The notes under the pieces are model-generated. The model was not told the DNA's origin. It saw only the letters and a list, made by a program, of their open reading frames with translations, and did not search any database. DNA of 46,964 nucleotides from Candidatus Nitrotoga sp. 1052 (GTDB taxonomy: Bacteria; Pseudomonadota; Gammaproteobacteria; Burkholderiales; Gallionellaceae). Shown here piece after piece: positions 1 through 46,964 of this stretch. Position 1 is the first letter of the stretch; each line of letters begins with the position of its first letter. The DNA lies in NCBI RefSeq assembly GCF_927312905.1, contig NZ_CAKMHQ010000023.1, forward strand, positions 1 through 46,964, read 5' to 3'. The position numbers and the translations under genes are program-made.

Positions 1-46
1 GCGGTCTTGATCTGTATCCGGTTCAGGCTACCCATAGGAAAGTCGG

Positions 47-295
47 ATGAACCAAAAATTAGGGCGCTGATTTATGAAGTGAGGTGACAGGATGGCGCAT
101 ATCTTTACAGACTTTCGCTTGACAAAGGATATGAGGTCATCGGCGCATCAAGAGATGCCATAGCCTCTTCTTTCAGCAACCTGAAGAATTTCGGCATTTT
201 GAACAAGGTGACCACTGCTTCGATGGCCATTACTGATTTTCGAAGCATCCTTCAAACCTGAATCCGCCACATATTATTGGCTCGGCGTGCTCAAG
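47..295 (+). pseudogene. Decayed GDP-mannose 4,6-dehydratase copy (5' remnant)
   Basis: Reading from base 61, the frame gives RALI..V, then an in-frame TGA at 85-87, then QDGAYLYRL, LDKGYEVIGASRDA, FSNLKNFGI and SMAITDFRSIL, ending at a second stop at 259-261. This is the N-terminal Rossmann region of a GDP-mannose dehydratase: the TGA falls on the glycine of the nucleotide-binding SGQDG motif. An ATG at 47 lies one base out of frame with the rest, so the start carries a frameshift as well. Past 261 a faint out-of-frame match may run to about 295. The sequence is clearly different from the intact gmd just downstream (SRDA/SFSNL type rather than KRRASLFN type), so it is a second, distinct copy in decay and not a recent duplicate. 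Confidence 0.75.
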
Positions 296-461
296 TAAAA
301 ATTGAGACAATCATTGATAACATGTGCATCTCGGCCAGTAATGTAATTCCCGCTTACTCACCATCAATTATTCGGTATCATTTTTCAACTATTTCTTCAC
401 TGACGGCCATATCTACCAAGACTGTATGGCTGGCTATGAATATTGTCAGGTATTACCTTCT
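296..461. other. Gene-free stretch before gmd
   Basis: AT-rich sequence between the dehydratase remnant and gmd. I see no convincing coding sequence, hairpin or repeat. A short open frame runs through it into gmd (277-480), but it is out of frame with gmd and resembles nothing I know. The promoter of gmd-fcl probably lies here, but no clear -35/-10 pair could be assigned. Confidence 0.4.
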
Positions 462-1547
462 ATGCAAAAAATCGCTCTAATCACTGGTGTGACAGGACAA
501 GACGGCGCTTACCTGGCCGAATTTCTGTTGAAAAAAGGCTACATCGTGCATGGCATCAAGCGCCGTGCTTCTTTGTTCAACACAGACCGCATTGACCACT
601 TGTATCAAGATCCTCATGTCAGCAATCGCAATTTCATTTTGCACTACGGTGACATGACTGACTCAAGCAGTCTGATTCGCATTATTCAGCAAGTTCAACC
701 AGACGAAATATATAACCTAGCCGCGCAAAGCCATGTGGCTGTGTCGTTCGAAGAGCCGGAATATACTGCCAACTCCGATGCATTAGGTGCCTTGCGTGTG
801 CTTGAAGCCATTCGCATTCTGCATTTAGAAAAGAAAACACGTTTCTATCAAGCTTCGACCTCTGAACTATATGGCTTGGTGCAAGAATCGCCACAAAAGG
901 AAACCACTCCATTTTATCCACGCTCACCTTATGCAGTGGCCAAATTATATGCCTACTGGATAACCGTCAATTATCGTGAGGCCTATGGCATTTATGCCTG
1001 CAATGGCATCTTGTTCAACCACGAATCTCCCATACGCGGCGAAACCTTCGTTACCCGCAAGATTACCCGCGCCTTGTCGCGCATCAAGCTGGATCTCCAG
1101 GATTGCCTCTTTCTGGGAAATTTGGATTCCTTACGTGACTGGGGACATGCCAAAGACTATGTTGAAATGCAATGGCTGATGCTGCAACAGGACAAAGCTG
1201 AAGATTTTGTCATCGCCACCGGTGTGCAATACAGTGTGCGTGATTTTGTGATTGCGGCAGCAGAAGAACTCGGCATCCAAATACATTGGGAGGGAACGGG
1301 CGTAGATGAGAAAGGCTATGATGCAGCAGGAAAATGCATCGTGGCAGTTGATTCACGCTATTTTCGGCCGACCGAGGTCGAAACCTTGCTGGGGGATGCG
1401 ACCAAGGCGAAAGAGAAGCTGGGATGGACGCCAAAAATCACTTTCAAGGAGCTGGTGGCCGAAATGGTAAGAGAAGACCTCAAGGGCGCTGAACGAGACG
1501 AACTGGTCAAGAAGCACGGGTTCTCAGCGTATGATTATCACGAATAA
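462..1547 (+). CDS. gmd: GDP-mannose 4,6-dehydratase
   Basis: Converts GDP-D-mannose to GDP-4-keto-6-deoxy-D-mannose in the cytoplasm, the first step to GDP-L-fucose and related sugars. The 361-aa protein has the extended-SDR Rossmann motif [10 protein letters not shown] at about residues 9-18, the active-site region STSELYG, the catalytic YxxxK in SPYAVAK, and the family motif [18 protein letters not shown], here with isoleucine in place of the usual arginine (SPIRGE). The length is normal for the family. The open frame extends 12 codons upstream, but the ATG at 462 gives the usual family start ([12 protein letters not shown]). It overlaps fcl by 17 bases, so the two are co-translated and act in sequence. 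Confidence 0.95.
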
Positions 1548-2484
1548 TCCGATCGACAAGCAAGCCAAAATTTATGTGGCTGGCCATCGCGGGATGGTGG
1601 GCTCGGCTATTGTGCGCCGTTTGCAGGCTGGCGATTACGCCAATATTTTGACCAGAGCACACGCTGATCTGGATTTGACGAACCAGTCTGCAGTTGCTGA
1701 ATTTTTTCTGAAGCAAAAGCCTGATTACGTTTTTATGGCTGCCGCCAAGGTGGGGGGTATTCATGCAAACAATTCCTGTCGCGCCGATTTCATCTACCAG
1801 AATTTAATGATGGAGGCGAACATCGTGCATGCGGCCTGGCAGGCTGGGGTGCGACGTTTACTGTTCCTCGGCTCCAGCTGTATTTATCCACGAGATTGTC
1901 CGCAGCCAATCAAGGAGGAATACCTGTTGACCGGCCCTCTGGAGCAAACCAACGAGCCTTATGCGATTGCCAAAATTGCGGGCATCAAGCTGTGTGAAAG
2001 TTACAACCGCCAGTATGGCACCCAATATGTTTCGGTGATGCCCACCAATCTCTATGGACCTAATGACAACTATGACTTGAACAACAGTCATGTACTGCCA
2101 GCGCTAATTCGTAAGGCGCACGATGCCAAACTGAGTGGCGACAAAGAACTCGTGGTGTGGGGTAGCGGCAAGCCGATGCGGGAATTCCTGTATGTAGAAG
2201 ACATGGCGGATGCTTGCGTCTTTCTGATGGAAAATGGTGTTGCCGATGGCTTGTTCAATGTAGGCACGGGTGAGGATGTAACGATTCGTGAATTGGCTGA
2301 AACCGTGATGAGTGTGGTTGGGTTCAAAGGCGGGATCGTGTTTAATACTTCCAAACCTGATGGTACACCACGCAAGCTGTTGAACGTCGATCGGATGCGT
2401 GCCTTGGGTTGGCAAGCAAAGACTGAATTACGTGAAGGAATTGCCAAGGCATATAAAGACTTTACGACACATGACAGACAATAA
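1531..2484 (+). CDS. fcl: GDP-L-fucose synthase
   Basis: Epimerase/reductase that turns the Gmd product into GDP-L-fucose with NADPH. The 317-aa SDR has the N-terminal motif [14 protein letters not shown], the FLGSSCIYP segment, and the catalytic YxxxK in [10 protein letters not shown], followed by [15 protein letters not shown], all typical of the WcaG/Fcl family and full length. The start lies inside the end of gmd. An ATG four bases after the stop opens a truncated glycosyltransferase frame, so fcl was once followed by at least one more gene of the same operon. Confidence 0.94.
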
Positions 2485-2487
2485 GAT

Positions 2488-2562
2488 ATGTCTATTGATT
2501 CACTAGTTGCAATCGTCATTCCATCTCAACTATCAATTCTAAAGCTGATCTTCGGCACCTAA
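2488..2562 (+). pseudogene. 5' stub of a family 2 glycosyltransferase
   Basis: The ATG four bases after the fcl stop opens MSIDSLVAIVIPS, the characteristic first beta-strand of GT2 transferases (normally followed by YN and a DD motif). Homology stops at about 2526, and the frame ends at 2562 inside the convergent glycosyltransferase gene of the opposite strand. This is best read as a gene cut at a recombination junction that joined the gmd-fcl operon to the tail of the minus-strand operon. It is short, so the family call rests on 13 residues and on position. Confidence 0.5.
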
Positions 2563-3687
2563 CCGCGCTTCACTTTTGCTTTTGTTGGATCCACTAATAA
2601 CGTCTCTCATTTTGCCCAGGAAAATCTCTTTCGAGAACATCTGAGCGCGCGCTTCACAGGCATCCCTCATCTCAAGTGCCACGCCCTGTGACAGGCGACT
2701 CACAGCCGCACACATGGCGCTGACCGACACTGGCGCAGGCAGCAAAAATCCAGTCTCGCCATCCACGATAGTCTCAAGCAGTCCACCTTCGGCCACGCCA
2801 ATTACCGGTTTACCGGCAGCCATCGCTTCGATTGGCGACATGCCAAAATCTTCGTCGACGGGAACATAAATTGCAGCCAGAGCGTTGCCGATCCAATCCA
2901 GCAACTGCGCCTCGGTTTGCCATCCGGTGAAATGAATATTTGGCACACCGTTTGCCAATTGACGCAGCCGCTCATTTTCCGATCCACCCGATGCCACTAC
3001 CAGACGTTTGTCCGGCATCTTTCGAAACGCTTCGATGATCACATCAACCCGTTTGTTTGGTTCCAGCCGCGCCAGAGACAAATAATAATCACCGGTCCCA
3101 AGCCAGTGAAACCGTTTGACATCAACCGGCGGATAAATCACTACTGAATCCAGTCCAAGATAATTCTTCAGCCGTCCCTGCACATTGTGCGAGTTCGCGA
3201 TGATCTGGTCCATCTGATGCAAGGACAACTCGTATTCCCGGCGCACCAAGCCAAAAAATACCTTCAACATCGGCCGCATAAACCATGATGCGCGCGCAAG
3301 ATATACATCTCTCAAATCGTACAAGTAGCGCGGCGGCGTATGGCAATAGTATATTTTTTGGCCGGTTCGCTGATTTTTCACCGCCAGGGGCGCATAAAAA
3401 CCGCTATATATAACCGTTTCGGCATCGCGCAAAAAACCGGTGCGAAACCTGAAATTTAACATCGCGCCGGCGATACGTCCAAACCAGCGATCCACGCCGG
3501 ACGACAATGAAATCGCATCAATACTTTCCTCGCCGCTCATATGCAAAAAATCCGGATAGCAGCGCGATATCACCACACGATAATCGGCAAACTCCTCAGC
3601 CAGCATTACCGTCACCCGCTCTGCCCCGCCAGCCACCTGGAAATAGTCATAAAGAATGAATCGACCGCTGTATGGGGGCTTTCTCAT
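2539..3687 (-). CDS. Glycosyltransferase family 4 (WbaZ/mannosyltransferase-like)
   Basis: Cytoplasmic retaining GT-B transferase that adds a sugar, probably mannose or a mannose-derived sugar, to the growing polysaccharide. The protein (382 aa from this start) has the N-terminal VAGGAERV motif, CHTPPRYLYDL in the acceptor domain, YPPVDVKRF at the domain linker, and the EX7E-type motif in FGMSPIEAMAAGKPVIG. The same architecture recurs in the plus-strand gene at 31779. The open frame reaches back to 3879 inside the preceding gene. Either the ATG at 3687, with GAAG upstream, or the one at 3726, overlapping the previous stop, could be used. It is the last gene of the long operon and ends against the gmd-fcl side. 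Confidence 0.85.
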   Translation of the reverse strand: MRKPPYSGRFILYDYFQVAGGAERVTVMLAEEFADYRVVISRCYPDFLHMSGEESIDAISLSSGVDRWFGRIAGAMLNFRFRTGFLRDAETVIYSGFYAPLAVKNQRTGQKIYYCHTPPRYLYDLRDVYLARASWFMRPMLKVFFGLVRREYELSLHQMDQIIANSHNVQGRLKNYLGLDSVVIYPPVDVKRFHWLGTGDYYLSLARLEPNKRVDVIIEAFRKMPDKRLVVASGGSENERLRQLANGVPNIHFTGWQTEAQLLDWIGNALAAIYVPVDEDFGMSPIEAMAAGKPVIGVAEGGLLETIVDGETGFLLPAPVSVSAMCAAVSRLSQGVALEMRDACEARAQMFSKEIFLGKMRDVISGSNKSKSEARLGAEDQL

Positions 3688-3712
3688 ATGGTCATTCTTC
3701 AAAAATACGTGT

Positions 3713-5020
3713 TCAGTCCCAACCATACAGGATGTCTCTGTACGCCAGCACACGATGCTCCCACGAGTAGCACTCAATGGCCACGCGGTCAGCGCAAAAA
3801 GAATTCTGGAGCTTGCCGTTGCGCCAATCATTACGAAGAATACTGAGTACGTCGGCAATTGCATCTTCGGTGTTTTCAACCACTACCCCGGCCTTCACGG
3901 TCTGTATCAATTGCGCGCCCGGATCATCCCTCCCCGTCTTGATATGCAGCACAGGTTTTGCCGCACCAAGATACTCATATATCTTTCCCGGCAACTGATA
4001 GGCCTGCAGGTTCCCGATATTCAGCAGGACATCGGCTTGATGCTGCAATTCTACGCACGCGAAATGATCAATTTTTCCTATGAAGCGAACATTTGGGATG
4101 CCGTAGAATATCTTTTCAAACGCGGCGTTGTCACCGACAATCGTCAAGCTCACATCGCTCGCAGATAGACGCCTCATTGCTCTTGAAAAAATTTCCGGGC
4201 TGCGAAAGTCGGAATAAAAAGTACCGGTAAATACGATATTCATGCTGCCGGCCGGCAATACATCAACTGTTCGGCTCGCAGTCGCACTCTGCACGGAAAA
4301 TCCCTGCGGCACACAAATGAATTTTTGCGGGTCCGTAATGTGATGTCGACTTCGAAGCAGATCCTGCACATGCTCATTCGTCAAAACAACCCGATCAGCC
4401 TGTTTCAACGCATAGCCCTCGAAGGCGGAATCCGCCTTGCGGCGCCAGCGCGGCGTATACGGCGCGAGAATCGGATCAGCCAGATCAATAATCCATTTGG
4501 CGCCGGATTTTTTCCGGGCAAACAATCCAAGAAGAATATCCACCCCAGGTTCATGCGAACTGATCACTGCATCAAATTGATGCTGAGCGAGCAGGGCAGA
4601 CAACTTGCTGCGAGCGAATGGATACCACTCTGTACGCAGATCCGGAAATATCAACGCATTCAAAACGCGCCGCAACAAAATGGATATGCGCGATGTAAAT
4701 GAATTTCTCGATGAGGGCAGCAATGAAGTTTCAACCCGCGCCAACGGCTGCACGTCGGCAACTGCGGGAAGCGGTTTTGATTGCGTCAAGCGCCGCCGCT
4801 TCAGTTCTTGGGCAATCCCGGTAAAAGGCCCGGGCCAGACCCGATGCAAGACAATCTTGTCGTGCAGACCAACTGGGAAATCTGGCATTGCAGACATTTC
4901 CGGGCAAAGAACATGCAGCTCTATTCCCAATTCGGCAAGACCGTTCGCTATATAAAACCATCGAATGGACTGCGCCGCAATAATCGGAGGAAATTCGTAC
5001 GCAATTAACAGAACTTTCAA
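3713..5020 (-). CDS. Glycosyltransferase family 4
   Basis: A 435-aa GT-B protein. The N-terminus MKVLLIAYEFPPIIAAQSIR is the typical start of the GT4 acceptor domain (EFPP..GG-like). The C-terminal donor domain contains IVFTGTFYSDFRSP, SLTIVGDN, NVRFIGKIDH and GKIYEYLGAAKPVL, the last being the nucleotide-sugar binding stretch. Donor and acceptor cannot be told from sequence. Its start overlaps the wecB stop by four bases, so it is probably coupled to wecB; a ManNAc-type donor is possible but only by proximity. It has a central insertion at residues about 70-110 with low-complexity basic stretches, longer than in compact GT4 enzymes. Confidence 0.82.
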   Translation of the reverse strand: MKVLLIAYEFPPIIAAQSIRWFYIANGLAELGIELHVLCPEMSAMPDFPVGLHDKIVLHRVWPGPFTGIAQELKRRRLTQSKPLPAVADVQPLARVETSLLPSSRNSFTSRISILLRRVLNALIFPDLRTEWYPFARSKLSALLAQHQFDAVISSHEPGVDILLGLFARKKSGAKWIIDLADPILAPYTPRWRRKADSAFEGYALKQADRVVLTNEHVQDLLRSRHHITDPQKFICVPQGFSVQSATASRTVDVLPAGSMNIVFTGTFYSDFRSPEIFSRAMRRLSASDVSLTIVGDNAAFEKIFYGIPNVRFIGKIDHFACVELQHQADVLLNIGNLQAYQLPGKIYEYLGAAKPVLHIKTGRDDPGAQLIQTVKAGVVVENTEDAIADVLSILRNDWRNGKLQNSFCADRVAIECYSWEHRVLAYRDILYGWD

Positions 5021-6135
5021 GTCAACGGCCCGGCCAAAGCGTCCTTCAAGATCGCAACGATGCGCGCTGCCGCATGACCATCCCCATAAGGTGAGACACC
5101 CCGCGCCATAGCACGATAGGCAGATTCATCATCCAGCAGACGCTGCGCTTCTAAAACGATTGCGTCGAAATCAGTACCGACCAGTTTCACCACGCCTTCT
5201 TGAACAGCCTCTGGACGCTCGGTCTCGTGCCGAAGCACCAGCACTGGTTTCCCCAAAGCAGGTGCCTCTTCCTGCACACCACCCGAATCACTCAGTATCA
5301 GATACGCACGTTTCATTACCGCCACAAAAGGCAGGTAATCCAAGGGATCGCATAACACCACACGGGGGTGTTTCCCCAGCAACCGATGAGCAATCTCATG
5401 CACATTGGGGTTCGGATGCACGGGATACAATACCTGTACATCCGGATTGCGCTCCAGCAATGTAAGCAGCGCACGACAAACTCGCTCGAAAGGTTCGCCA
5501 AAATTTTCCCGGCGGTGTGCCGTTACCAGAATCAACCGCTTGGTCGGGTCAAGCACAACCGGCAGTTCCACATCCCGGTCCGCCACACTGAGCAGTGCGT
5601 CAATCACCGTGTTGCCTGTCACTGCAATATCCGCATCCGATACACCCTCACGCAACAAATTCTGACGCGAGCTTTCGGTAGGTGCGAAATGCCACTTCGC
5701 CAGCCGCCCGGCAATGACGCGGTTCATTTCTTCCGGGAACGGATTCTGCATATCCCAGGTACGCAGGCCAGCCTCTACATGTCCGAATGGAATCTTGTGA
5801 TAGAAACAGGCCAGAGCCACCGTCATTACGGTAGTTGTGTCACCTTGGGCGAGAACAACAGCGGGATTTTCTGCAAGTAGCACATCATCCAGATCGAGTA
5901 ACAGTCGTGCCGTGAGCGTAGTCAATGCCTGATTTGGCCGCATGATATCGAGATCAATATCAGGTTCCACATTGAACACCTTCATCACTTGATCCAGCAA
6001 GTGGCGGTGCTGTGCAGTTGCCAGCACACGCACATCCAATGTTGGTTCTCGCTTGAGAGCGAGAATGATGGGTGCCATCTTGATGGCCTCGGGTCGTGTT
6101 CCAACGACACAAATAACTTTATGGTTCATAGGCAT
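5017..6135 (-). CDS. wecB: UDP-N-acetylglucosamine 2-epimerase, non-hydrolysing
   Basis: Interconverts UDP-GlcNAc and UDP-ManNAc, supplying ManNAc-type donors for surface polysaccharide. The 372-aa protein carries the family hallmarks VVGTRPEAIKMAP at the start, AQGDTTTVM, GHVEAGLRT with FPEEMNR, TGNTVIDAL, TAHRRENFG, and SDSGGVQEEAP near the C-terminus. Full length. Start may be the ATG at 6135 or, two codons on, at 6129 (MNHKVI). The latter is where a second, truncated wecB copy at 7277 also starts. Upstream lie a GT-C remnant and vapBC, so transcription must either pass through vapBC or start in 6136-6241. No UDP-ManNAc dehydrogenase (wecC) is present in the window. Confidence 0.94.
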   Translation of the reverse strand: MPMNHKVICVVGTRPEAIKMAPIILALKREPTLDVRVLATAQHRHLLDQVMKVFNVEPDIDLDIMRPNQALTTLTARLLLDLDDVLLAENPAVVLAQGDTTTVMTVALACFYHKIPFGHVEAGLRTWDMQNPFPEEMNRVIAGRLAKWHFAPTESSRQNLLREGVSDADIAVTGNTVIDALLSVADRDVELPVVLDPTKRLILVTAHRRENFGEPFERVCRALLTLLERNPDVQVLYPVHPNPNVHEIAHRLLGKHPRVVLCDPLDYLPFVAVMKRAYLILSDSGGVQEEAPALGKPVLVLRHETERPEAVQEGVVKLVGTDFDAIVLEAQRLLDDESAYRAMARGVSPYGDGHAAARIVAILKDALAGPLT

Positions 6136-6241
6136 TATCCAGTGAAGCGAGGCCGCTCAACTATGAGTTGCGGTCAATTTTTTTGTCGTTCTAAAACAGC
6201 CATATTGCCAAGTAAGAGCGGGGGCTCATCCGCGTTAAAGC

Positions 6242-6376
6242 CTACTTTTTTGGGTCTTTCGGTAGCAAATATCTGCATTTTTGAAATTCGCCAACATAGC
6301 TCACAGCACCCGCGTAGTAAAAATATCCATCAGGTTGGCTAACTCTGGTCAAAACAGCATAATCAGCAACAGCCAG
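6242..6376 (-). pseudogene. 3' remnant of a GT-C/DUF2079-like membrane protein
   Basis: Immediately after the vapC stop codon, and in the same frame, 44 codons read ADYAVLTRVSQPDGYFYYAG, then AVSYVGEFQKC, and end at a stop at 6242. The spacing of ADY-V, DG and GA-SY-G matches the C-terminal region of the complete membrane protein at 7309-8907 (ADYLVISGAASDG, SGATSYLGQMQ). It therefore looks like the tail of a related gene that once stood directly upstream of wecB. There is no start and no membrane part left. The similarity is short, and I rate it as probable only. Confidence 0.5.
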
Positions 6377-6799
6377 CTAACGGGTGTCCCATGGATCCAA
6401 GAGCCCAACTCCTGTTGCCTGAAAGTCGGCGATGTTGCGAGTGATCACGGTCATGCCATGCACCAGCGCCGTGGCAGCTATCAGAGCATCGCGGTCGGAG
6501 CAGGGATCGGGCACGTGCAATTTGACGCAGCGCTGCGCGACCAGCACATCGACCGGGAGAATCCGCCCCGAAAACGTCAGCAATACCTGGCCCTCGTGCC
6601 AAGCCCGCAACAGGGTTCCCTGAGTAGGATCGCGCCGCTCGACCAACTGGATGCTAATTTCTAGTTCCAGGATGGTGATGACCGACAGAAACAGGCTATT
6701 CGCAGACACGCTGGCTGCCCACGCGATAACGTTTTTGTCGGCCTTGCCCGCCTTGGCTTTGCGCAGCTCGGAAACGACGTTGGTATCGAGCAGGTACAT
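6377..6799 (-). CDS. vapC: PIN-domain ribonuclease toxin, VapC family
   Basis: A 140-aa PIN-domain protein, expected to cleave RNA when free of its antitoxin. The acidic active-site set is complete: D5 in LLDTNVVSE, E45 in ITILELE, D104 in SDRDALIAATA and D125 in ITRNIADF. The length and spacing are typical of FitB/VapC toxins. The start codon overlaps the antitoxin stop as TGATG, so the toxin is translated only after the antitoxin. It sits inside a polysaccharide operon, between gene fragments on both sides, as a passenger module. Confidence 0.9.
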   Translation of the reverse strand: MYLLDTNVVSELRKAKAGKADKNVIAWAASVSANSLFLSVITILELEISIQLVERRDPTQGTLLRAWHEGQVLLTFSGRILPVDVLVAQRCVKLHVPDPCSDRDALIAATALVHGMTVITRNIADFQATGVGLLDPWDTR

Positions 6800-7056
6800 C
6801 AGGACAGGTCCGCCGGTTGATACAAGGGGCCGCTCAAGCGGGCAGGCTCAAAGTCGATGTCGCCACCCACGGGCATCGCCAACAACTCAACGATGCTGGA
6901 CTGGCTGTGGGTGAGCCGGCGGTAATCCTCAATGGTCAACAGTACATGCGCGGGACGGCCGCGATCGGTAATGAACACCGGACCGCTACGAGCGGCCTTT
7001 TTGGCCCGGCTTGCATCGTGGTTAAACTCTCGGCTAGAAAGGGTAGTGATAGTCAT
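6799..7056 (-). CDS. Antitoxin of the Phd/YefM type (vapB partner)
   Basis: An 85-aa antitoxin. The N-terminal half, MTITTLSSREFNHDASRAKK, followed by GPVFITDRGRPAHVLLTIEDY, is the Phd/YefM DNA-binding and dimer fold, and the C-terminal part should wrap around the toxin. The open frame begins six codons earlier, but the ATG at 7056 has an excellent ribosome site (AGGAGG about 7 bases upstream) and is preferred. It overlaps vapC by one base. A perfect inverted repeat at 7077-7096 just upstream is the likely operator for autorepression by the complex. Confidence 0.9.
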   Translation of the reverse strand: MTITTLSSREFNHDASRAKKAARSGPVFITDRGRPAHVLLTIEDYRRLTHSQSSIVELLAMPVGGDIDFEPARLSGPLYQPADLS

Positions 7057-7076
7057 GGTGGTAACCTCCTGCATTA

Positions 7077-7113
7077 ATGTAGATACGTTACTACATCATG
7101 GCGTCGAAAGCAA
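7077..7113 (-). promoter_or_regulatory. Promoter and palindromic operator of the toxin-antitoxin pair
   Basis: On the minus strand, TTGCTT (7113-7108) and TAACGT (7090-7085) are separated by 17 bases, a plausible sigma-70 promoter. The -10 box lies inside the inverted repeat ATGTAG-N8-CTACAT (7077-7096, arms perfect), which ends about 20 bases before the antitoxin start. An operator that overlaps the -10 box fits autoregulation by an antitoxin-toxin complex. The function is inferred. Confidence 0.6.
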
Positions 7114-7133
7114 TTGACTTCTGTGTTTCGTTG

Positions 7134-7277
7134 CTACAAGGGTAGCTCGGATGGTTTGATAGAGTTTAATTCGTCCCAGCCACCTTTTATCGTAGTCTTC
7201 TTTAGCGCGAGGATGACTGGAGCCATTTTTATGGCCTCTGGTCGTGTTCCAACGACACAAATAACTTTATGGTTCAT
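7134..7277 (-). pseudogene. 5' fragment of a second wecB
   Basis: An ATG at 7277, with GGGGTGG upstream, opens MNHKVICVVGTRPEAIKMAP, then VILALK: the first 26 residues of WecB with one substitution relative to the intact gene. After about 7200 the frame continues for 21 codons with no resemblance to WecB and stops at 7134. The first 38 bases are identical to those of the intact wecB (6092-6129); beyond that the two differ at many silent positions. So this is the start of a diverged wecB, cut off where the vapBC segment begins. It stands directly downstream of the complete GT-C gene. Confidence 0.85.
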
Positions 7278-7308
7278 CACCACCCCTTTTGTTGTGATCA
7301 CCACCGAG

Positions 7309-8907
7309 TCAATTACCCTGAATGCGCTTAAAAACAAGCACACCAATCGATGGCATGTCCTTAAACAACACGAAACCTTTCCCGATCATTCTCTGCGACA
7401 AACACCGATTTAATGCTTCCATCTGCATTTGCCCGAGATAGCTTGTGGCACCGGACACCGAGGTTACCTGTCCATCAGAGGCAGCACCCGAAATCACCAA
7501 ATAATCTGCACTGTCCATATCAATAGGGTACATGGAAAGAGACCTCGACCTGTAAAGCACAGGCATCACCCCCTCAATGGCACTTACCCTTGAACCTTGT
7601 GGAATAAGCGCATCCAGAGATCTGAGTAAACCTGCCGCAAATCTCTCGTAAGAATGCTGCGGGTCAGCGTAATAACGAGAGATTGTTCCAAGAACACCGC
7701 TTTTAACGGAAGCAAGAAAACTCTTTTCGAATTTTCCCGTATAGGGATTGAGGTAACCAGCTACCAGAAGAACGTAGACACCAACTATAAGCGGCAAGGC
7801 AGCGTGCCAGATACCCGCATTAAAACGGTTAATCAGCCGCAGGTAACCAATCGATGCCACAAAGATAAGAAATGGCAAATACATCGCGTGATAATGCGTC
7901 GACCATCCGTTCAGTTCCGCACCGCCAACGGTAATCAGAAAACTTGGAATCATTACCGCAATTCCAAGGGCAAAATAGCGGAAGCCAGAAAATGGAGCAA
8001 AAATCCCCATGAAGAGCAGATTAACCAACATGAATGGCACCAACCCCGGGGCCTGCAGCCTCTGCAGGGGATCGTGCAAAATCACCATGGCGTTGTCGAG
8101 CAGCCCCCCACCTCCCTCAATACCTTCAAAAACAAACCTGAAATAAAAGAAAAGGTACGCTCCAAGAAGCATGAGAAGTGCCAGCATGGAATTCCTGATT
8201 TCGGTGGACTTTCGCACCTGTGGGAAAAAAAGCAGGAAAAATACGATCTCACCCATCATCATGATGGCGGCGCGTTCCGTGAACAAGGCAGCCACAATAG
8301 TCGATGCAACAAAACCTGCCAGTAGGCGCCTGACCGTCTCCTCCTCATCCCTGCAAACAATAGCGTGCATAAAATAAAGCGACAACAAGGCAAACGGCAT
8401 GTACAACCTGTCAAGGTAATAATCACCAACAGCCGAATAAGACCATGCCGGATAGAGCGCCACGCACAGCACAAAAGCCAGGCTGGGCAATCCCTGCCCC
8501 CCCTGCTTTCTTAAAAAAACAAAAGGTATGATAAGTAACAGAACATGTGCCAGCGCGTTCAAGAATGCAAACGTAAGTTCAGGGCCAGCGAATGCAGTAA
8601 GGAGCGAGATCGGATAAAGGGCGGTATAGGCATGGTTATCGAGGACGTTATATGCCAGCGGCTTCTTCATTTCTAAATCTGACTGACAAAGCGTTTCGAC
8701 GGGCACTTTCAATGTCTTCAGCGCATCGGGCCAAGAGGCTACCGTTCTGGATGTGGGTTGACCGCTCTCGAGAACGCTCAGGGAACTTTCAAACAGGAAA
8801 ACGGAATCTAGGTGTTTAAGCGCCGTGATGCGATAGAAAAAATTTGAAAAGACTACAACAAGAACCACGCACGTTGCCGCGACCACCCACTTCTCAATGC
8901 TTTTCAT
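7309..8907 (-). CDS. Polytopic membrane protein, GT-C/DUF2079-like (putative Gtr-type transferase)
   Basis: A 532-aa protein with about ten hydrophobic segments, starting with a membrane helix at residues 9-25, then a large periplasmic loop (about 30-105) and a C-terminal soluble domain (about 410-532). The loop contains LDNHAYTALYPISLL and the middle TERAA, which recall the DUF2079 family of GT-C-like proteins. It follows a GtrB-type transferase (14-base overlap) and a GtrA protein. In phage and O-antigen gtr operons that third position is held by the specific transferase that moves a sugar from undecaprenyl phosphate onto the chain in the periplasm. That role is inferred from order and topology; no catalytic residue was identified with certainty. 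Confidence 0.65.
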   Translation of the reverse strand: MKSIEKWVVAATCVVLVVVFSNFFYRITALKHLDSVFLFESSLSVLESGQPTSRTVASWPDALKTLKVPVETLCQSDLEMKKPLAYNVLDNHAYTALYPISLLTAFAGPELTFAFLNALAHVLLLIIPFVFLRKQGGQGLPSLAFVLCVALYPAWSYSAVGDYYLDRLYMPFALLSLYFMHAIVCRDEEETVRRLLAGFVASTIVAALFTERAAIMMMGEIVFFLLFFPQVRKSTEIRNSMLALLMLLGAYLFFYFRFVFEGIEGGGGLLDNAMVILHDPLQRLQAPGLVPFMLVNLLFMGIFAPFSGFRYFALGIAVMIPSFLITVGGAELNGWSTHYHAMYLPFLIFVASIGYLRLINRFNAGIWHAALPLIVGVYVLLVAGYLNPYTGKFEKSFLASVKSGVLGTISRYYADPQHSYERFAAGLLRSLDALIPQGSRVSAIEGVMPVLYRSRSLSMYPIDMDSADYLVISGAASDGQVTSVSGATSYLGQMQMEALNRCLSQRMIGKGFVLFKDMPSIGVLVFKRIQGN

Positions 8908-9922
8908 AACAATCTGTTCCTGAGCTTGTAGAAAATTGTGACGAACGCGAACCGCTCATCGGCAATTGCCGCTCAACAATGTACAAAGGCCTTTCTTTCA
9001 CGTCGTCGTAGATACGCCAGAGGTATTCTCCGATTATCCCGAGCATCATCATAATCAAACCGCCCACAATCAAAAGTGTAACCATGATGGGCGCCCAGCC
9101 GGCGAATGGCGTCTGACCCTGAAACCAAGCGCCTACAATCACCACTGCATATATCAAGCCTGCCGATGCTGTCAGGAAGCCCAGACTGGACATCAAGCGG
9201 ATAGGCAGATATGAAGAATCGAGAATCAGGTCGGTAAAATATTTAAACTTTTTCGCAAACGTCCACCCCGATTTGCCATGTGTTCTTCGCTCGCGTGCAT
9301 AGGGTATGAAAACAGTGGGCAGGCCAAGCCAAAGTACATCGCCCTGAAAAAAACGATGCCGGCCATTGAAAGAACGCAATAGCTTAGTTGCTCGATAACT
9401 CAGTAGCAAATAATCGAACCCACCTGCAGGGATGCGCGGATTCGCTCTCCGCGCAAAACCGTAAGCGATCCGAGAAAACAGGGTAGCGGCCACATCATCG
9501 TCCCTACTTTCCCGGTGAGCAATCACGATTTCCTGCCCCGTTTCCCACTGGGAAACCATCTGCACCATAACCCCGACAGGGTCCTGAAGATCAGCCGAAA
9601 TGGTAATGACAGCATCCCCTTGGGCAGCCTCATAACCCGCGAGAATTGCACTAACCTGTCCGAAATTCCTGGAAAGTTTAACCAGGCTTACATGATCCGG
9701 GTTTCCCGCCCGAACACGCTCCAACTCCTCCCACGAACCATCCTGAGACCCATCATCTACGAATACGATTTCAATATCCAGATGAGGGAAACTTTGCTCC
9801 CTGACTTGAAGAATCCGCAGACAGGTTTCGCTCACAGTCTCGCGGTTCTGGTAAACCGGAACGACAACTGAAACTCGCTTTCGCTGGCCTAAGGAAGTGA
9901 TACTAGAATTATTTTTATTCAT
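8894..9922 (-). CDS. gtrB: GtrB/DPM1-like polyprenyl-phosphate glycosyltransferase (GT2)
   Basis: A 342-aa inverting GT2 that transfers a sugar from a nucleotide donor to undecaprenyl phosphate on the cytoplasmic face. Seen: VSVVVPVYQNRETV, FVDDGSQDGS, the DXD-like SADLQDP, and two C-terminal membrane helices (FLTASAGLIYAVVIVGAWF and the IMVTLLIVGG segment) followed by GIIGEYLWRIYDDVKERPLY, the signature tail of GtrB proteins. The open frame extends to 10102, but the ATG at 9922 overlaps the upstream gtrA stop by four bases and gives the family length. It forms a three-gene set with gtrA and the membrane protein downstream. Confidence 0.88.
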   Translation of the reverse strand: MNKNNSSITSLGQRKRVSVVVPVYQNRETVSETCLRILQVREQSFPHLDIEIVFVDDGSQDGSWEELERVRAGNPDHVSLVKLSRNFGQVSAILAGYEAAQGDAVITISADLQDPVGVMVQMVSQWETGQEIVIAHRESRDDDVAATLFSRIAYGFARRANPRIPAGGFDYLLLSYRATKLLRSFNGRHRFFQGDVLWLGLPTVFIPYARERRTHGKSGWTFAKKFKYFTDLILDSSYLPIRLMSSLGFLTASAGLIYAVVIVGAWFQGQTPFAGWAPIMVTLLIVGGLIMMMLGIIGEYLWRIYDDVKERPLYIVERQLPMSGSRSSQFSTSSGTDCYEKH

Positions 9923-10311
9923 GCAGACCTGAAAGAAAAATGTCGGTGACCAAAATAGGAAAACACCGTCACGATTAGCACAGAAATGGCCTGAGCAACC
10001 ATCAGTCCCATCCCCAACTCCACAAAGAGAATCAACAACAACGCATTGCTCGCCATTCCAGAGAGATTCACAATAAAAAATCGCAAATATTCGTTCCACC
10101 ATGGAGCGGTCGAACGAAACACAACAAAGCGTTGACCAATGTAAGCATGTGTAAGAGAGAGCATAAAACTTATTCCAAGTATAACTAGGTAGTGAGTAGA
10201 TTCACCCAGAATATAATTTACTAGACCAAAAAGTAGATACCCTACGGCGGTGTTGTAAAGACCGATGAGCAGATACCGTACGGTACGGGCATTTATGTTT
10301 ACAAGTTTCAC
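9919..10311 (-). CDS. gtrA: GtrA family membrane protein (putative flippase of Und-P-sugar)
   Basis: A 130-aa protein with four membrane helices. RYLLIGLYNTAVGYLLFGLV, the middle GQRFVVFRS motif and the C-terminal FSYFGHRHFSFRS are typical of the GtrA/DPMS family, thought to translocate undecaprenyl-phosphate sugars. The start is a GTG at 10311 with AGGT upstream, five bases after the preceding acyltransferase gene. It overlaps gtrB by four bases, so the two are coupled. Confidence 0.85.
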   Translation of the reverse strand: MKLVNINARTVRYLLIGLYNTAVGYLLFGLVNYILGESTHYLVILGISFMLSLTHAYIGQRFVVFRSTAPWWNEYLRFFIVNLSGMASNALLLILFVELGMGLMVAQAISVLIVTVFSYFGHRHFSFRSA

Positions 10312-10315
10312 AATA

Positions 10316-10897
10316 TTACCTGCTGGATTGTTCCAGCTCCTGCCGAAATTGTCGCTCCAGCTCTAATAAATCTGTCTTGCGTTCCTTGGTCCGTCGCGCT
10401 GGGACGCCAGTATATATACCAAAAGGATTACAGTTTTGATTTACCAGCGTTAGTGCGCCAACAGCAACCCCTTCTCCAATCGTAATGCCCGGCAAAATTA
10501 CCGCACCGCTACCGACAATTGCATGTTTGCAAATCTTCACATCCGCGACCTGCATGTTGGTATAACGGGCAGGCACCATTGGATTTGTCATTGCTGCTCC
10601 CGAATAATCATCGTTGCTCGAGTAAATGCTGACACGTGAGGAGATATTAATAAAATCCTCCAGTATCACAGCACCGCCTCCAATAATCGAACTATACACG
10701 CCAATATGGATGTAATCCCCCAGCAAGACCCCGCCCTCACCAGCCGATAAAACACAAAAATCATCAATTCGCACATGATTGCCGATTGAAATATTATTGG
10801 CCCCATACACTGAAGCCTTGCGAGAAAGCAGAACGCCTTCCCCGACAGAGCGAAAACCTAAAGACTGTAATTCGTCTTCTAAATAGTAGGACATCAC
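10316..10897 (-). CDS. Left-handed beta-helix acyltransferase (VioB/WbbJ-like)
   Basis: A 193-aa hexapeptide-repeat protein. Repeats of the form isoleucine-G-hexad run from about residue 30 (NISIGNHVRI) through LLGDYIHIG, AVILEDFINI to IVGSGAVILPGITIGEGVAVGA, with a loop carrying NPMVPARYTN and the C-terminal GVPARR, as in sugar O/N-acetyltransferases. Its start overlaps the aminotransferase stop by four bases. Given that pairing, it most likely acetylates the amino group of the 4-amino-4,6-dideoxyhexose made by the preceding enzyme. The acyl group is not determined by sequence. Confidence 0.8.
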   Translation of the reverse strand: MMSYYLEDELQSLGFRSVGEGVLLSRKASVYGANNISIGNHVRIDDFCVLSAGEGGVLLGDYIHIGVYSSIIGGGAVILEDFINISSRVSIYSSNDDYSGAAMTNPMVPARYTNMQVADVKICKHAIVGSGAVILPGITIGEGVAVGALTLVNQNCNPFGIYTGVPARRTKERKTDLLELERQFRQELEQSSR

Positions 10898-12003
10898 CTT
10901 CCGCCCCGTATGATGTCCAGAATCCTATCCTGATCGGATAAAGAAAGATCAGGGTAGATAGGCAGGCACAAAATGTGTTCTGAAATACACTTTGCAACGG
11001 GCAGTCTGCCTGGTGCAGCCGACGGCAGACCGCGATACATCGGCATCTCACTGATCAACGGGTAGAAATAGCGGCGAGACAGAATCCCCTGATCTTTCAA
11101 TAACTGGTAAAGAGCATCCCTTGACATCGGATAAGCATCATCCACGAGAATCGGAAAATACGAGTAGTTCTGCGTACTGTCAGTGACTGACTTGAAAACC
11201 GATATACCAGCAATATCGGCCAGTCCATTCCGGTATCGCTCATCAACGTGCTGCCTTGCGCTGATCGCCGAATCGATATATCGAAGCTGAAGCAAGCCAA
11301 AGGCGGCCTGCACCTCATTCATCTTGCCGTTGATTCCGGGGGCAACCACAGTCACCTCGTCAGCAAAACCAAAATTCTTCAGATAATCAATCCGCTGTTT
11401 TGTCTTCGCATCAGGGCAGACGATGGCCCCTCCCTCAAAGGTATTGAAGACCTTGGTTGCATGAAAACTCAGAACAGACAAATCGCCATGCTTGAGCAGC
11501 GATTCTCCCTTGTAGCGAATTCCAAAAGCGTGTGCTGCATCGTAAATGACCCGCAACCCATAGGCATCTGCAATTTTCTGAATTCGCTCCACCTCGCACG
11601 GATTCCCATAACAGTGCACAGGCATGATCGCAGTGGTCAAGGTGGTGATCGCCGACTCGATTTTTTCCGGGTCGAGGTTGAACGAAACCGGATCAATATC
11701 CACAAAAACAGGCTTGATGTTGTTCCACAAAAGAGAATGCGCGGTCGCTACAAATGAATAAGGCGTGGTAATCACCTCACCAGTGATACGTAGTGACTGC
11801 AATGCAGTAACAAGGGCAATCGTACCGTTTGTAAATAGTGATAAATGCTCAACACCAAGATACTCAGCAAGTTCGCGTTCAAGCTGCTGATGGAATGGGC
11901 CTGCGTTGGTCAGCCACTTCGACTCCCATATCTCGGAAAGGTAGGGAATAAACTCCTCCAGCGGCGGCATAAATGGTTGAGTTACATATATATTTTTTTT
12001 CAT
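10894..12003 (-). CDS. DegT/DnrJ/EryC1 sugar aminotransferase (VioA-like)
   Basis: A 369-aa PLP enzyme that aminates a keto-sugar nucleotide, giving a 4-amino-4,6-dideoxy sugar. The N-terminus VTQPFMPPLEEF and WESKWLTNAGP follow the VioA-type (dTDP-4-amino-4,6-dideoxyglucose) subgroup. The PLP-binding lysine is K184 in SFHATKVFNTFEGG, and D155 in IYDAAHAFG should bind the pyridine nitrogen. The start ATG has GAGGG upstream. The upstream enzymes RmlA and RmlB that would make its dTDP-4-keto-6-deoxyglucose substrate are absent from the window and may be elsewhere. Confidence 0.85.
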   Translation of the reverse strand: MKKNIYVTQPFMPPLEEFIPYLSEIWESKWLTNAGPFHQQLERELAEYLGVEHLSLFTNGTIALVTALQSLRITGEVITTPYSFVATAHSLLWNNIKPVFVDIDPVSFNLDPEKIESAITTLTTAIMPVHCYGNPCEVERIQKIADAYGLRVIYDAAHAFGIRYKGESLLKHGDLSVLSFHATKVFNTFEGGAIVCPDAKTKQRIDYLKNFGFADEVTVVAPGINGKMNEVQAAFGLLQLRYIDSAISARQHVDERYRNGLADIAGISVFKSVTDSTQNYSYFPILVDDAYPMSRDALYQLLKDQGILSRRYFYPLISEMPMYRGLPSAAPGRLPVAKCISEHILCLPIYPDLSLSDQDRILDIIRGGR

Positions 12004-12027
12004 TTCAACAACCCTCGTAAGTAGACA

Positions 12028-13629
12028 TTAACCGTGAAGGCTTTCCATTGCTAAAACTGTAGCCAGTTGTCTTCCAATCCTGTCAGCATTCGCCATGATT
12101 GTAAGCGTATGCGATTTCTCTGTAAGCGTTGGCAAGCAAGCTCCATCAACAACAAAAATCCCGTCAAGTCCCTCAACCTCACCACGCTGCGATGTCTCCC
12201 CGATAAACGGTGACTCTCGCATCGGAAGCGTCCCTGCATAATGAATGTCGCCCCCAGGGGGGCCGATCGTAAAGCTGCCTGGCAGTAACACGGCACCCAT
12301 ACTCCAATATGCCTTGCGTAGCTTCTTGGCGGCCTCGTCCATAAGTGGCACGACGGCATTGCAATATTTACCCGTCACGCTCAGGGAATCATCCGGCTGT
12401 AATTCGGCCTCTGCGGCAGTCAAATGGCCCGGCAAGAAGACATTCCCAACCACACAGGAACTCAATAGCTCCCGTAGTAGATCAATGCCATACCGCCGCC
12501 GAAGTGGTACGTGCCGCACGAACTCAGATAACGGAATACCTGTCGTTGCAAAGGTAGAGCCAAAAGCGGTGATGGTGTCTTGGAGATTCAGGGAAAAAGA
12601 CAATTGACCCAACCCGAACCCAGGCATCCTCGGAGCGCCCAATAGTCGCGGCAGCCAAAGCATGAACGCAGCAGTCGGGCATGATAGCAATGGAACGGGG
12701 TGCCTGTGATTCAATGTTTTCAACACTATTCGGGTAGTAGCCAGTGTGCCGGCAGCCAGAACGATCCTGCTTGCAGTAATTGATCTTCGCTCACCATCCG
12801 AAGATGTTTGGCCCTCCACAGCCCAATAGCCGTCGTAGCGGGTCAATCCATCCACCACAAAGCCAGAAAGTTCACTAAAGTTCTCATGCTTGCGAAGACT
12901 CGGCAGATCGCCTGTTGAGGAATACATCGAGTGCCGCCGACATCCCCATAAACAGTTCCCCGAGAGATTGCAGGCCTGACGACTAGCGGTATCTTCACTT
13001 AGTACAGCAACTCTCGACCGCCCCAGCCTGAATCCTTGCGCATGAAGTTTTTTCCTGTGGTTCAAATAACGCTGAGACAAGCGCGTATGCAGCGCATCCA
13101 TCGGTATCGGTGGTTGCGAGTAATCATCCAGCCCAAAGTAGTCTGACATGTCATCATCAACTCTTCCGCTGATGCCGATTCGTTGGCTGACCTTTGCGTA
13201 GGAAACATCCAGGTCAGATGCGGGAAATGGAAACGCAGCGATTTCTCTAGCCGAGAAACGAGCCACTCCGCATCCCCAGGCATTCGACAGGCCGCCTGTT
13301 GCCAACGAGCCGACCGTGATGAAATTTTTTCCTACGACATGGTTGCGTGCCTCGAACTCTTCAAAGGCATAGGCATGCGAAGGCACCCGCAGCTTCGGCG
13401 AAACAGCATCACGCTTCTTCAGCGCATGGGAATCCCCACCGACCATCCACTTCCATTGCTCGGTGTCGTTGATGCGTGCTGAAAGAAAATCCGCTTCTGG
13501 CGGCAGCACGCCAGGCTGTTTGCCTCCATCCACAATCAAAACGCGAAGGCCAGCATTCACCAGTGGAAAGGCCGCTGACACCCCAGAGGGGCCACTGCCG
13601 ACGATGATGATGTCGAAATCGGGGGTCAC
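12028..13629 (-). CDS. GMC-family FAD oxidoreductase
   Basis: A 533-aa flavoprotein. The N-terminal FAD dinucleotide motif VGSGPSGVSAAFPLVNAG is followed by the ribose-binding acidic end VDGG; the C-terminus has DIHYAGTLPM and KSHTLTIMANADRIG, the GMC substrate region with its histidine. GMC enzymes oxidise alcohols. Here the neighbours (SDR, GtrA, polyprenyl-P transferase, methyltransferase) suggest a sugar or lipid-linked sugar as substrate. The GTG at 13629 overlaps the SDR stop as GTGA with AAGGGAG upstream, so it is preferred to the longer frame (to 13710). It retains a cysteine-rich stretch (CNLSGNCLWGC) seen in some GMC relatives. Specific activity unknown. Confidence 0.8.
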   Translation of the reverse strand: MTPDFDIIIVGSGPSGVSAAFPLVNAGLRVLIVDGGKQPGVLPPEADFLSARINDTEQWKWMVGGDSHALKKRDAVSPKLRVPSHAYAFEEFEARNHVVGKNFITVGSLATGGLSNAWGCGVARFSAREIAAFPFPASDLDVSYAKVSQRIGISGRVDDDMSDYFGLDDYSQPPIPMDALHTRLSQRYLNHRKKLHAQGFRLGRSRVAVLSEDTASRQACNLSGNCLWGCRRHSMYSSTGDLPSLRKHENFSELSGFVVDGLTRYDGYWAVEGQTSSDGERRSITASRIVLAAGTLATTRIVLKTLNHRHPVPLLSCPTAAFMLWLPRLLGAPRMPGFGLGQLSFSLNLQDTITAFGSTFATTGIPLSEFVRHVPLRRRYGIDLLRELLSSCVVGNVFLPGHLTAAEAELQPDDSLSVTGKYCNAVVPLMDEAAKKLRKAYWSMGAVLLPGSFTIGPPGGDIHYAGTLPMRESPFIGETSQRGEVEGLDGIFVVDGACLPTLTEKSHTLTIMANADRIGRQLATVLAMESLHG

Positions 13630-14909
13630 AAAGCTCCCTTCGCACGCCCCAAGGCAAGGCGGACTAGCGGGAAAAAGATCACCCGTAACATTCGCCAGAA
13701 TACCTCGCATGCCACCGCGCTCGTCATCGAAAACAAACTACTTAGCACCCCGTGTTCATGGCCAAGGCCGAGAAAGCGATAAGCCCCAGTTGGAGTTGCC
13801 TCAGCCAGCATGGTCGCGGTATCCAGCCGCCAAGAAAATTCTGCCGATGCCGTTTTGCTAGCCCATACGGACTTGTCAAGCAACGACAAGAAAATGGGAT
13901 AACCCAGAAAAAACCTGGGCAGACCCAATGCCTGCCCACCGCGCAACTGCTCTATTGCACAAATGTAGCGGCGCAAGACAGCACTGCCCGGTGGTTCTTT
14001 CAATACATAAATAAGCAGTGCCCGCCCCTCCCGCAGCAAACATCTTCTTCGATCATTACCTGATGGATGCATCCCGGAATGTAGTGGGCGCAGCGTAAGT
14101 CCAAGCCGCTTGAGGTCAGATGCAGTCTCCATGACAGGCAAGTCGAAAAGTGAACGCAAGCGTTCCAGCCCTAGCCGAGTTCGCAATGCCTCGCCCAGGA
14201 CAGCAGCAAGTGCATTGATAATCACGACTGGCACAGGCACAAATCCTCGCCAGCAACGAAGCCGTGATTTGGCAATCCCATCAAGAAATTTTGAGAATGA
14301 GATAGGTTCAGGTGCGGCAAGGCAATATACGCCGGGAGGAACATCACCCCGTTCGGCAATTCGCAGCAGACCCTCTGCGAGATCATCTACGTGAATCGGT
14401 TGAACCTTGGGGGTCGGCACAAACGCAGGGAGTATCGATAATTGCTGGACAGTCTTGACCAGCATCCCAAACAGTCCGCGTAACTCCCCACCATAGACCT
14501 GCCCTGGCCGAACCACCCAACCACCAGCAGACAACACCTCCTGTTCAATATGCCATTTTGTTCGTCCATAGGCGGTCGGTGCATCAGCCCGCGCTGTTTG
14601 GCTGGATACAAAAATAAATTTTGCACCCACTTCCCGGGAAGACTTAATTAACCTTTGTGCGGCAACTAGCTCGCACTCATTTTTCAAACGATTGGTGTAT
14701 GTTGTATTGGCCGCAAGATGCACAACGGCATTTGTATTTATGGGAAACACGATCGAATTGTCTGATGACAAATCAAAAGGAAGCCATGATGCCGGAAAAG
14801 TTGATGGTCTTTGACGAGACGCTATTACAACGTCATGGCCGCGCCTCGATGCAAGACAAGTCAGACACGATCCAATGTAGCCCGTGGCACCGGTCACCAC
14901 CACCCTCAT
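13626..14909 (-). CDS. NAD(P)-dependent epimerase/dehydratase (SDR) with C-terminal extension
   Basis: A 427-aa protein. Residues 1-290 form an extended/atypical SDR: VVVTGATGYIGS for the cofactor, AVVHLAA, FVSSQTA, and the catalytic YxxxK in AYGRTKWHIEQ. The C-terminal 130 residues do not belong to the SDR fold and I do not recognise them; they are hydrophobic near the end (FFPLVRLALG). It overlaps both neighbours by four bases. With the FAD oxidoreductase downstream it could form an oxidise-then-reduce epimerase pair. The long open frame upstream of 14909 lies inside the previous gene and was not used. Confidence 0.8.
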   Translation of the reverse strand: MRVVVTGATGYIGSCLTCLASRRGHDVVIASRQRPSTFPASWLPFDLSSDNSIVFPINTNAVVHLAANTTYTNRLKNECELVAAQRLIKSSREVGAKFIFVSSQTARADAPTAYGRTKWHIEQEVLSAGGWVVRPGQVYGGELRGLFGMLVKTVQQLSILPAFVPTPKVQPIHVDDLAEGLLRIAERGDVPPGVYCLAAPEPISFSKFLDGIAKSRLRCWRGFVPVPVVIINALAAVLGEALRTRLGLERLRSLFDLPVMETASDLKRLGLTLRPLHSGMHPSGNDRRRCLLREGRALLIYVLKEPPGSAVLRRYICAIEQLRGGQALGLPRFFLGYPIFLSLLDKSVWASKTASAEFSWRLDTATMLAEATPTGAYRFLGLGHEHGVLSSLFSMTSAVACEVFWRMLRVIFFPLVRLALGRAKGAL

Positions 14910-15319
14910 ACACCGACTCCAGTGGAATTTTTCCTCTCTGGGTGTTTCTGCTGCCCAGTGAAAATAAAGTGCTTGCTTAAAGCATAAGTCAAAGCAACGC
15001 AAATAATATCAGCAATAAATTTCGCAGCAACTGGCTCGGCAATCCATACAAGCAGCAGTGCGAGAATCGCTGAAGCCGCAGGAATATTTAGCGCCAACAA
15101 TACAAAATATCGAATAGCCTGAGGTCTTATGGCAGAGCTTTCCGCAACACGAAAAGTAAAATTTCTATGGACAATGAAAGCAAAAATCCCTGCGGCAAGT
15201 TTAGCCAAAACATTTGCCATAATCGGCCCAGACAATCCTGATTTTAAAACGATCAGAAATAGCCCCATATCTATGCCATAGGCCAGCAGTTGAATGGCGA
15301 CATACCGCACGAAAGTCAT
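14906..15319 (-). CDS. GtrA family membrane protein
   Basis: A 137-aa protein with four helices and the family motifs VRYVAIQLLAYGIDMGLFL, IVHRNFTFRV and ALSKHFIFTG. It probably moves a polyprenyl-phosphate sugar across the membrane. This is the second GtrA of the operon, with little identity to the one at 9919, and it sits in a block with its own DPM1-like transferase (16107). The start ATG overlaps the methyltransferase stop (ATGA). Confidence 0.85.
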   Translation of the reverse strand: MTFVRYVAIQLLAYGIDMGLFLIVLKSGLSGPIMANVLAKLAAGIFAFIVHRNFTFRVAESSAIRPQAIRYFVLLALNIPAASAILALLLVWIAEPVAAKFIADIICVALTYALSKHFIFTGQQKHPERKNSTGVGV

Positions 15320-16110
15320 GCAACTACCTTACGAATAACAATGATGTGGTGCAGCGCGATCCATCTATTGAGCGGAGAAATCAACTTTTCCAACAACCCT
15401 ACAAACCCAGTGAATGAATCCGGCAGAAGCTGCCGGAAGTTCAACCCCCCAGAGAGCAGGTATTTCAAATAATTCCCAGCTAGTTCATTGTGCACGATTC
15501 TGAGTGACGGATGTTTTCGCTCATACTCATTTCGATCGCGAATAAACACGATGTAACTAAGTGCCTGATTTGCGCCATTCATTGGGCCTGACACCGGCGT
15601 TTCCCAAGACTGATAGGTTTTATCAAAACCCTCCGTGCGAAACAGTCGTTTGAACAGGAATGTTGCAAGCGGCCCATAGTAGGGTTCAAGTAAAATGGCG
15701 CCGCCACCGGGAATTAGCACTCGATCCAGTTCACGCAAGAATTCATCTGGGTGAGGGAAGTGGTGAAAGCAATTCTGTCCATACATTACTCTGACCGAGC
15801 TGTCCGCGAGATCCATTGCTTCCGCATTGATTACCCGATCCAAGTGGGGAGCGTAAACAATATCGGTAGCCAACACTTCGGGATAAGAATCCCGCATCGG
15901 CGAAACACCAGAACCCAGCTCAACCTTGATACCATCGCCAGACAAGAACTGACGATCTAGCTTCCTGAACAAATGATGAAACTCGGTGAACACCTCTCGC
16001 AACATGCGCTTTTTCTCAAGCATTTTGCGGTGCAGTGCCAAGCGATTCTCCCCGTCGACATCCATGCCGACGAGAAGCGGGTCGCACAGAAAATCAAGCA
16101 GTCGCCTCAT
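15316..16110 (-). CDS. SAM-dependent methyltransferase, type 11
   Basis: A 264-aa class I methyltransferase. Motif I is VELGSGVSPM, followed by LATDIV, and the later motif VLIPGGGAILLEPYYGP is the usual post-strand-4 signature. The substrate is not visible; the context suggests a sugar or polyprenyl-linked sugar. Both ends overlap neighbouring genes by four bases, so it belongs to the coupled GT2/MT/GtrA/SDR/GMC block. Confidence 0.8.
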   Translation of the reverse strand: MRRLLDFLCDPLLVGMDVDGENRLALHRKMLEKKRMLREVFTEFHHLFRKLDRQFLSGDGIKVELGSGVSPMRDSYPEVLATDIVYAPHLDRVINAEAMDLADSSVRVMYGQNCFHHFPHPDEFLRELDRVLIPGGGAILLEPYYGPLATFLFKRLFRTEGFDKTYQSWETPVSGPMNGANQALSYIVFIRDRNEYERKHPSLRIVHNELAGNYLKYLLSGGLNFRQLLPDSFTGFVGLLEKLISPLNRWIALHHIIVIRKVVA

Positions 16111-17132
16111 GTTCTTCCCCCCTTAACCGGAATACGCCGCATACCAAGTCCCCTATGCCTCGGCCTGCGTGGCACCGATGCAATGTCATAACCCAGAAAC
16201 GCCAGCACAAATTGCGTTCCCATAAGAATGGGTAGTGCAGCCAGCATGACAGTGCCTGCTGGTGTAGCAGCCCCTTCACGCGCCGACTCAAGCCAGTGAT
16301 ACCCACCAAAGCTAGTGCCTGCTACTAGCAGCACCAAGCCCAAAGGCAGCTCTATCGACGCCATGGATAGATCGCGTAAATAGTAGTTATAAAAAATTCG
16401 CTTCATGAAATTCAGTACATGCTTGACGAAGAATTCACCCATGATTTTTGAAATTTTAAGATTGCTTTCTTCATCGCCATATTTGGCGTTCATGGGCACA
16501 TCAATGACCACCGCGCGCAATATATTAAGCCGGAACAAAATGTCGGTTTCAAAGAAATAGCGCTGACTGATTTTCGAAAAGGGCAAATGCCTGGCAACGT
16601 CGGCATGAATGGCCGTATAGCCATTGGTGGGGTCAAACAAATCCCAGTAGCCGGATGAAAGCTTCGTCATGAATGACAATACTGCATTGCCGAACAGGCG
16701 CACTTTGGGCATGGCTCGAATTTCATCGAGATCGAAAAAGCGGTTACCCTTGGTGTAATCGGCCTCTCCAGCCAAGATTGGCTCGATGAAGTTGGGGATA
16801 AGGCTTGTGTCCATCTGCCCATCCCCGTCTACTTTGACAATCACCACTGCACCGTCGGCAATAGCTGCACGATAACCCGTCATCACAGCACCGCCCACGC
16901 CTTGGTTGCTTTCGTGATAAACAACCCGAACACGCTGATCCAAACAATGCGCTTCAACGTATTCCCCAGAGCCATCCGGGCAAGCATCATCAACAACGTA
17001 TATCCGCCACACCTCATCCCCGATGCTGGAGATCACTTCCATAACGTGCCGTGTGACTCTGTAGCAAGGAATAACGACAGCGATGTAACTGTCGGCTTGA
17101 TTCTTCTCTTGGCTTGATGTCGTAATATTCAT
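16107..17132 (-). CDS. DPM1-like GT2 glycosyltransferase with two C-terminal membrane helices
   Basis: A 341-aa inverting transferase: IAVVIPCYRVTRHV, VDDACPDGS, NQGVGGAVMTGY and the DXD-type KVDGDGQMD, then DPTNGYTAIH. Two hydrophobic helices follow at about 262-282 and 292-318. This organisation fits transfer of a sugar from a nucleotide donor onto polyprenyl phosphate. It starts four bases inside the end of the 826-aa membrane protein gene. The GtrA protein two genes on is its natural flippase partner. Confidence 0.85.
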   Translation of the reverse strand: MNITTSSQEKNQADSYIAVVIPCYRVTRHVMEVISSIGDEVWRIYVVDDACPDGSGEYVEAHCLDQRVRVVYHESNQGVGGAVMTGYRAAIADGAVVIVKVDGDGQMDTSLIPNFIEPILAGEADYTKGNRFFDLDEIRAMPKVRLFGNAVLSFMTKLSSGYWDLFDPTNGYTAIHADVARHLPFSKISQRYFFETDILFRLNILRAVVIDVPMNAKYGDEESNLKISKIMGEFFVKHVLNFMKRIFYNYYLRDLSMASIELPLGLVLLVAGTSFGGYHWLESAREGAATPAGTVMLAALPILMGTQFVLAFLGYDIASVPRRPRHRGLGMRRIPVKGGRT

Positions 17133-19609
17133 TGTCGCAATGAGTTGCCTTTAAATTCTAAAGGTATTGATGTATGCCCGGTAGTATAAACCACAGCATT
17201 AGCGGCATTTGGCGGTGCCGTCACTTCCATTGCATGTTCAACCCAAGCTGAGGAACACTCGAAGGTCTGAATGTCAGTGCTGACAAACTGCCCATTGGCA
17301 TCAAGCCAGTTAATCTGAATACGGCCCAATGTCGGCTCTTTAGCGCAACGAGCGATAACGGTATTCAGATAACGTCGGCCAGAAGAAACCGCGACTGCTT
17401 GAGTCGCAGAGGAAGCAACATTTGTCAAAACAACGCCTGTAGCAGCATCATATTTTGCCTCAGGAGCCAAAGCCCAACCCTTGATTGATGTGAAATCCGG
17501 ATTGCCAAGCAACTCAGTTTTAAAACTATAATCAATTTTGACTTTTCGAATACTAAGGAAGCCATACTCCGCCAGCTTTTCAGTTACTTTTTCGATAAGA
17601 GCCCGTGTTTCCGGCCCCCTCACTCCACCTACACCATTCCAGTTCGAATCCAGAATGATAAAATTGACGCCCCGCTTCAGTAAAATATTAGTGACATCCT
17701 GCTCTGCATGGATTGAGGCAATTTCTCCCTGAAACATATAATTGTACCAATTTGGATAAAGCGCATCTGCTGCTAAACCTGCGGTCATGGGAGCAGAAAA
17801 AACAGCCACAGGTTTTCGTCCGATGTTAAGGTGATTGACTAATTCAACGGCATTTCTGATGGGCAAACGATCCAGCAAATACCTATCCCTGGCGGATGAA
17901 TGAAGAATCGGTTTGAGCGCAAAATCTCGGTAAAACGCACCTGCATTTAAAAACAGAAGATTTAAAGCCACGGCAGTCACGACCGCAGCATACCACCCAT
18001 TTCTTATGAACGATCTCGTCGAAAATGCGGCACTTAGCGCCACACCCATGGCTGCCACCAAGATTGCCCATGAGGGAAAAACATATCTTAAATAGCTCTG
18101 CGAATGGAACACCGCTGCAACAGCAAATGTTCCAACCAAAAGCAACGCGACGCCCCTAACCTGCCTAAGTGCAATCAATGTGACCGAAGCAGGAATAAAT
18201 AATAATAACCACTGAAAGCCCGAAGCTCCAGCATAAGCTTCAAGGTATTTCCCTGATTCGAATGTCACACGATAAAGAACATCCCACGTAATGCCTGCAC
18301 TAAATAATGGGTTATCAAAATTTGAGGCAGAGGGGTAATAAGGTGATTGGAATATCTTGTTAAACAGCGGAAAAACGGGGTTCCCCGTCAACCGCCAAGC
18401 TGTCGCATAAGGGATGATGCCAATCGCCAGAAAAAGACTTAGGCCAAGCACCAACAACAGCAAGCCAGCATTTTTGTACCACGACCTGTATCGCCAAACC
18501 AGCAGCAACAGCAACACGGGCAGTATTGTGAAGGTCACTGCTTTTGCAGCCAGCGCGCACCCTAGAAGCAACCCAGCAACGGGCAACTCAACTTTGGGAT
18601 TACCCGAAGCTGTAGAAACTCTAAGAACAAGCAATGTACCTGCAACAACAAACGATGCCCAAACCGATTCAATAAATAGGCTGCTACCCTCAGTAAAGGT
18701 CAGTGGTGTCGATAAGAAAACAAGAACTGCCCACCTTGCACCAATAGCCGAGCCACCTGCCCACAATACAAGACCTCGTACCAGCCAGCCGAGAATGAAG
18801 ATAAAGCCCACATTGATTAGTCGTGCCGCCGTTTCGCCAGCCAGCATGTAGCCAACAGAAAAAATCCAGTCCCCGAGCATAGGCATCACTGCCCATACAT
18901 AGGTGCTTGCATCGAAACCCCATTGATGACGCAGTGCCAGGTGCGCAGAAACAAACAGGTGCATCGCCAAAGCGTCGAATCCGACTTCCGGCATCAAGGC
19001 AACAACGAAATAAACCAATGCGACAACCGCAATCGCAACATCAAGCCCATCAACATTGAACCCGGCATGGCTCCTTTGCGCCACCAGAGCCAAAAGGTTT
19101 TTAACTTGTTCTACAACCACACGCCAACCTAGTATTAGGGGCAATGAAAGAGCCACACCATATACGCCTGGATAGTTCACAGGAAAATGGGCAAGTAGCC
19201 CGACCGCCGCGCCATAAGTGCCTGCCCCAACTAGAAAACTAACCAACCAGTTATCTTCCTCGGTTCTTATACTGAGTAGTGCAAGAATATATCTCCCAAA
19301 AATGGCGGAGGCAGCAGCAAACCATAGCATTACCAGCAAAGGCCACAGCGCGCCAGCCAGGATTGCGAAACCCACAGCAACAGCAGCCCCTACGAGCAGC
19401 GCGCTCTTTCTGCTCCACCAGGAGCCGGCAAAAACCAATACCGCACAAACAAACAAAAACCCAACATAGCGTAATAACGCACCCTTATCAGACCACGGCA
19501 AATCCTGTGGCCAGTGCAGATGCGCAAGCCCCCAAATGGTTAGCAATGCGCCAACAAGCAAAGAAAACAATATAAGTGTTGCAGTTAAATTTTTCAAAGT
19601 AATATACAC
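17129..19609 (-). CDS. Large GT-C-like membrane protein with C-terminal soluble domain
   Basis: An 826-aa protein. Residues about 10-560 hold some 12-14 membrane helices, with the first periplasmic loop carrying MPEVGFDALAMHLFVSAHLA, the acidic loop pattern of GT-C transferases. The remaining C-terminal 270 residues are soluble; the last 120 (LGNPDFTSIKGW onward) look like a beta-sandwich of the carbohydrate-binding type. A role as periplasmic glycosyltransferase using a polyprenyl-phosphate sugar is likely but inferred. The start here is a GTG inside the end of the preceding gene with AAGGG directly before it, a poor spacing, so the true start may be a few codons downstream. Confidence 0.7.
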   Translation of the reverse strand: MYITLKNLTATLILFSLLVGALLTIWGLAHLHWPQDLPWSDKGALLRYVGFLFVCAVLVFAGSWWSRKSALLVGAAVAVGFAILAGALWPLLVMLWFAAASAIFGRYILALLSIRTEEDNWLVSFLVGAGTYGAAVGLLAHFPVNYPGVYGVALSLPLILGWRVVVEQVKNLLALVAQRSHAGFNVDGLDVAIAVVALVYFVVALMPEVGFDALAMHLFVSAHLALRHQWGFDASTYVWAVMPMLGDWIFSVGYMLAGETAARLINVGFIFILGWLVRGLVLWAGGSAIGARWAVLVFLSTPLTFTEGSSLFIESVWASFVVAGTLLVLRVSTASGNPKVELPVAGLLLGCALAAKAVTFTILPVLLLLLVWRYRSWYKNAGLLLLVLGLSLFLAIGIIPYATAWRLTGNPVFPLFNKIFQSPYYPSASNFDNPLFSAGITWDVLYRVTFESGKYLEAYAGASGFQWLLLFIPASVTLIALRQVRGVALLLVGTFAVAAVFHSQSYLRYVFPSWAILVAAMGVALSAAFSTRSFIRNGWYAAVVTAVALNLLFLNAGAFYRDFALKPILHSSARDRYLLDRLPIRNAVELVNHLNIGRKPVAVFSAPMTAGLAADALYPNWYNYMFQGEIASIHAEQDVTNILLKRGVNFIILDSNWNGVGGVRGPETRALIEKVTEKLAEYGFLSIRKVKIDYSFKTELLGNPDFTSIKGWALAPEAKYDAATGVVLTNVASSATQAVAVSSGRRYLNTVIARCAKEPTLGRIQINWLDANGQFVSTDIQTFECSSAWVEHAMEVTAPPNAANAVVYTTGHTSIPLEFKGNSLRQ

Positions 19610-21873
19610 CCCTTGCGGGTTGATTGAAGCTCAACCTCCAATTCGTTCTGGTCTACCTTAAGCAATGGGGATTCAGGCAAGGCATCTTTTAATTGCATCA
19701 TCGACCTTATCTGCTGAACACGATGCTTCCATGTATTGTCCAATGCAAATTGCCGTGCCGCCACATCCAGCTTCATTGAAGTTCCTAACAAAATATTGCG
19801 GACCAAATCTACAAATTGTCGATGATTATTAGCGATGTGTACCGGCGCATATTTCAAACACTCAGCCAAGTTAGTCGTTACCACTGGCTTACCCGCACTG
19901 AAATATTCGAATAGCTTGACCGGTGAGACCGCATCTGTAACCGCATTCTTTACGAACGGAATCAGGCAAACATCAAACCGTTTGAGGAACGGTATCAATT
20001 CAAGCTGCTTGCGAGCGGAGAGCACAACAATATTCGCATGGCATTGCAAAAGTTTTTCAACCCGTTTTGATACGCTCGCCGTAACCGGGCCAATTAGTAC
20101 GATGATAGAATCTGGAAATTCTTCAGCTAAGTTGTCCAACAAATCAAAATCCACCCACTCGGCTATCGCCCCGTAATACCCCAAGATTGGACGATCATTG
20201 AAAGCCTCCAGCTCAACTGGTGGCTGATCGCATGCATCAACTGCATCAATGAACTCGTGAGACACCGCGTTGTTGACCAGCAACGCCTTGGGTAACACAT
20301 GCTTCGGCAATTGATCCATCAACTTGTCAGCAGAAACAGTCACCAAGTCCGCTCGATTCAACATCGTTAGGTGATCGCGTTCCAGTTCATTTGATGGCAA
20401 TTCGAGCAACGACAATTCATCCATATAGTCATACAGAAGATACGAGTAGGGCAGATATTTCAGGTGCTTGACGTTATTGGGCCAGAGACAGTAGTAAATG
20501 GATTCATCCGGCTTGAAGACATGGGAAATAAAAGTGAAGTAATGTTCGTTCAGCAGATACAGATCGTCTGCAACTTGTTCAGTGATGGCCACCTTATCAA
20601 CTTGGTCATTGAGCGTACCATAAATCACCACATACCCTACCTCGGCAAAGGCTCGCGCTAGATGCTGCGGACGTTGAGCCATGTAGTGAAAATCCACCGT
20701 TGCCGGGAAGATAACCAACTTCCGACCATTTAGCGTTTCACGTATGACATTTAACCTTTTTAGAGCTTCTTGCTGCACCCTCGCCCCTCGGGTGCAGCCA
20801 AATCGATGCAAAATCCTGCCAGATACCATGCGTATATAACGCAATTTTTCGGTATTGGTTCCATAAATTACATTACGTTTAAAATTGTGCCAACGAGTTT
20901 GCCATTTCGCATGTATGGCAACACGATGACCAGATGTGGCACGAATATTAGAGGGAACACTGGATAATTCAACATAGTGAACCTGCACTAACAAATGTTT
21001 GAAGTTTTCGTGCCTAACTATGATCCTTTCAATTTCAGGAGAGACTACTTTGCTGTTCTTAACATAAGCCAACAAATCCCTATCTAGCTTTTCCCAATAA
21101 GAAAAGGCGATATCCGTCAGTGTCCATTCGATACCATGCTTTTCCCGAAAGTAGGCTTTATTCTTCTCAAATAATGCACAGTGACTCTCTGCAGCCAGCT
21201 TGCCGAACGACACGCTGCCCTTGTGATAGACGAAACAGTCCTCGACGACTGCAAAAGTGAAGCCGGCCTTCTTTGCCCGTATGCAGTAGTCGTCATCCTC
21301 AAACATGCCTATGCCAAACTTCTCATCCAGGTAGCCTATCTTCTCTAGCAGCGTGCGCCGCATCGCTACGCAAAAAAATCCCAGCTTTTCGGTAGTGAAC
21401 CACACCCCCTTCTGTCGCTCCACATAGGCGCCGGCAATTTCTTCGAAATTCTTCTCGTTCAATCCCTCTAGTTCAATACGCTGTTCATTTCCTGCGGAGT
21501 TAGTCACCGGCCCGACCAGTCCCACACCAGGTTGTTCGCTGAATAACTTGAGTAGCCTGTCCAGCCATCCGCCAGGAACCAGCGTGTCGTTATTCAACAG
21601 AACAATATATTGGCCCTGAGCAAGCTTGATGCCGTCGTTGTTGCCGCCCGCATACCCCTTGTTGGTGTCGTTCAGTTGAATACGAACATTTGCGTGCTGC
21701 GCTGCGAAGGTCTTCAGATAGTCTGCTGTTCCATCAGCCGAATCGTTGTCCACTACGATCAGTTCGTAGCTGTCCACAGGGGTGTTGGCTATGATGCTTT
21801 CCAGGCAGGGACGTGTTGTCTCTTCCAGACCGTTATAGCAAAGCACCACTATGCTCGTGCGAAACATTGTCAT
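19594..21873 (-). CDS. Two-domain glycosyltransferase (GT2 plus GT4-like)
   Basis: A 759-aa fusion. The N-terminal 260 residues are a rhamnosyltransferase-like GT2 (TSIVVLCYNGLEETTRPCLE, VVDNDSADGT, YIVLLNNDTLVPGGWLD, MFEDDDYCIRAKKAG). After a basic linker, residues about 390-740 are a GT-B domain starting LVIFPATVDFHYMAQRPQHL, with PILGYYGAIAEWVDFDLL and CLIPFVKNAVTDAVSPVKLF, then FEYFSAGKPVV. The two domains should add two different sugars in turn. The GT2 half shares a long identical DNA repeat with the next gene upstream. The ATG at 21873, one base after that gene's stop, is preferred to the longer frame to 21936. Confidence 0.85.
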   Translation of the reverse strand: MTMFRTSIVVLCYNGLEETTRPCLESIIANTPVDSYELIVVDNDSADGTADYLKTFAAQHANVRIQLNDTNKGYAGGNNDGIKLAQGQYIVLLNNDTLVPGGWLDRLLKLFSEQPGVGLVGPVTNSAGNEQRIELEGLNEKNFEEIAGAYVERQKGVWFTTEKLGFFCVAMRRTLLEKIGYLDEKFGIGMFEDDDYCIRAKKAGFTFAVVEDCFVYHKGSVSFGKLAAESHCALFEKNKAYFREKHGIEWTLTDIAFSYWEKLDRDLLAYVKNSKVVSPEIERIIVRHENFKHLLVQVHYVELSSVPSNIRATSGHRVAIHAKWQTRWHNFKRNVIYGTNTEKLRYIRMVSGRILHRFGCTRGARVQQEALKRLNVIRETLNGRKLVIFPATVDFHYMAQRPQHLARAFAEVGYVVIYGTLNDQVDKVAITEQVADDLYLLNEHYFTFISHVFKPDESIYYCLWPNNVKHLKYLPYSYLLYDYMDELSLLELPSNELERDHLTMLNRADLVTVSADKLMDQLPKHVLPKALLVNNAVSHEFIDAVDACDQPPVELEAFNDRPILGYYGAIAEWVDFDLLDNLAEEFPDSIIVLIGPVTASVSKRVEKLLQCHANIVVLSARKQLELIPFLKRFDVCLIPFVKNAVTDAVSPVKLFEYFSAGKPVVTTNLAECLKYAPVHIANNHRQFVDLVRNILLGTSMKLDVAARQFALDNTWKHRVQQIRSMMQLKDALPESPLLKVDQNELEVELQSTRKGCILL
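21266..21819. repeat. 554-bp direct repeat, copy 1
   Basis: By eye this segment is identical, base for base, to 22362-22915 (offset 1096). It covers most of the GT2 catalytic domain of the fusion transferase. Similarity continues at lower identity about 75 bases on the left and about 40 on the right, where silent and missense differences appear at once. Confidence 0.9.
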
Positions 21874-21874
21874 C

Positions 21875-22969
21875 TTAAATGCCCCGTCTTTGAAGGAAAC
21901 GAAATAAGCGATAACAACGCGAACGCAACATCTCATCCATTTCGCGCTTCATACGCTCATTGTCCTGTTTTAAACCGGTTGCCCAGTCGGACATTTCCAT
22001 CAAAAGTCGTTGCTTCTCTGCCAATTGCACTTCAATAAGAGCTTTACCTTCAATCACCACAGATCTCTGCTCTGCGTCACGCAACTGATAAAGCGCATTG
22101 GTCATATCGTTGATACGGCCCGTAATTCGCTCAATGATTGCTCTTTCGCCATTCTTTTCGACAGATGTGAGGTCGCCACGCATCTTGACCCAGATACCAA
22201 ACGCTATATCCGTATATGTCCATAAGATGCCGTGCTTTTCGAAAAAGTAGTTTCGATTTTTATTGAATATTTCAATGTAGTCACTGGTCGCTAATTTTTT
22301 AAACGACACGCTACCCTTGTGATAAACGAAGCAATCCTCGACAACTGCAAGCGTGAAGCCAGCCTTCTTTGCCCGTATGCAGTAGTCGTCATCCTCAAAC
22401 ATGCCTATGCCAAACTTCTCATCCAGGTAGCCTATCTTCTCTAGCAGCGTGCGCCGCATCGCTACGCAAAAAAATCCCAGCTTTTCGGTAGTGAACCACA
22501 CCCCCTTCTGTCGCTCCACATAGGCGCCGGCAATTTCTTCGAAATTCTTCTCGTTCAATCCCTCTAGTTCAATACGCTGTTCATTTCCTGCGGAGTTAGT
22601 CACCGGCCCGACCAGTCCCACACCAGGTTGTTCGCTGAATAACTTGAGTAGCCTGTCCAGCCATCCGCCAGGAACCAGCGTGTCGTTATTCAACAGAACA
22701 ATATATTGGCCCTGAGCAAGCTTGATGCCGTCGTTGTTGCCGCCCGCATACCCCTTGTTGGTGTCGTTCAGTTGAATACGAACATTTGCGTGCTGCGCTG
22801 CGAAGGTCTTCAGATAGTCTGCTGTTCCATCAGCCGAATCGTTGTCCACTACGATCAGTTCGTAGCTGTCCACAGGGGTGTTGGCTATGATGCTTTCCAG
22901 GCAGGGACGTGTTGTATCTTCCAGACCGTTGTAGCAAAGCACTACTATGCTCGTAAGAAATTGATTCAC
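21875..22969 (-). CDS. Glycosyltransferase family 2 with C-terminal coiled coil
   Basis: A 364-aa protein. Residues 1-255 are a GT2 domain nearly identical to the N-terminal half of the downstream fusion protein (same NDSADGT, LLNNDTL and FEDDDYC motifs). Residues about 265-350 are predicted helical, with heptad-like leucines and charged residues and the segment MEMSDWATGLKQDNERMK, also echoed in the fusion at 24050 (MKMSDWAHGM). It ends in a basic tail. The start is a GTG at 22969 with GGCGGAG upstream. Probably adds a deoxyhexose or similar sugar; donor unknown. Confidence 0.85.
   Translation of the reverse strand: MNQFLTSIVVLCYNGLEDTTRPCLESIIANTPVDSYELIVVDNDSADGTADYLKTFAAQHANVRIQLNDTNKGYAGGNNDGIKLAQGQYIVLLNNDTLVPGGWLDRLLKLFSEQPGVGLVGPVTNSAGNEQRIELEGLNEKNFEEIAGAYVERQKGVWFTTEKLGFFCVAMRRTLLEKIGYLDEKFGIGMFEDDDYCIRAKKAGFTLAVVEDCFVYHKGSVSFKKLATSDYIEIFNKNRNYFFEKHGILWTYTDIAFGIWVKMRGDLTSVEKNGERAIIERITGRINDMTNALYQLRDAEQRSVVIEGKALIEVQLAEKQRLLMEMSDWATGLKQDNERMKREMDEMLRSRCYRLFRFLQRRGI
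22362..22915. repeat. 554-bp direct repeat, copy 2
   Basis: Partner of 21266-21819, no mismatch seen. It lies in the GT2 domain of the 364-aa transferase. Complete identity, including silent positions, next to clearly diverged flanks points to recent duplication or gene conversion. Confidence 0.9.
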
Positions 22970-22976
22970 GCTGAAA

Positions 22977-24035
22977 TTACTCCGCCACCATCAGAAAACC
23001 AACACGTACTCTACTACCTGTATCAACATCTGCAACTGAAACGGATTGAGTGCTCTGAGTTTTCAAGACGGCGAAGGGAATGAGCCCGGTTATCAAATCA
23101 TCTGTCACTACCAGCCCATCAGCAACATGATCACCAATACGCAATTCCAAATTGACCCCTGGTCGCACATATGCGACCTTTAGCCACATTGCAGATCGCC
23201 CATCAGCCTGCGGATTGACAACCCCACCAACACTCATCGATTTTGGTCCCCAGTCTAATACCTTAACAGGGATGTGTGTCATGCGCGCGATGATTGGTAA
23301 AGACCAAGGACTAGGCCAATAAATCCCAAACTCAAAATAGGGGTCTTTCATGATCTGGACATCATTGAACCCTGCCTGTTGCAAATCCTTCAGCAACCCG
23401 GATTCTGAAAACACCCGCATCTCGATAGTCTCACCCTCGCCACCATGAAAAACGAGTTCTGAAAACTCCTCAATACGTCCGTCTCTTGTACGGTTAATCA
23501 GGGTACGTTTGTCATCTCTTGTTTCTAGCTTAAACTCATGAAGATTTGGAAAGTGCTCCTGCGTTTCTCCTTGCAGCCCATAAGGCACGCTAAAGACAAA
23601 GGCGCCCCCAGGTTTCAGCATTTTTCTCGCGTTTTCAAAAGCAATGCTCACCGGTGGTGCAACATGCTCAAAAACATCGGTGGAAACCAGAAAATCGACA
23701 CTCTGCTCATCATCGCGAGATATGTTTGTGACATCCAGCTTTGGCGCCTTATGGTAGTAGGTATTTATATACCCCAGCTTCTTCGATAGTGGTTTTGCGT
23801 ATCCATCCCAATCGCTCATGCCTTTGCCGAGAAGGTCTTTCCTTTCCGGGAATTCAGGCAACGTAAGCGCACGCCCAAAAAGCGCAATCGATAACGCATG
23901 CATCATTCCCCTCATGCGCACGGTTGAGCCGCACGATTTGCAGGAAACCTCTTCGCGAGACAGCGCAGCCGCCTGAGCCTCGCACATTGTTCCGCATATA
24001 TTGCATTTGAAAGTAAGTGTGCCAGGCTTGTTCAT
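22977..24035 (-). CDS. SAM-dependent methyltransferase with N-terminal zinc-ribbon-like motif
   Basis: A 352-aa protein. Residues 9-40 contain two CxxC pairs (CNICGTMC and CKSCGS) like a small zinc ribbon. Residues about 100-240 are a class I methyltransferase core with LDVTN, STDVFEHV and MLKPGGAFVFSVPYG. The last 100 residues are a beta-rich domain of unknown type. It lies between a GT2 and the methyltransferase/glycosyltransferase fusion, with short gaps, so it probably acts on the same polymer; no acceptor can be named. Confidence 0.75.
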   Translation of the reverse strand: MNKPGTLTFKCNICGTMCEAQAAALSREEVSCKSCGSTVRMRGMMHALSIALFGRALTLPEFPERKDLLGKGMSDWDGYAKPLSKKLGYINTYYHKAPKLDVTNISRDDEQSVDFLVSTDVFEHVAPPVSIAFENARKMLKPGGAFVFSVPYGLQGETQEHFPNLHEFKLETRDDKRTLINRTRDGRIEEFSELVFHGGEGETIEMRVFSESGLLKDLQQAGFNDVQIMKDPYFEFGIYWPSPWSLPIIARMTHIPVKVLDWGPKSMSVGGVVNPQADGRSAMWLKVAYVRPGVNLELRIGDHVADGLVVTDDLITGLIPFAVLKTQSTQSVSVADVDTGSRVRVGFLMVAE

Positions 24036-24049
24036 GATTTTTTGGTTTG

Positions 24050-26527
24050 TTAGAGATAAGTTTTAAAAATTTCAGATTCCAAAATAGCGCTGACCCGTGC
24101 ATCCCACGAATTTTCACTTGCAAGCTTTAGTCTGCGCCCTATCAATTTCTCATCTTTGCGCTCATTATAAGCTCGCTCAAGCTGTGCCAAGAACTCGTCC
24201 GGATTACAAGCCAGGTAACAGTCCTCTTGGTAGGAAAGAAGCTCCGGCAACTCAATCGAAACAATCGGTTTCCCCGAACTGAGATACTCGTAAAATTTAA
24301 CTGGATTGGTAGCCAAGGTCAGCGGGATGACCTTGAAAGGAATCGTACACACATCAAAATACGCCAAATAACCAGGAAGTTCCTTATATGGCTTTTCCCC
24401 CAAGAAATGTACATTCTTCATGCCCTCGACCGGCTGTAAATCTGCGCCGAATGTTGCGCCAATCAAGACAAAATTCCAGTCTGGTCGTTGCGAGGCACAA
24501 TGAGCCACAAGTTTCATATCGAACCAGTCGGAGATAGCCCCGTAGTAGCCAATTATCGGACGATCGCAAAAGTGGTCCAGATATCCGTTCTGAGTCGGGT
24601 TTGTAAAATGATCAAATTCGGTTCCATTTTTGACTTGAATGGTATTGGGATTTAGAACCTTCGCCCGTTTTTCCAGTAAATTAGAAGATGCGACAACCAG
24701 GTCGGCATTTTGCATCAGCACTTCTTCAGTTTTTAGTGCCTGCGCCGTATTTGTACTAAATCCACCATGATCATCCATGCAGTCGAAAACAACCTTGCCG
24801 CCCAACTTTTTTTGCAAATCCTGCGCAACGGGCCCCCAGCCTGGAAACTGGACCAAATAAATAATCGATTGGGGGCGCAAGTCTGAAATAAGCGCATTAA
24901 GCCCTATCGAAATATTATGCAGATCATCACCTTCGATAGGGTCAGTGTAAATATTAAGTTGCTTACTACTGTTTAGCCATATCTGGTTGACGTGCGGTGC
25001 CAATTCATTGAAACAAATCTGCGTAAAAGCCTCCTTGCTGCCTCGTAGTCGGTGGCCAAGTGCTGTAAGGGACATGGCCACATACAATACAGAGAAGCCA
25101 CGGTTCCGAAGCCGCGAAACAATATGCTGAGGACGCTGCCAACGGAAATCCCAAGTGATAATCGGAAAGGTAATAATCAGTCTCCCTCGATTATCCAAAA
25201 CAGATTGCCGAATAACCTCTAGCGATACTCGCTTTTCGCGAAAATGACGGCTGTCCCGCACATGTCGTACCATGTCGCCCAAGAAAGACTGTGCAAGTTT
25301 TTTCCTGGCTAATACACCGCCTCGTTTAGCTGATTTTTCAAAGCGGGAAACGATAGAAGCATTGCGCCGATTAAGCTCCAGCATCATTCCATGTGCCCAA
25401 TCGGACATTTTCATTAATTCAGCCTGCTTGTCAGAAAGCGCCTGTTCCAGAGAAATATTTTTCTCATGCTGCAATCTTCCCCAGCAAGAAACCTCCTCAA
25501 TTTTTTGGTTGAGGCTGGTGACCTGAGCATCCCCTTTGACCACTGCGGCTTGCTGCGTCGCACCCCATATAGACACTTCTTCAATCGTCTGGTTGAGTGC
25601 AGCAATCTGTGCATCCCGTTCGACCACCGTGGCTTGCTGCGTTGCTCCCCATACAGACACTTCCTCAATCTTCTGGTTAAGTGCGGCAATCTGAGCATCG
25701 CGCTCGACAAGTTGCCGCAAACTCGCGGTAAAATACTGCCGCTGCGCATCTTCCATTAGCACCCGGAAGGCATCATCCGCCGCCTCAATGTTGTTGCTTG
25801 TTACGGGCGCGATTATGTGCGGTAACGGACTACGTGAAGCAATCACAAATTGCCGATAGTAGGGAGGACGGAAATCATAAGGATATAGCTCGCGGTTAAA
25901 CTTCTCGCTAATCGCTAGAACGACATTGCTCAGGCTTGGGATATCCCACACGCAAATCACAAAGCCCAGCAACTCTCGCAGCCAAGGCGCGTGACCGTGA
26001 CCAACTGTCTGACAATGCCAACCCAATTGACTTAGCTGCCCCACAGTTCCAGCCATGGATGGAAGCCCGTACCGGTAATGCTCTTCCAGCCAAGAGTATT
26101 CATGACCAAAAATTGCGCTGTACTGATCGTCGATTGCCTTGTCCGTCTCCAACGCATCGGATGAGTCCGAAGTGGGGAAGCCGAGAATTAATGTATTCTT
26201 GCCTAGTGACGACATCCGCTCCAAGAACGCCTGCCTGTGTTCGGAGGGGATATGTTCCAATACATCGACTGCGGACACGAAATCAAAAGATTGCCCGTCC
26301 AGTTCTCTGACAAATATATTGCCTGTAATATGCCCTTGCCCGGATCCGCTCGGAATCAGTGGATCAACGTAAGTCATCGCTGCTTCCGGCATGAATTGTC
26401 CAAGTAGACATTCTGGGCCGCTACCAACGTCAAGGACAGAACTGTCCGCGACAAAACCCGTTTGGCGAAGTAAGTCTGAGCAGGCTTTATAGCGGCTGTA
26501 TTGGTCGAATATCATATAGGCAGCCAT
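24050..26527 (-). CDS. Methyltransferase / repeat coiled coil / GT4-like fusion protein
   Basis: An 825-aa three-part protein. Residues 1-235: SAM methyltransferase (VLDVGSGPECLLGQF, VSAVDVLEHIPSEHR). Residues about 255-400: helical region with three tandem 28-residue repeats (273-300, 301-328, 329-356), each of the type V-RDAQI-LNQ-IEEVS-WG. Residues about 448-825: GT-B domain beginning LIITFPIITWDFRWQRPQHI, with IIGYYGAISDWFDMKLVAHC and FYEYLSSGKPIVSIELPEL. The layout recalls WbdD, where a coiled coil joined to a capping methyltransferase sets O-antigen chain length, except that WbdD has a kinase and no GT-B domain. Capping and ruler roles are inference. The start could also be the internal ATG four codons on. 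Confidence 0.8.
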   Translation of the reverse strand: MAAYMIFDQYSRYKACSDLLRQTGFVADSSVLDVGSGPECLLGQFMPEAAMTYVDPLIPSGSGQGHITGNIFVRELDGQSFDFVSAVDVLEHIPSEHRQAFLERMSSLGKNTLILGFPTSDSSDALETDKAIDDQYSAIFGHEYSWLEEHYRYGLPSMAGTVGQLSQLGWHCQTVGHGHAPWLRELLGFVICVWDIPSLSNVVLAISEKFNRELYPYDFRPPYYRQFVIASRSPLPHIIAPVTSNNIEAADDAFRVLMEDAQRQYFTASLRQLVERDAQIAALNQKIEEVSVWGATQQATVVERDAQIAALNQTIEEVSIWGATQQAAVVKGDAQVTSLNQKIEEVSCWGRLQHEKNISLEQALSDKQAELMKMSDWAHGMMLELNRRNASIVSRFEKSAKRGGVLARKKLAQSFLGDMVRHVRDSRHFREKRVSLEVIRQSVLDNRGRLIITFPIITWDFRWQRPQHIVSRLRNRGFSVLYVAMSLTALGHRLRGSKEAFTQICFNELAPHVNQIWLNSSKQLNIYTDPIEGDDLHNISIGLNALISDLRPQSIIYLVQFPGWGPVAQDLQKKLGGKVVFDCMDDHGGFSTNTAQALKTEEVLMQNADLVVASSNLLEKRAKVLNPNTIQVKNGTEFDHFTNPTQNGYLDHFCDRPIIGYYGAISDWFDMKLVAHCASQRPDWNFVLIGATFGADLQPVEGMKNVHFLGEKPYKELPGYLAYFDVCTIPFKVIPLTLATNPVKFYEYLSSGKPIVSIELPELLSYQEDCYLACNPDEFLAQLERAYNERKDEKLIGRRLKLASENSWDARVSAILESEIFKTYL
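25460..25711. repeat. Three tandem 84-bp in-frame repeats
   Basis: Three consecutive 84-base units (25628-25711, 25544-25627, 25460-25543) encode the 28-residue coiled-coil repeats. The first two units are about 83% identical by eye; the third is more diverged. Twenty-eight residues equal exactly four heptads, so gain or loss of a unit would keep the coiled-coil register. Confidence 0.88.
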
Positions 26528-26566
26528 TTTTTGAGATCGAGATCCTGATTAAGCGATATTAAATTA

Positions 26567-27616
26567 TCAATTTAAGATTAAGGAAAAATCTATATCAGGA
26601 TAGCGTTGAGCGATTTCAAAAATTCTCTTTTTTTGACAATCGTTCAACATTCTCCTGCCGCGTCCTGATATTCCGACATTCAAACGAGTGTCTTCACTTT
26701 TTAGTTCCGCCAATGATCCCAAAACTTTCTCTTTATCATCATAAAAACCGAACTTAGAAAGCAACTGGAATATGGTTCCATTTTTGTCATTGATCAATTC
26801 ATCATAAGTGATCCACAAAAAATCATTAGAATCCAAATAGGTATTTACTTGCGACCACGAAGCATAGAAATTCAAGTACCAAGGCGTTACAACATCTACT
26901 AAAAAATCAAGCCTCTGCTCAAATGTGAGAGTTCTATAATTTTCATTTAGATATCCCATTGGCATGTCCAATGATTCTGAGAGAAGATGGTCATGCAGAC
27001 TGATTAGTGTGTCGAAAATATTTCGAGTTAGGATTACAACTTTGAAACCATAGTTTTTTATCAACCTTAGGTTAGTATCTGTCGCTCTCACATGTTGCTG
27101 TGTGATTGTATCCATTGAGTAAGCATCAATTATGGATGGCAAAAATAGATCCTGTTCATTTCCCCCGTATTCAAAAACCATTGGCCAGTTTTGAAAACCA
27201 GTAATTTTACAGAGGGATTTGAGAAGTAACGTTGAGCCGCTTTTTGGAAAGCAGCTGATTAGAATGTGCCTTCCCCTAGCGGCCAAAGTGGAAGGAGCTT
27301 CCGAGAAAAAAACTTTCTTTGGACCAATGAAAGTTACCATTGCTTCTACAATATTTGAACGCACATCAGTACGTGTATCAATCAAAAAAATATATAGTTG
27401 CTGCTCAAGCGTGAGGATGTCTTGAGGCACCTCCACTGTCGCCAGAGTTCCGTCCAAACTAATTACCGTTTTAGTTAAAATTCGATTGTTGATACACACA
27501 ACAGTTGAATTGTTAAATCCAGTCCCTAGAAACCACATATTACTTGGCTGGTTGGGTTGAATATTAATAAAGTTTTCGACGAAAATCGTGGCTGGACCGA
27601 ATTCTGAAATATGCAT
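26567..27616 (-). CDS. Sulfotransferase family protein with N-terminal IPT/TIG-like domain
   Basis: A 349-aa protein. Residues 115-340 are a PAPS-dependent sulfotransferase: the 5'-phosphosulfate loop is FPKSGSTLLLKSL (123-135), the 3'-phosphate site is in VVILTRNIFDTLISLHDH (R198, S206), and a candidate catalytic histidine is H175. Residues 1-100 are beta-rich (MWFLGTGFNNSTVVCINNR, then TLATVEVPQDIL), a pattern like IPT/TIG immunoglobulin folds. It would sulfate a sugar of the polymer. AT-rich compared with neighbouring genes, which suggests a separate origin. No PAPS synthesis genes are in the window. Confidence 0.82.
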   Translation of the reverse strand: MHISEFGPATIFVENFINIQPNQPSNMWFLGTGFNNSTVVCINNRILTKTVISLDGTLATVEVPQDILTLEQQLYIFLIDTRTDVRSNIVEAMVTFIGPKKVFFSEAPSTLAARGRHILISCFPKSGSTLLLKSLCKITGFQNWPMVFEYGGNEQDLFLPSIIDAYSMDTITQQHVRATDTNLRLIKNYGFKVVILTRNIFDTLISLHDHLLSESLDMPMGYLNENYRTLTFEQRLDFLVDVVTPWYLNFYASWSQVNTYLDSNDFLWITYDELINDKNGTIFQLLSKFGFYDDKEKVLGSLAELKSEDTRLNVGISGRGRRMLNDCQKKRIFEIAQRYPDIDFSLILN

Positions 27617-27662
27617 AATAAAAGGAGATTAAATGGGGCTAATTATAAAGAGTTACCATTTA

Positions 27663-29087
27663 TTATCGAGACACCTCTCTGAATAAAGTATCGAAACGAA
27701 ACGGAGTATGCATGGGCAACGAACTTGTTACTCCAAAGACAATTGCATTAATGATTCGATCAGCAATTTTTATTGTTTGGTCAATGTCTTCATATGCCAC
27801 TCCAATCGTGAAGGCATATGATCCGGGATAAAGCAATGGTAGTTTTATCTCAATTTCTACTGTAATAAGTTGATCGCGCTTTGGTGATAGAATTTTGGTG
27901 TGCTCCATATCAGAGTTCGAACTGGCGATATCTTCACCATTTCTGTTTCTTAGGCTATATCCAAAGACTAAATTTTGATCCTCATCTAATTTTTTATTCA
28001 TAGCAGTAACTCGAATAACAACTGAAGAATTATTTGATATTATTGATATTACATTTCCTTCTAAATCATAAAGACCTGCACCAAGAATTTCACATTTCTC
28101 ATCCCCAAAGCGGCGATCAATATTGGGTATTGATGTTTCAAAATGCACATTTTTTGGTGTTTCCCGACCAACCGATATCGAACCTGCTGGTACTTCCCTC
28201 TGCCCAAATAGGTGAGCGAGGTACGTATCAACAACCCTGGATGAGTCACCCTCTTCCTTTATACCACCATCAACCAGCCACATCGCCCGAGAACAGAGAC
28301 TTCGAACTGAGCTTGCATCATGAGAAACAAACAAAATCGTGGTTCCCGATTTTTGCAACTCGTTAAATCGCAACATACAACGATGCACAAAATAGGCATC
28401 ACCAACAGCCAGCGCCTCATCCACAATCAGGATTTCAGGATCGACATTCGCCTGAATCGCAAAAGCAAGCCGAACGAACATGCCGCTTGAATAAGTTTTA
28501 ACGGGCTGCTCAATGAAATCACCAATATCCGCGAATGACGCGATATCATCAAAACGCGCATCAATTTCTTCCTTGCTCAATCCCAACACAGCAGCGTTCA
28601 TATAAACGTTCTCGCGCCCGGTAAACTCCGGGTTGAACCCTGAGCCGAGTTCTAACAGCGCCGCTATACGCCCATATGTTTCTACGCTCCCGCTGGTAGG
28701 CGATAGCGTGCCGCAGATGAGTTGAAGCAGGGTGGATTTTCCTGAGCCGTTGCGCCCAATGATACCGACTGTTTCGCCTTTTTTGATCTCAAACGACACG
28801 TCTTTGAGTGCCCAGAATTCTTTATAGAAAGTGGGATCACTTTTGGAAGTGGGAAGTGCGGAGTGGGGAGAGCGCAGCGAGGGGCCGGGGAAAAACTTCC
28901 TCAGAGCTGGTATGGCTCGGCACAGCTTCGGCATGACAAACTGTTTGAGCCTGTCGCGTGGGTTGTCGTAGAGCTGGTAGCACTTGCTGAGGTTGCTTAC
29001 GCGGATGGCGATGTCGCCCGCACCTTGGGGAGTAGTAAGAGGGGAGGGGCAAGTGGGCATGCTCTGGTCAGTAGCTTGTTTCATCAT
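27663..29087 (-). CDS. wzt: ABC transporter ATPase for polysaccharide export, Wzt type
   Basis: A 474-aa ATPase that powers export of finished O-antigen or similar polymer with Wzm. Seen: Walker A GRNGSGKST, signature YSSGMFVRLAFA, Walker B ILIVDEALAVGD, switch histidine FVSHD, then a C-terminal beta-sandwich (about 330-474) of the Wzt_C type, which in known systems recognises the chain end of its own polymer. Two stretches are unusual: an N-terminal extension rich in P, S and T, and a PGPSLRSPHSALPTSKS insert before the nucleotide-binding domain core, both encoded by GC-rich repeat DNA. A TTG at 29096 opens the frame, but the ATG at 29087 is preferred. Confidence 0.92.
   Translation of the reverse strand: MMKQATDQSMPTCPSPLTTPQGAGDIAIRVSNLSKCYQLYDNPRDRLKQFVMPKLCRAIPALRKFFPGPSLRSPHSALPTSKSDPTFYKEFWALKDVSFEIKKGETVGIIGRNGSGKSTLLQLICGTLSPTSGSVETYGRIAALLELGSGFNPEFTGRENVYMNAAVLGLSKEEIDARFDDIASFADIGDFIEQPVKTYSSGMFVRLAFAIQANVDPEILIVDEALAVGDAYFVHRCMLRFNELQKSGTTILFVSHDASSVRSLCSRAMWLVDGGIKEEGDSSRVVDTYLAHLFGQREVPAGSISVGRETPKNVHFETSIPNIDRRFGDEKCEILGAGLYDLEGNVISIISNNSSVVIRVTAMNKKLDEDQNLVFGYSLRNRNGEDIASSNSDMEHTKILSPKRDQLITVEIEIKLPLLYPGSYAFTIGVAYEDIDQTIKIADRIINAIVFGVTSSLPMHTPFRFDTLFREVSR
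28862..28888. repeat. 27-bp GC-rich repeat inside wzt
   Basis: AGTGGGGAGAGCGCAGCGAG followed by GGGCCGG; the same 27-mer with two changes occurs at 31261-31287 at the start of wzm. It is translated in wzt as part of the PGPSLRSPHS insert. Looks like a dispersed extragenic-type repeat that settled in frame. Confidence 0.75.
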
Positions 29088-29101
29088 ATCTGGCAATTCT
29101 C

Positions 29102-30424
29102 TTATTGGCTCTTTGGGTAGTAACCACCCGTTTTAGGCGCACCACGATACTCGATTAGCTGATTGTCTTTTAATTGTTTGAGCCAGCGTTCAATGGTTCG
29201 CCGCGATAAATTAAAGGCAGTCGCCATTTCACCCGCTCGCTGCCCCGGGCGTGACTGGATGTAAGCGAGTAAGCCATTTACTCCGCCATTTACTCCGCCA
29301 TTTACTCCCTCACGCCGGGCAAACGTCACCATCACCCCGCCGGCAAATTCTTTGATTTCAAATTCGATCTCGGGGTAGTCGCGCAGTGCTTTGCGAATTC
29401 GGATGAAGCCGCTACCGTATTTTTCGATGTTGCCGGTGAGGTAAAAGCCTTCCGCAACCAATTTGTTGCGCAGGCTGGAGCGGTAGTTATCGGCCTGGAT
29501 GTCGGCCACGCTGATGCCGCCGTAAAAGGTGCCGGGGCTGAAAATCGAGATTTTGTCGTCGAATATTTTGATCTGGATGTCCGATCCGTCGGTGTAATTG
29601 CGGTGAATAACCGCATTGAGCAGTGCTTCGCGCAGGGCGGATAACGGATAGGCAAAGCGCTCTTTACGCTGGAGACTACCGTCAAACTCAAACGCGACGC
29701 TGATGTAAGAAATGATGAATTTCATCGACTGATCGACCACTTCAAAAAGTGTGTCGGTAAATTGGCGGTCATCGATGATCATGCTGGGCGTTTTGAATCG
29801 ACCAATATGAATGTGGTGACGCAGGGGTTCCTTGGCAAATAGTAGCAAGGCCGCCCAAGTGGGGTGTCCGTTGACGATGTATTTGAGTTTTTCCAACGCA
29901 GCAAGCGGCTCGCTTTCTAGCGCAAAGCGTCCGCTATCGTTCACTTGACTAATGAAGCGATTAATTTTTGGCAAAGACAATGCATCCAGGGATTCATTAG
30001 GTGCCTCGTAAGCATCCCACGAAAGCTGAAGTGATTGCATATAAAGGTTTGCTATTTCAGCCAATCCGAGTTGATGGTTAGAGCTGGCCACACGCTTGAA
30101 GTACCGTCCACGGGTGCTGACTGGCTTGACCGGAAACTCACTCACATGAATGATCACCACGGTTTTGCCATCGATATTCTCAGCCACCAGGTCTGGAATA
30201 AGGGATGGGCTGGTGGCCGATTTGATCTGCCCCAGCCATTCATTGAGCGTTTCTTTGCCCAACGCTACGCCGTGAATCAAACCGACATCGCTAACGCCTA
30301 CGAGTACTTTTCCGCCCTGTGCATTGGCGAAGGCAACCAGTGATTCAACCGTGGTTTTGTCAAAACTGGTCTTGAATTCCAACGTTTGGGATTCGCCGGC
30401 AAGAAGCAATTTGTCAAAGGACAT
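29102..30424 (-). CDS. AlbA_2 (Schlafen-like) domain protein with GHKL-like and winged-helix regions
   Basis: A 440-aa protein of the 'divergent AAA-4/AlbA_2' family, often annotated as transcriptional regulator or RecG-like. The N-terminal domain shows ESQTLEFKTSFD and FANAQGGKVLVGVSD; the middle has the ATPase_c_4-like PLSALREALLNAVIHRNYTDG and EKYGSGFIRI; the C-terminus carries a helix-turn-helix (AGEMATAFNLSRRTIERWLKQLK) after a GVNG tandem repeat. Unlike its neighbours it has no role in sugar chemistry. It starts 11 bases inside wzm and ends 14 bases before wzt, separating the two exporter genes. A regulatory or defence role is possible; unproven. Confidence 0.8.
   Translation of the reverse strand: MSFDKLLLAGESQTLEFKTSFDKTTVESLVAFANAQGGKVLVGVSDVGLIHGVALGKETLNEWLGQIKSATSPSLIPDLVAENIDGKTVVIIHVSEFPVKPVSTRGRYFKRVASSNHQLGLAEIANLYMQSLQLSWDAYEAPNESLDALSLPKINRFISQVNDSGRFALESEPLAALEKLKYIVNGHPTWAALLLFAKEPLRHHIHIGRFKTPSMIIDDRQFTDTLFEVVDQSMKFIISYISVAFEFDGSLQRKERFAYPLSALREALLNAVIHRNYTDGSDIQIKIFDDKISIFSPGTFYGGISVADIQADNYRSSLRNKLVAEGFYLTGNIEKYGSGFIRIRKALRDYPEIEFEIKEFAGGVMVTFARREGVNGGVNGGVNGLLAYIQSRPGQRAGEMATAFNLSRRTIERWLKQLKDNQLIEYRGAPKTGGYYPKSQ
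29274..29308. repeat. 12-bp tandem repeat, about three copies
   Basis: CCATTTACTCCG is repeated at 29274-29285, 29286-29297 and, minus the last base, 29298-29308. On the coding strand it gives GVNG three times, between the ATPase-like and helix-turn-helix parts. The unit is a multiple of three, so slippage would change linker length without a frameshift. Confidence 0.9.
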
Positions 30425-31301
30425 CGGCAAATCCCTTCCTGGTTTTTTGGAACCAGGCGTAACCTGCCCAAGCAATAACTGTAGCAGCCAAGGTGTAGAT
30501 TCCCAATCCGACCCAGTTCGGCAAATGTCCCCAGATCAGCACTTCTCGTGCTTGTTCGATGATGAAGGTGAGTGGGTTGGCCATGATGAACTGACGGAAT
30601 CTTTCCGGCACTGCGGTCACTGGGTAAAAAACGGGGGAAAGAAACATCAATACGGTGGTAATGATGCCGATGGTTTGCCCGACGTCGCGCAGGAATACAC
30701 CCAGGGATGCGAGCATCCAGGAAAGGCCAAGGGTGAGCATGATTAATGGCAGTAGCACCAGCGGGGTGAAAACCGCCGTCCAGTGCAGATAACCGTTAAA
30801 CAGCACAAAAGCAGCCAGCAACACTCCAAGGCTGATAAGGCTGTGGAACAATGCTGCGCCCATGGCAATGACTGGTAGTGTCTCCAACGGAAACACTACC
30901 TTTTTGACGTAATTGACGTTGGAAAGAATCAGGGCCGGAGCGCGGTTCAGCACTTCGGCAAATAATCCATGCACGATCATGCCGACAAACAGCACGACGG
31001 CGAACTGAGTTTTGCTCTCTTCGCCACCCACTCCCCAGCGTGATTTGAAGACCTCGGAGAAGACAAAGGTGTACACGGTCAGCATGAACACTGGGTTGAA
31101 GAAGGACCAAGCCAAGCCCATGGCAGAGCCTTTATAGCGCCCCACCACTTCGCGCTTGGTCATTTGCGCGATGAGCTGGCGGTTGCGCCAGAGGCTTCTG
31201 ACCAGAGCCACGAGAGATGTGGGTTGAGCGGCGTGGGGGTTGGTTCCCTGGTGAGGGGTTAGTGGGGAGAGCGAAGTGAGGGGCCGGTTAGTGGGGGTCA
31301 C
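30414..31301 (-). CDS. wzm: ABC-2 type polysaccharide export permease, Wzm type
   Basis: A 295-aa inner-membrane permease with six predicted helices; the family pattern is clear in QMTKREVVGRYKGSAMGLAW, PVFMLTVYTFVF, and the conserved FLRDVGQTIGIITTVLMFLS with SPVFYPVTAVPE. The open frame runs further back to 31451, but that part overlaps an rmlC fragment in another frame. The GTG at 31301 overlaps the rmlC stop as GTGA and gives a near-normal length. The first 30 residues (PLTSLSPLTPHQG and so on) come from a GC-rich repeat and are not typical of Wzm. Exports polymer together with wzt, which lies two genes downstream instead of adjacent. Confidence 0.9.
   Translation of the reverse strand: MTPTNRPLTSLSPLTPHQGTNPHAAQPTSLVALVRSLWRNRQLIAQMTKREVVGRYKGSAMGLAWSFFNPVFMLTVYTFVFSEVFKSRWGVGGEESKTQFAVVLFVGMIVHGLFAEVLNRAPALILSNVNYVKKVVFPLETLPVIAMGAALFHSLISLGVLLAAFVLFNGYLHWTAVFTPLVLLPLIMLTLGLSWMLASLGVFLRDVGQTIGIITTVLMFLSPVFYPVTAVPERFRQFIMANPLTFIIEQAREVLIWGHLPNWVGLGIYTLAATVIAWAGYAWFQKTRKGFADVL
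31252..31297. repeat. GC-rich direct repeats at the start of wzm
   Basis: TGAGGGGTTAGTGGGG (31252-31267) is followed by TGAGGGGCCGGTTAGTGGGG (31277 onward), and 31261-31287 matches the repeat in wzt with two differences. On the minus strand they are read as PLTSLSPLTP, and so on, in the first codons of wzm. Confidence 0.7.
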
Positions 31302-31453
31302 GCGAATTGCTCCGCTTCTGCCAATGGCTTGGCTTGTTGGTCTTTTGTGTACAAGGTGGGTTCGCCTTGAATGGGCCATTGGATGCCAATAGCGGGGTCG
31401 TTCCAGGCGATGCTGCGCTCGAATTCGGGTGCGCTTTGAGTTCCTACACACAT
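31298..31453 (-). pseudogene. rmlC: 3' fragment of rmlC (dTDP-4-dehydrorhamnose 3,5-epimerase)
   Basis: Fifty-one codons ending at the TGA at 31298-31300 read APEFERSIAWNDPAIGIQWP, then YTKDQQAKPLAEAEQF, the well-known RmlC C-terminus. Nothing of the N-terminal two thirds remains; the match begins at the join with the xthA fragment. The stop overlaps the wzm GTG by four bases, which shows that a complete rmlC formerly preceded wzm in this operon. Confidence 0.88.
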
Positions 31454-31545
31454 ATAATGTCAGCCTCTTGCTGCACCAGCCATAGCAACAATTCCTTGCT
31501 GCAGGCAGAACGAATTCCGTTGAGGTTAATGCTGATTACGCGCAC
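31444..31545 (-). pseudogene. xthA: 5' fragment of xthA (exodeoxyribonuclease III)
   Basis: From a GTG at 31545, with GGAGA upstream, 33 codons read RVISINLNGIRSACSKELL, then QQEADIICV, and stop at 31444. This is the conserved start of exonuclease III (normally followed by QE, the metal-binding glutamate). The frame breaks exactly where rmlC sequence begins, so the fragment is joined to rmlC. The expression signals of xthA now lie upstream of the wzm operon. Confidence 0.85.
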
Positions 31546-31612
31546 TAAAGTTCTCCATAAGCAAAGCATATAATTATAATGGCAGCACGTCTAAATTTTT
31601 GATCTATTTGCC
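31546..31612. promoter_or_regulatory. xthA/pyrE intergenic region, possible captured divergent promoter
   Basis: Sixty-seven AT-rich bases between the divergent xthA and pyrE stubs, with TATAATTATAAT in the middle that can serve as a -10 box in either direction. The original pair must have been transcribed outward from here; now the minus-strand exporter operon and the plus-strand exopolysaccharide genes lie on the two sides. Promoter activity is inferred. Confidence 0.4.
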
Positions 31613-31705
31613 ATGTCTCATTTTCGACAGGATTTCATCCTTTTCACCATTGAGCAAGAGGTGTTGTGTTTCGGTGAATTCAAAACCAAGGCTGGCCGCT
31701 GGTGA
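31613..31705 (+). pseudogene. pyrE: 5' fragment of pyrE (orotate phosphoribosyltransferase)
   Basis: Thirty codons read MSHFRQDFILFTIEQEVLCF, then GEFKTKAGR, W and stop. This is the start of betaproteobacterial PyrE (RQDFI, GEFKTKAGR). The remaining 180 or so residues are missing. It stands divergent to the xthA fragment with 67 bases between them. Confidence 0.85.
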
Positions 31706-31708
31706 TGA

Positions 31709-31786
31709 TGGGGGCTTGTAAAGCACATGCCAAACTATCCTCACATGTATATTTTGGAAGAGATGAAGACGGTTTTGGATGCCTAA
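31709..31786 (+). other. Short open tail of an unidentified upstream gene
   Basis: After the pyrE stub, a frame reads VKHMPNYPHMYILEEMKTVL, DA and stop, overlapping the ATG of the next gene at 31779 by eight bases. The overlap is what is expected of a coupled operon partner, so this may be the last piece of a lost gene. I do not recognise the sequence. Confidence 0.3.
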
Positions 31787-32966
31787 TATTAAAGTGCAAA
31801 AAATGAAAGTGGCTATAATTCATGATTGGCTAACAGTCTATGCGGGAGCCGAGCGTGTTCTGGAACAAATATTATTATGCTATCCAAATGCTGATTTATA
31901 TGGCGTGGTAGATTTTATCCCACCGGGGGAACGAGGTTTTCTGCTGGGAAAAACGGCAACAACTTCGTTTGTGCAAAACTTGCCCTTCGCCAGAACTAAA
32001 TACAGACAGTATTTATCCTTAATGCCTTTGGCTGTCGAGCAGTTCGACCTGTCCGGGTATGACTTGGTAATTTCCTGCAGCCATGCTGTCGCAAAAGGCG
32101 TTATTACAGGGCCGGATCAGCTTCATATCAGTTATGTTAGTTCGCCTATGCGTTATGCGTGGGATTTGCAGCATCAATATTTGAGAGATTCGGGTTTGGA
32201 CAAGGGCGTAAAGGGATGGGTCGCCAAATGGCTATTGCACAAAATGCGAATATGGGACGCGAGAACGGCAAATGGTGTTGATTGCTTTATAGCAAACTCA
32301 CAATTTATCAGACGGCGAATTTGGAAAACCTATCGCCGCGATGCTGCGGTAATTTATCCGCCAGTAGAAATTTCGAGATTTACCTTACGCGAAAACAAGG
32401 AAGATTTTTATCTGGCAGCTTCTCGCCTGGTGACTTACAAAAAAATTGATTTGATCGCGGAAGCTTTTACGGCCATGCCGGAACGAAGATTGGTAATCAT
32501 TGGCGACGGACCGGAAATGCAGAAAGTGAGAGCGAAGGCAGGACCAAATGTAACGGTGCTGGGATATCAGCCTGATGATGTTATGTGCAATTACATGCAG
32601 CGCGCCAAAGCGTTTGTATTTGCCGCAGAGGAGGATTTCGGCATTACACCATTAGAAGCACAGGCTTGTGGTACGCCAGTAATTGCGTATGGCAAGGGCG
32701 GTGTGCTGGAAACAATTCGCGGCCTGGATGATGAACAATCGACCGGGGTGTTTTTTGCGGAGCAATCCATTCAAGCCATTAAAGCAGCAGTGATTTCTTT
32801 TGAACAGGAAGCCGCTCGTATTTTGCCAGTGTCCTGTCGTAATAATGCCTGCCGTTTTGCGCCCGAGAGATTTCGTGCAGAGTTTATGGCGTGCGTAGAA
32901 GATGAGTGGCATCGATTCCAGCAGTCACTGACGACTGCCGCGCCGGACAAGATGTGGTTGCCATGA
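31779..32966 (+). CDS. Glycosyltransferase family 4 (WbaZ/mannosyltransferase-like)
   Basis: A 395-aa GT-B transferase of the WbaZ-like group: VAIIHDWLTVYAGAERVLEQ, ISYVSSPMRYAWDL, ANSQFIRRRIWKTY, YPPVEISRFT, and the donor-site motif DFGITPLEAQACGTPVIAYG. Family members usually start at MKVAIIHDW, which is the ATG at 31803; the ATG at 31779 overlaps a preceding short frame and could be used by coupling. Its last bases overlap the wcaJ-type gene by four, so both act in the same exopolysaccharide pathway. It has the same domain plan as the gene at 2539. Confidence 0.88.
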   Translation: MPNIKVQKMKVAIIHDWLTVYAGAERVLEQILLCYPNADLYGVVDFIPPGERGFLLGKTATTSFVQNLPFARTKYRQYLSLMPLAVEQFDLSGYDLVISCSHAVAKGVITGPDQLHISYVSSPMRYAWDLQHQYLRDSGLDKGVKGWVAKWLLHKMRIWDARTANGVDCFIANSQFIRRRIWKTYRRDAAVIYPPVEISRFTLRENKEDFYLAASRLVTYKKIDLIAEAFTAMPERRLVIIGDGPEMQKVRAKAGPNVTVLGYQPDDVMCNYMQRAKAFVFAAEEDFGITPLEAQACGTPVIAYGKGGVLETIRGLDDEQSTGVFFAEQSIQAIKAAVISFEQEAARILPVSCRNNACRFAPERFRAEFMACVEDEWHRFQQSLTTAAPDKMWLP

Positions 32967-34372
32967 ACTCGCGCAGCCTGCTCAAGGAAAACGCTGGCAT
33001 ACTTGAATTAGCCCAGCGTTTCCTGGACCCTTTTGTGGTGGTAGCCACCGGAATGATGCTTTACGCGATCAGGTTCGAGACCTGGGATTTTCCGAGGAAT
33101 TACGTTTTTGTGCTAATCGGTGTGTTTCTGTTTTGCCTCGCAGTGTTTCCATTTTTCGATATATATCGCCCCCGTCGGGGGGCCAGTCTGTGGGCTGAAA
33201 TACAGGTATTGGCGAGTGCCTGGACGGTAGTTTGCGCTGGATTAATCATCGTGCTATTTGCCACCAAGTCCAGCACAGATTTTTCCCGTATATGGATTGG
33301 CCAGTGGGCAGTGGCAGGGTTCGTCTCTTTGATCGCCTTCAGGGTGGTGTTGCGACTCGGACTGCGTTTTTTCCGTCGCCGCGGTTTCAATCTCCGTTTT
33401 ATCGTTATCGCCGGCGCAGGAAAGCTTGGGCAAGATGTGGCGCACCGCCTCGCCGCTTCACCGTGGACGGGCTTGAAAGTAGTAGGCTTTTATGATGACG
33501 ATCCGCGGATGCAGAGGCAGGTGTTTGAAGACATTCCGGTTCGTGGTGGCCTGCATCGTCTTCCCCAAGAAGTAGCGGAGCTTGGTATTGATCAAGTATG
33601 GATTACCCTGCCGTTGCAACACGATAAGCAAGTCAAATCACTGGTGGCGCATTTGAGTCATTTGCCGGTGCAGGTCACCTTCATTCCAGACATTTACGGG
33701 GTTCATTTGCTCAACCATTCCATTGGCGAGGTGGCCGGTTTTCCGGTCATCCATCTGATGGAATCACCTTTGTCTGGAGTACAAGGCATCGTTAAAGCCG
33801 TCGAGGACAAAATTCTGGCGGTATTAATTCTGTTGGTGGCTAGTCCCCTCATGTTGCTTATCATAATCGGGGTTAAACTCAGTTCTCCGGGGCCCATTTT
33901 CTTCAGGCAGCTACGTGGTGGGTTGCACGGGGAACGCATCTGGGTTTGGAAATTTCGCACAATGAAGCATCATGTCGAGCCGTCTGAAAAAGTGCCTCAA
34001 GCGATGCCCGGCGATCACCGCATTACAGCCTTTGGCGCTTTTCTGCGACGCACAAGCCTGGATGAATTACCTCAGTTTCTTAATGTGTTAAAGGGTGATA
34101 TGTCGATTGTGGGACCGCGCCCGCACGCGGTGGCGCATGACGAATTTTACCAGCAGCAAATCGATGCCTATATGCTGCGACATCACGTCAAGCCGGGTAT
34201 TACGGGTTGGGCGCAGGTTAACGGCTGGCGAGGCGAAACGGGAGAGATCGAAAAAATGGAAATGCGAGTAAAATACGATCTGTATTACATTAACAACTGG
34301 TCTTTATGGTTCGATCTGCGAATTATTTTTATGACGGTTTTTATGATGATCACAGGCAGAAATGCGCATTAA
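32963..34372 (+). CDS. wcaJ: Undecaprenyl-phosphate glucose phosphotransferase, WcaJ type
   Basis: Starts repeat-unit synthesis by moving a hexose-1-phosphate (glucose in WcaJ) to undecaprenyl phosphate. The 469-aa protein has four to five N-terminal helices, a Rossmann-like CoA-binding domain with FIVIAGAGKLGQDVAHRL, a membrane dip helix, and the C-terminal bacterial sugar transferase domain: SSPGPIFFRQLRGG, VWKFRTMK, RRTSLDELPQFLNVLKGDMS, VGPRPHA and HVKPGITGWAQVNGWRGET. The ATG at 32963 overlaps the GT4 stop (ATGA). The open frame begins further upstream in that gene. Gene symbol by family resemblance; the sugar is not proven. Confidence 0.9.
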   Translation: MNSRSLLKENAGILELAQRFLDPFVVVATGMMLYAIRFETWDFPRNYVFVLIGVFLFCLAVFPFFDIYRPRRGASLWAEIQVLASAWTVVCAGLIIVLFATKSSTDFSRIWIGQWAVAGFVSLIAFRVVLRLGLRFFRRRGFNLRFIVIAGAGKLGQDVAHRLAASPWTGLKVVGFYDDDPRMQRQVFEDIPVRGGLHRLPQEVAELGIDQVWITLPLQHDKQVKSLVAHLSHLPVQVTFIPDIYGVHLLNHSIGEVAGFPVIHLMESPLSGVQGIVKAVEDKILAVLILLVASPLMLLIIIGVKLSSPGPIFFRQLRGGLHGERIWVWKFRTMKHHVEPSEKVPQAMPGDHRITAFGAFLRRTSLDELPQFLNVLKGDMSIVGPRPHAVAHDEFYQQQIDAYMLRHHVKPGITGWAQVNGWRGETGEIEKMEMRVKYDLYYINNWSLWFDLRIIFMTVFMMITGRNAH

Positions 34373-34434
34373 GTATTAAGTTTCACATGTATTTTAAACC
34401 AGCTATGTCATGTTTTCATTGAAGATATTATGGT

Positions 34435-35622
34435 ATGCCCATCCAACTTGACCCCCACTCTGTACCCTCTCAAAAGATCCTGCGTCAGGAGTGGCTAGTT
34501 GCACCTCTGCTATTTTTTGCGAGCGCATTGATTCTGTCGCTTGTCTACCTTCAACATAGCTGGCCAGGAAAATGGATGAGCGGCGCCAAGCCTTTAAGCT
34601 GGAACGGCGCGACACTAACCCTGAACAAGGGCCAGGGTTATAGCGACCAGGGCAAACTGGTAATCAAGGGGCTGACGGATCAGGGCATTGCTGTTGCTTC
34701 ACTATCCCCGCCAGTTTTTCAGGCAGAGGATTACCCTACCATTGTCTGGTCTGTTTCAGGCGCCACACCAAGCGTTGAAATGGAGTTTTTGTGGCGCACG
34801 GCGGAGAATCGTGTTTTTGTGCGTCCGCTTGTTTGGGCGGCTAATAGTCTGGAACCATTGGAAGCAGCGGCAGACGAAAATTGGCGCGGGCAAATTATAG
34901 ACTTGGCTATCGTTGTTAAGGGAACACTGGCTGCGCCGATTTTGGTAAATGGTGTTTCACTTGAGTCTGCGTCTTTGCCAGGAGCGCTACCAAATATGGT
35001 GAAAAAATGGTTTGCGCTTGACCGATGGCAGGGAACTTCGATCAACTTTGTAGACGGAGATGCCACCGACAAAAACGTCCCTCCTGTTTTAGCCATCGCC
35101 GCGATTATATTGCTGGCACTGGCCTTGAATTTAATCTTGGCCATAGCAAAAATCATGCCCCTAAATGTTGCCATGGTGTGGGGCATGGTATTTCTCGGCT
35201 GGTTCACACTGGATATCCGTTGGCAGGCAAACTTGTTTCAGCAACTGGAGCTGACGCACCAGCAATTTGCCGGTAAAACCTGGGAAGACAAACATCTTGC
35301 TGCCGAAGACGGCGCCTTGTTCGACTTCATGAGGAAAGTGAAAGCAAAGTTGCCTCCTGCTAATGGCCGCATCCTTTATTTTTCCGATGACGCCTACTCG
35401 CGGGGAAAGGGCGCTTACCATTTATATCCTCATAACGTGCTAGCTCTTAATGACCTGCCTCCGGCATCGCAGATCAAAACCGGGGACTATATTGCCCTGT
35501 TCGCAAAAAAGGGCGTGAAATATGACCGTCCACATCAATCATTAATGTGGGGTGAAGGACAATCTCTAAAAGCCGACTTGCTGTTCTTGGCTGAGGGCAA
35601 TGCTTTGTTCAAGGTGCGTTAA
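34435..35622 (+). CDS. Membrane protein of unknown function in exopolysaccharide cluster
   Basis: A 395-aa protein I do not recognise. It has a helix at about 21-40, a beta-rich periplasmic domain (45-215), two adjoining helices (about 218-262) and a C-terminal soluble region (265-395) containing RILYFSDDAYSRGKGAYHLY and NVLALNDLP. The end of the last region resembles the tails of GT-C proteins that bind or check a product. It follows wcaJ after 62 bases and abuts the next membrane gene without a gap (TAA-ATG), so the two are likely to work as a pair. Confidence 0.7.
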   Translation: MPIQLDPHSVPSQKILRQEWLVAPLLFFASALILSLVYLQHSWPGKWMSGAKPLSWNGATLTLNKGQGYSDQGKLVIKGLTDQGIAVASLSPPVFQAEDYPTIVWSVSGATPSVEMEFLWRTAENRVFVRPLVWAANSLEPLEAAADENWRGQIIDLAIVVKGTLAAPILVNGVSLESASLPGALPNMVKKWFALDRWQGTSINFVDGDATDKNVPPVLAIAAIILLALALNLILAIAKIMPLNVAMVWGMVFLGWFTLDIRWQANLFQQLELTHQQFAGKTWEDKHLAAEDGALFDFMRKVKAKLPPANGRILYFSDDAYSRGKGAYHLYPHNVLALNDLPPASQIKTGDYIALFAKKGVKYDRPHQSLMWGEGQSLKADLLFLAEGNALFKVR

Positions 35623-37002
35623 ATGGAATTATTTACGTTAGTGGCTGGCTTGTGTTTGCCTTGGCTATTGGGGGTAGTGTGGTTGCGTACACCTTGGCTC
35701 AGGGCCACCGGTATCACATGGCCGACGCTCTTGGGGTATGGCTATCTGGGCGGAATATTATTAACCACGCTTGTGATGCGTTTGCTGGATGCGCTGGAAA
35801 TCCGCCTTGGGTTCTCCAGTATTGGTCTTGCACTTTTATTATTGACAGTGGCCGGTGCCTGGCTTGGTCGTAAGGAACCTTGGCGAATCAGGCGGCCCGG
35901 AGCAGATTGGCACAGCTTGGCCGGGTGGCGAAAAATCGTTTATGCCGTCGTGTTGGCCGCTATTGTGATACGGCTGGCAGGGCTAGGGCTGGAGATTGTG
36001 TGGCGTCCGCTGTTTCCTTGGGATGCCTGGTCGCAGTGGGCGACCAAGGCTCGAGTTTGGTATGAACTTGGGCACTTGGCTGCATTCGTGCCCGCTGACG
36101 TTTGGCTTGGCGGCGAATTAGCAGGCGCTTACACTGATGCAGCCCCCCACTACCCTCCTGCCATACCGCTAATACAAGTATGGATGAGCTACAGCCTGGG
36201 CAGATGGGACGATTCTCTGATGAACTTGCCTTGGCTACTATGCGCGGTCGCCCTGGGCTTGGCATTTTATGGTCAGGCCAGGCAATGGCAGGTATCACCA
36301 TTGTTTGCTCTGATGTTTACCTATTTCCTGCTTTCACTTCCTATTCTGGATGTTCATGTGGCTTTGGCAGGATATGCGGATTTATATATGGGAGCGTTTT
36401 ACGGCTTAGCAGCAATGGCTTTTTTTCACTGGACCAGGAAGCGCGATTTCTGGCAGGGGGCCATGGCATTGCTGTTTGGGTTAGGGTGCATCTTGATCAA
36501 GCAACCTGGCATTGCATGGGCGTTGACTTTTCTTCCCGCGTTGTTGATTGTGTTCATGCCGCGTGCTGGGCTAGTGGGGACGTCCGTGCTGGCAGTAGCA
36601 GGCGTGGCAACTTTGTTTGTTCTTGAAGAAAAAGATTTTCATTTGTTTGGCTATCACGTGCATCTGCGCTTCGCGGCGGAGTGGCAGCCATTTTGGCAAA
36701 ACATGATGGTGATGGACAACTGGCACCTACTCTGGTATCTGGTAGCGGCGGCGCTTGTTTTGTCGTTTCCGCGGCTTCTTGCCCCCTCTTTTAGAAGTAT
36801 GACTGTTCTGCTGCTCAGCGCTGTTTCGTTTCTCGCGGTAGTTTTCTTTTTTACCCATGTTCAAGCATGGGTGGAAGACTATACTACGATCAATCGCGCT
36901 TTATTGCACATTGTGCCCATGCTTTTGTTTTATGTGATGGTGCTATTCAGGGAAGCTGTCAGTTTCCCGATGGTCATGGCTACCCGCCGAAAGTTGACGT
37001 GA
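35623..37002 (+). CDS. Polytopic membrane protein, GT-C-like
   Basis: A 459-aa protein with about 12 hydrophobic helices. The second large loop contains RPLFPWDAWSQWATKARVWY and AAPHYPPAIPLIQVWM, with the acid/aromatic pattern of GT-C glycosyltransferases (compare DUF2723/ArnT-like loops). It has no soluble C-terminal domain; the preceding 395-aa protein may supply it. Start ATG directly follows the stop of that gene. Could be a periplasmic transferase or a polymerase; the sequence does not decide. Confidence 0.65.
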   Translation: MELFTLVAGLCLPWLLGVVWLRTPWLRATGITWPTLLGYGYLGGILLTTLVMRLLDALEIRLGFSSIGLALLLLTVAGAWLGRKEPWRIRRPGADWHSLAGWRKIVYAVVLAAIVIRLAGLGLEIVWRPLFPWDAWSQWATKARVWYELGHLAAFVPADVWLGGELAGAYTDAAPHYPPAIPLIQVWMSYSLGRWDDSLMNLPWLLCAVALGLAFYGQARQWQVSPLFALMFTYFLLSLPILDVHVALAGYADLYMGAFYGLAAMAFFHWTRKRDFWQGAMALLFGLGCILIKQPGIAWALTFLPALLIVFMPRAGLVGTSVLAVAGVATLFVLEEKDFHLFGYHVHLRFAAEWQPFWQNMMVMDNWHLLWYLVAAALVLSFPRLLAPSFRSMTVLLLSAVSFLAVVFFFTHVQAWVEDYTTINRALLHIVPMLLFYVMVLFREAVSFPMVMATRRKLT

Positions 37003-37195
37003 TTGGCATGACGAAAAATGGGTTGTGGCTGTAAAATTTAAAGGTCACGGTCGAGAAAGAGAAATATTGACTTGCTGCTGGTGTATTGCGAACACTGCGT
37101 CATCGCTATTGGTTTTTGTCAGAACAAACCGCAGGAACATAAGGACGAATTTGCGACAGTGTAATTCGCCTCGCTACGCAATGCGCTCAACCCTC
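37003..37195. other. Intergenic stretch between convergent genes
   Basis: The plus-strand exopolysaccharide genes and the minus-strand BtuF-like gene end towards each other here. Short open frames cross it, among them one reading DLLLVYCEHCVIAIGF up to a stop near 37160, but none resembles a known protein or has a good start. No strong terminator hairpin was found. Confidence 0.35.
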
Positions 37196-38107
37196 TTAAT
37201 GCCGAGCTGACTCTATCTGTTCGCATATCCGTTTTGCACCAAGCAGAATGCGCGGCGTGGAGCGGCTGATCAGGTCGGGGTGAATGAAAGCCATGCGACC
37301 TTGTCGGACAGCAATCAACGGCAACCCGCGCCATATTCTTTTCGTCTCTTCTTCCTGTTCATGCGTGGCGGCGACAGCCAGCATCACCTGCGGATTTTCT
37401 TTTACCAGTGCCTCGTTCGAAATGGCAGGAGTCAACAAGGGCACAGCGGCAAATACGTTCTGTGCACCGCACAATCTCAGCACGTCACTGATGATATGTG
37501 CATCGTTCACCGTAAGCAGCGGCGCTGCGGCAATTTGAAAATAGGCGCGCACCTTAGTGCGCCCAGCATATTGCCGGCGCAAGGTATCAAGCTGCTGCAC
37601 GAAGGCGTGCGCAGCAGCTTCGGCTACAGCCTCAATGCCGGCGACGCGTCCCAGCAAGCGCAAGGCCTTGGGAATATCATCAAGACGGCGTGGTTCCAGT
37701 ACCAGCACTTTCAACTTCAGCTTTTCAAATGTGGCGCGGTCACGCGATGACAGGCCGCTGCCCCATGCAAGCACCAGATCGGGTTTTAACGCAACCAAAC
37801 GTTCCCAGTCGAGTCGAAATGCATCGCCTACTTGCGGCAGTTGTTTGGCTTGCTGTGGATAGTCACTGTATGCCGTAACAGCCACCATATGACTGCCCAT
37901 GCCTGCGGCATAAGCCAGTTCGGTAAGGTTGGGGGCTAAAGAGATAATGCGCTGCGGCGGTGTGGCAAATACTACTTGCGTGCCACTAGCATCGGTGACA
38001 GTAAATGGCGTCGTGGCCTGCGAAGTTGCGCAAAACAGCAGCAGGCAGAAAAAAATGGCACGCTTTACAATAATAAAATTACTTTTACCCTCGCTTCTCA
38101 CACTCAT
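37196..38107 (-). CDS. Periplasmic cobalamin/metal-chelate binding protein, BtuF-like
   Basis: Substrate-binding protein of an ABC importer. It has an N-terminal signal (RAIFFCLLLFCATSQA) followed by the class III binding-protein start: FTVTDASGTQVVFATPPQRI and ISLAPNLTELAYAAG. Then YPQQAKQLPQVGDAF and LKPDLVLAW, all typical of BtuF/vitamin B12-binding proteins. Start uncertain: ATG at 38107 is chosen; a GTG at 38173 would overlap the DAHP synthase stop by four bases but would place 22 more residues before the signal. No btuC or btuD is present next to it in the window. Confidence 0.82.
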   Translation of the reverse strand: MSVRSEGKSNFIIVKRAIFFCLLLFCATSQATTPFTVTDASGTQVVFATPPQRIISLAPNLTELAYAAGMGSHMVAVTAYSDYPQQAKQLPQVGDAFRLDWERLVALKPDLVLAWGSGLSSRDRATFEKLKLKVLVLEPRRLDDIPKALRLLGRVAGIEAVAEAAAHAFVQQLDTLRRQYAGRTKVRAYFQIAAAPLLTVNDAHIISDVLRLCGAQNVFAAVPLLTPAISNEALVKENPQVMLAVAATHEQEEETKRIWRGLPLIAVRQGRMAFIHPDLISRSTPRILLGAKRICEQIESARH

Positions 38108-38169
38108 CTCCGGCAAGCGGGAAGAATAAAGCGAAGGGAACGAAACAGGCTGAAGTGCAAGGCATCCAT

Positions 38170-39285
38170 TCACTGCGCAAAACGTTGCGCCAATGCCACA
38201 CGCTTCAGATACGCATCGCGCGCAATTTGTACATCCTCAAGGAAGTGCGGCAATTCTTTCAGCAATAATGCCTGTGGCCCATCCACCAGAGCCTTTAAGG
38301 GAACTGGATGAAAATCCACCAGCACCATGTTGGCGCCGGCCATCACCCCCTGCGCGGTGATATGCATCAAATCGAGAATGCCATCTGGCGCGGCACTGCG
38401 CGTGCCAACGGAATGCGATGGGTCAATGCATACTGGCATCCGGGTCAGACGCTTGACCACCGGCACATGCGCAAAGTCCACCAAGTTGCGGTGCGGATCG
38501 CCCATGTTGGTCTTCATACCACGCAAGCCAAACACCACATTGCGATTGCCTTCAGATGCCAGATATTCGGCGGCGTTGAGTGATTCATCCAGCGTGATGC
38601 CAAAGCCGCGTTTAAGCAGCACCGGGAATTCCTGCTGGCGCCCAACGATTTTCAGCAGCTCGAAATTCTGTGTATTACGTGTACCAATCTGTAACATCAC
38701 GCCAGTGGGGTTGCCGGTCTGCTGCAATGCTGCGCGGATTTCGTTGAGATGCGACTCATGCGTAATTTCCATCGCAATCACCTTTATGCCGTATTTCCCC
38801 GCCAAGTCGAAAACAAACGGCAAACAATTCTTGCCATGCCCCTGGAAAGCATAGGGGCTGGTGCGCGGCTTGTACGCGCCCATACGCGTGCAAACCTGGC
38901 CATTATCGCGCAATGCTTTTAACATGATTTCAACATGTTCGGCGTTGTCCACCGCACAAAGTCCGGCAAACACGTTGAGCGTGTCCTGGCCAAAGCGCAC
39001 GCCGTTATAGTCGAAATGCGTTGGACGCGGGTCATCTTTATGCTGCCCAAGGATACGATATTCCTCCGACACGCGCACCACACGCTCGACACAGGGCAAG
39101 CTTTGCATGTCCTTGATGTCTAGCGGCTTAGTGTTGCCGATGAGGTAAATCTCAGTTAATACCTGCTCAGTACCGCGCTCAACATGCACGCGTATCTGAA
39201 CACCCATCAACCCGGTGAGATACGCAATCAGCTGCTGATAGTCTCCGCTCTGCTGGTTGGTATTGGAAGCAAGAATCAATATCAT
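38170..39285 (-). CDS. 3-deoxy-7-phosphoheptulonate synthase (type I-beta-like)
   Basis: First enzyme of the shikimate pathway, condensing PEP and erythrose 4-phosphate. The 371-aa protein has an N-terminal ferredoxin-like domain (about 1-75; MILILASNTNQQSGDYQQLI) as in type I-beta enzymes, and a TIM-barrel with MGAYKPRTSPYAFQG, LQIGTRNTQNFELLK, VLLKRGFGITLDE, and the metal site VCIDPSHSVGTRS. Active-site cysteine of some family members is replaced in AGLCAVDN-type context here but PEP-binding K and R are present. Start ATG has AGGAG upstream. Neighbouring BtuF-like gene may be coupled. Confidence 0.88.
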   Translation of the reverse strand: MILILASNTNQQSGDYQQLIAYLTGLMGVQIRVHVERGTEQVLTEIYLIGNTKPLDIKDMQSLPCVERVVRVSEEYRILGQHKDDPRPTHFDYNGVRFGQDTLNVFAGLCAVDNAEHVEIMLKALRDNGQVCTRMGAYKPRTSPYAFQGHGKNCLPFVFDLAGKYGIKVIAMEITHESHLNEIRAALQQTGNPTGVMLQIGTRNTQNFELLKIVGRQQEFPVLLKRGFGITLDESLNAAEYLASEGNRNVVFGLRGMKTNMGDPHRNLVDFAHVPVVKRLTRMPVCIDPSHSVGTRSAAPDGILDLMHITAQGVMAGANMVLVDFHPVPLKALVDGPQALLLKELPHFLEDVQIARDAYLKRVALAQRFAQ

Positions 39286-39409
39286 GGTGAAGCTCCTGTT
39301 ATTTGCATACCAATCATTTTCGAGAAAGAATGACCCATTGCTGCGACCACTGTGTCACCGGATCTCGCACAAAGCCGCTCTTGCCGATTTGGCGGCCATG
39401 CTTTCTTCT

Positions 39410-41046
<1,637 letters not shown>

Positions 41047-41062
41047 TCAATGATGATTAATA

Positions 41063-41521
41063 CTAATGGTTATGATGCTCGTGCTCATTTCTGCTTGCGG
41101 TGAGTGGTTTAACTTCGGCATTCACATTAATCTTCTCCTTGTGCTTATCGGCGAACTCAACGGTAATGGTAAGTGGCACACTGTCACCCGCTTTAAGCGG
41201 ATTCTTGAGGTTAAGCAACATCACATGATTACCGCTCACTCCCAGCTTAACCATCTTGCCTGCAGGTAACGGCAGAAATTCAATGGCACGCATTTTCATA
41301 ACCCCGTTATCATGCGTCATGCTGTGAATTTCGACTGCACCCGCAACCGGGCTGACAATCGCCATCAGCCGTGCTTCTTTCTTGCTGGTAATGGAAAACC
41401 GTATTGCGGCGCTTTCTTGTCCCGGTGCCGTGGCGCGCGCCGATGCGTCGCTTACTACCACATTTTCTGCCCATGCTTGTGCCGCACAAAACAACATGAC
41501 GATTGCAATTGCGTAACGCAT
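41063..41521 (-). CDS. PCu(A)C periplasmic copper chaperone
   Basis: A 152-aa exported protein (signal peptide about 1-18, cleavage after AQAWA). The copper site follows the H-M-X10-M-X21-H-X-M scheme: EIHSMTHDNGVMKM, then GVSGNHVMLLNL. The C-terminus is histidine-rich (NEHEHHNH). It would deliver copper(I) to cytochrome oxidase or protect the periplasm. It starts the short leftward block with argB after a 130-base gap. Confidence 0.92.
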   Translation of the reverse strand: MRYAIAIVMLFCAAQAWAENVVVSDASARATAPGQESAAIRFSITSKKEARLMAIVSPVAGAVEIHSMTHDNGVMKMRAIEFLPLPAGKMVKLGVSGNHVMLLNLKNPLKAGDSVPLTITVEFADKHKEKINVNAEVKPLTASRNEHEHHNH

Positions 41522-41732
41522 TTGAGTCTCCTTAATTTAAAAGATGTACAGTAAGATACAGGAATTGCGCGAAAATAGGCAAGCATGCCCTCTACAATAG
41601 AATCCAGAAAACCGAACATCTACATGAATTTAGCGAAATATAAGCTTTTTCCGACAGCAATTTGGCTAAAATGTTAGCCGTAAGCATTTCGCACTTTACA
41701 ATAACGAACAGAATAAACTCGAGGAATAAAAC
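41522..41732. other. Divergent intergenic region with a dispersed-repeat copy
   Basis: Region between the divergent copper chaperone and HDOD genes; promoters for both should be here. At 41581-41603 it carries AAGCATGCCCTCTACAATAG, which resembles the left arm of the hairpin at 45838-45889 and so may belong to the same dispersed repeat. GAGGAATAAAAC just before 41733 is the HDOD ribosome site. Confidence 0.5.
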
Positions 41733-42617
41733 ATGTCGACCAACAGCACACATATAGCTCCCAGCAACCAAAATATTGATCTTAGACAGGCTGTCAAACA
41801 TATTGATGCGCTGCCCGCCATGCCGGTCATTGCGCAAAAGCTGCTGGCACTACAGATAAATTCCGACGAAGACGAACGGGTAATGTTAATGCTGATCGAG
41901 CAAGACCCGCAAATCTCAGCAAAAATTATCGGGCTATCCAATTCAGCAATGCTTGGCTCCGCACGAAAAACAACATCAGTAAAAGAGGCTGCGATATTGC
42001 TGGGCATAAACCGTGTCAAATCGATTGCGACTAGCATCGCGATCATGTCCTTGTCGACCAAAGTAGCCACGGGTAAGTTTAAGACACAGGATCTTTGGTT
42101 ACATAGCTTTGGCATCGCGTTTGCCATGCTTGCCATCGCTCGTGCCATGCCCGCAAAGATCCGTCCTAAGGATGACCAAGTTTTTTTAGCCGGCATACTG
42201 CACGACATAGGCTATCTTGCGCTCGCTTTCCTGGATCCCAAACGGAGCGATGACCTGCATGTCCTGTTGTCAGCAGAATCTGATAGTCCTGTGCTGAGTA
42301 TCGAACGGGAAATGCTGGAAATATGCCACGACGAATTGGGGGCGGAACTAGCGCGCCACTGGAATTTGCCGGATGAAATTATAGCCGTGCTACGCTACCA
42401 CCATACACCGGATGAAGTCGAGGCGGCAGCGGGACAACCAATAGTGCACATGATTAGCTTGGCAGAAAAATTGCTGGCTTCCTTTGGCATTCATGAACAC
42501 GTCGATGCCAACATCAGCGACAAGGATTGGGAAGTTTTGGGCATAGATCCGAGCAAGGCTGAGGAAATTGGCGTACAAGTAGCTGAACAAGCGGAGCAAG
42601 CTTCAGCAATATATTGA
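41733..42617 (+). CDS. HDOD-domain signalling protein
   Basis: A 294-aa protein whose centre is an HDOD domain: ALPAMPVIAQKLLAL, EQDPQISAKIIGLSNSAML, SVKEAAILLGINRVKSIATS, and GILHDIGYLALAF with HHTPDEVEAAAGQ, the degenerate HD motifs. HDOD proteins act in two-component and c-di-GMP linked regulation of motility and surface structures. No other domain is attached. Clear ribosome site (GAGGA). Its target here cannot be told. Confidence 0.88.
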   Translation: MSTNSTHIAPSNQNIDLRQAVKHIDALPAMPVIAQKLLALQINSDEDERVMLMLIEQDPQISAKIIGLSNSAMLGSARKTTSVKEAAILLGINRVKSIATSIAIMSLSTKVATGKFKTQDLWLHSFGIAFAMLAIARAMPAKIRPKDDQVFLAGILHDIGYLALAFLDPKRSDDLHVLLSAESDSPVLSIEREMLEICHDELGAELARHWNLPDEIIAVLRYHHTPDEVEAAAGQPIVHMISLAEKLLASFGIHEHVDANISDKDWEVLGIDPSKAEEIGVQVAEQAEQASAIY

Positions 42618-42724
42618 TTAAGATACGCGGTTTTCCGGCGCATTTAACCTAGGCAATCAAACTCACCCCATAGCCCAACCAATCCCACACGTCTATAATC
42701 ACGGTTTTGGTTACTGGTCTCAAT

Positions 42725-43864
42725 ATGAAGTTTACGCTGTCGTTTCTCATCGCTCTGTTATTTCCATTGTTTGCCCAGGCGCAGCTAGCCAACCTGCCGC
42801 CCGCTCCAGTGCTGGCAGCAAAATCCTATCTGCTATACGACTTTACCAGCAATCAGATTCTGGTCGACCAAAACGGCAATGAACGCACCGAACCAGCATC
42901 CATTACCAAGCTGATGACGGCCTATCTGACCTTCAACTCCCTAAAGCTGAACAAATTCTCGCTGAACCAAACAATAATCCCTTCAGAAGAAGCACTGCGC
43001 GCCCAAGGCTTGGAATCACGCATGTTTCTCGACAAAAATAAACCAGTAACAATTGCTGAATTACTGCGCGGCCTCATCGTACAGTCTGGTAACGACGCAG
43101 CGCGCGTGTTGGCAACCACCATAGCTGGCAGCGAGGAAAACTTCGCCAAACTGATGAACCAGGAAGCGCAACGATTGGGCATGAGCAACACGCATTACAT
43201 CAACGCCACCGGAATGCCGCATCCACAGCACTATTCCAGTGCGTATGATACAGCGCTACTCGCCGCCGCCATAGTGCGCGACTTTCCCGAACACTATCCG
43301 CTCTATAGCTTGCGCGAATATCAGTACAATAATATCAATCAAGCCAACCGCAACCGCTTATTGTGGATGGATCCCTATGTGGACGGAATGAAAACAGGAC
43401 ATACAGAAAGTGCAGGATTCTGTTTAGTGGCTTCGGCCAAGCGCAACCAGCGGCGACTGATATCAGTGGTGCTGGGCGCATCCACCGACAACTTGCGAGC
43501 AACCGAAAGCCAGAAACTACTAAATTACGGGTTCCAAAATTTTGAAACAGTGCGCCTATATCAGAAGAACGAACCGGTAGCCAGCTTACGTTTGTGGAAA
43601 GGCACCGAGAGCAAGGTCAAAGTGGGATTCCGCAGCGACCTGTTCCTGTCCATCCCTACGGGACAAATGGCACAATTGAAGGCAACCATGGAAACACAAC
43701 AGCCTCTTATTGCGCCGATTGCTGGTGGGCAAAAAATCGGCATGATAAAAATTACCCTGGGCGGCAAACCATATGCCGATTACAAGCTGGTCGCGCTGGA
43801 GCCGATGCCGCTGGCCAATGTATTTTCGCGCGGTTGGGACAGTATCCGTTTACTTTTCAAATAA
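42725..43864 (+). CDS. dacC: D-alanyl-D-alanine carboxypeptidase (PBP5/6 type)
   Basis: A 379-aa exported enzyme that trims the last D-alanine of peptidoglycan stem peptides. Signal peptide about 1-19 (FLIALLFPLFAQAQ). Active-site motifs: SxxK in PASITKLMTAY, SxN in VQSGNDAARV and KTG in DGMKTGHTESAGFC. The C-terminal beta domain and a short amphipathic end (NVFSRGWDSIRLLFK), which would anchor it at the membrane, are present. The ATG at 42725 is preferred to an upstream non-ATG start. Gene symbol by family; could equally be called dacA. Confidence 0.92.
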   Translation: MKFTLSFLIALLFPLFAQAQLANLPPAPVLAAKSYLLYDFTSNQILVDQNGNERTEPASITKLMTAYLTFNSLKLNKFSLNQTIIPSEEALRAQGLESRMFLDKNKPVTIAELLRGLIVQSGNDAARVLATTIAGSEENFAKLMNQEAQRLGMSNTHYINATGMPHPQHYSSAYDTALLAAAIVRDFPEHYPLYSLREYQYNNINQANRNRLLWMDPYVDGMKTGHTESAGFCLVASAKRNQRRLISVVLGASTDNLRATESQKLLNYGFQNFETVRLYQKNEPVASLRLWKGTESKVKVGFRSDLFLSIPTGQMAQLKATMETQQPLIAPIAGGQKIGMIKITLGGKPYADYKLVALEPMPLANVFSRGWDSIRLLFK

Positions 43865-43886
43865 AGGCTTCTTTAAGGATCATAAA

Positions 43887-44744
43887 ATGACAGTCTATTT
43901 GAACGGGCAATTCATGCCCATTGAAGAAGCCCGCATTCCTGTGCTGGATCGTGGCTTCATTTTCGGCGATGGCGTATATGAAGTTATCCCGGTGTATTCA
44001 CGCTTTGCTTTCCGTCTGGCCGAACATCTAAAGCGCCTGCAATTCAGCTTGGACGGCATACGCCTGACAAACCCGCACAGTGACCTGGAATGGACTAAGC
44101 TCATCACGGATCTGATCGAATGCAACACAACCGAAGATCAGTATTTATATCTGCATATCACGCGCGGGGTGGCCAAACGCGACCATGCTTTCCCCAACCC
44201 TTCGGTCCAGCCGACCATATTCATGATGAGCAACCCGCTTCTCACACCACCTGCCGCGTTACTTACCAGCGGCGTGGGGGCAATAAGCGCGCCGGATAAC
44301 CGCTGGCTGCGTTGCGACATCAAGGCCATTTCACTTTTACCTAACGTGCTGCTACGCCAAATGGCTATAGACGCTGGCTGTGCCGAAACTATTTTGATCC
44401 GTGATGATGATTTCATGACTGAAGGCGCAGCCAGCAACATTTTTTTGGTAAAAAATGGCGTCCTTCTCGCCCCGCCTAAAGACAATCTTATGCTGCCTGG
44501 AATCACCTACGACGTATTGCTGGAAATCGCCGCTGCCAACAGCATCCCTCATGAAGTTCGCAAGATTGCCAAGGACGAAATATTCAACGCCGACGAGCTA
44601 TTACTCACCTCCTCCACCAAGGAAGTGCTTGCCATCACCACACTGGATAATAAACCGGTAGGCGATGGCAAACCGGGGGTGATGTTCGCCAAATTACATA
44701 AGCATTATCAGGACTACAAGCGCGACGTGATGCGAAAAACGTAG
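43887..44744 (+). CDS. dat: D-amino-acid aminotransferase (class IV)
   Basis: A 285-aa PLP enzyme, forming D-amino acids such as D-alanine or D-glutamate for cell walls. Seen: VYLNGQFMPIEEARIPVLDR, GFIFGDGVYEVIPVY, and the PLP lysine in CDIKAISLLPNVL, then DDDFMTEGAASNIFLV and LPGITYDVLLEIA. Start ATG has AAGGAT upstream; the larger open frame runs back into the carboxypeptidase gene. It follows that gene after 22 bases, and both serve the cell wall. Confidence 0.93.
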   Translation: MTVYLNGQFMPIEEARIPVLDRGFIFGDGVYEVIPVYSRFAFRLAEHLKRLQFSLDGIRLTNPHSDLEWTKLITDLIECNTTEDQYLYLHITRGVAKRDHAFPNPSVQPTIFMMSNPLLTPPAALLTSGVGAISAPDNRWLRCDIKAISLLPNVLLRQMAIDAGCAETILIRDDDFMTEGAASNIFLVKNGVLLAPPKDNLMLPGITYDVLLEIAAANSIPHEVRKIAKDEIFNADELLLTSSTKEVLAITTLDNKPVGDGKPGVMFAKLHKHYQDYKRDVMRKT

Positions 44745-44886
44745 TAGAAGAGCCCGACATTCCCGTGCAGTCAGCCAACAACTTGGTAGATAGCGGGGTA
44801 ATAAATTTGATCGAACTGCCATCAAATAAGCAAGCTGGATCCCTGCCTTCGTGGGGATAGAAGAACCTAAACTTACCAAGTTATCC

Positions 44887-45153
44887 ATGGCACTTACTGA
44901 CAGCCTTATCGAATACCCATGCGACTTTCCAATCAAGGTGTTAGGGCTATCGCACCAAGGCTTCGCGCAAGCAGTGGCGGAAGTAGTAATCCGTTACGAT
45001 CACGACTTTAACGCCGCCACCATGGAAATGCGCCCCAGTAGCGGCGCACGCTACATCGGCCTGACCTGCACCGTGCGCGCCACTTCACGCGAACAACTCA
45101 ATGCGCTGTATCAAGAACTGTGCGACCACCCACAAGTAGTGATGGTACTTTAG
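44887..45153 (+). CDS. ybeD: YbeD/DUF493 family protein
   Basis: An 88-aa protein: SLIEYPCDFPIKVLGLSHQG, the middle VVIRYDHDFN and the ferredoxin-like end RYIGLTCTVRATSREQLNALYQ. Proteins of this family lie beside lipB in many proteobacteria, with an assumed regulatory role in lipoate attachment. The ATG at 44887 matches the family start; the frame is open 12 codons earlier. It ends four bases before lipB. Confidence 0.9.
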   Translation: MALTDSLIEYPCDFPIKVLGLSHQGFAQAVAEVVIRYDHDFNAATMEMRPSSGARYIGLTCTVRATSREQLNALYQELCDHPQVVMVL

Positions 45154-45157
45154 TGAA

Positions 45158-45862
45158 ATGGTACCGCTGATTAAACATCTAGGTCTGGTCGAATACCAGC
45201 AAACCTGGCAAGCAATGAAACAGTTCACCGGTGCACGTAACGCCGACACGCGAGACGAAATCTGGTTACTACATCATTTTCCAGTCTATACCCAAGGCTT
45301 GGCAGGAAAACCGGAACATCTTCTGCATGCCAGCGATATACCGGTGGTCAAGATCGACCGCGGCGGCCAGATTACCTACCACGGCCCCGGCCAGATCGTC
45401 GCCTACCTTATGCTGGATTTACGCCACTGGAAACTTAACGTGCGCGGGCTGGTACGGCTAATGGAACAGGCTGTGATAGATTTGCTTGCACCATTCGGCG
45501 TAATAGCACAGGGGCGGGAGGAAGCACCGGGCGTGTATGTAGATAACGCAAAAATTGCCGCACTCGGATTAAAAATTCGCAATGGATGCTGCTATCACGG
45601 ATTGGCGTTCAACGTAGACATGGATCTTGCCCCGTTCGCTTACATCAACCCATGTGGCTTTGCCGGGTTGCGTGTTATCCAGGCAAAAGACTTGGGTATC
45701 TGCGCTCCGCGGTCCGAACTGGAACTGCAACTTGCACAGAATTTGATCGAATTATTGCAGCAACATAAATCAGAGAAATCCGCCCAATCATGCACATTTG
45801 CAGAAGCAGGCTCCTGCGAATCATCAAGATTTCACACAAGGCATGCTCCTACAATAAAATAA
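45158..45862 (+). CDS. lipB: Octanoyl-[ACP]:protein transferase
   Basis: Moves octanoate from acyl carrier protein to lipoyl domains. The 234-aa protein has LGLVEYQQTWQAMKQF, HHFPVYTQGLAGK, the RGGQITYHGPGQIVAY motif, GREEAPGVYVDNAKIAALGL with the catalytic lysine, and GLAFNVDMDLAPFAYINPCG with the catalytic cysteine. After about residue 206 the tail (SAQSCTFAEAGSCESSRFHT) is not of the family and is encoded by repeat DNA, so the gene has been extended into it. Confidence 0.95.
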   Translation: MVPLIKHLGLVEYQQTWQAMKQFTGARNADTRDEIWLLHHFPVYTQGLAGKPEHLLHASDIPVVKIDRGGQITYHGPGQIVAYLMLDLRHWKLNVRGLVRLMEQAVIDLLAPFGVIAQGREEAPGVYVDNAKIAALGLKIRNGCCYHGLAFNVDMDLAPFAYINPCGFAGLRVIQAKDLGICAPRSELELQLAQNLIELLQQHKSEKSAQSCTFAEAGSCESSRFHTRHAPTIK

Positions 45863-45889
45863 ACAATGGCTTATGTAAGAGCACGCCTT
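45838..45889. repeat. Inverted repeat between lipB and lipA
   Basis: AAGGCATGCTCCTACAATA (45838-45856) and TTATGTAAGAGCACGCCTT (45871-45889) are near-perfect inverted copies with about 14 bases between them, so a strong hairpin can form. The last codons of lipB read through the left arm. It has the look of a dispersed repetitive element of the REP kind. A related single arm lies at 41581-41603. It could also act as an mRNA-processing or attenuating hairpin between lipB and lipA. Confidence 0.65.
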
Positions 45890-45920
45890 GCATGCAAACT
45901 AGCAAAAAGGAAAAATCATA

Positions 45921-46856
45921 ATGACTATAGAAAAGCAAACTGGCGCAGCTAAAACAACACGTAATCCAATCAAAATTGTTCAGCTAGAGCAACGACTACG
46001 CAAACCAGAATGGATACGCGTTAAATCCGGCAGCGGGCAAGGTTATCACGACGTCAAGCGCTTGCTGCGTGAACACAAATTGCACACTGTGTGCGAAGAA
46101 GCATCTTGCCCCAATATTGGCGAATGTTTCAGCAAAGGTACGGCCACTTTCATGATTCTAGGTGACCTCTGTACTCGACGCTGCCCCTTCTGCGACGTAG
46201 GGCACGGCAAACCGCTGGCGCCAGATGCTAACGAACCGGCACATCTGGCGCAATCCATTGCGATACTCAAGCTCAAATACGTGGTTATCACCAGCGTGGA
46301 TCGCGACGATCTGCGGGATGGTGGCGCACAACATTTCGTCAATTGTCTGACTGCCATTCGCGCTACATCACCACAGACCAAGCTGGAAACACTGGTACCG
46401 GATTTTCGTGGCCGCCTGGAAAACGCATTGGACATTCTGGCGAATAGTCTGCCTGACGTACTTAACCACAATATGGAAACCGTGCCGCGCCTCTACAAAC
46501 TAGCGCGTCCCGGCGCAGACTACACTCATTCGCTCAAATTATTAAAAGATTTCAAAACGCGCTTTCCACAAGTAATTACAAAATCCGGCTTGATGCTGGG
46601 ACTGGGCGAAACTGACGAGGAGGTGCTACAGGTAATGAGAGACATGCGCGCACACGATGTACAAATGCTCACGCTGGGACAATACTTGCAACCCTCCGAC
46701 AGTCATCTGCCGGTGTTACGTTACGTCCATCCGGACACCTTCAAAATGTTCGAACAGTCCGCGCTGGAAATGGGATTTTCACATGCAGCCTGCGGGCCGA
46801 TGGTGCGCAGCAGCTACCATGCAGATGAGCAGGCACATCAGGCTGGCGCTATATAA
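45921..46856 (+). CDS. lipA: Lipoyl synthase
   Basis: Radical-SAM enzyme that inserts two sulfurs into the octanoyl group. The 311-aa protein has both iron-sulfur cluster sites: [13 protein letters not shown] for the auxiliary cluster and [15 protein letters not shown] for the radical-SAM cluster, plus [18 protein letters not shown] and the C-terminal [11 protein letters not shown] with the serine that binds the auxiliary cluster. Full length. AAAGGAAAA upstream of the ATG. Confidence 0.97.
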
Positions 46857-46964
46857 TTTTCAATATTCAAGAAAAACTATTGGGATTCTATAGACTAAAT
46901 CTTCAATTACTTAGGGAAACGCTGAATAATTCACCGCACAGCAGAGTCCGGTGCGTAGTTTCCG
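46857..46964. other. Window edge; possible end of a mobile element
   Basis: AT-rich tail after lipA. From 46912 it reads AGGGAAACGCTGAATAATTC, a motif that resembles terminal inverted repeats of IS5-like elements. The rest of any element would be beyond the window, so this is only a suspicion. Confidence 0.25.

Follow-up and report, generated by a model that had tools for sequence, protein, structure and literature searches.

A candidate GMC dehydrogenase-SDR pair for epimerisation of polyprenyl-phosphate sugars in a putative three-component glycosylation cluster of Candidatus Nitrotoga

The window, by which we mean the whole 46,964-nucleotide stretch of Candidatus Nitrotoga sp. 1052 DNA analysed here, carries six consecutive genes on the minus strand. 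They encode, in order, a GT-C-type membrane glycosyltransferase (17129..19609, 826 aa), a GT2 enzyme designated GT2a (16107..17132, 341 aa), a SAM methyltransferase (MT; 15316..16110, 264 aa), a GtrA-family flippase candidate (14906..15319, 137 aa), an SDR (13626..14909, 427 aa), and a GMC flavoenzyme (12028..13629, 533 aa) that begins with GTG. Each of the five joints is a 4-base overlap, four with ATGA and one with GTGA, and both the coordinates and the joint sequences agree with the coupled gene row, GT-C gene included, of the original prediction. The mechanical list of open reading frames places the starts of the SDR and GMC genes further upstream, at 15002 and 13710; with the starts chosen here, the overlaps return and the nucleotide-binding motifs fall at the protein N-termini. 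The overlaps by themselves are unremarkable, because four other joints of the window on that list, some with non-ATG starts, also overlap by 4 bases (5017-5020, 10894-10897, 38170-38173, and 40048-40051). In the related locus L027, all five joints overlap alike and the six proteins are 54-76% identical to those of the window; it is this conservation of the joints, not the overlaps per se, that is beyond chance.

GT2a passes the Pfam cut-off for PF00535, matches AglJ (59.6 bits) and PpgS (48.7 bits) below the NCBIfam cut-offs, and has dolichol-phosphate mannose synthase (PDB 5mlz) as its only solved relative below 1e-8. These matches support the predicted DPM1-like polyprenyl-phosphate sugar synthase and correspond to the DPM1/GtrB-type GT2 of three-component glycosylation. 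The GT-C protein matches PMT weakly (19.9 bits, below the 22.7 cut-off) and gave no match in the PDB; it is presumed to be the periplasmic transferase of the lipid-linked sugar. GtrA scores 57.6 bits against PF04138 (cut-off 26.1), as expected for the GtrA-family component of a three-component system, and the MT passes the Pfam cut-off for PF08241.

The GMC protein lies narrowly above the PF05199 cut-off (25.9 versus 24.6 bits), and the FAD motif, the GMC C-terminal domain, the catalytic histidine, and the fold (predicted structure with a pLDDT of 94.6) place it among the GMC oxidoreductases. By both profile and fold, FAD-dependent glucose and fructose dehydrogenases (FAD-GDH and FDH) are nearest, followed by glycoside oxidases. 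The alignment comprises 48 rows (the window, both L052 copies, and 45 further loci with one GMC each), omitting the broken or fragmentary L042, L051, L067, L070, L077, L078, and L079 and the near-copies L059, L062, L068, L075, and L076. His463 is kept in every row, whereas His507 is kept in only 30. The motif Cys220-x5-Cys226-x3-Cys230, which corresponds in sequence to the cluster ligands of the FAD-GDH/FDH complex, is present in 47 rows and matches the [3Fe-4S] ligands 212/218/222 of BcGDH given in the part of PMC6719666 used here. Because its nearest relatives are FAD-glucose/fructose dehydrogenases with the same cysteine spacing, the enzyme probably acts as a dehydrogenase with a [3Fe-4S] cluster and less probably as an oxidase; the predicted family stands. 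Inspection by eye revealed no signal peptide in GMC or SDR, both of which open with the nucleotide-binding motif. A search of the Pelagibacter family for further members without the cysteines gave 1 of 197, the one already known.

The catalytic domain of the SDR (14058..14909; PF01370, above the Pfam cut-off) is of the extended/atypical type, and its fold matches GalE/NDUFA9-type SDRs. Ser102, Tyr114, and Lys118 are kept in all 41 aligned rows, out of 50 possible; L046, L048, and L058 (no fused C-terminal domain), L054 (cut), and the five near-copies named above were omitted. The C-terminal domain (13626..14057, residues ~285-427), predicted to be unrecognised, indeed has no Pfam match at E ≤ 1 over its 143 aa, and the SDR fold search, with SDR entries among its best 50 matches, gave the extra domain no structural assignment. 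It is helical and has a hydrophobic basic C-terminus. Because L046 and L048 encode it as a separate gene immediately upstream of GMC, the domain is likely to be a partner of the GMC enzyme, and it is probably also a membrane-surface anchor. A sequence relationship to the hitchhiker subunit of FAD-GDH was rejected (hhalign probability 0.1, from sequence profiles only, against 26 of the 34 PF13618 loci fetched). A strict tie of the domain to the Fe-S motif was also dropped: the GMC of L145 is without the motif, yet this locus may carry the domain on a gene of its own, with marginal likeness (7.6 bits against a shuffle maximum of 5.3; hhalign probability 3.4%). L058 has neither motif nor domain.

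From scattered bacteria, 58 relatives were gathered solely through similarity to GMC. In 45 of them the SDR gene immediately precedes GMC, and in 4 more it is present elsewhere in the cluster; the remaining 9 comprise 4 loci cut by contig ends, 2 fragments, and 3 distant outgroups. The predicted pairing is thus nearly fixed, and the two frames overlap in 39 of the 45 loci under the chosen starts. Of ten gene pairs compared, SDR and GMC co-diverge most closely (r 0.88 across 25 loci, uncorrected for common ancestry). The GMC gene is rare, being found in 6 of 398 genomes of the phylum, the window's own included (1e-40); of the other five, three carry the SDR next to GMC, L147 lacks it, and in L146 a contig end truncates the upstream side.

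The pair is usually accompanied by one of two types of polyprenyl-phosphate-sugar-synthase-like GT2. Clade A consists of the window and 24 relatives (SH-aLRT 100), or 26 loci counting the broken L042. Of the 25 that were searched for a GT2a homolog, 18 have one no more than 8 kb away (both strands considered), 3 have it on the same contig at a distance of 10-19 kb, 2 have it on a different contig, and 2 gave none. A GT-C homolog accompanies GMC at up to 8 kb in 15 of the 26, window included. Where upstream sequence is available, in 25 clade-A loci, the gene directly upstream of the SDR encodes GtrA in 15 cases and a small protein of EamA/SMR-like type in 4 (L024, L025, L034, and L045; one passes the Pfam cut-off). 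In the 18 clade-A relatives with a flippase-like gene in that slot, this gene overlaps the SDR start or stops no more than 9 bases from it. An MT relative occurs in 20 of the 58 loci, and an acyltransferase occupies the MT slot in L031, L040, and L045 and also in the L022 cluster. Judging from these gene contents, GtrA is exchangeable for an SMR-type protein and methylation is optional, two corrections to the original prediction, whose flippase slot holds.

In the outer clades, the GT2s of L066, L073, and L074 match AglJ and dolichyl-P hexose transferase best, below cut-offs, and those of L057 and Rhizobium were assigned to this type through similarity to these three. Four TM segments are predicted wherever they were counted (L057, L066, L073, L074, and L148). 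Rhizobium does not supply the GMC-SDR pairs without a GT2 that would have counted against the original prediction, since the synthase lies just beyond the 8 kb flank: with longer flanks, an AglJ-type GT2 appears ~8 kb upstream in all 7 full-length loci, one with an internal stop codon. Six other loci still have no AglJ-type GT2 at 1e-40 (L052, L054, L055, L056, L058, and L065; three on short contigs), and L052 and L058, the two of them searched with GT2a, gave no match. The rearranged cluster L145 retains GT2, GMC, SDR, and MT at 23-42% identity, with a GtrA-like protein below cut-off.

On the basis of the gene order, the families, the conserved catalytic and cysteine motifs, and the linkage, we lean towards reading the block as a cassette in which a polyprenyl-phosphate sugar is built, edited, and exported, with one hydroxyl inverted through oxidation and re-reduction. 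At the inner leaflet, GT2a would load undecaprenyl phosphate with a sugar taken from a nucleotide donor. Anchored to the membrane through the SDR C-terminal domain, the GMC enzyme would oxidise a single secondary hydroxyl, at C2, C3, or C4, to a ketone, with electrons passing from FAD to the [3Fe-4S] cluster and then probably to quinone. The SDR would use NAD(P)H to reduce the ketone from the other face, yielding the epimer. The methyltransferase, or an acyltransferase in some relatives, would decorate the sugar, GtrA or an SMR-type protein would flip the lipid-linked product, and the GT-C enzyme would join it to a surface glycan. The two-step epimerisation originally proposed is partly supported: the GT2, the flippase slot, the SDR-GMC pair, and the independence from DprE1/DprE2 strengthen it, with the corrections that the GMC looks like a dehydrogenase, that the C-terminal domain is probably its partner, that methylation is optional, and that GtrA is exchangeable. 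We give even chances to the broader proposal of a second, independently assembled polyprenyl-phosphate sugar epimerase, composed of an Fe-S GMC dehydrogenase, an extended SDR, and a new membrane adaptor domain, and serving three-component glycosylation in several phyla, where it would be combined with two or more non-orthologous lipid-sugar synthases and with flippases of two families.

GMC and SDR could instead work on the sugar while it is still free or nucleotide-linked, with GT2a then loading the finished product onto the lipid carrier. The SDR fold resembles that of NDP-sugar epimerases such as GalE, and the Rhizobium pair adjoins HddA-, GmhB-, and HddC-like genes (below the NCBIfam equivalog cut-offs), as for an NDP-heptose-like donor. 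However, NDP-sugar epimerases of the GalE-type fold work alone with NAD and need no flavoenzyme, and the flippase-like gene abutting the SDR start and the hydrophobic basic C-terminus also argue against this order of events, which we consider unlikely. It is less probable still that the keto sugar is the end product or feeds another reaction, with an unrelated SDR step and no epimer. Both activities are inferred, and the distant GMC homologs of L069, L071, and L072, and likewise L147, have no such SDR in their 8 kb flanks, but the overlapping SDR-GMC order in most loci, the top-ranking co-divergence, and a domain fused to SDR in most loci and placed beside GMC in L046 and L048 speak against this reading. 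A route in which the ketone passes to the neighbouring DegT aminotransferase (12003-10894), so that the second three-component set (Hex, GtrA, GT2b, GT-C) would receive an amino sugar, is very improbable: the DegT start lies 24 bases past GMC in the window, and a GMC also has a DegT neighbour in L055 and L147, as does the second GMC of L022, but the other clade-A relatives have no DegT-like gene beside the SDR-paired GMC, and the SDR adjoins GMC in all of them except L023 (contig end).

Among the open-licence papers listed for GMC enzymes together with GtrA, O-antigen, lipopolysaccharide, or undecaprenyl, and among those listed for lipid-sugar epimerases, none dealt with this combination. The main known examples of sugar epimerisation at the lipid stage are the DprE1/E2 route and an SDR of Citrobacter (PMC11127046). 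New here is the kinship of the GMC protein to FAD-glucose/fructose dehydrogenases with the [3Fe-4S] cysteine spacing kept. If the proposed epimerisation is true, a non-homologous pair with Fe-S electron transfer would mean that lipid-stage epimerisation evolved more than once. It could also account for unusual side-chain sugars of Gram-negative surface glycans, provide an enzyme tool for rare-sugar synthesis, and give an assignment to two unnamed families, the GMC clade and the SDR C-terminal domain.

Catalytic subunits of FAD glucose and fructose dehydrogenases (6a2u/8grj and 7w2j) share with GMC the fold, the C-x5-C-x3-C [3Fe-4S] motif, and a sugar-oxidising family, at 14-17% identity in the fold search. 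GMC differs in being cytoplasmic as judged from its N-terminus; PF13618, the small hitchhiker subunit of the FAD-GDH/FDH complex, has 0 matches in the window's own genome, and the SDR C-terminal domain is unrelated to it by profile. Glycoside 3-oxidase and pyranose 2-oxidase GMC enzymes (7qf8, 7dve, and 8qve), which oxidise ring hydroxyls of glycosides and are catabolic, are the next best fold matches, at 17-18% identity.

DprE1 is a VAO/ALO-type flavoenzyme with FAD_binding_4 and ALO domains, and DprE2 is a classical short SDR. The cassette, in contrast, has a GMC-type flavoenzyme with the [3Fe-4S] motif and without those domains, an extended PF01370 SDR of 427 aa with an extra domain, and a DPM1-type GT2 in place of the PRPP-using transferase of the mycobacterial route. 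PF04030 (ALO) was not found in the window's own genome, and a C. glutamicum control was positive. Because both enzymes come from other families, the pair would work like DprE1/DprE2 without being a member, which bears out the predicted independence from DprE1. As described in the part of PMC11127046 cited here, mycobacterial DprE1/DprE2, the decaprenylphosphoryl-ribose 2'-epimerase, oxidises and re-reduces its substrate in a pathway that also includes a polyprenyl-P-sugar synthase and the small flippase-like Rv3789; the cassette has in common the flavoenzyme with an SDR, the synthase, the small flippase-like protein, and, as proposed, the oxidise/re-reduce logic. The same part of PMC11127046 deals with three-component glycosylation (GtrA/GtrB/Gtr) and pentofuranose systems with ORF13 or DprE1/E2, in which the synthase uses PRPP and no GMC enzyme is mentioned in that part, whereas the cassette has a DPM1-type synthase, a GMC, and a methyl- or acyltransferase. 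Common to both are the lipid-sugar synthase, the flippase, a GT-C enzyme (putative in the cassette), and the auxiliary epimerase expected at the Und-P stage (PMC11127046, same part).

The six genes of the block (GT-C, GT2a, methyltransferase (MT), GtrA, SDR and GMC) and their five 4-base overlaps, as described in the original prediction, were re-derived from the window sequence. Because four other joints in the ORF list of the window have overlaps of the same kind, these are ordinary for this genome, and the value of the block is its conserved gene order rather than the overlaps. The GtrA, MT, SDR and, narrowly, GMC proteins pass Pfam cut-offs, which the GT-C protein does not reach. GT2a matches the polyprenyl-phosphate-sugar enzymes AglJ and PpgS, both below cut-offs; among solved structures, only a dolichol-phosphate mannose synthase matches it below 1e-8.

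Among 58 loci of relatives (L numbers) collected by GMC similarity alone, 45 have a same-strand SDR directly upstream of GMC, and the two frames overlap in 39 under the chosen start codons. The SDR is elsewhere in the cluster in four further loci: downstream of an MT (L046, L048), with the first of two GMC copies (L052), or convergent with GMC (L053). The nine loci without a nearby SDR are located at contig edges (L023, L055, L067, L078), contain GMC fragments (L070, L079), or are distant members with 22% identity (L069, L071, L072). Co-divergence of GMC and SDR was the highest of ten pairs tested (r 0.88 for 25 loci, uncorrected for common ancestry). In a second, neighbourhood-blind sample, the GMC family occurred in 6 of 398 phylum genomes, the source genome included. 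The SDR adjoins GMC in three of the five other carriers (L143, L144, L145; L144 and L062 are the same genome), L147 has no SDR beside GMC, and L146 begins at a contig end. Interrupted reading frames of GMC (L042, L051, L077) and GT2 (L154) may represent pseudogenes or assembly errors.

A quick GMC tree, calculated without bootstrap, supported a clade (clade A) of the window and 24 relatives from Gamma-, Beta- and Alphaproteobacteria, a Desulfobulbia and a Nitrospinota bin; the counts below use 26 loci, including the broken L042. For the co-occurrence with GT2 and GtrA partners that the original prediction proposed to check, this clade has a local GT2a homolog in 18/26 loci (on the other strand in L037, L041 and L044) and GtrA in the slot upstream of the SDR in 15 of the 25 loci with upstream sequence. 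In L035 and L043, no GT2a homolog was found in a search that covered all clade-A loci but L023. The homolog lies 10 kb (L022) and 14 kb (L038) upstream, or 19 kb off on the other strand (L039), on contigs judged the same from their equal length, and on another contig in L025 and L042. A small EamA/SMR-like membrane protein occupies the slot in L034 (the only one passing a Pfam cut-off), L045 (below it), L024 (resembling that of L034 by eye) and L025 (an 88-aa ORF assigned by eye). Six loci have neither type there (L022, L035, L037, L040, L042, L043), and the L022 cluster and L040 carry GtrA further away. In place of the MT, a hexapeptide acyltransferase is encoded in L031, L040, L045 and the L022 cluster. 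The strongest indication of function, in our view, is that parts of the same role replace one another within one slot.

In L040 (5044-6682), the interval between GtrA and the SDR contains genes for a GNAT acetyltransferase and a PIG-L deacetylase, a hint that the sugar of this variant may be N-acetylated. In Polynucleobacter L038 (9612-14744), GMC is followed downstream by an ORF that looks ACP-like by eye, a gene for a FabG-like SDR and one resembling ketosynthase III; ORFs of similar size occur in Polynucleobacter L045 (9601-14660). This would fit the addition of an acyl group to the same glycan.

The source genome comprises 3.23 Mb in 99 contigs. The SDR has a high-identity match (67%) in only one of 148 other genomes (G089, a same-family relative), the remaining matches being at most 33% identical; the cassette is therefore accessory. 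Directly after the GMC block, on the minus strand (7309-12003), is a second three-component-like set consisting of a DegT aminotransferase, a hexapeptide acyltransferase, GtrA, a PgfS/ArnC-like GT2 and a 532-aa protein (GTCb), whose relatives are encoded by nine ORFs across the window and the fetched loci.

In a fold search with the GMC model (pLDDT 94.6), FAD-GDH and fructose dehydrogenase come first and glycoside and pyranose oxidases next; a profile search gives the same leading matches. The C220-x5-C226-x3-C230 motif is present in 47/48 GMC rows and aligns with Cys212/218/222 of BcGDH, given as 3Fe-4S ligands in PMC6719666; it is missing in L058 and L145. H463 is invariant, and H507 occurs in 30/48 rows. 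We infer that GMC is a dehydrogenase handing electrons to a membrane acceptor; the acceptor itself is a guess.

The SDR has a GalE/NDUFA9-type fold by fold search, and the catalytic S102, Y114 and K118 do not vary across the 41 rows. Its C-terminal domain, noted as unrecognised in the original prediction, has no Pfam match and is helical. In L046 and L048, it is a stand-alone gene directly upstream of GMC and the SDR lacks it; it was not found in L058, whose GMC also lacks the Cys motif. In the stretch from residue 385 to the C-terminus, basic residues are more numerous than acidic ones in 40/41 rows, and the best 19-residue hydropathy mean of this stretch reaches 1.6 in 16/41 (1.59 in the SDR of the window). 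We infer an adaptor linking GMC, SDR and membrane.

In the outer clades, a different GT2 is nearby in Sphingomonas (L057, L066), an Acetobacteraceae bin (L073) and a Hyphomicrobiales bin (L074). Those of L066, L073 and L074 score best with AglJ and dolichyl-P hexose transferase, below cut-offs; that of L057, on the other strand, was grouped with them by similarity. An AglJ-type GT2 lies ~8 kb upstream of GMC in all seven full-length Rhizobium loci (six located from coordinates adjoining the fetched flank, the seventh in L148), with an internal stop in the L075 copy. It adjoins a many-TM protein weakly similar to the window GT-C (48.5 bits) and nucleotide-heptose-like genes below equivalog cut-offs. 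The gene string shared by Rhizobium species (L060 3-9518, L148) runs AglJ-like GT2, many-TM protein, LPG_synthase_TM protein, SDR, nucleotidyltransferase-HAD-kinase fusion, HddA-like kinase, SDR and GMC, and is perhaps a lipid-linked heptose-like pathway. GT2a homologs are elsewhere in the genomes of L047 (54% identical), L050 (50%), L046 (38%) and L048 (39%), and the AglJ-type GT2 search found none for L052, L054, L055, L056, L058 and L065. In the Pelagibacter bin L058 (9593-13423), a 1277-aa protein with PRK kinase, class II aldolase and ribulose-phosphate 3-epimerase domains adjoins the SDR-GMC pair lacking Cys motif and C-terminal domain. The distant L145 cluster contains, in a different order, GT2, a 137-aa gene, GMC, a short SDR, an MT (42% identical) and a GtrA-like protein below cut-off, which suggests that a set of functions is conserved, beyond a mere string of DNA.

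By domain content, neither GMC nor SDR belongs to the DprE families, in agreement with the predicted non-DprE1 flavoenzyme. According to PMC11127046, DprE1/DprE2 act on decaprenyl-P-ribose, and the Citrobacter SDR ORF13 is assigned the same job on Und-P-ribofuranose. In our proposal, the window pair would do the same job as DprE1/DprE2, epimerising a polyprenyl-P sugar.
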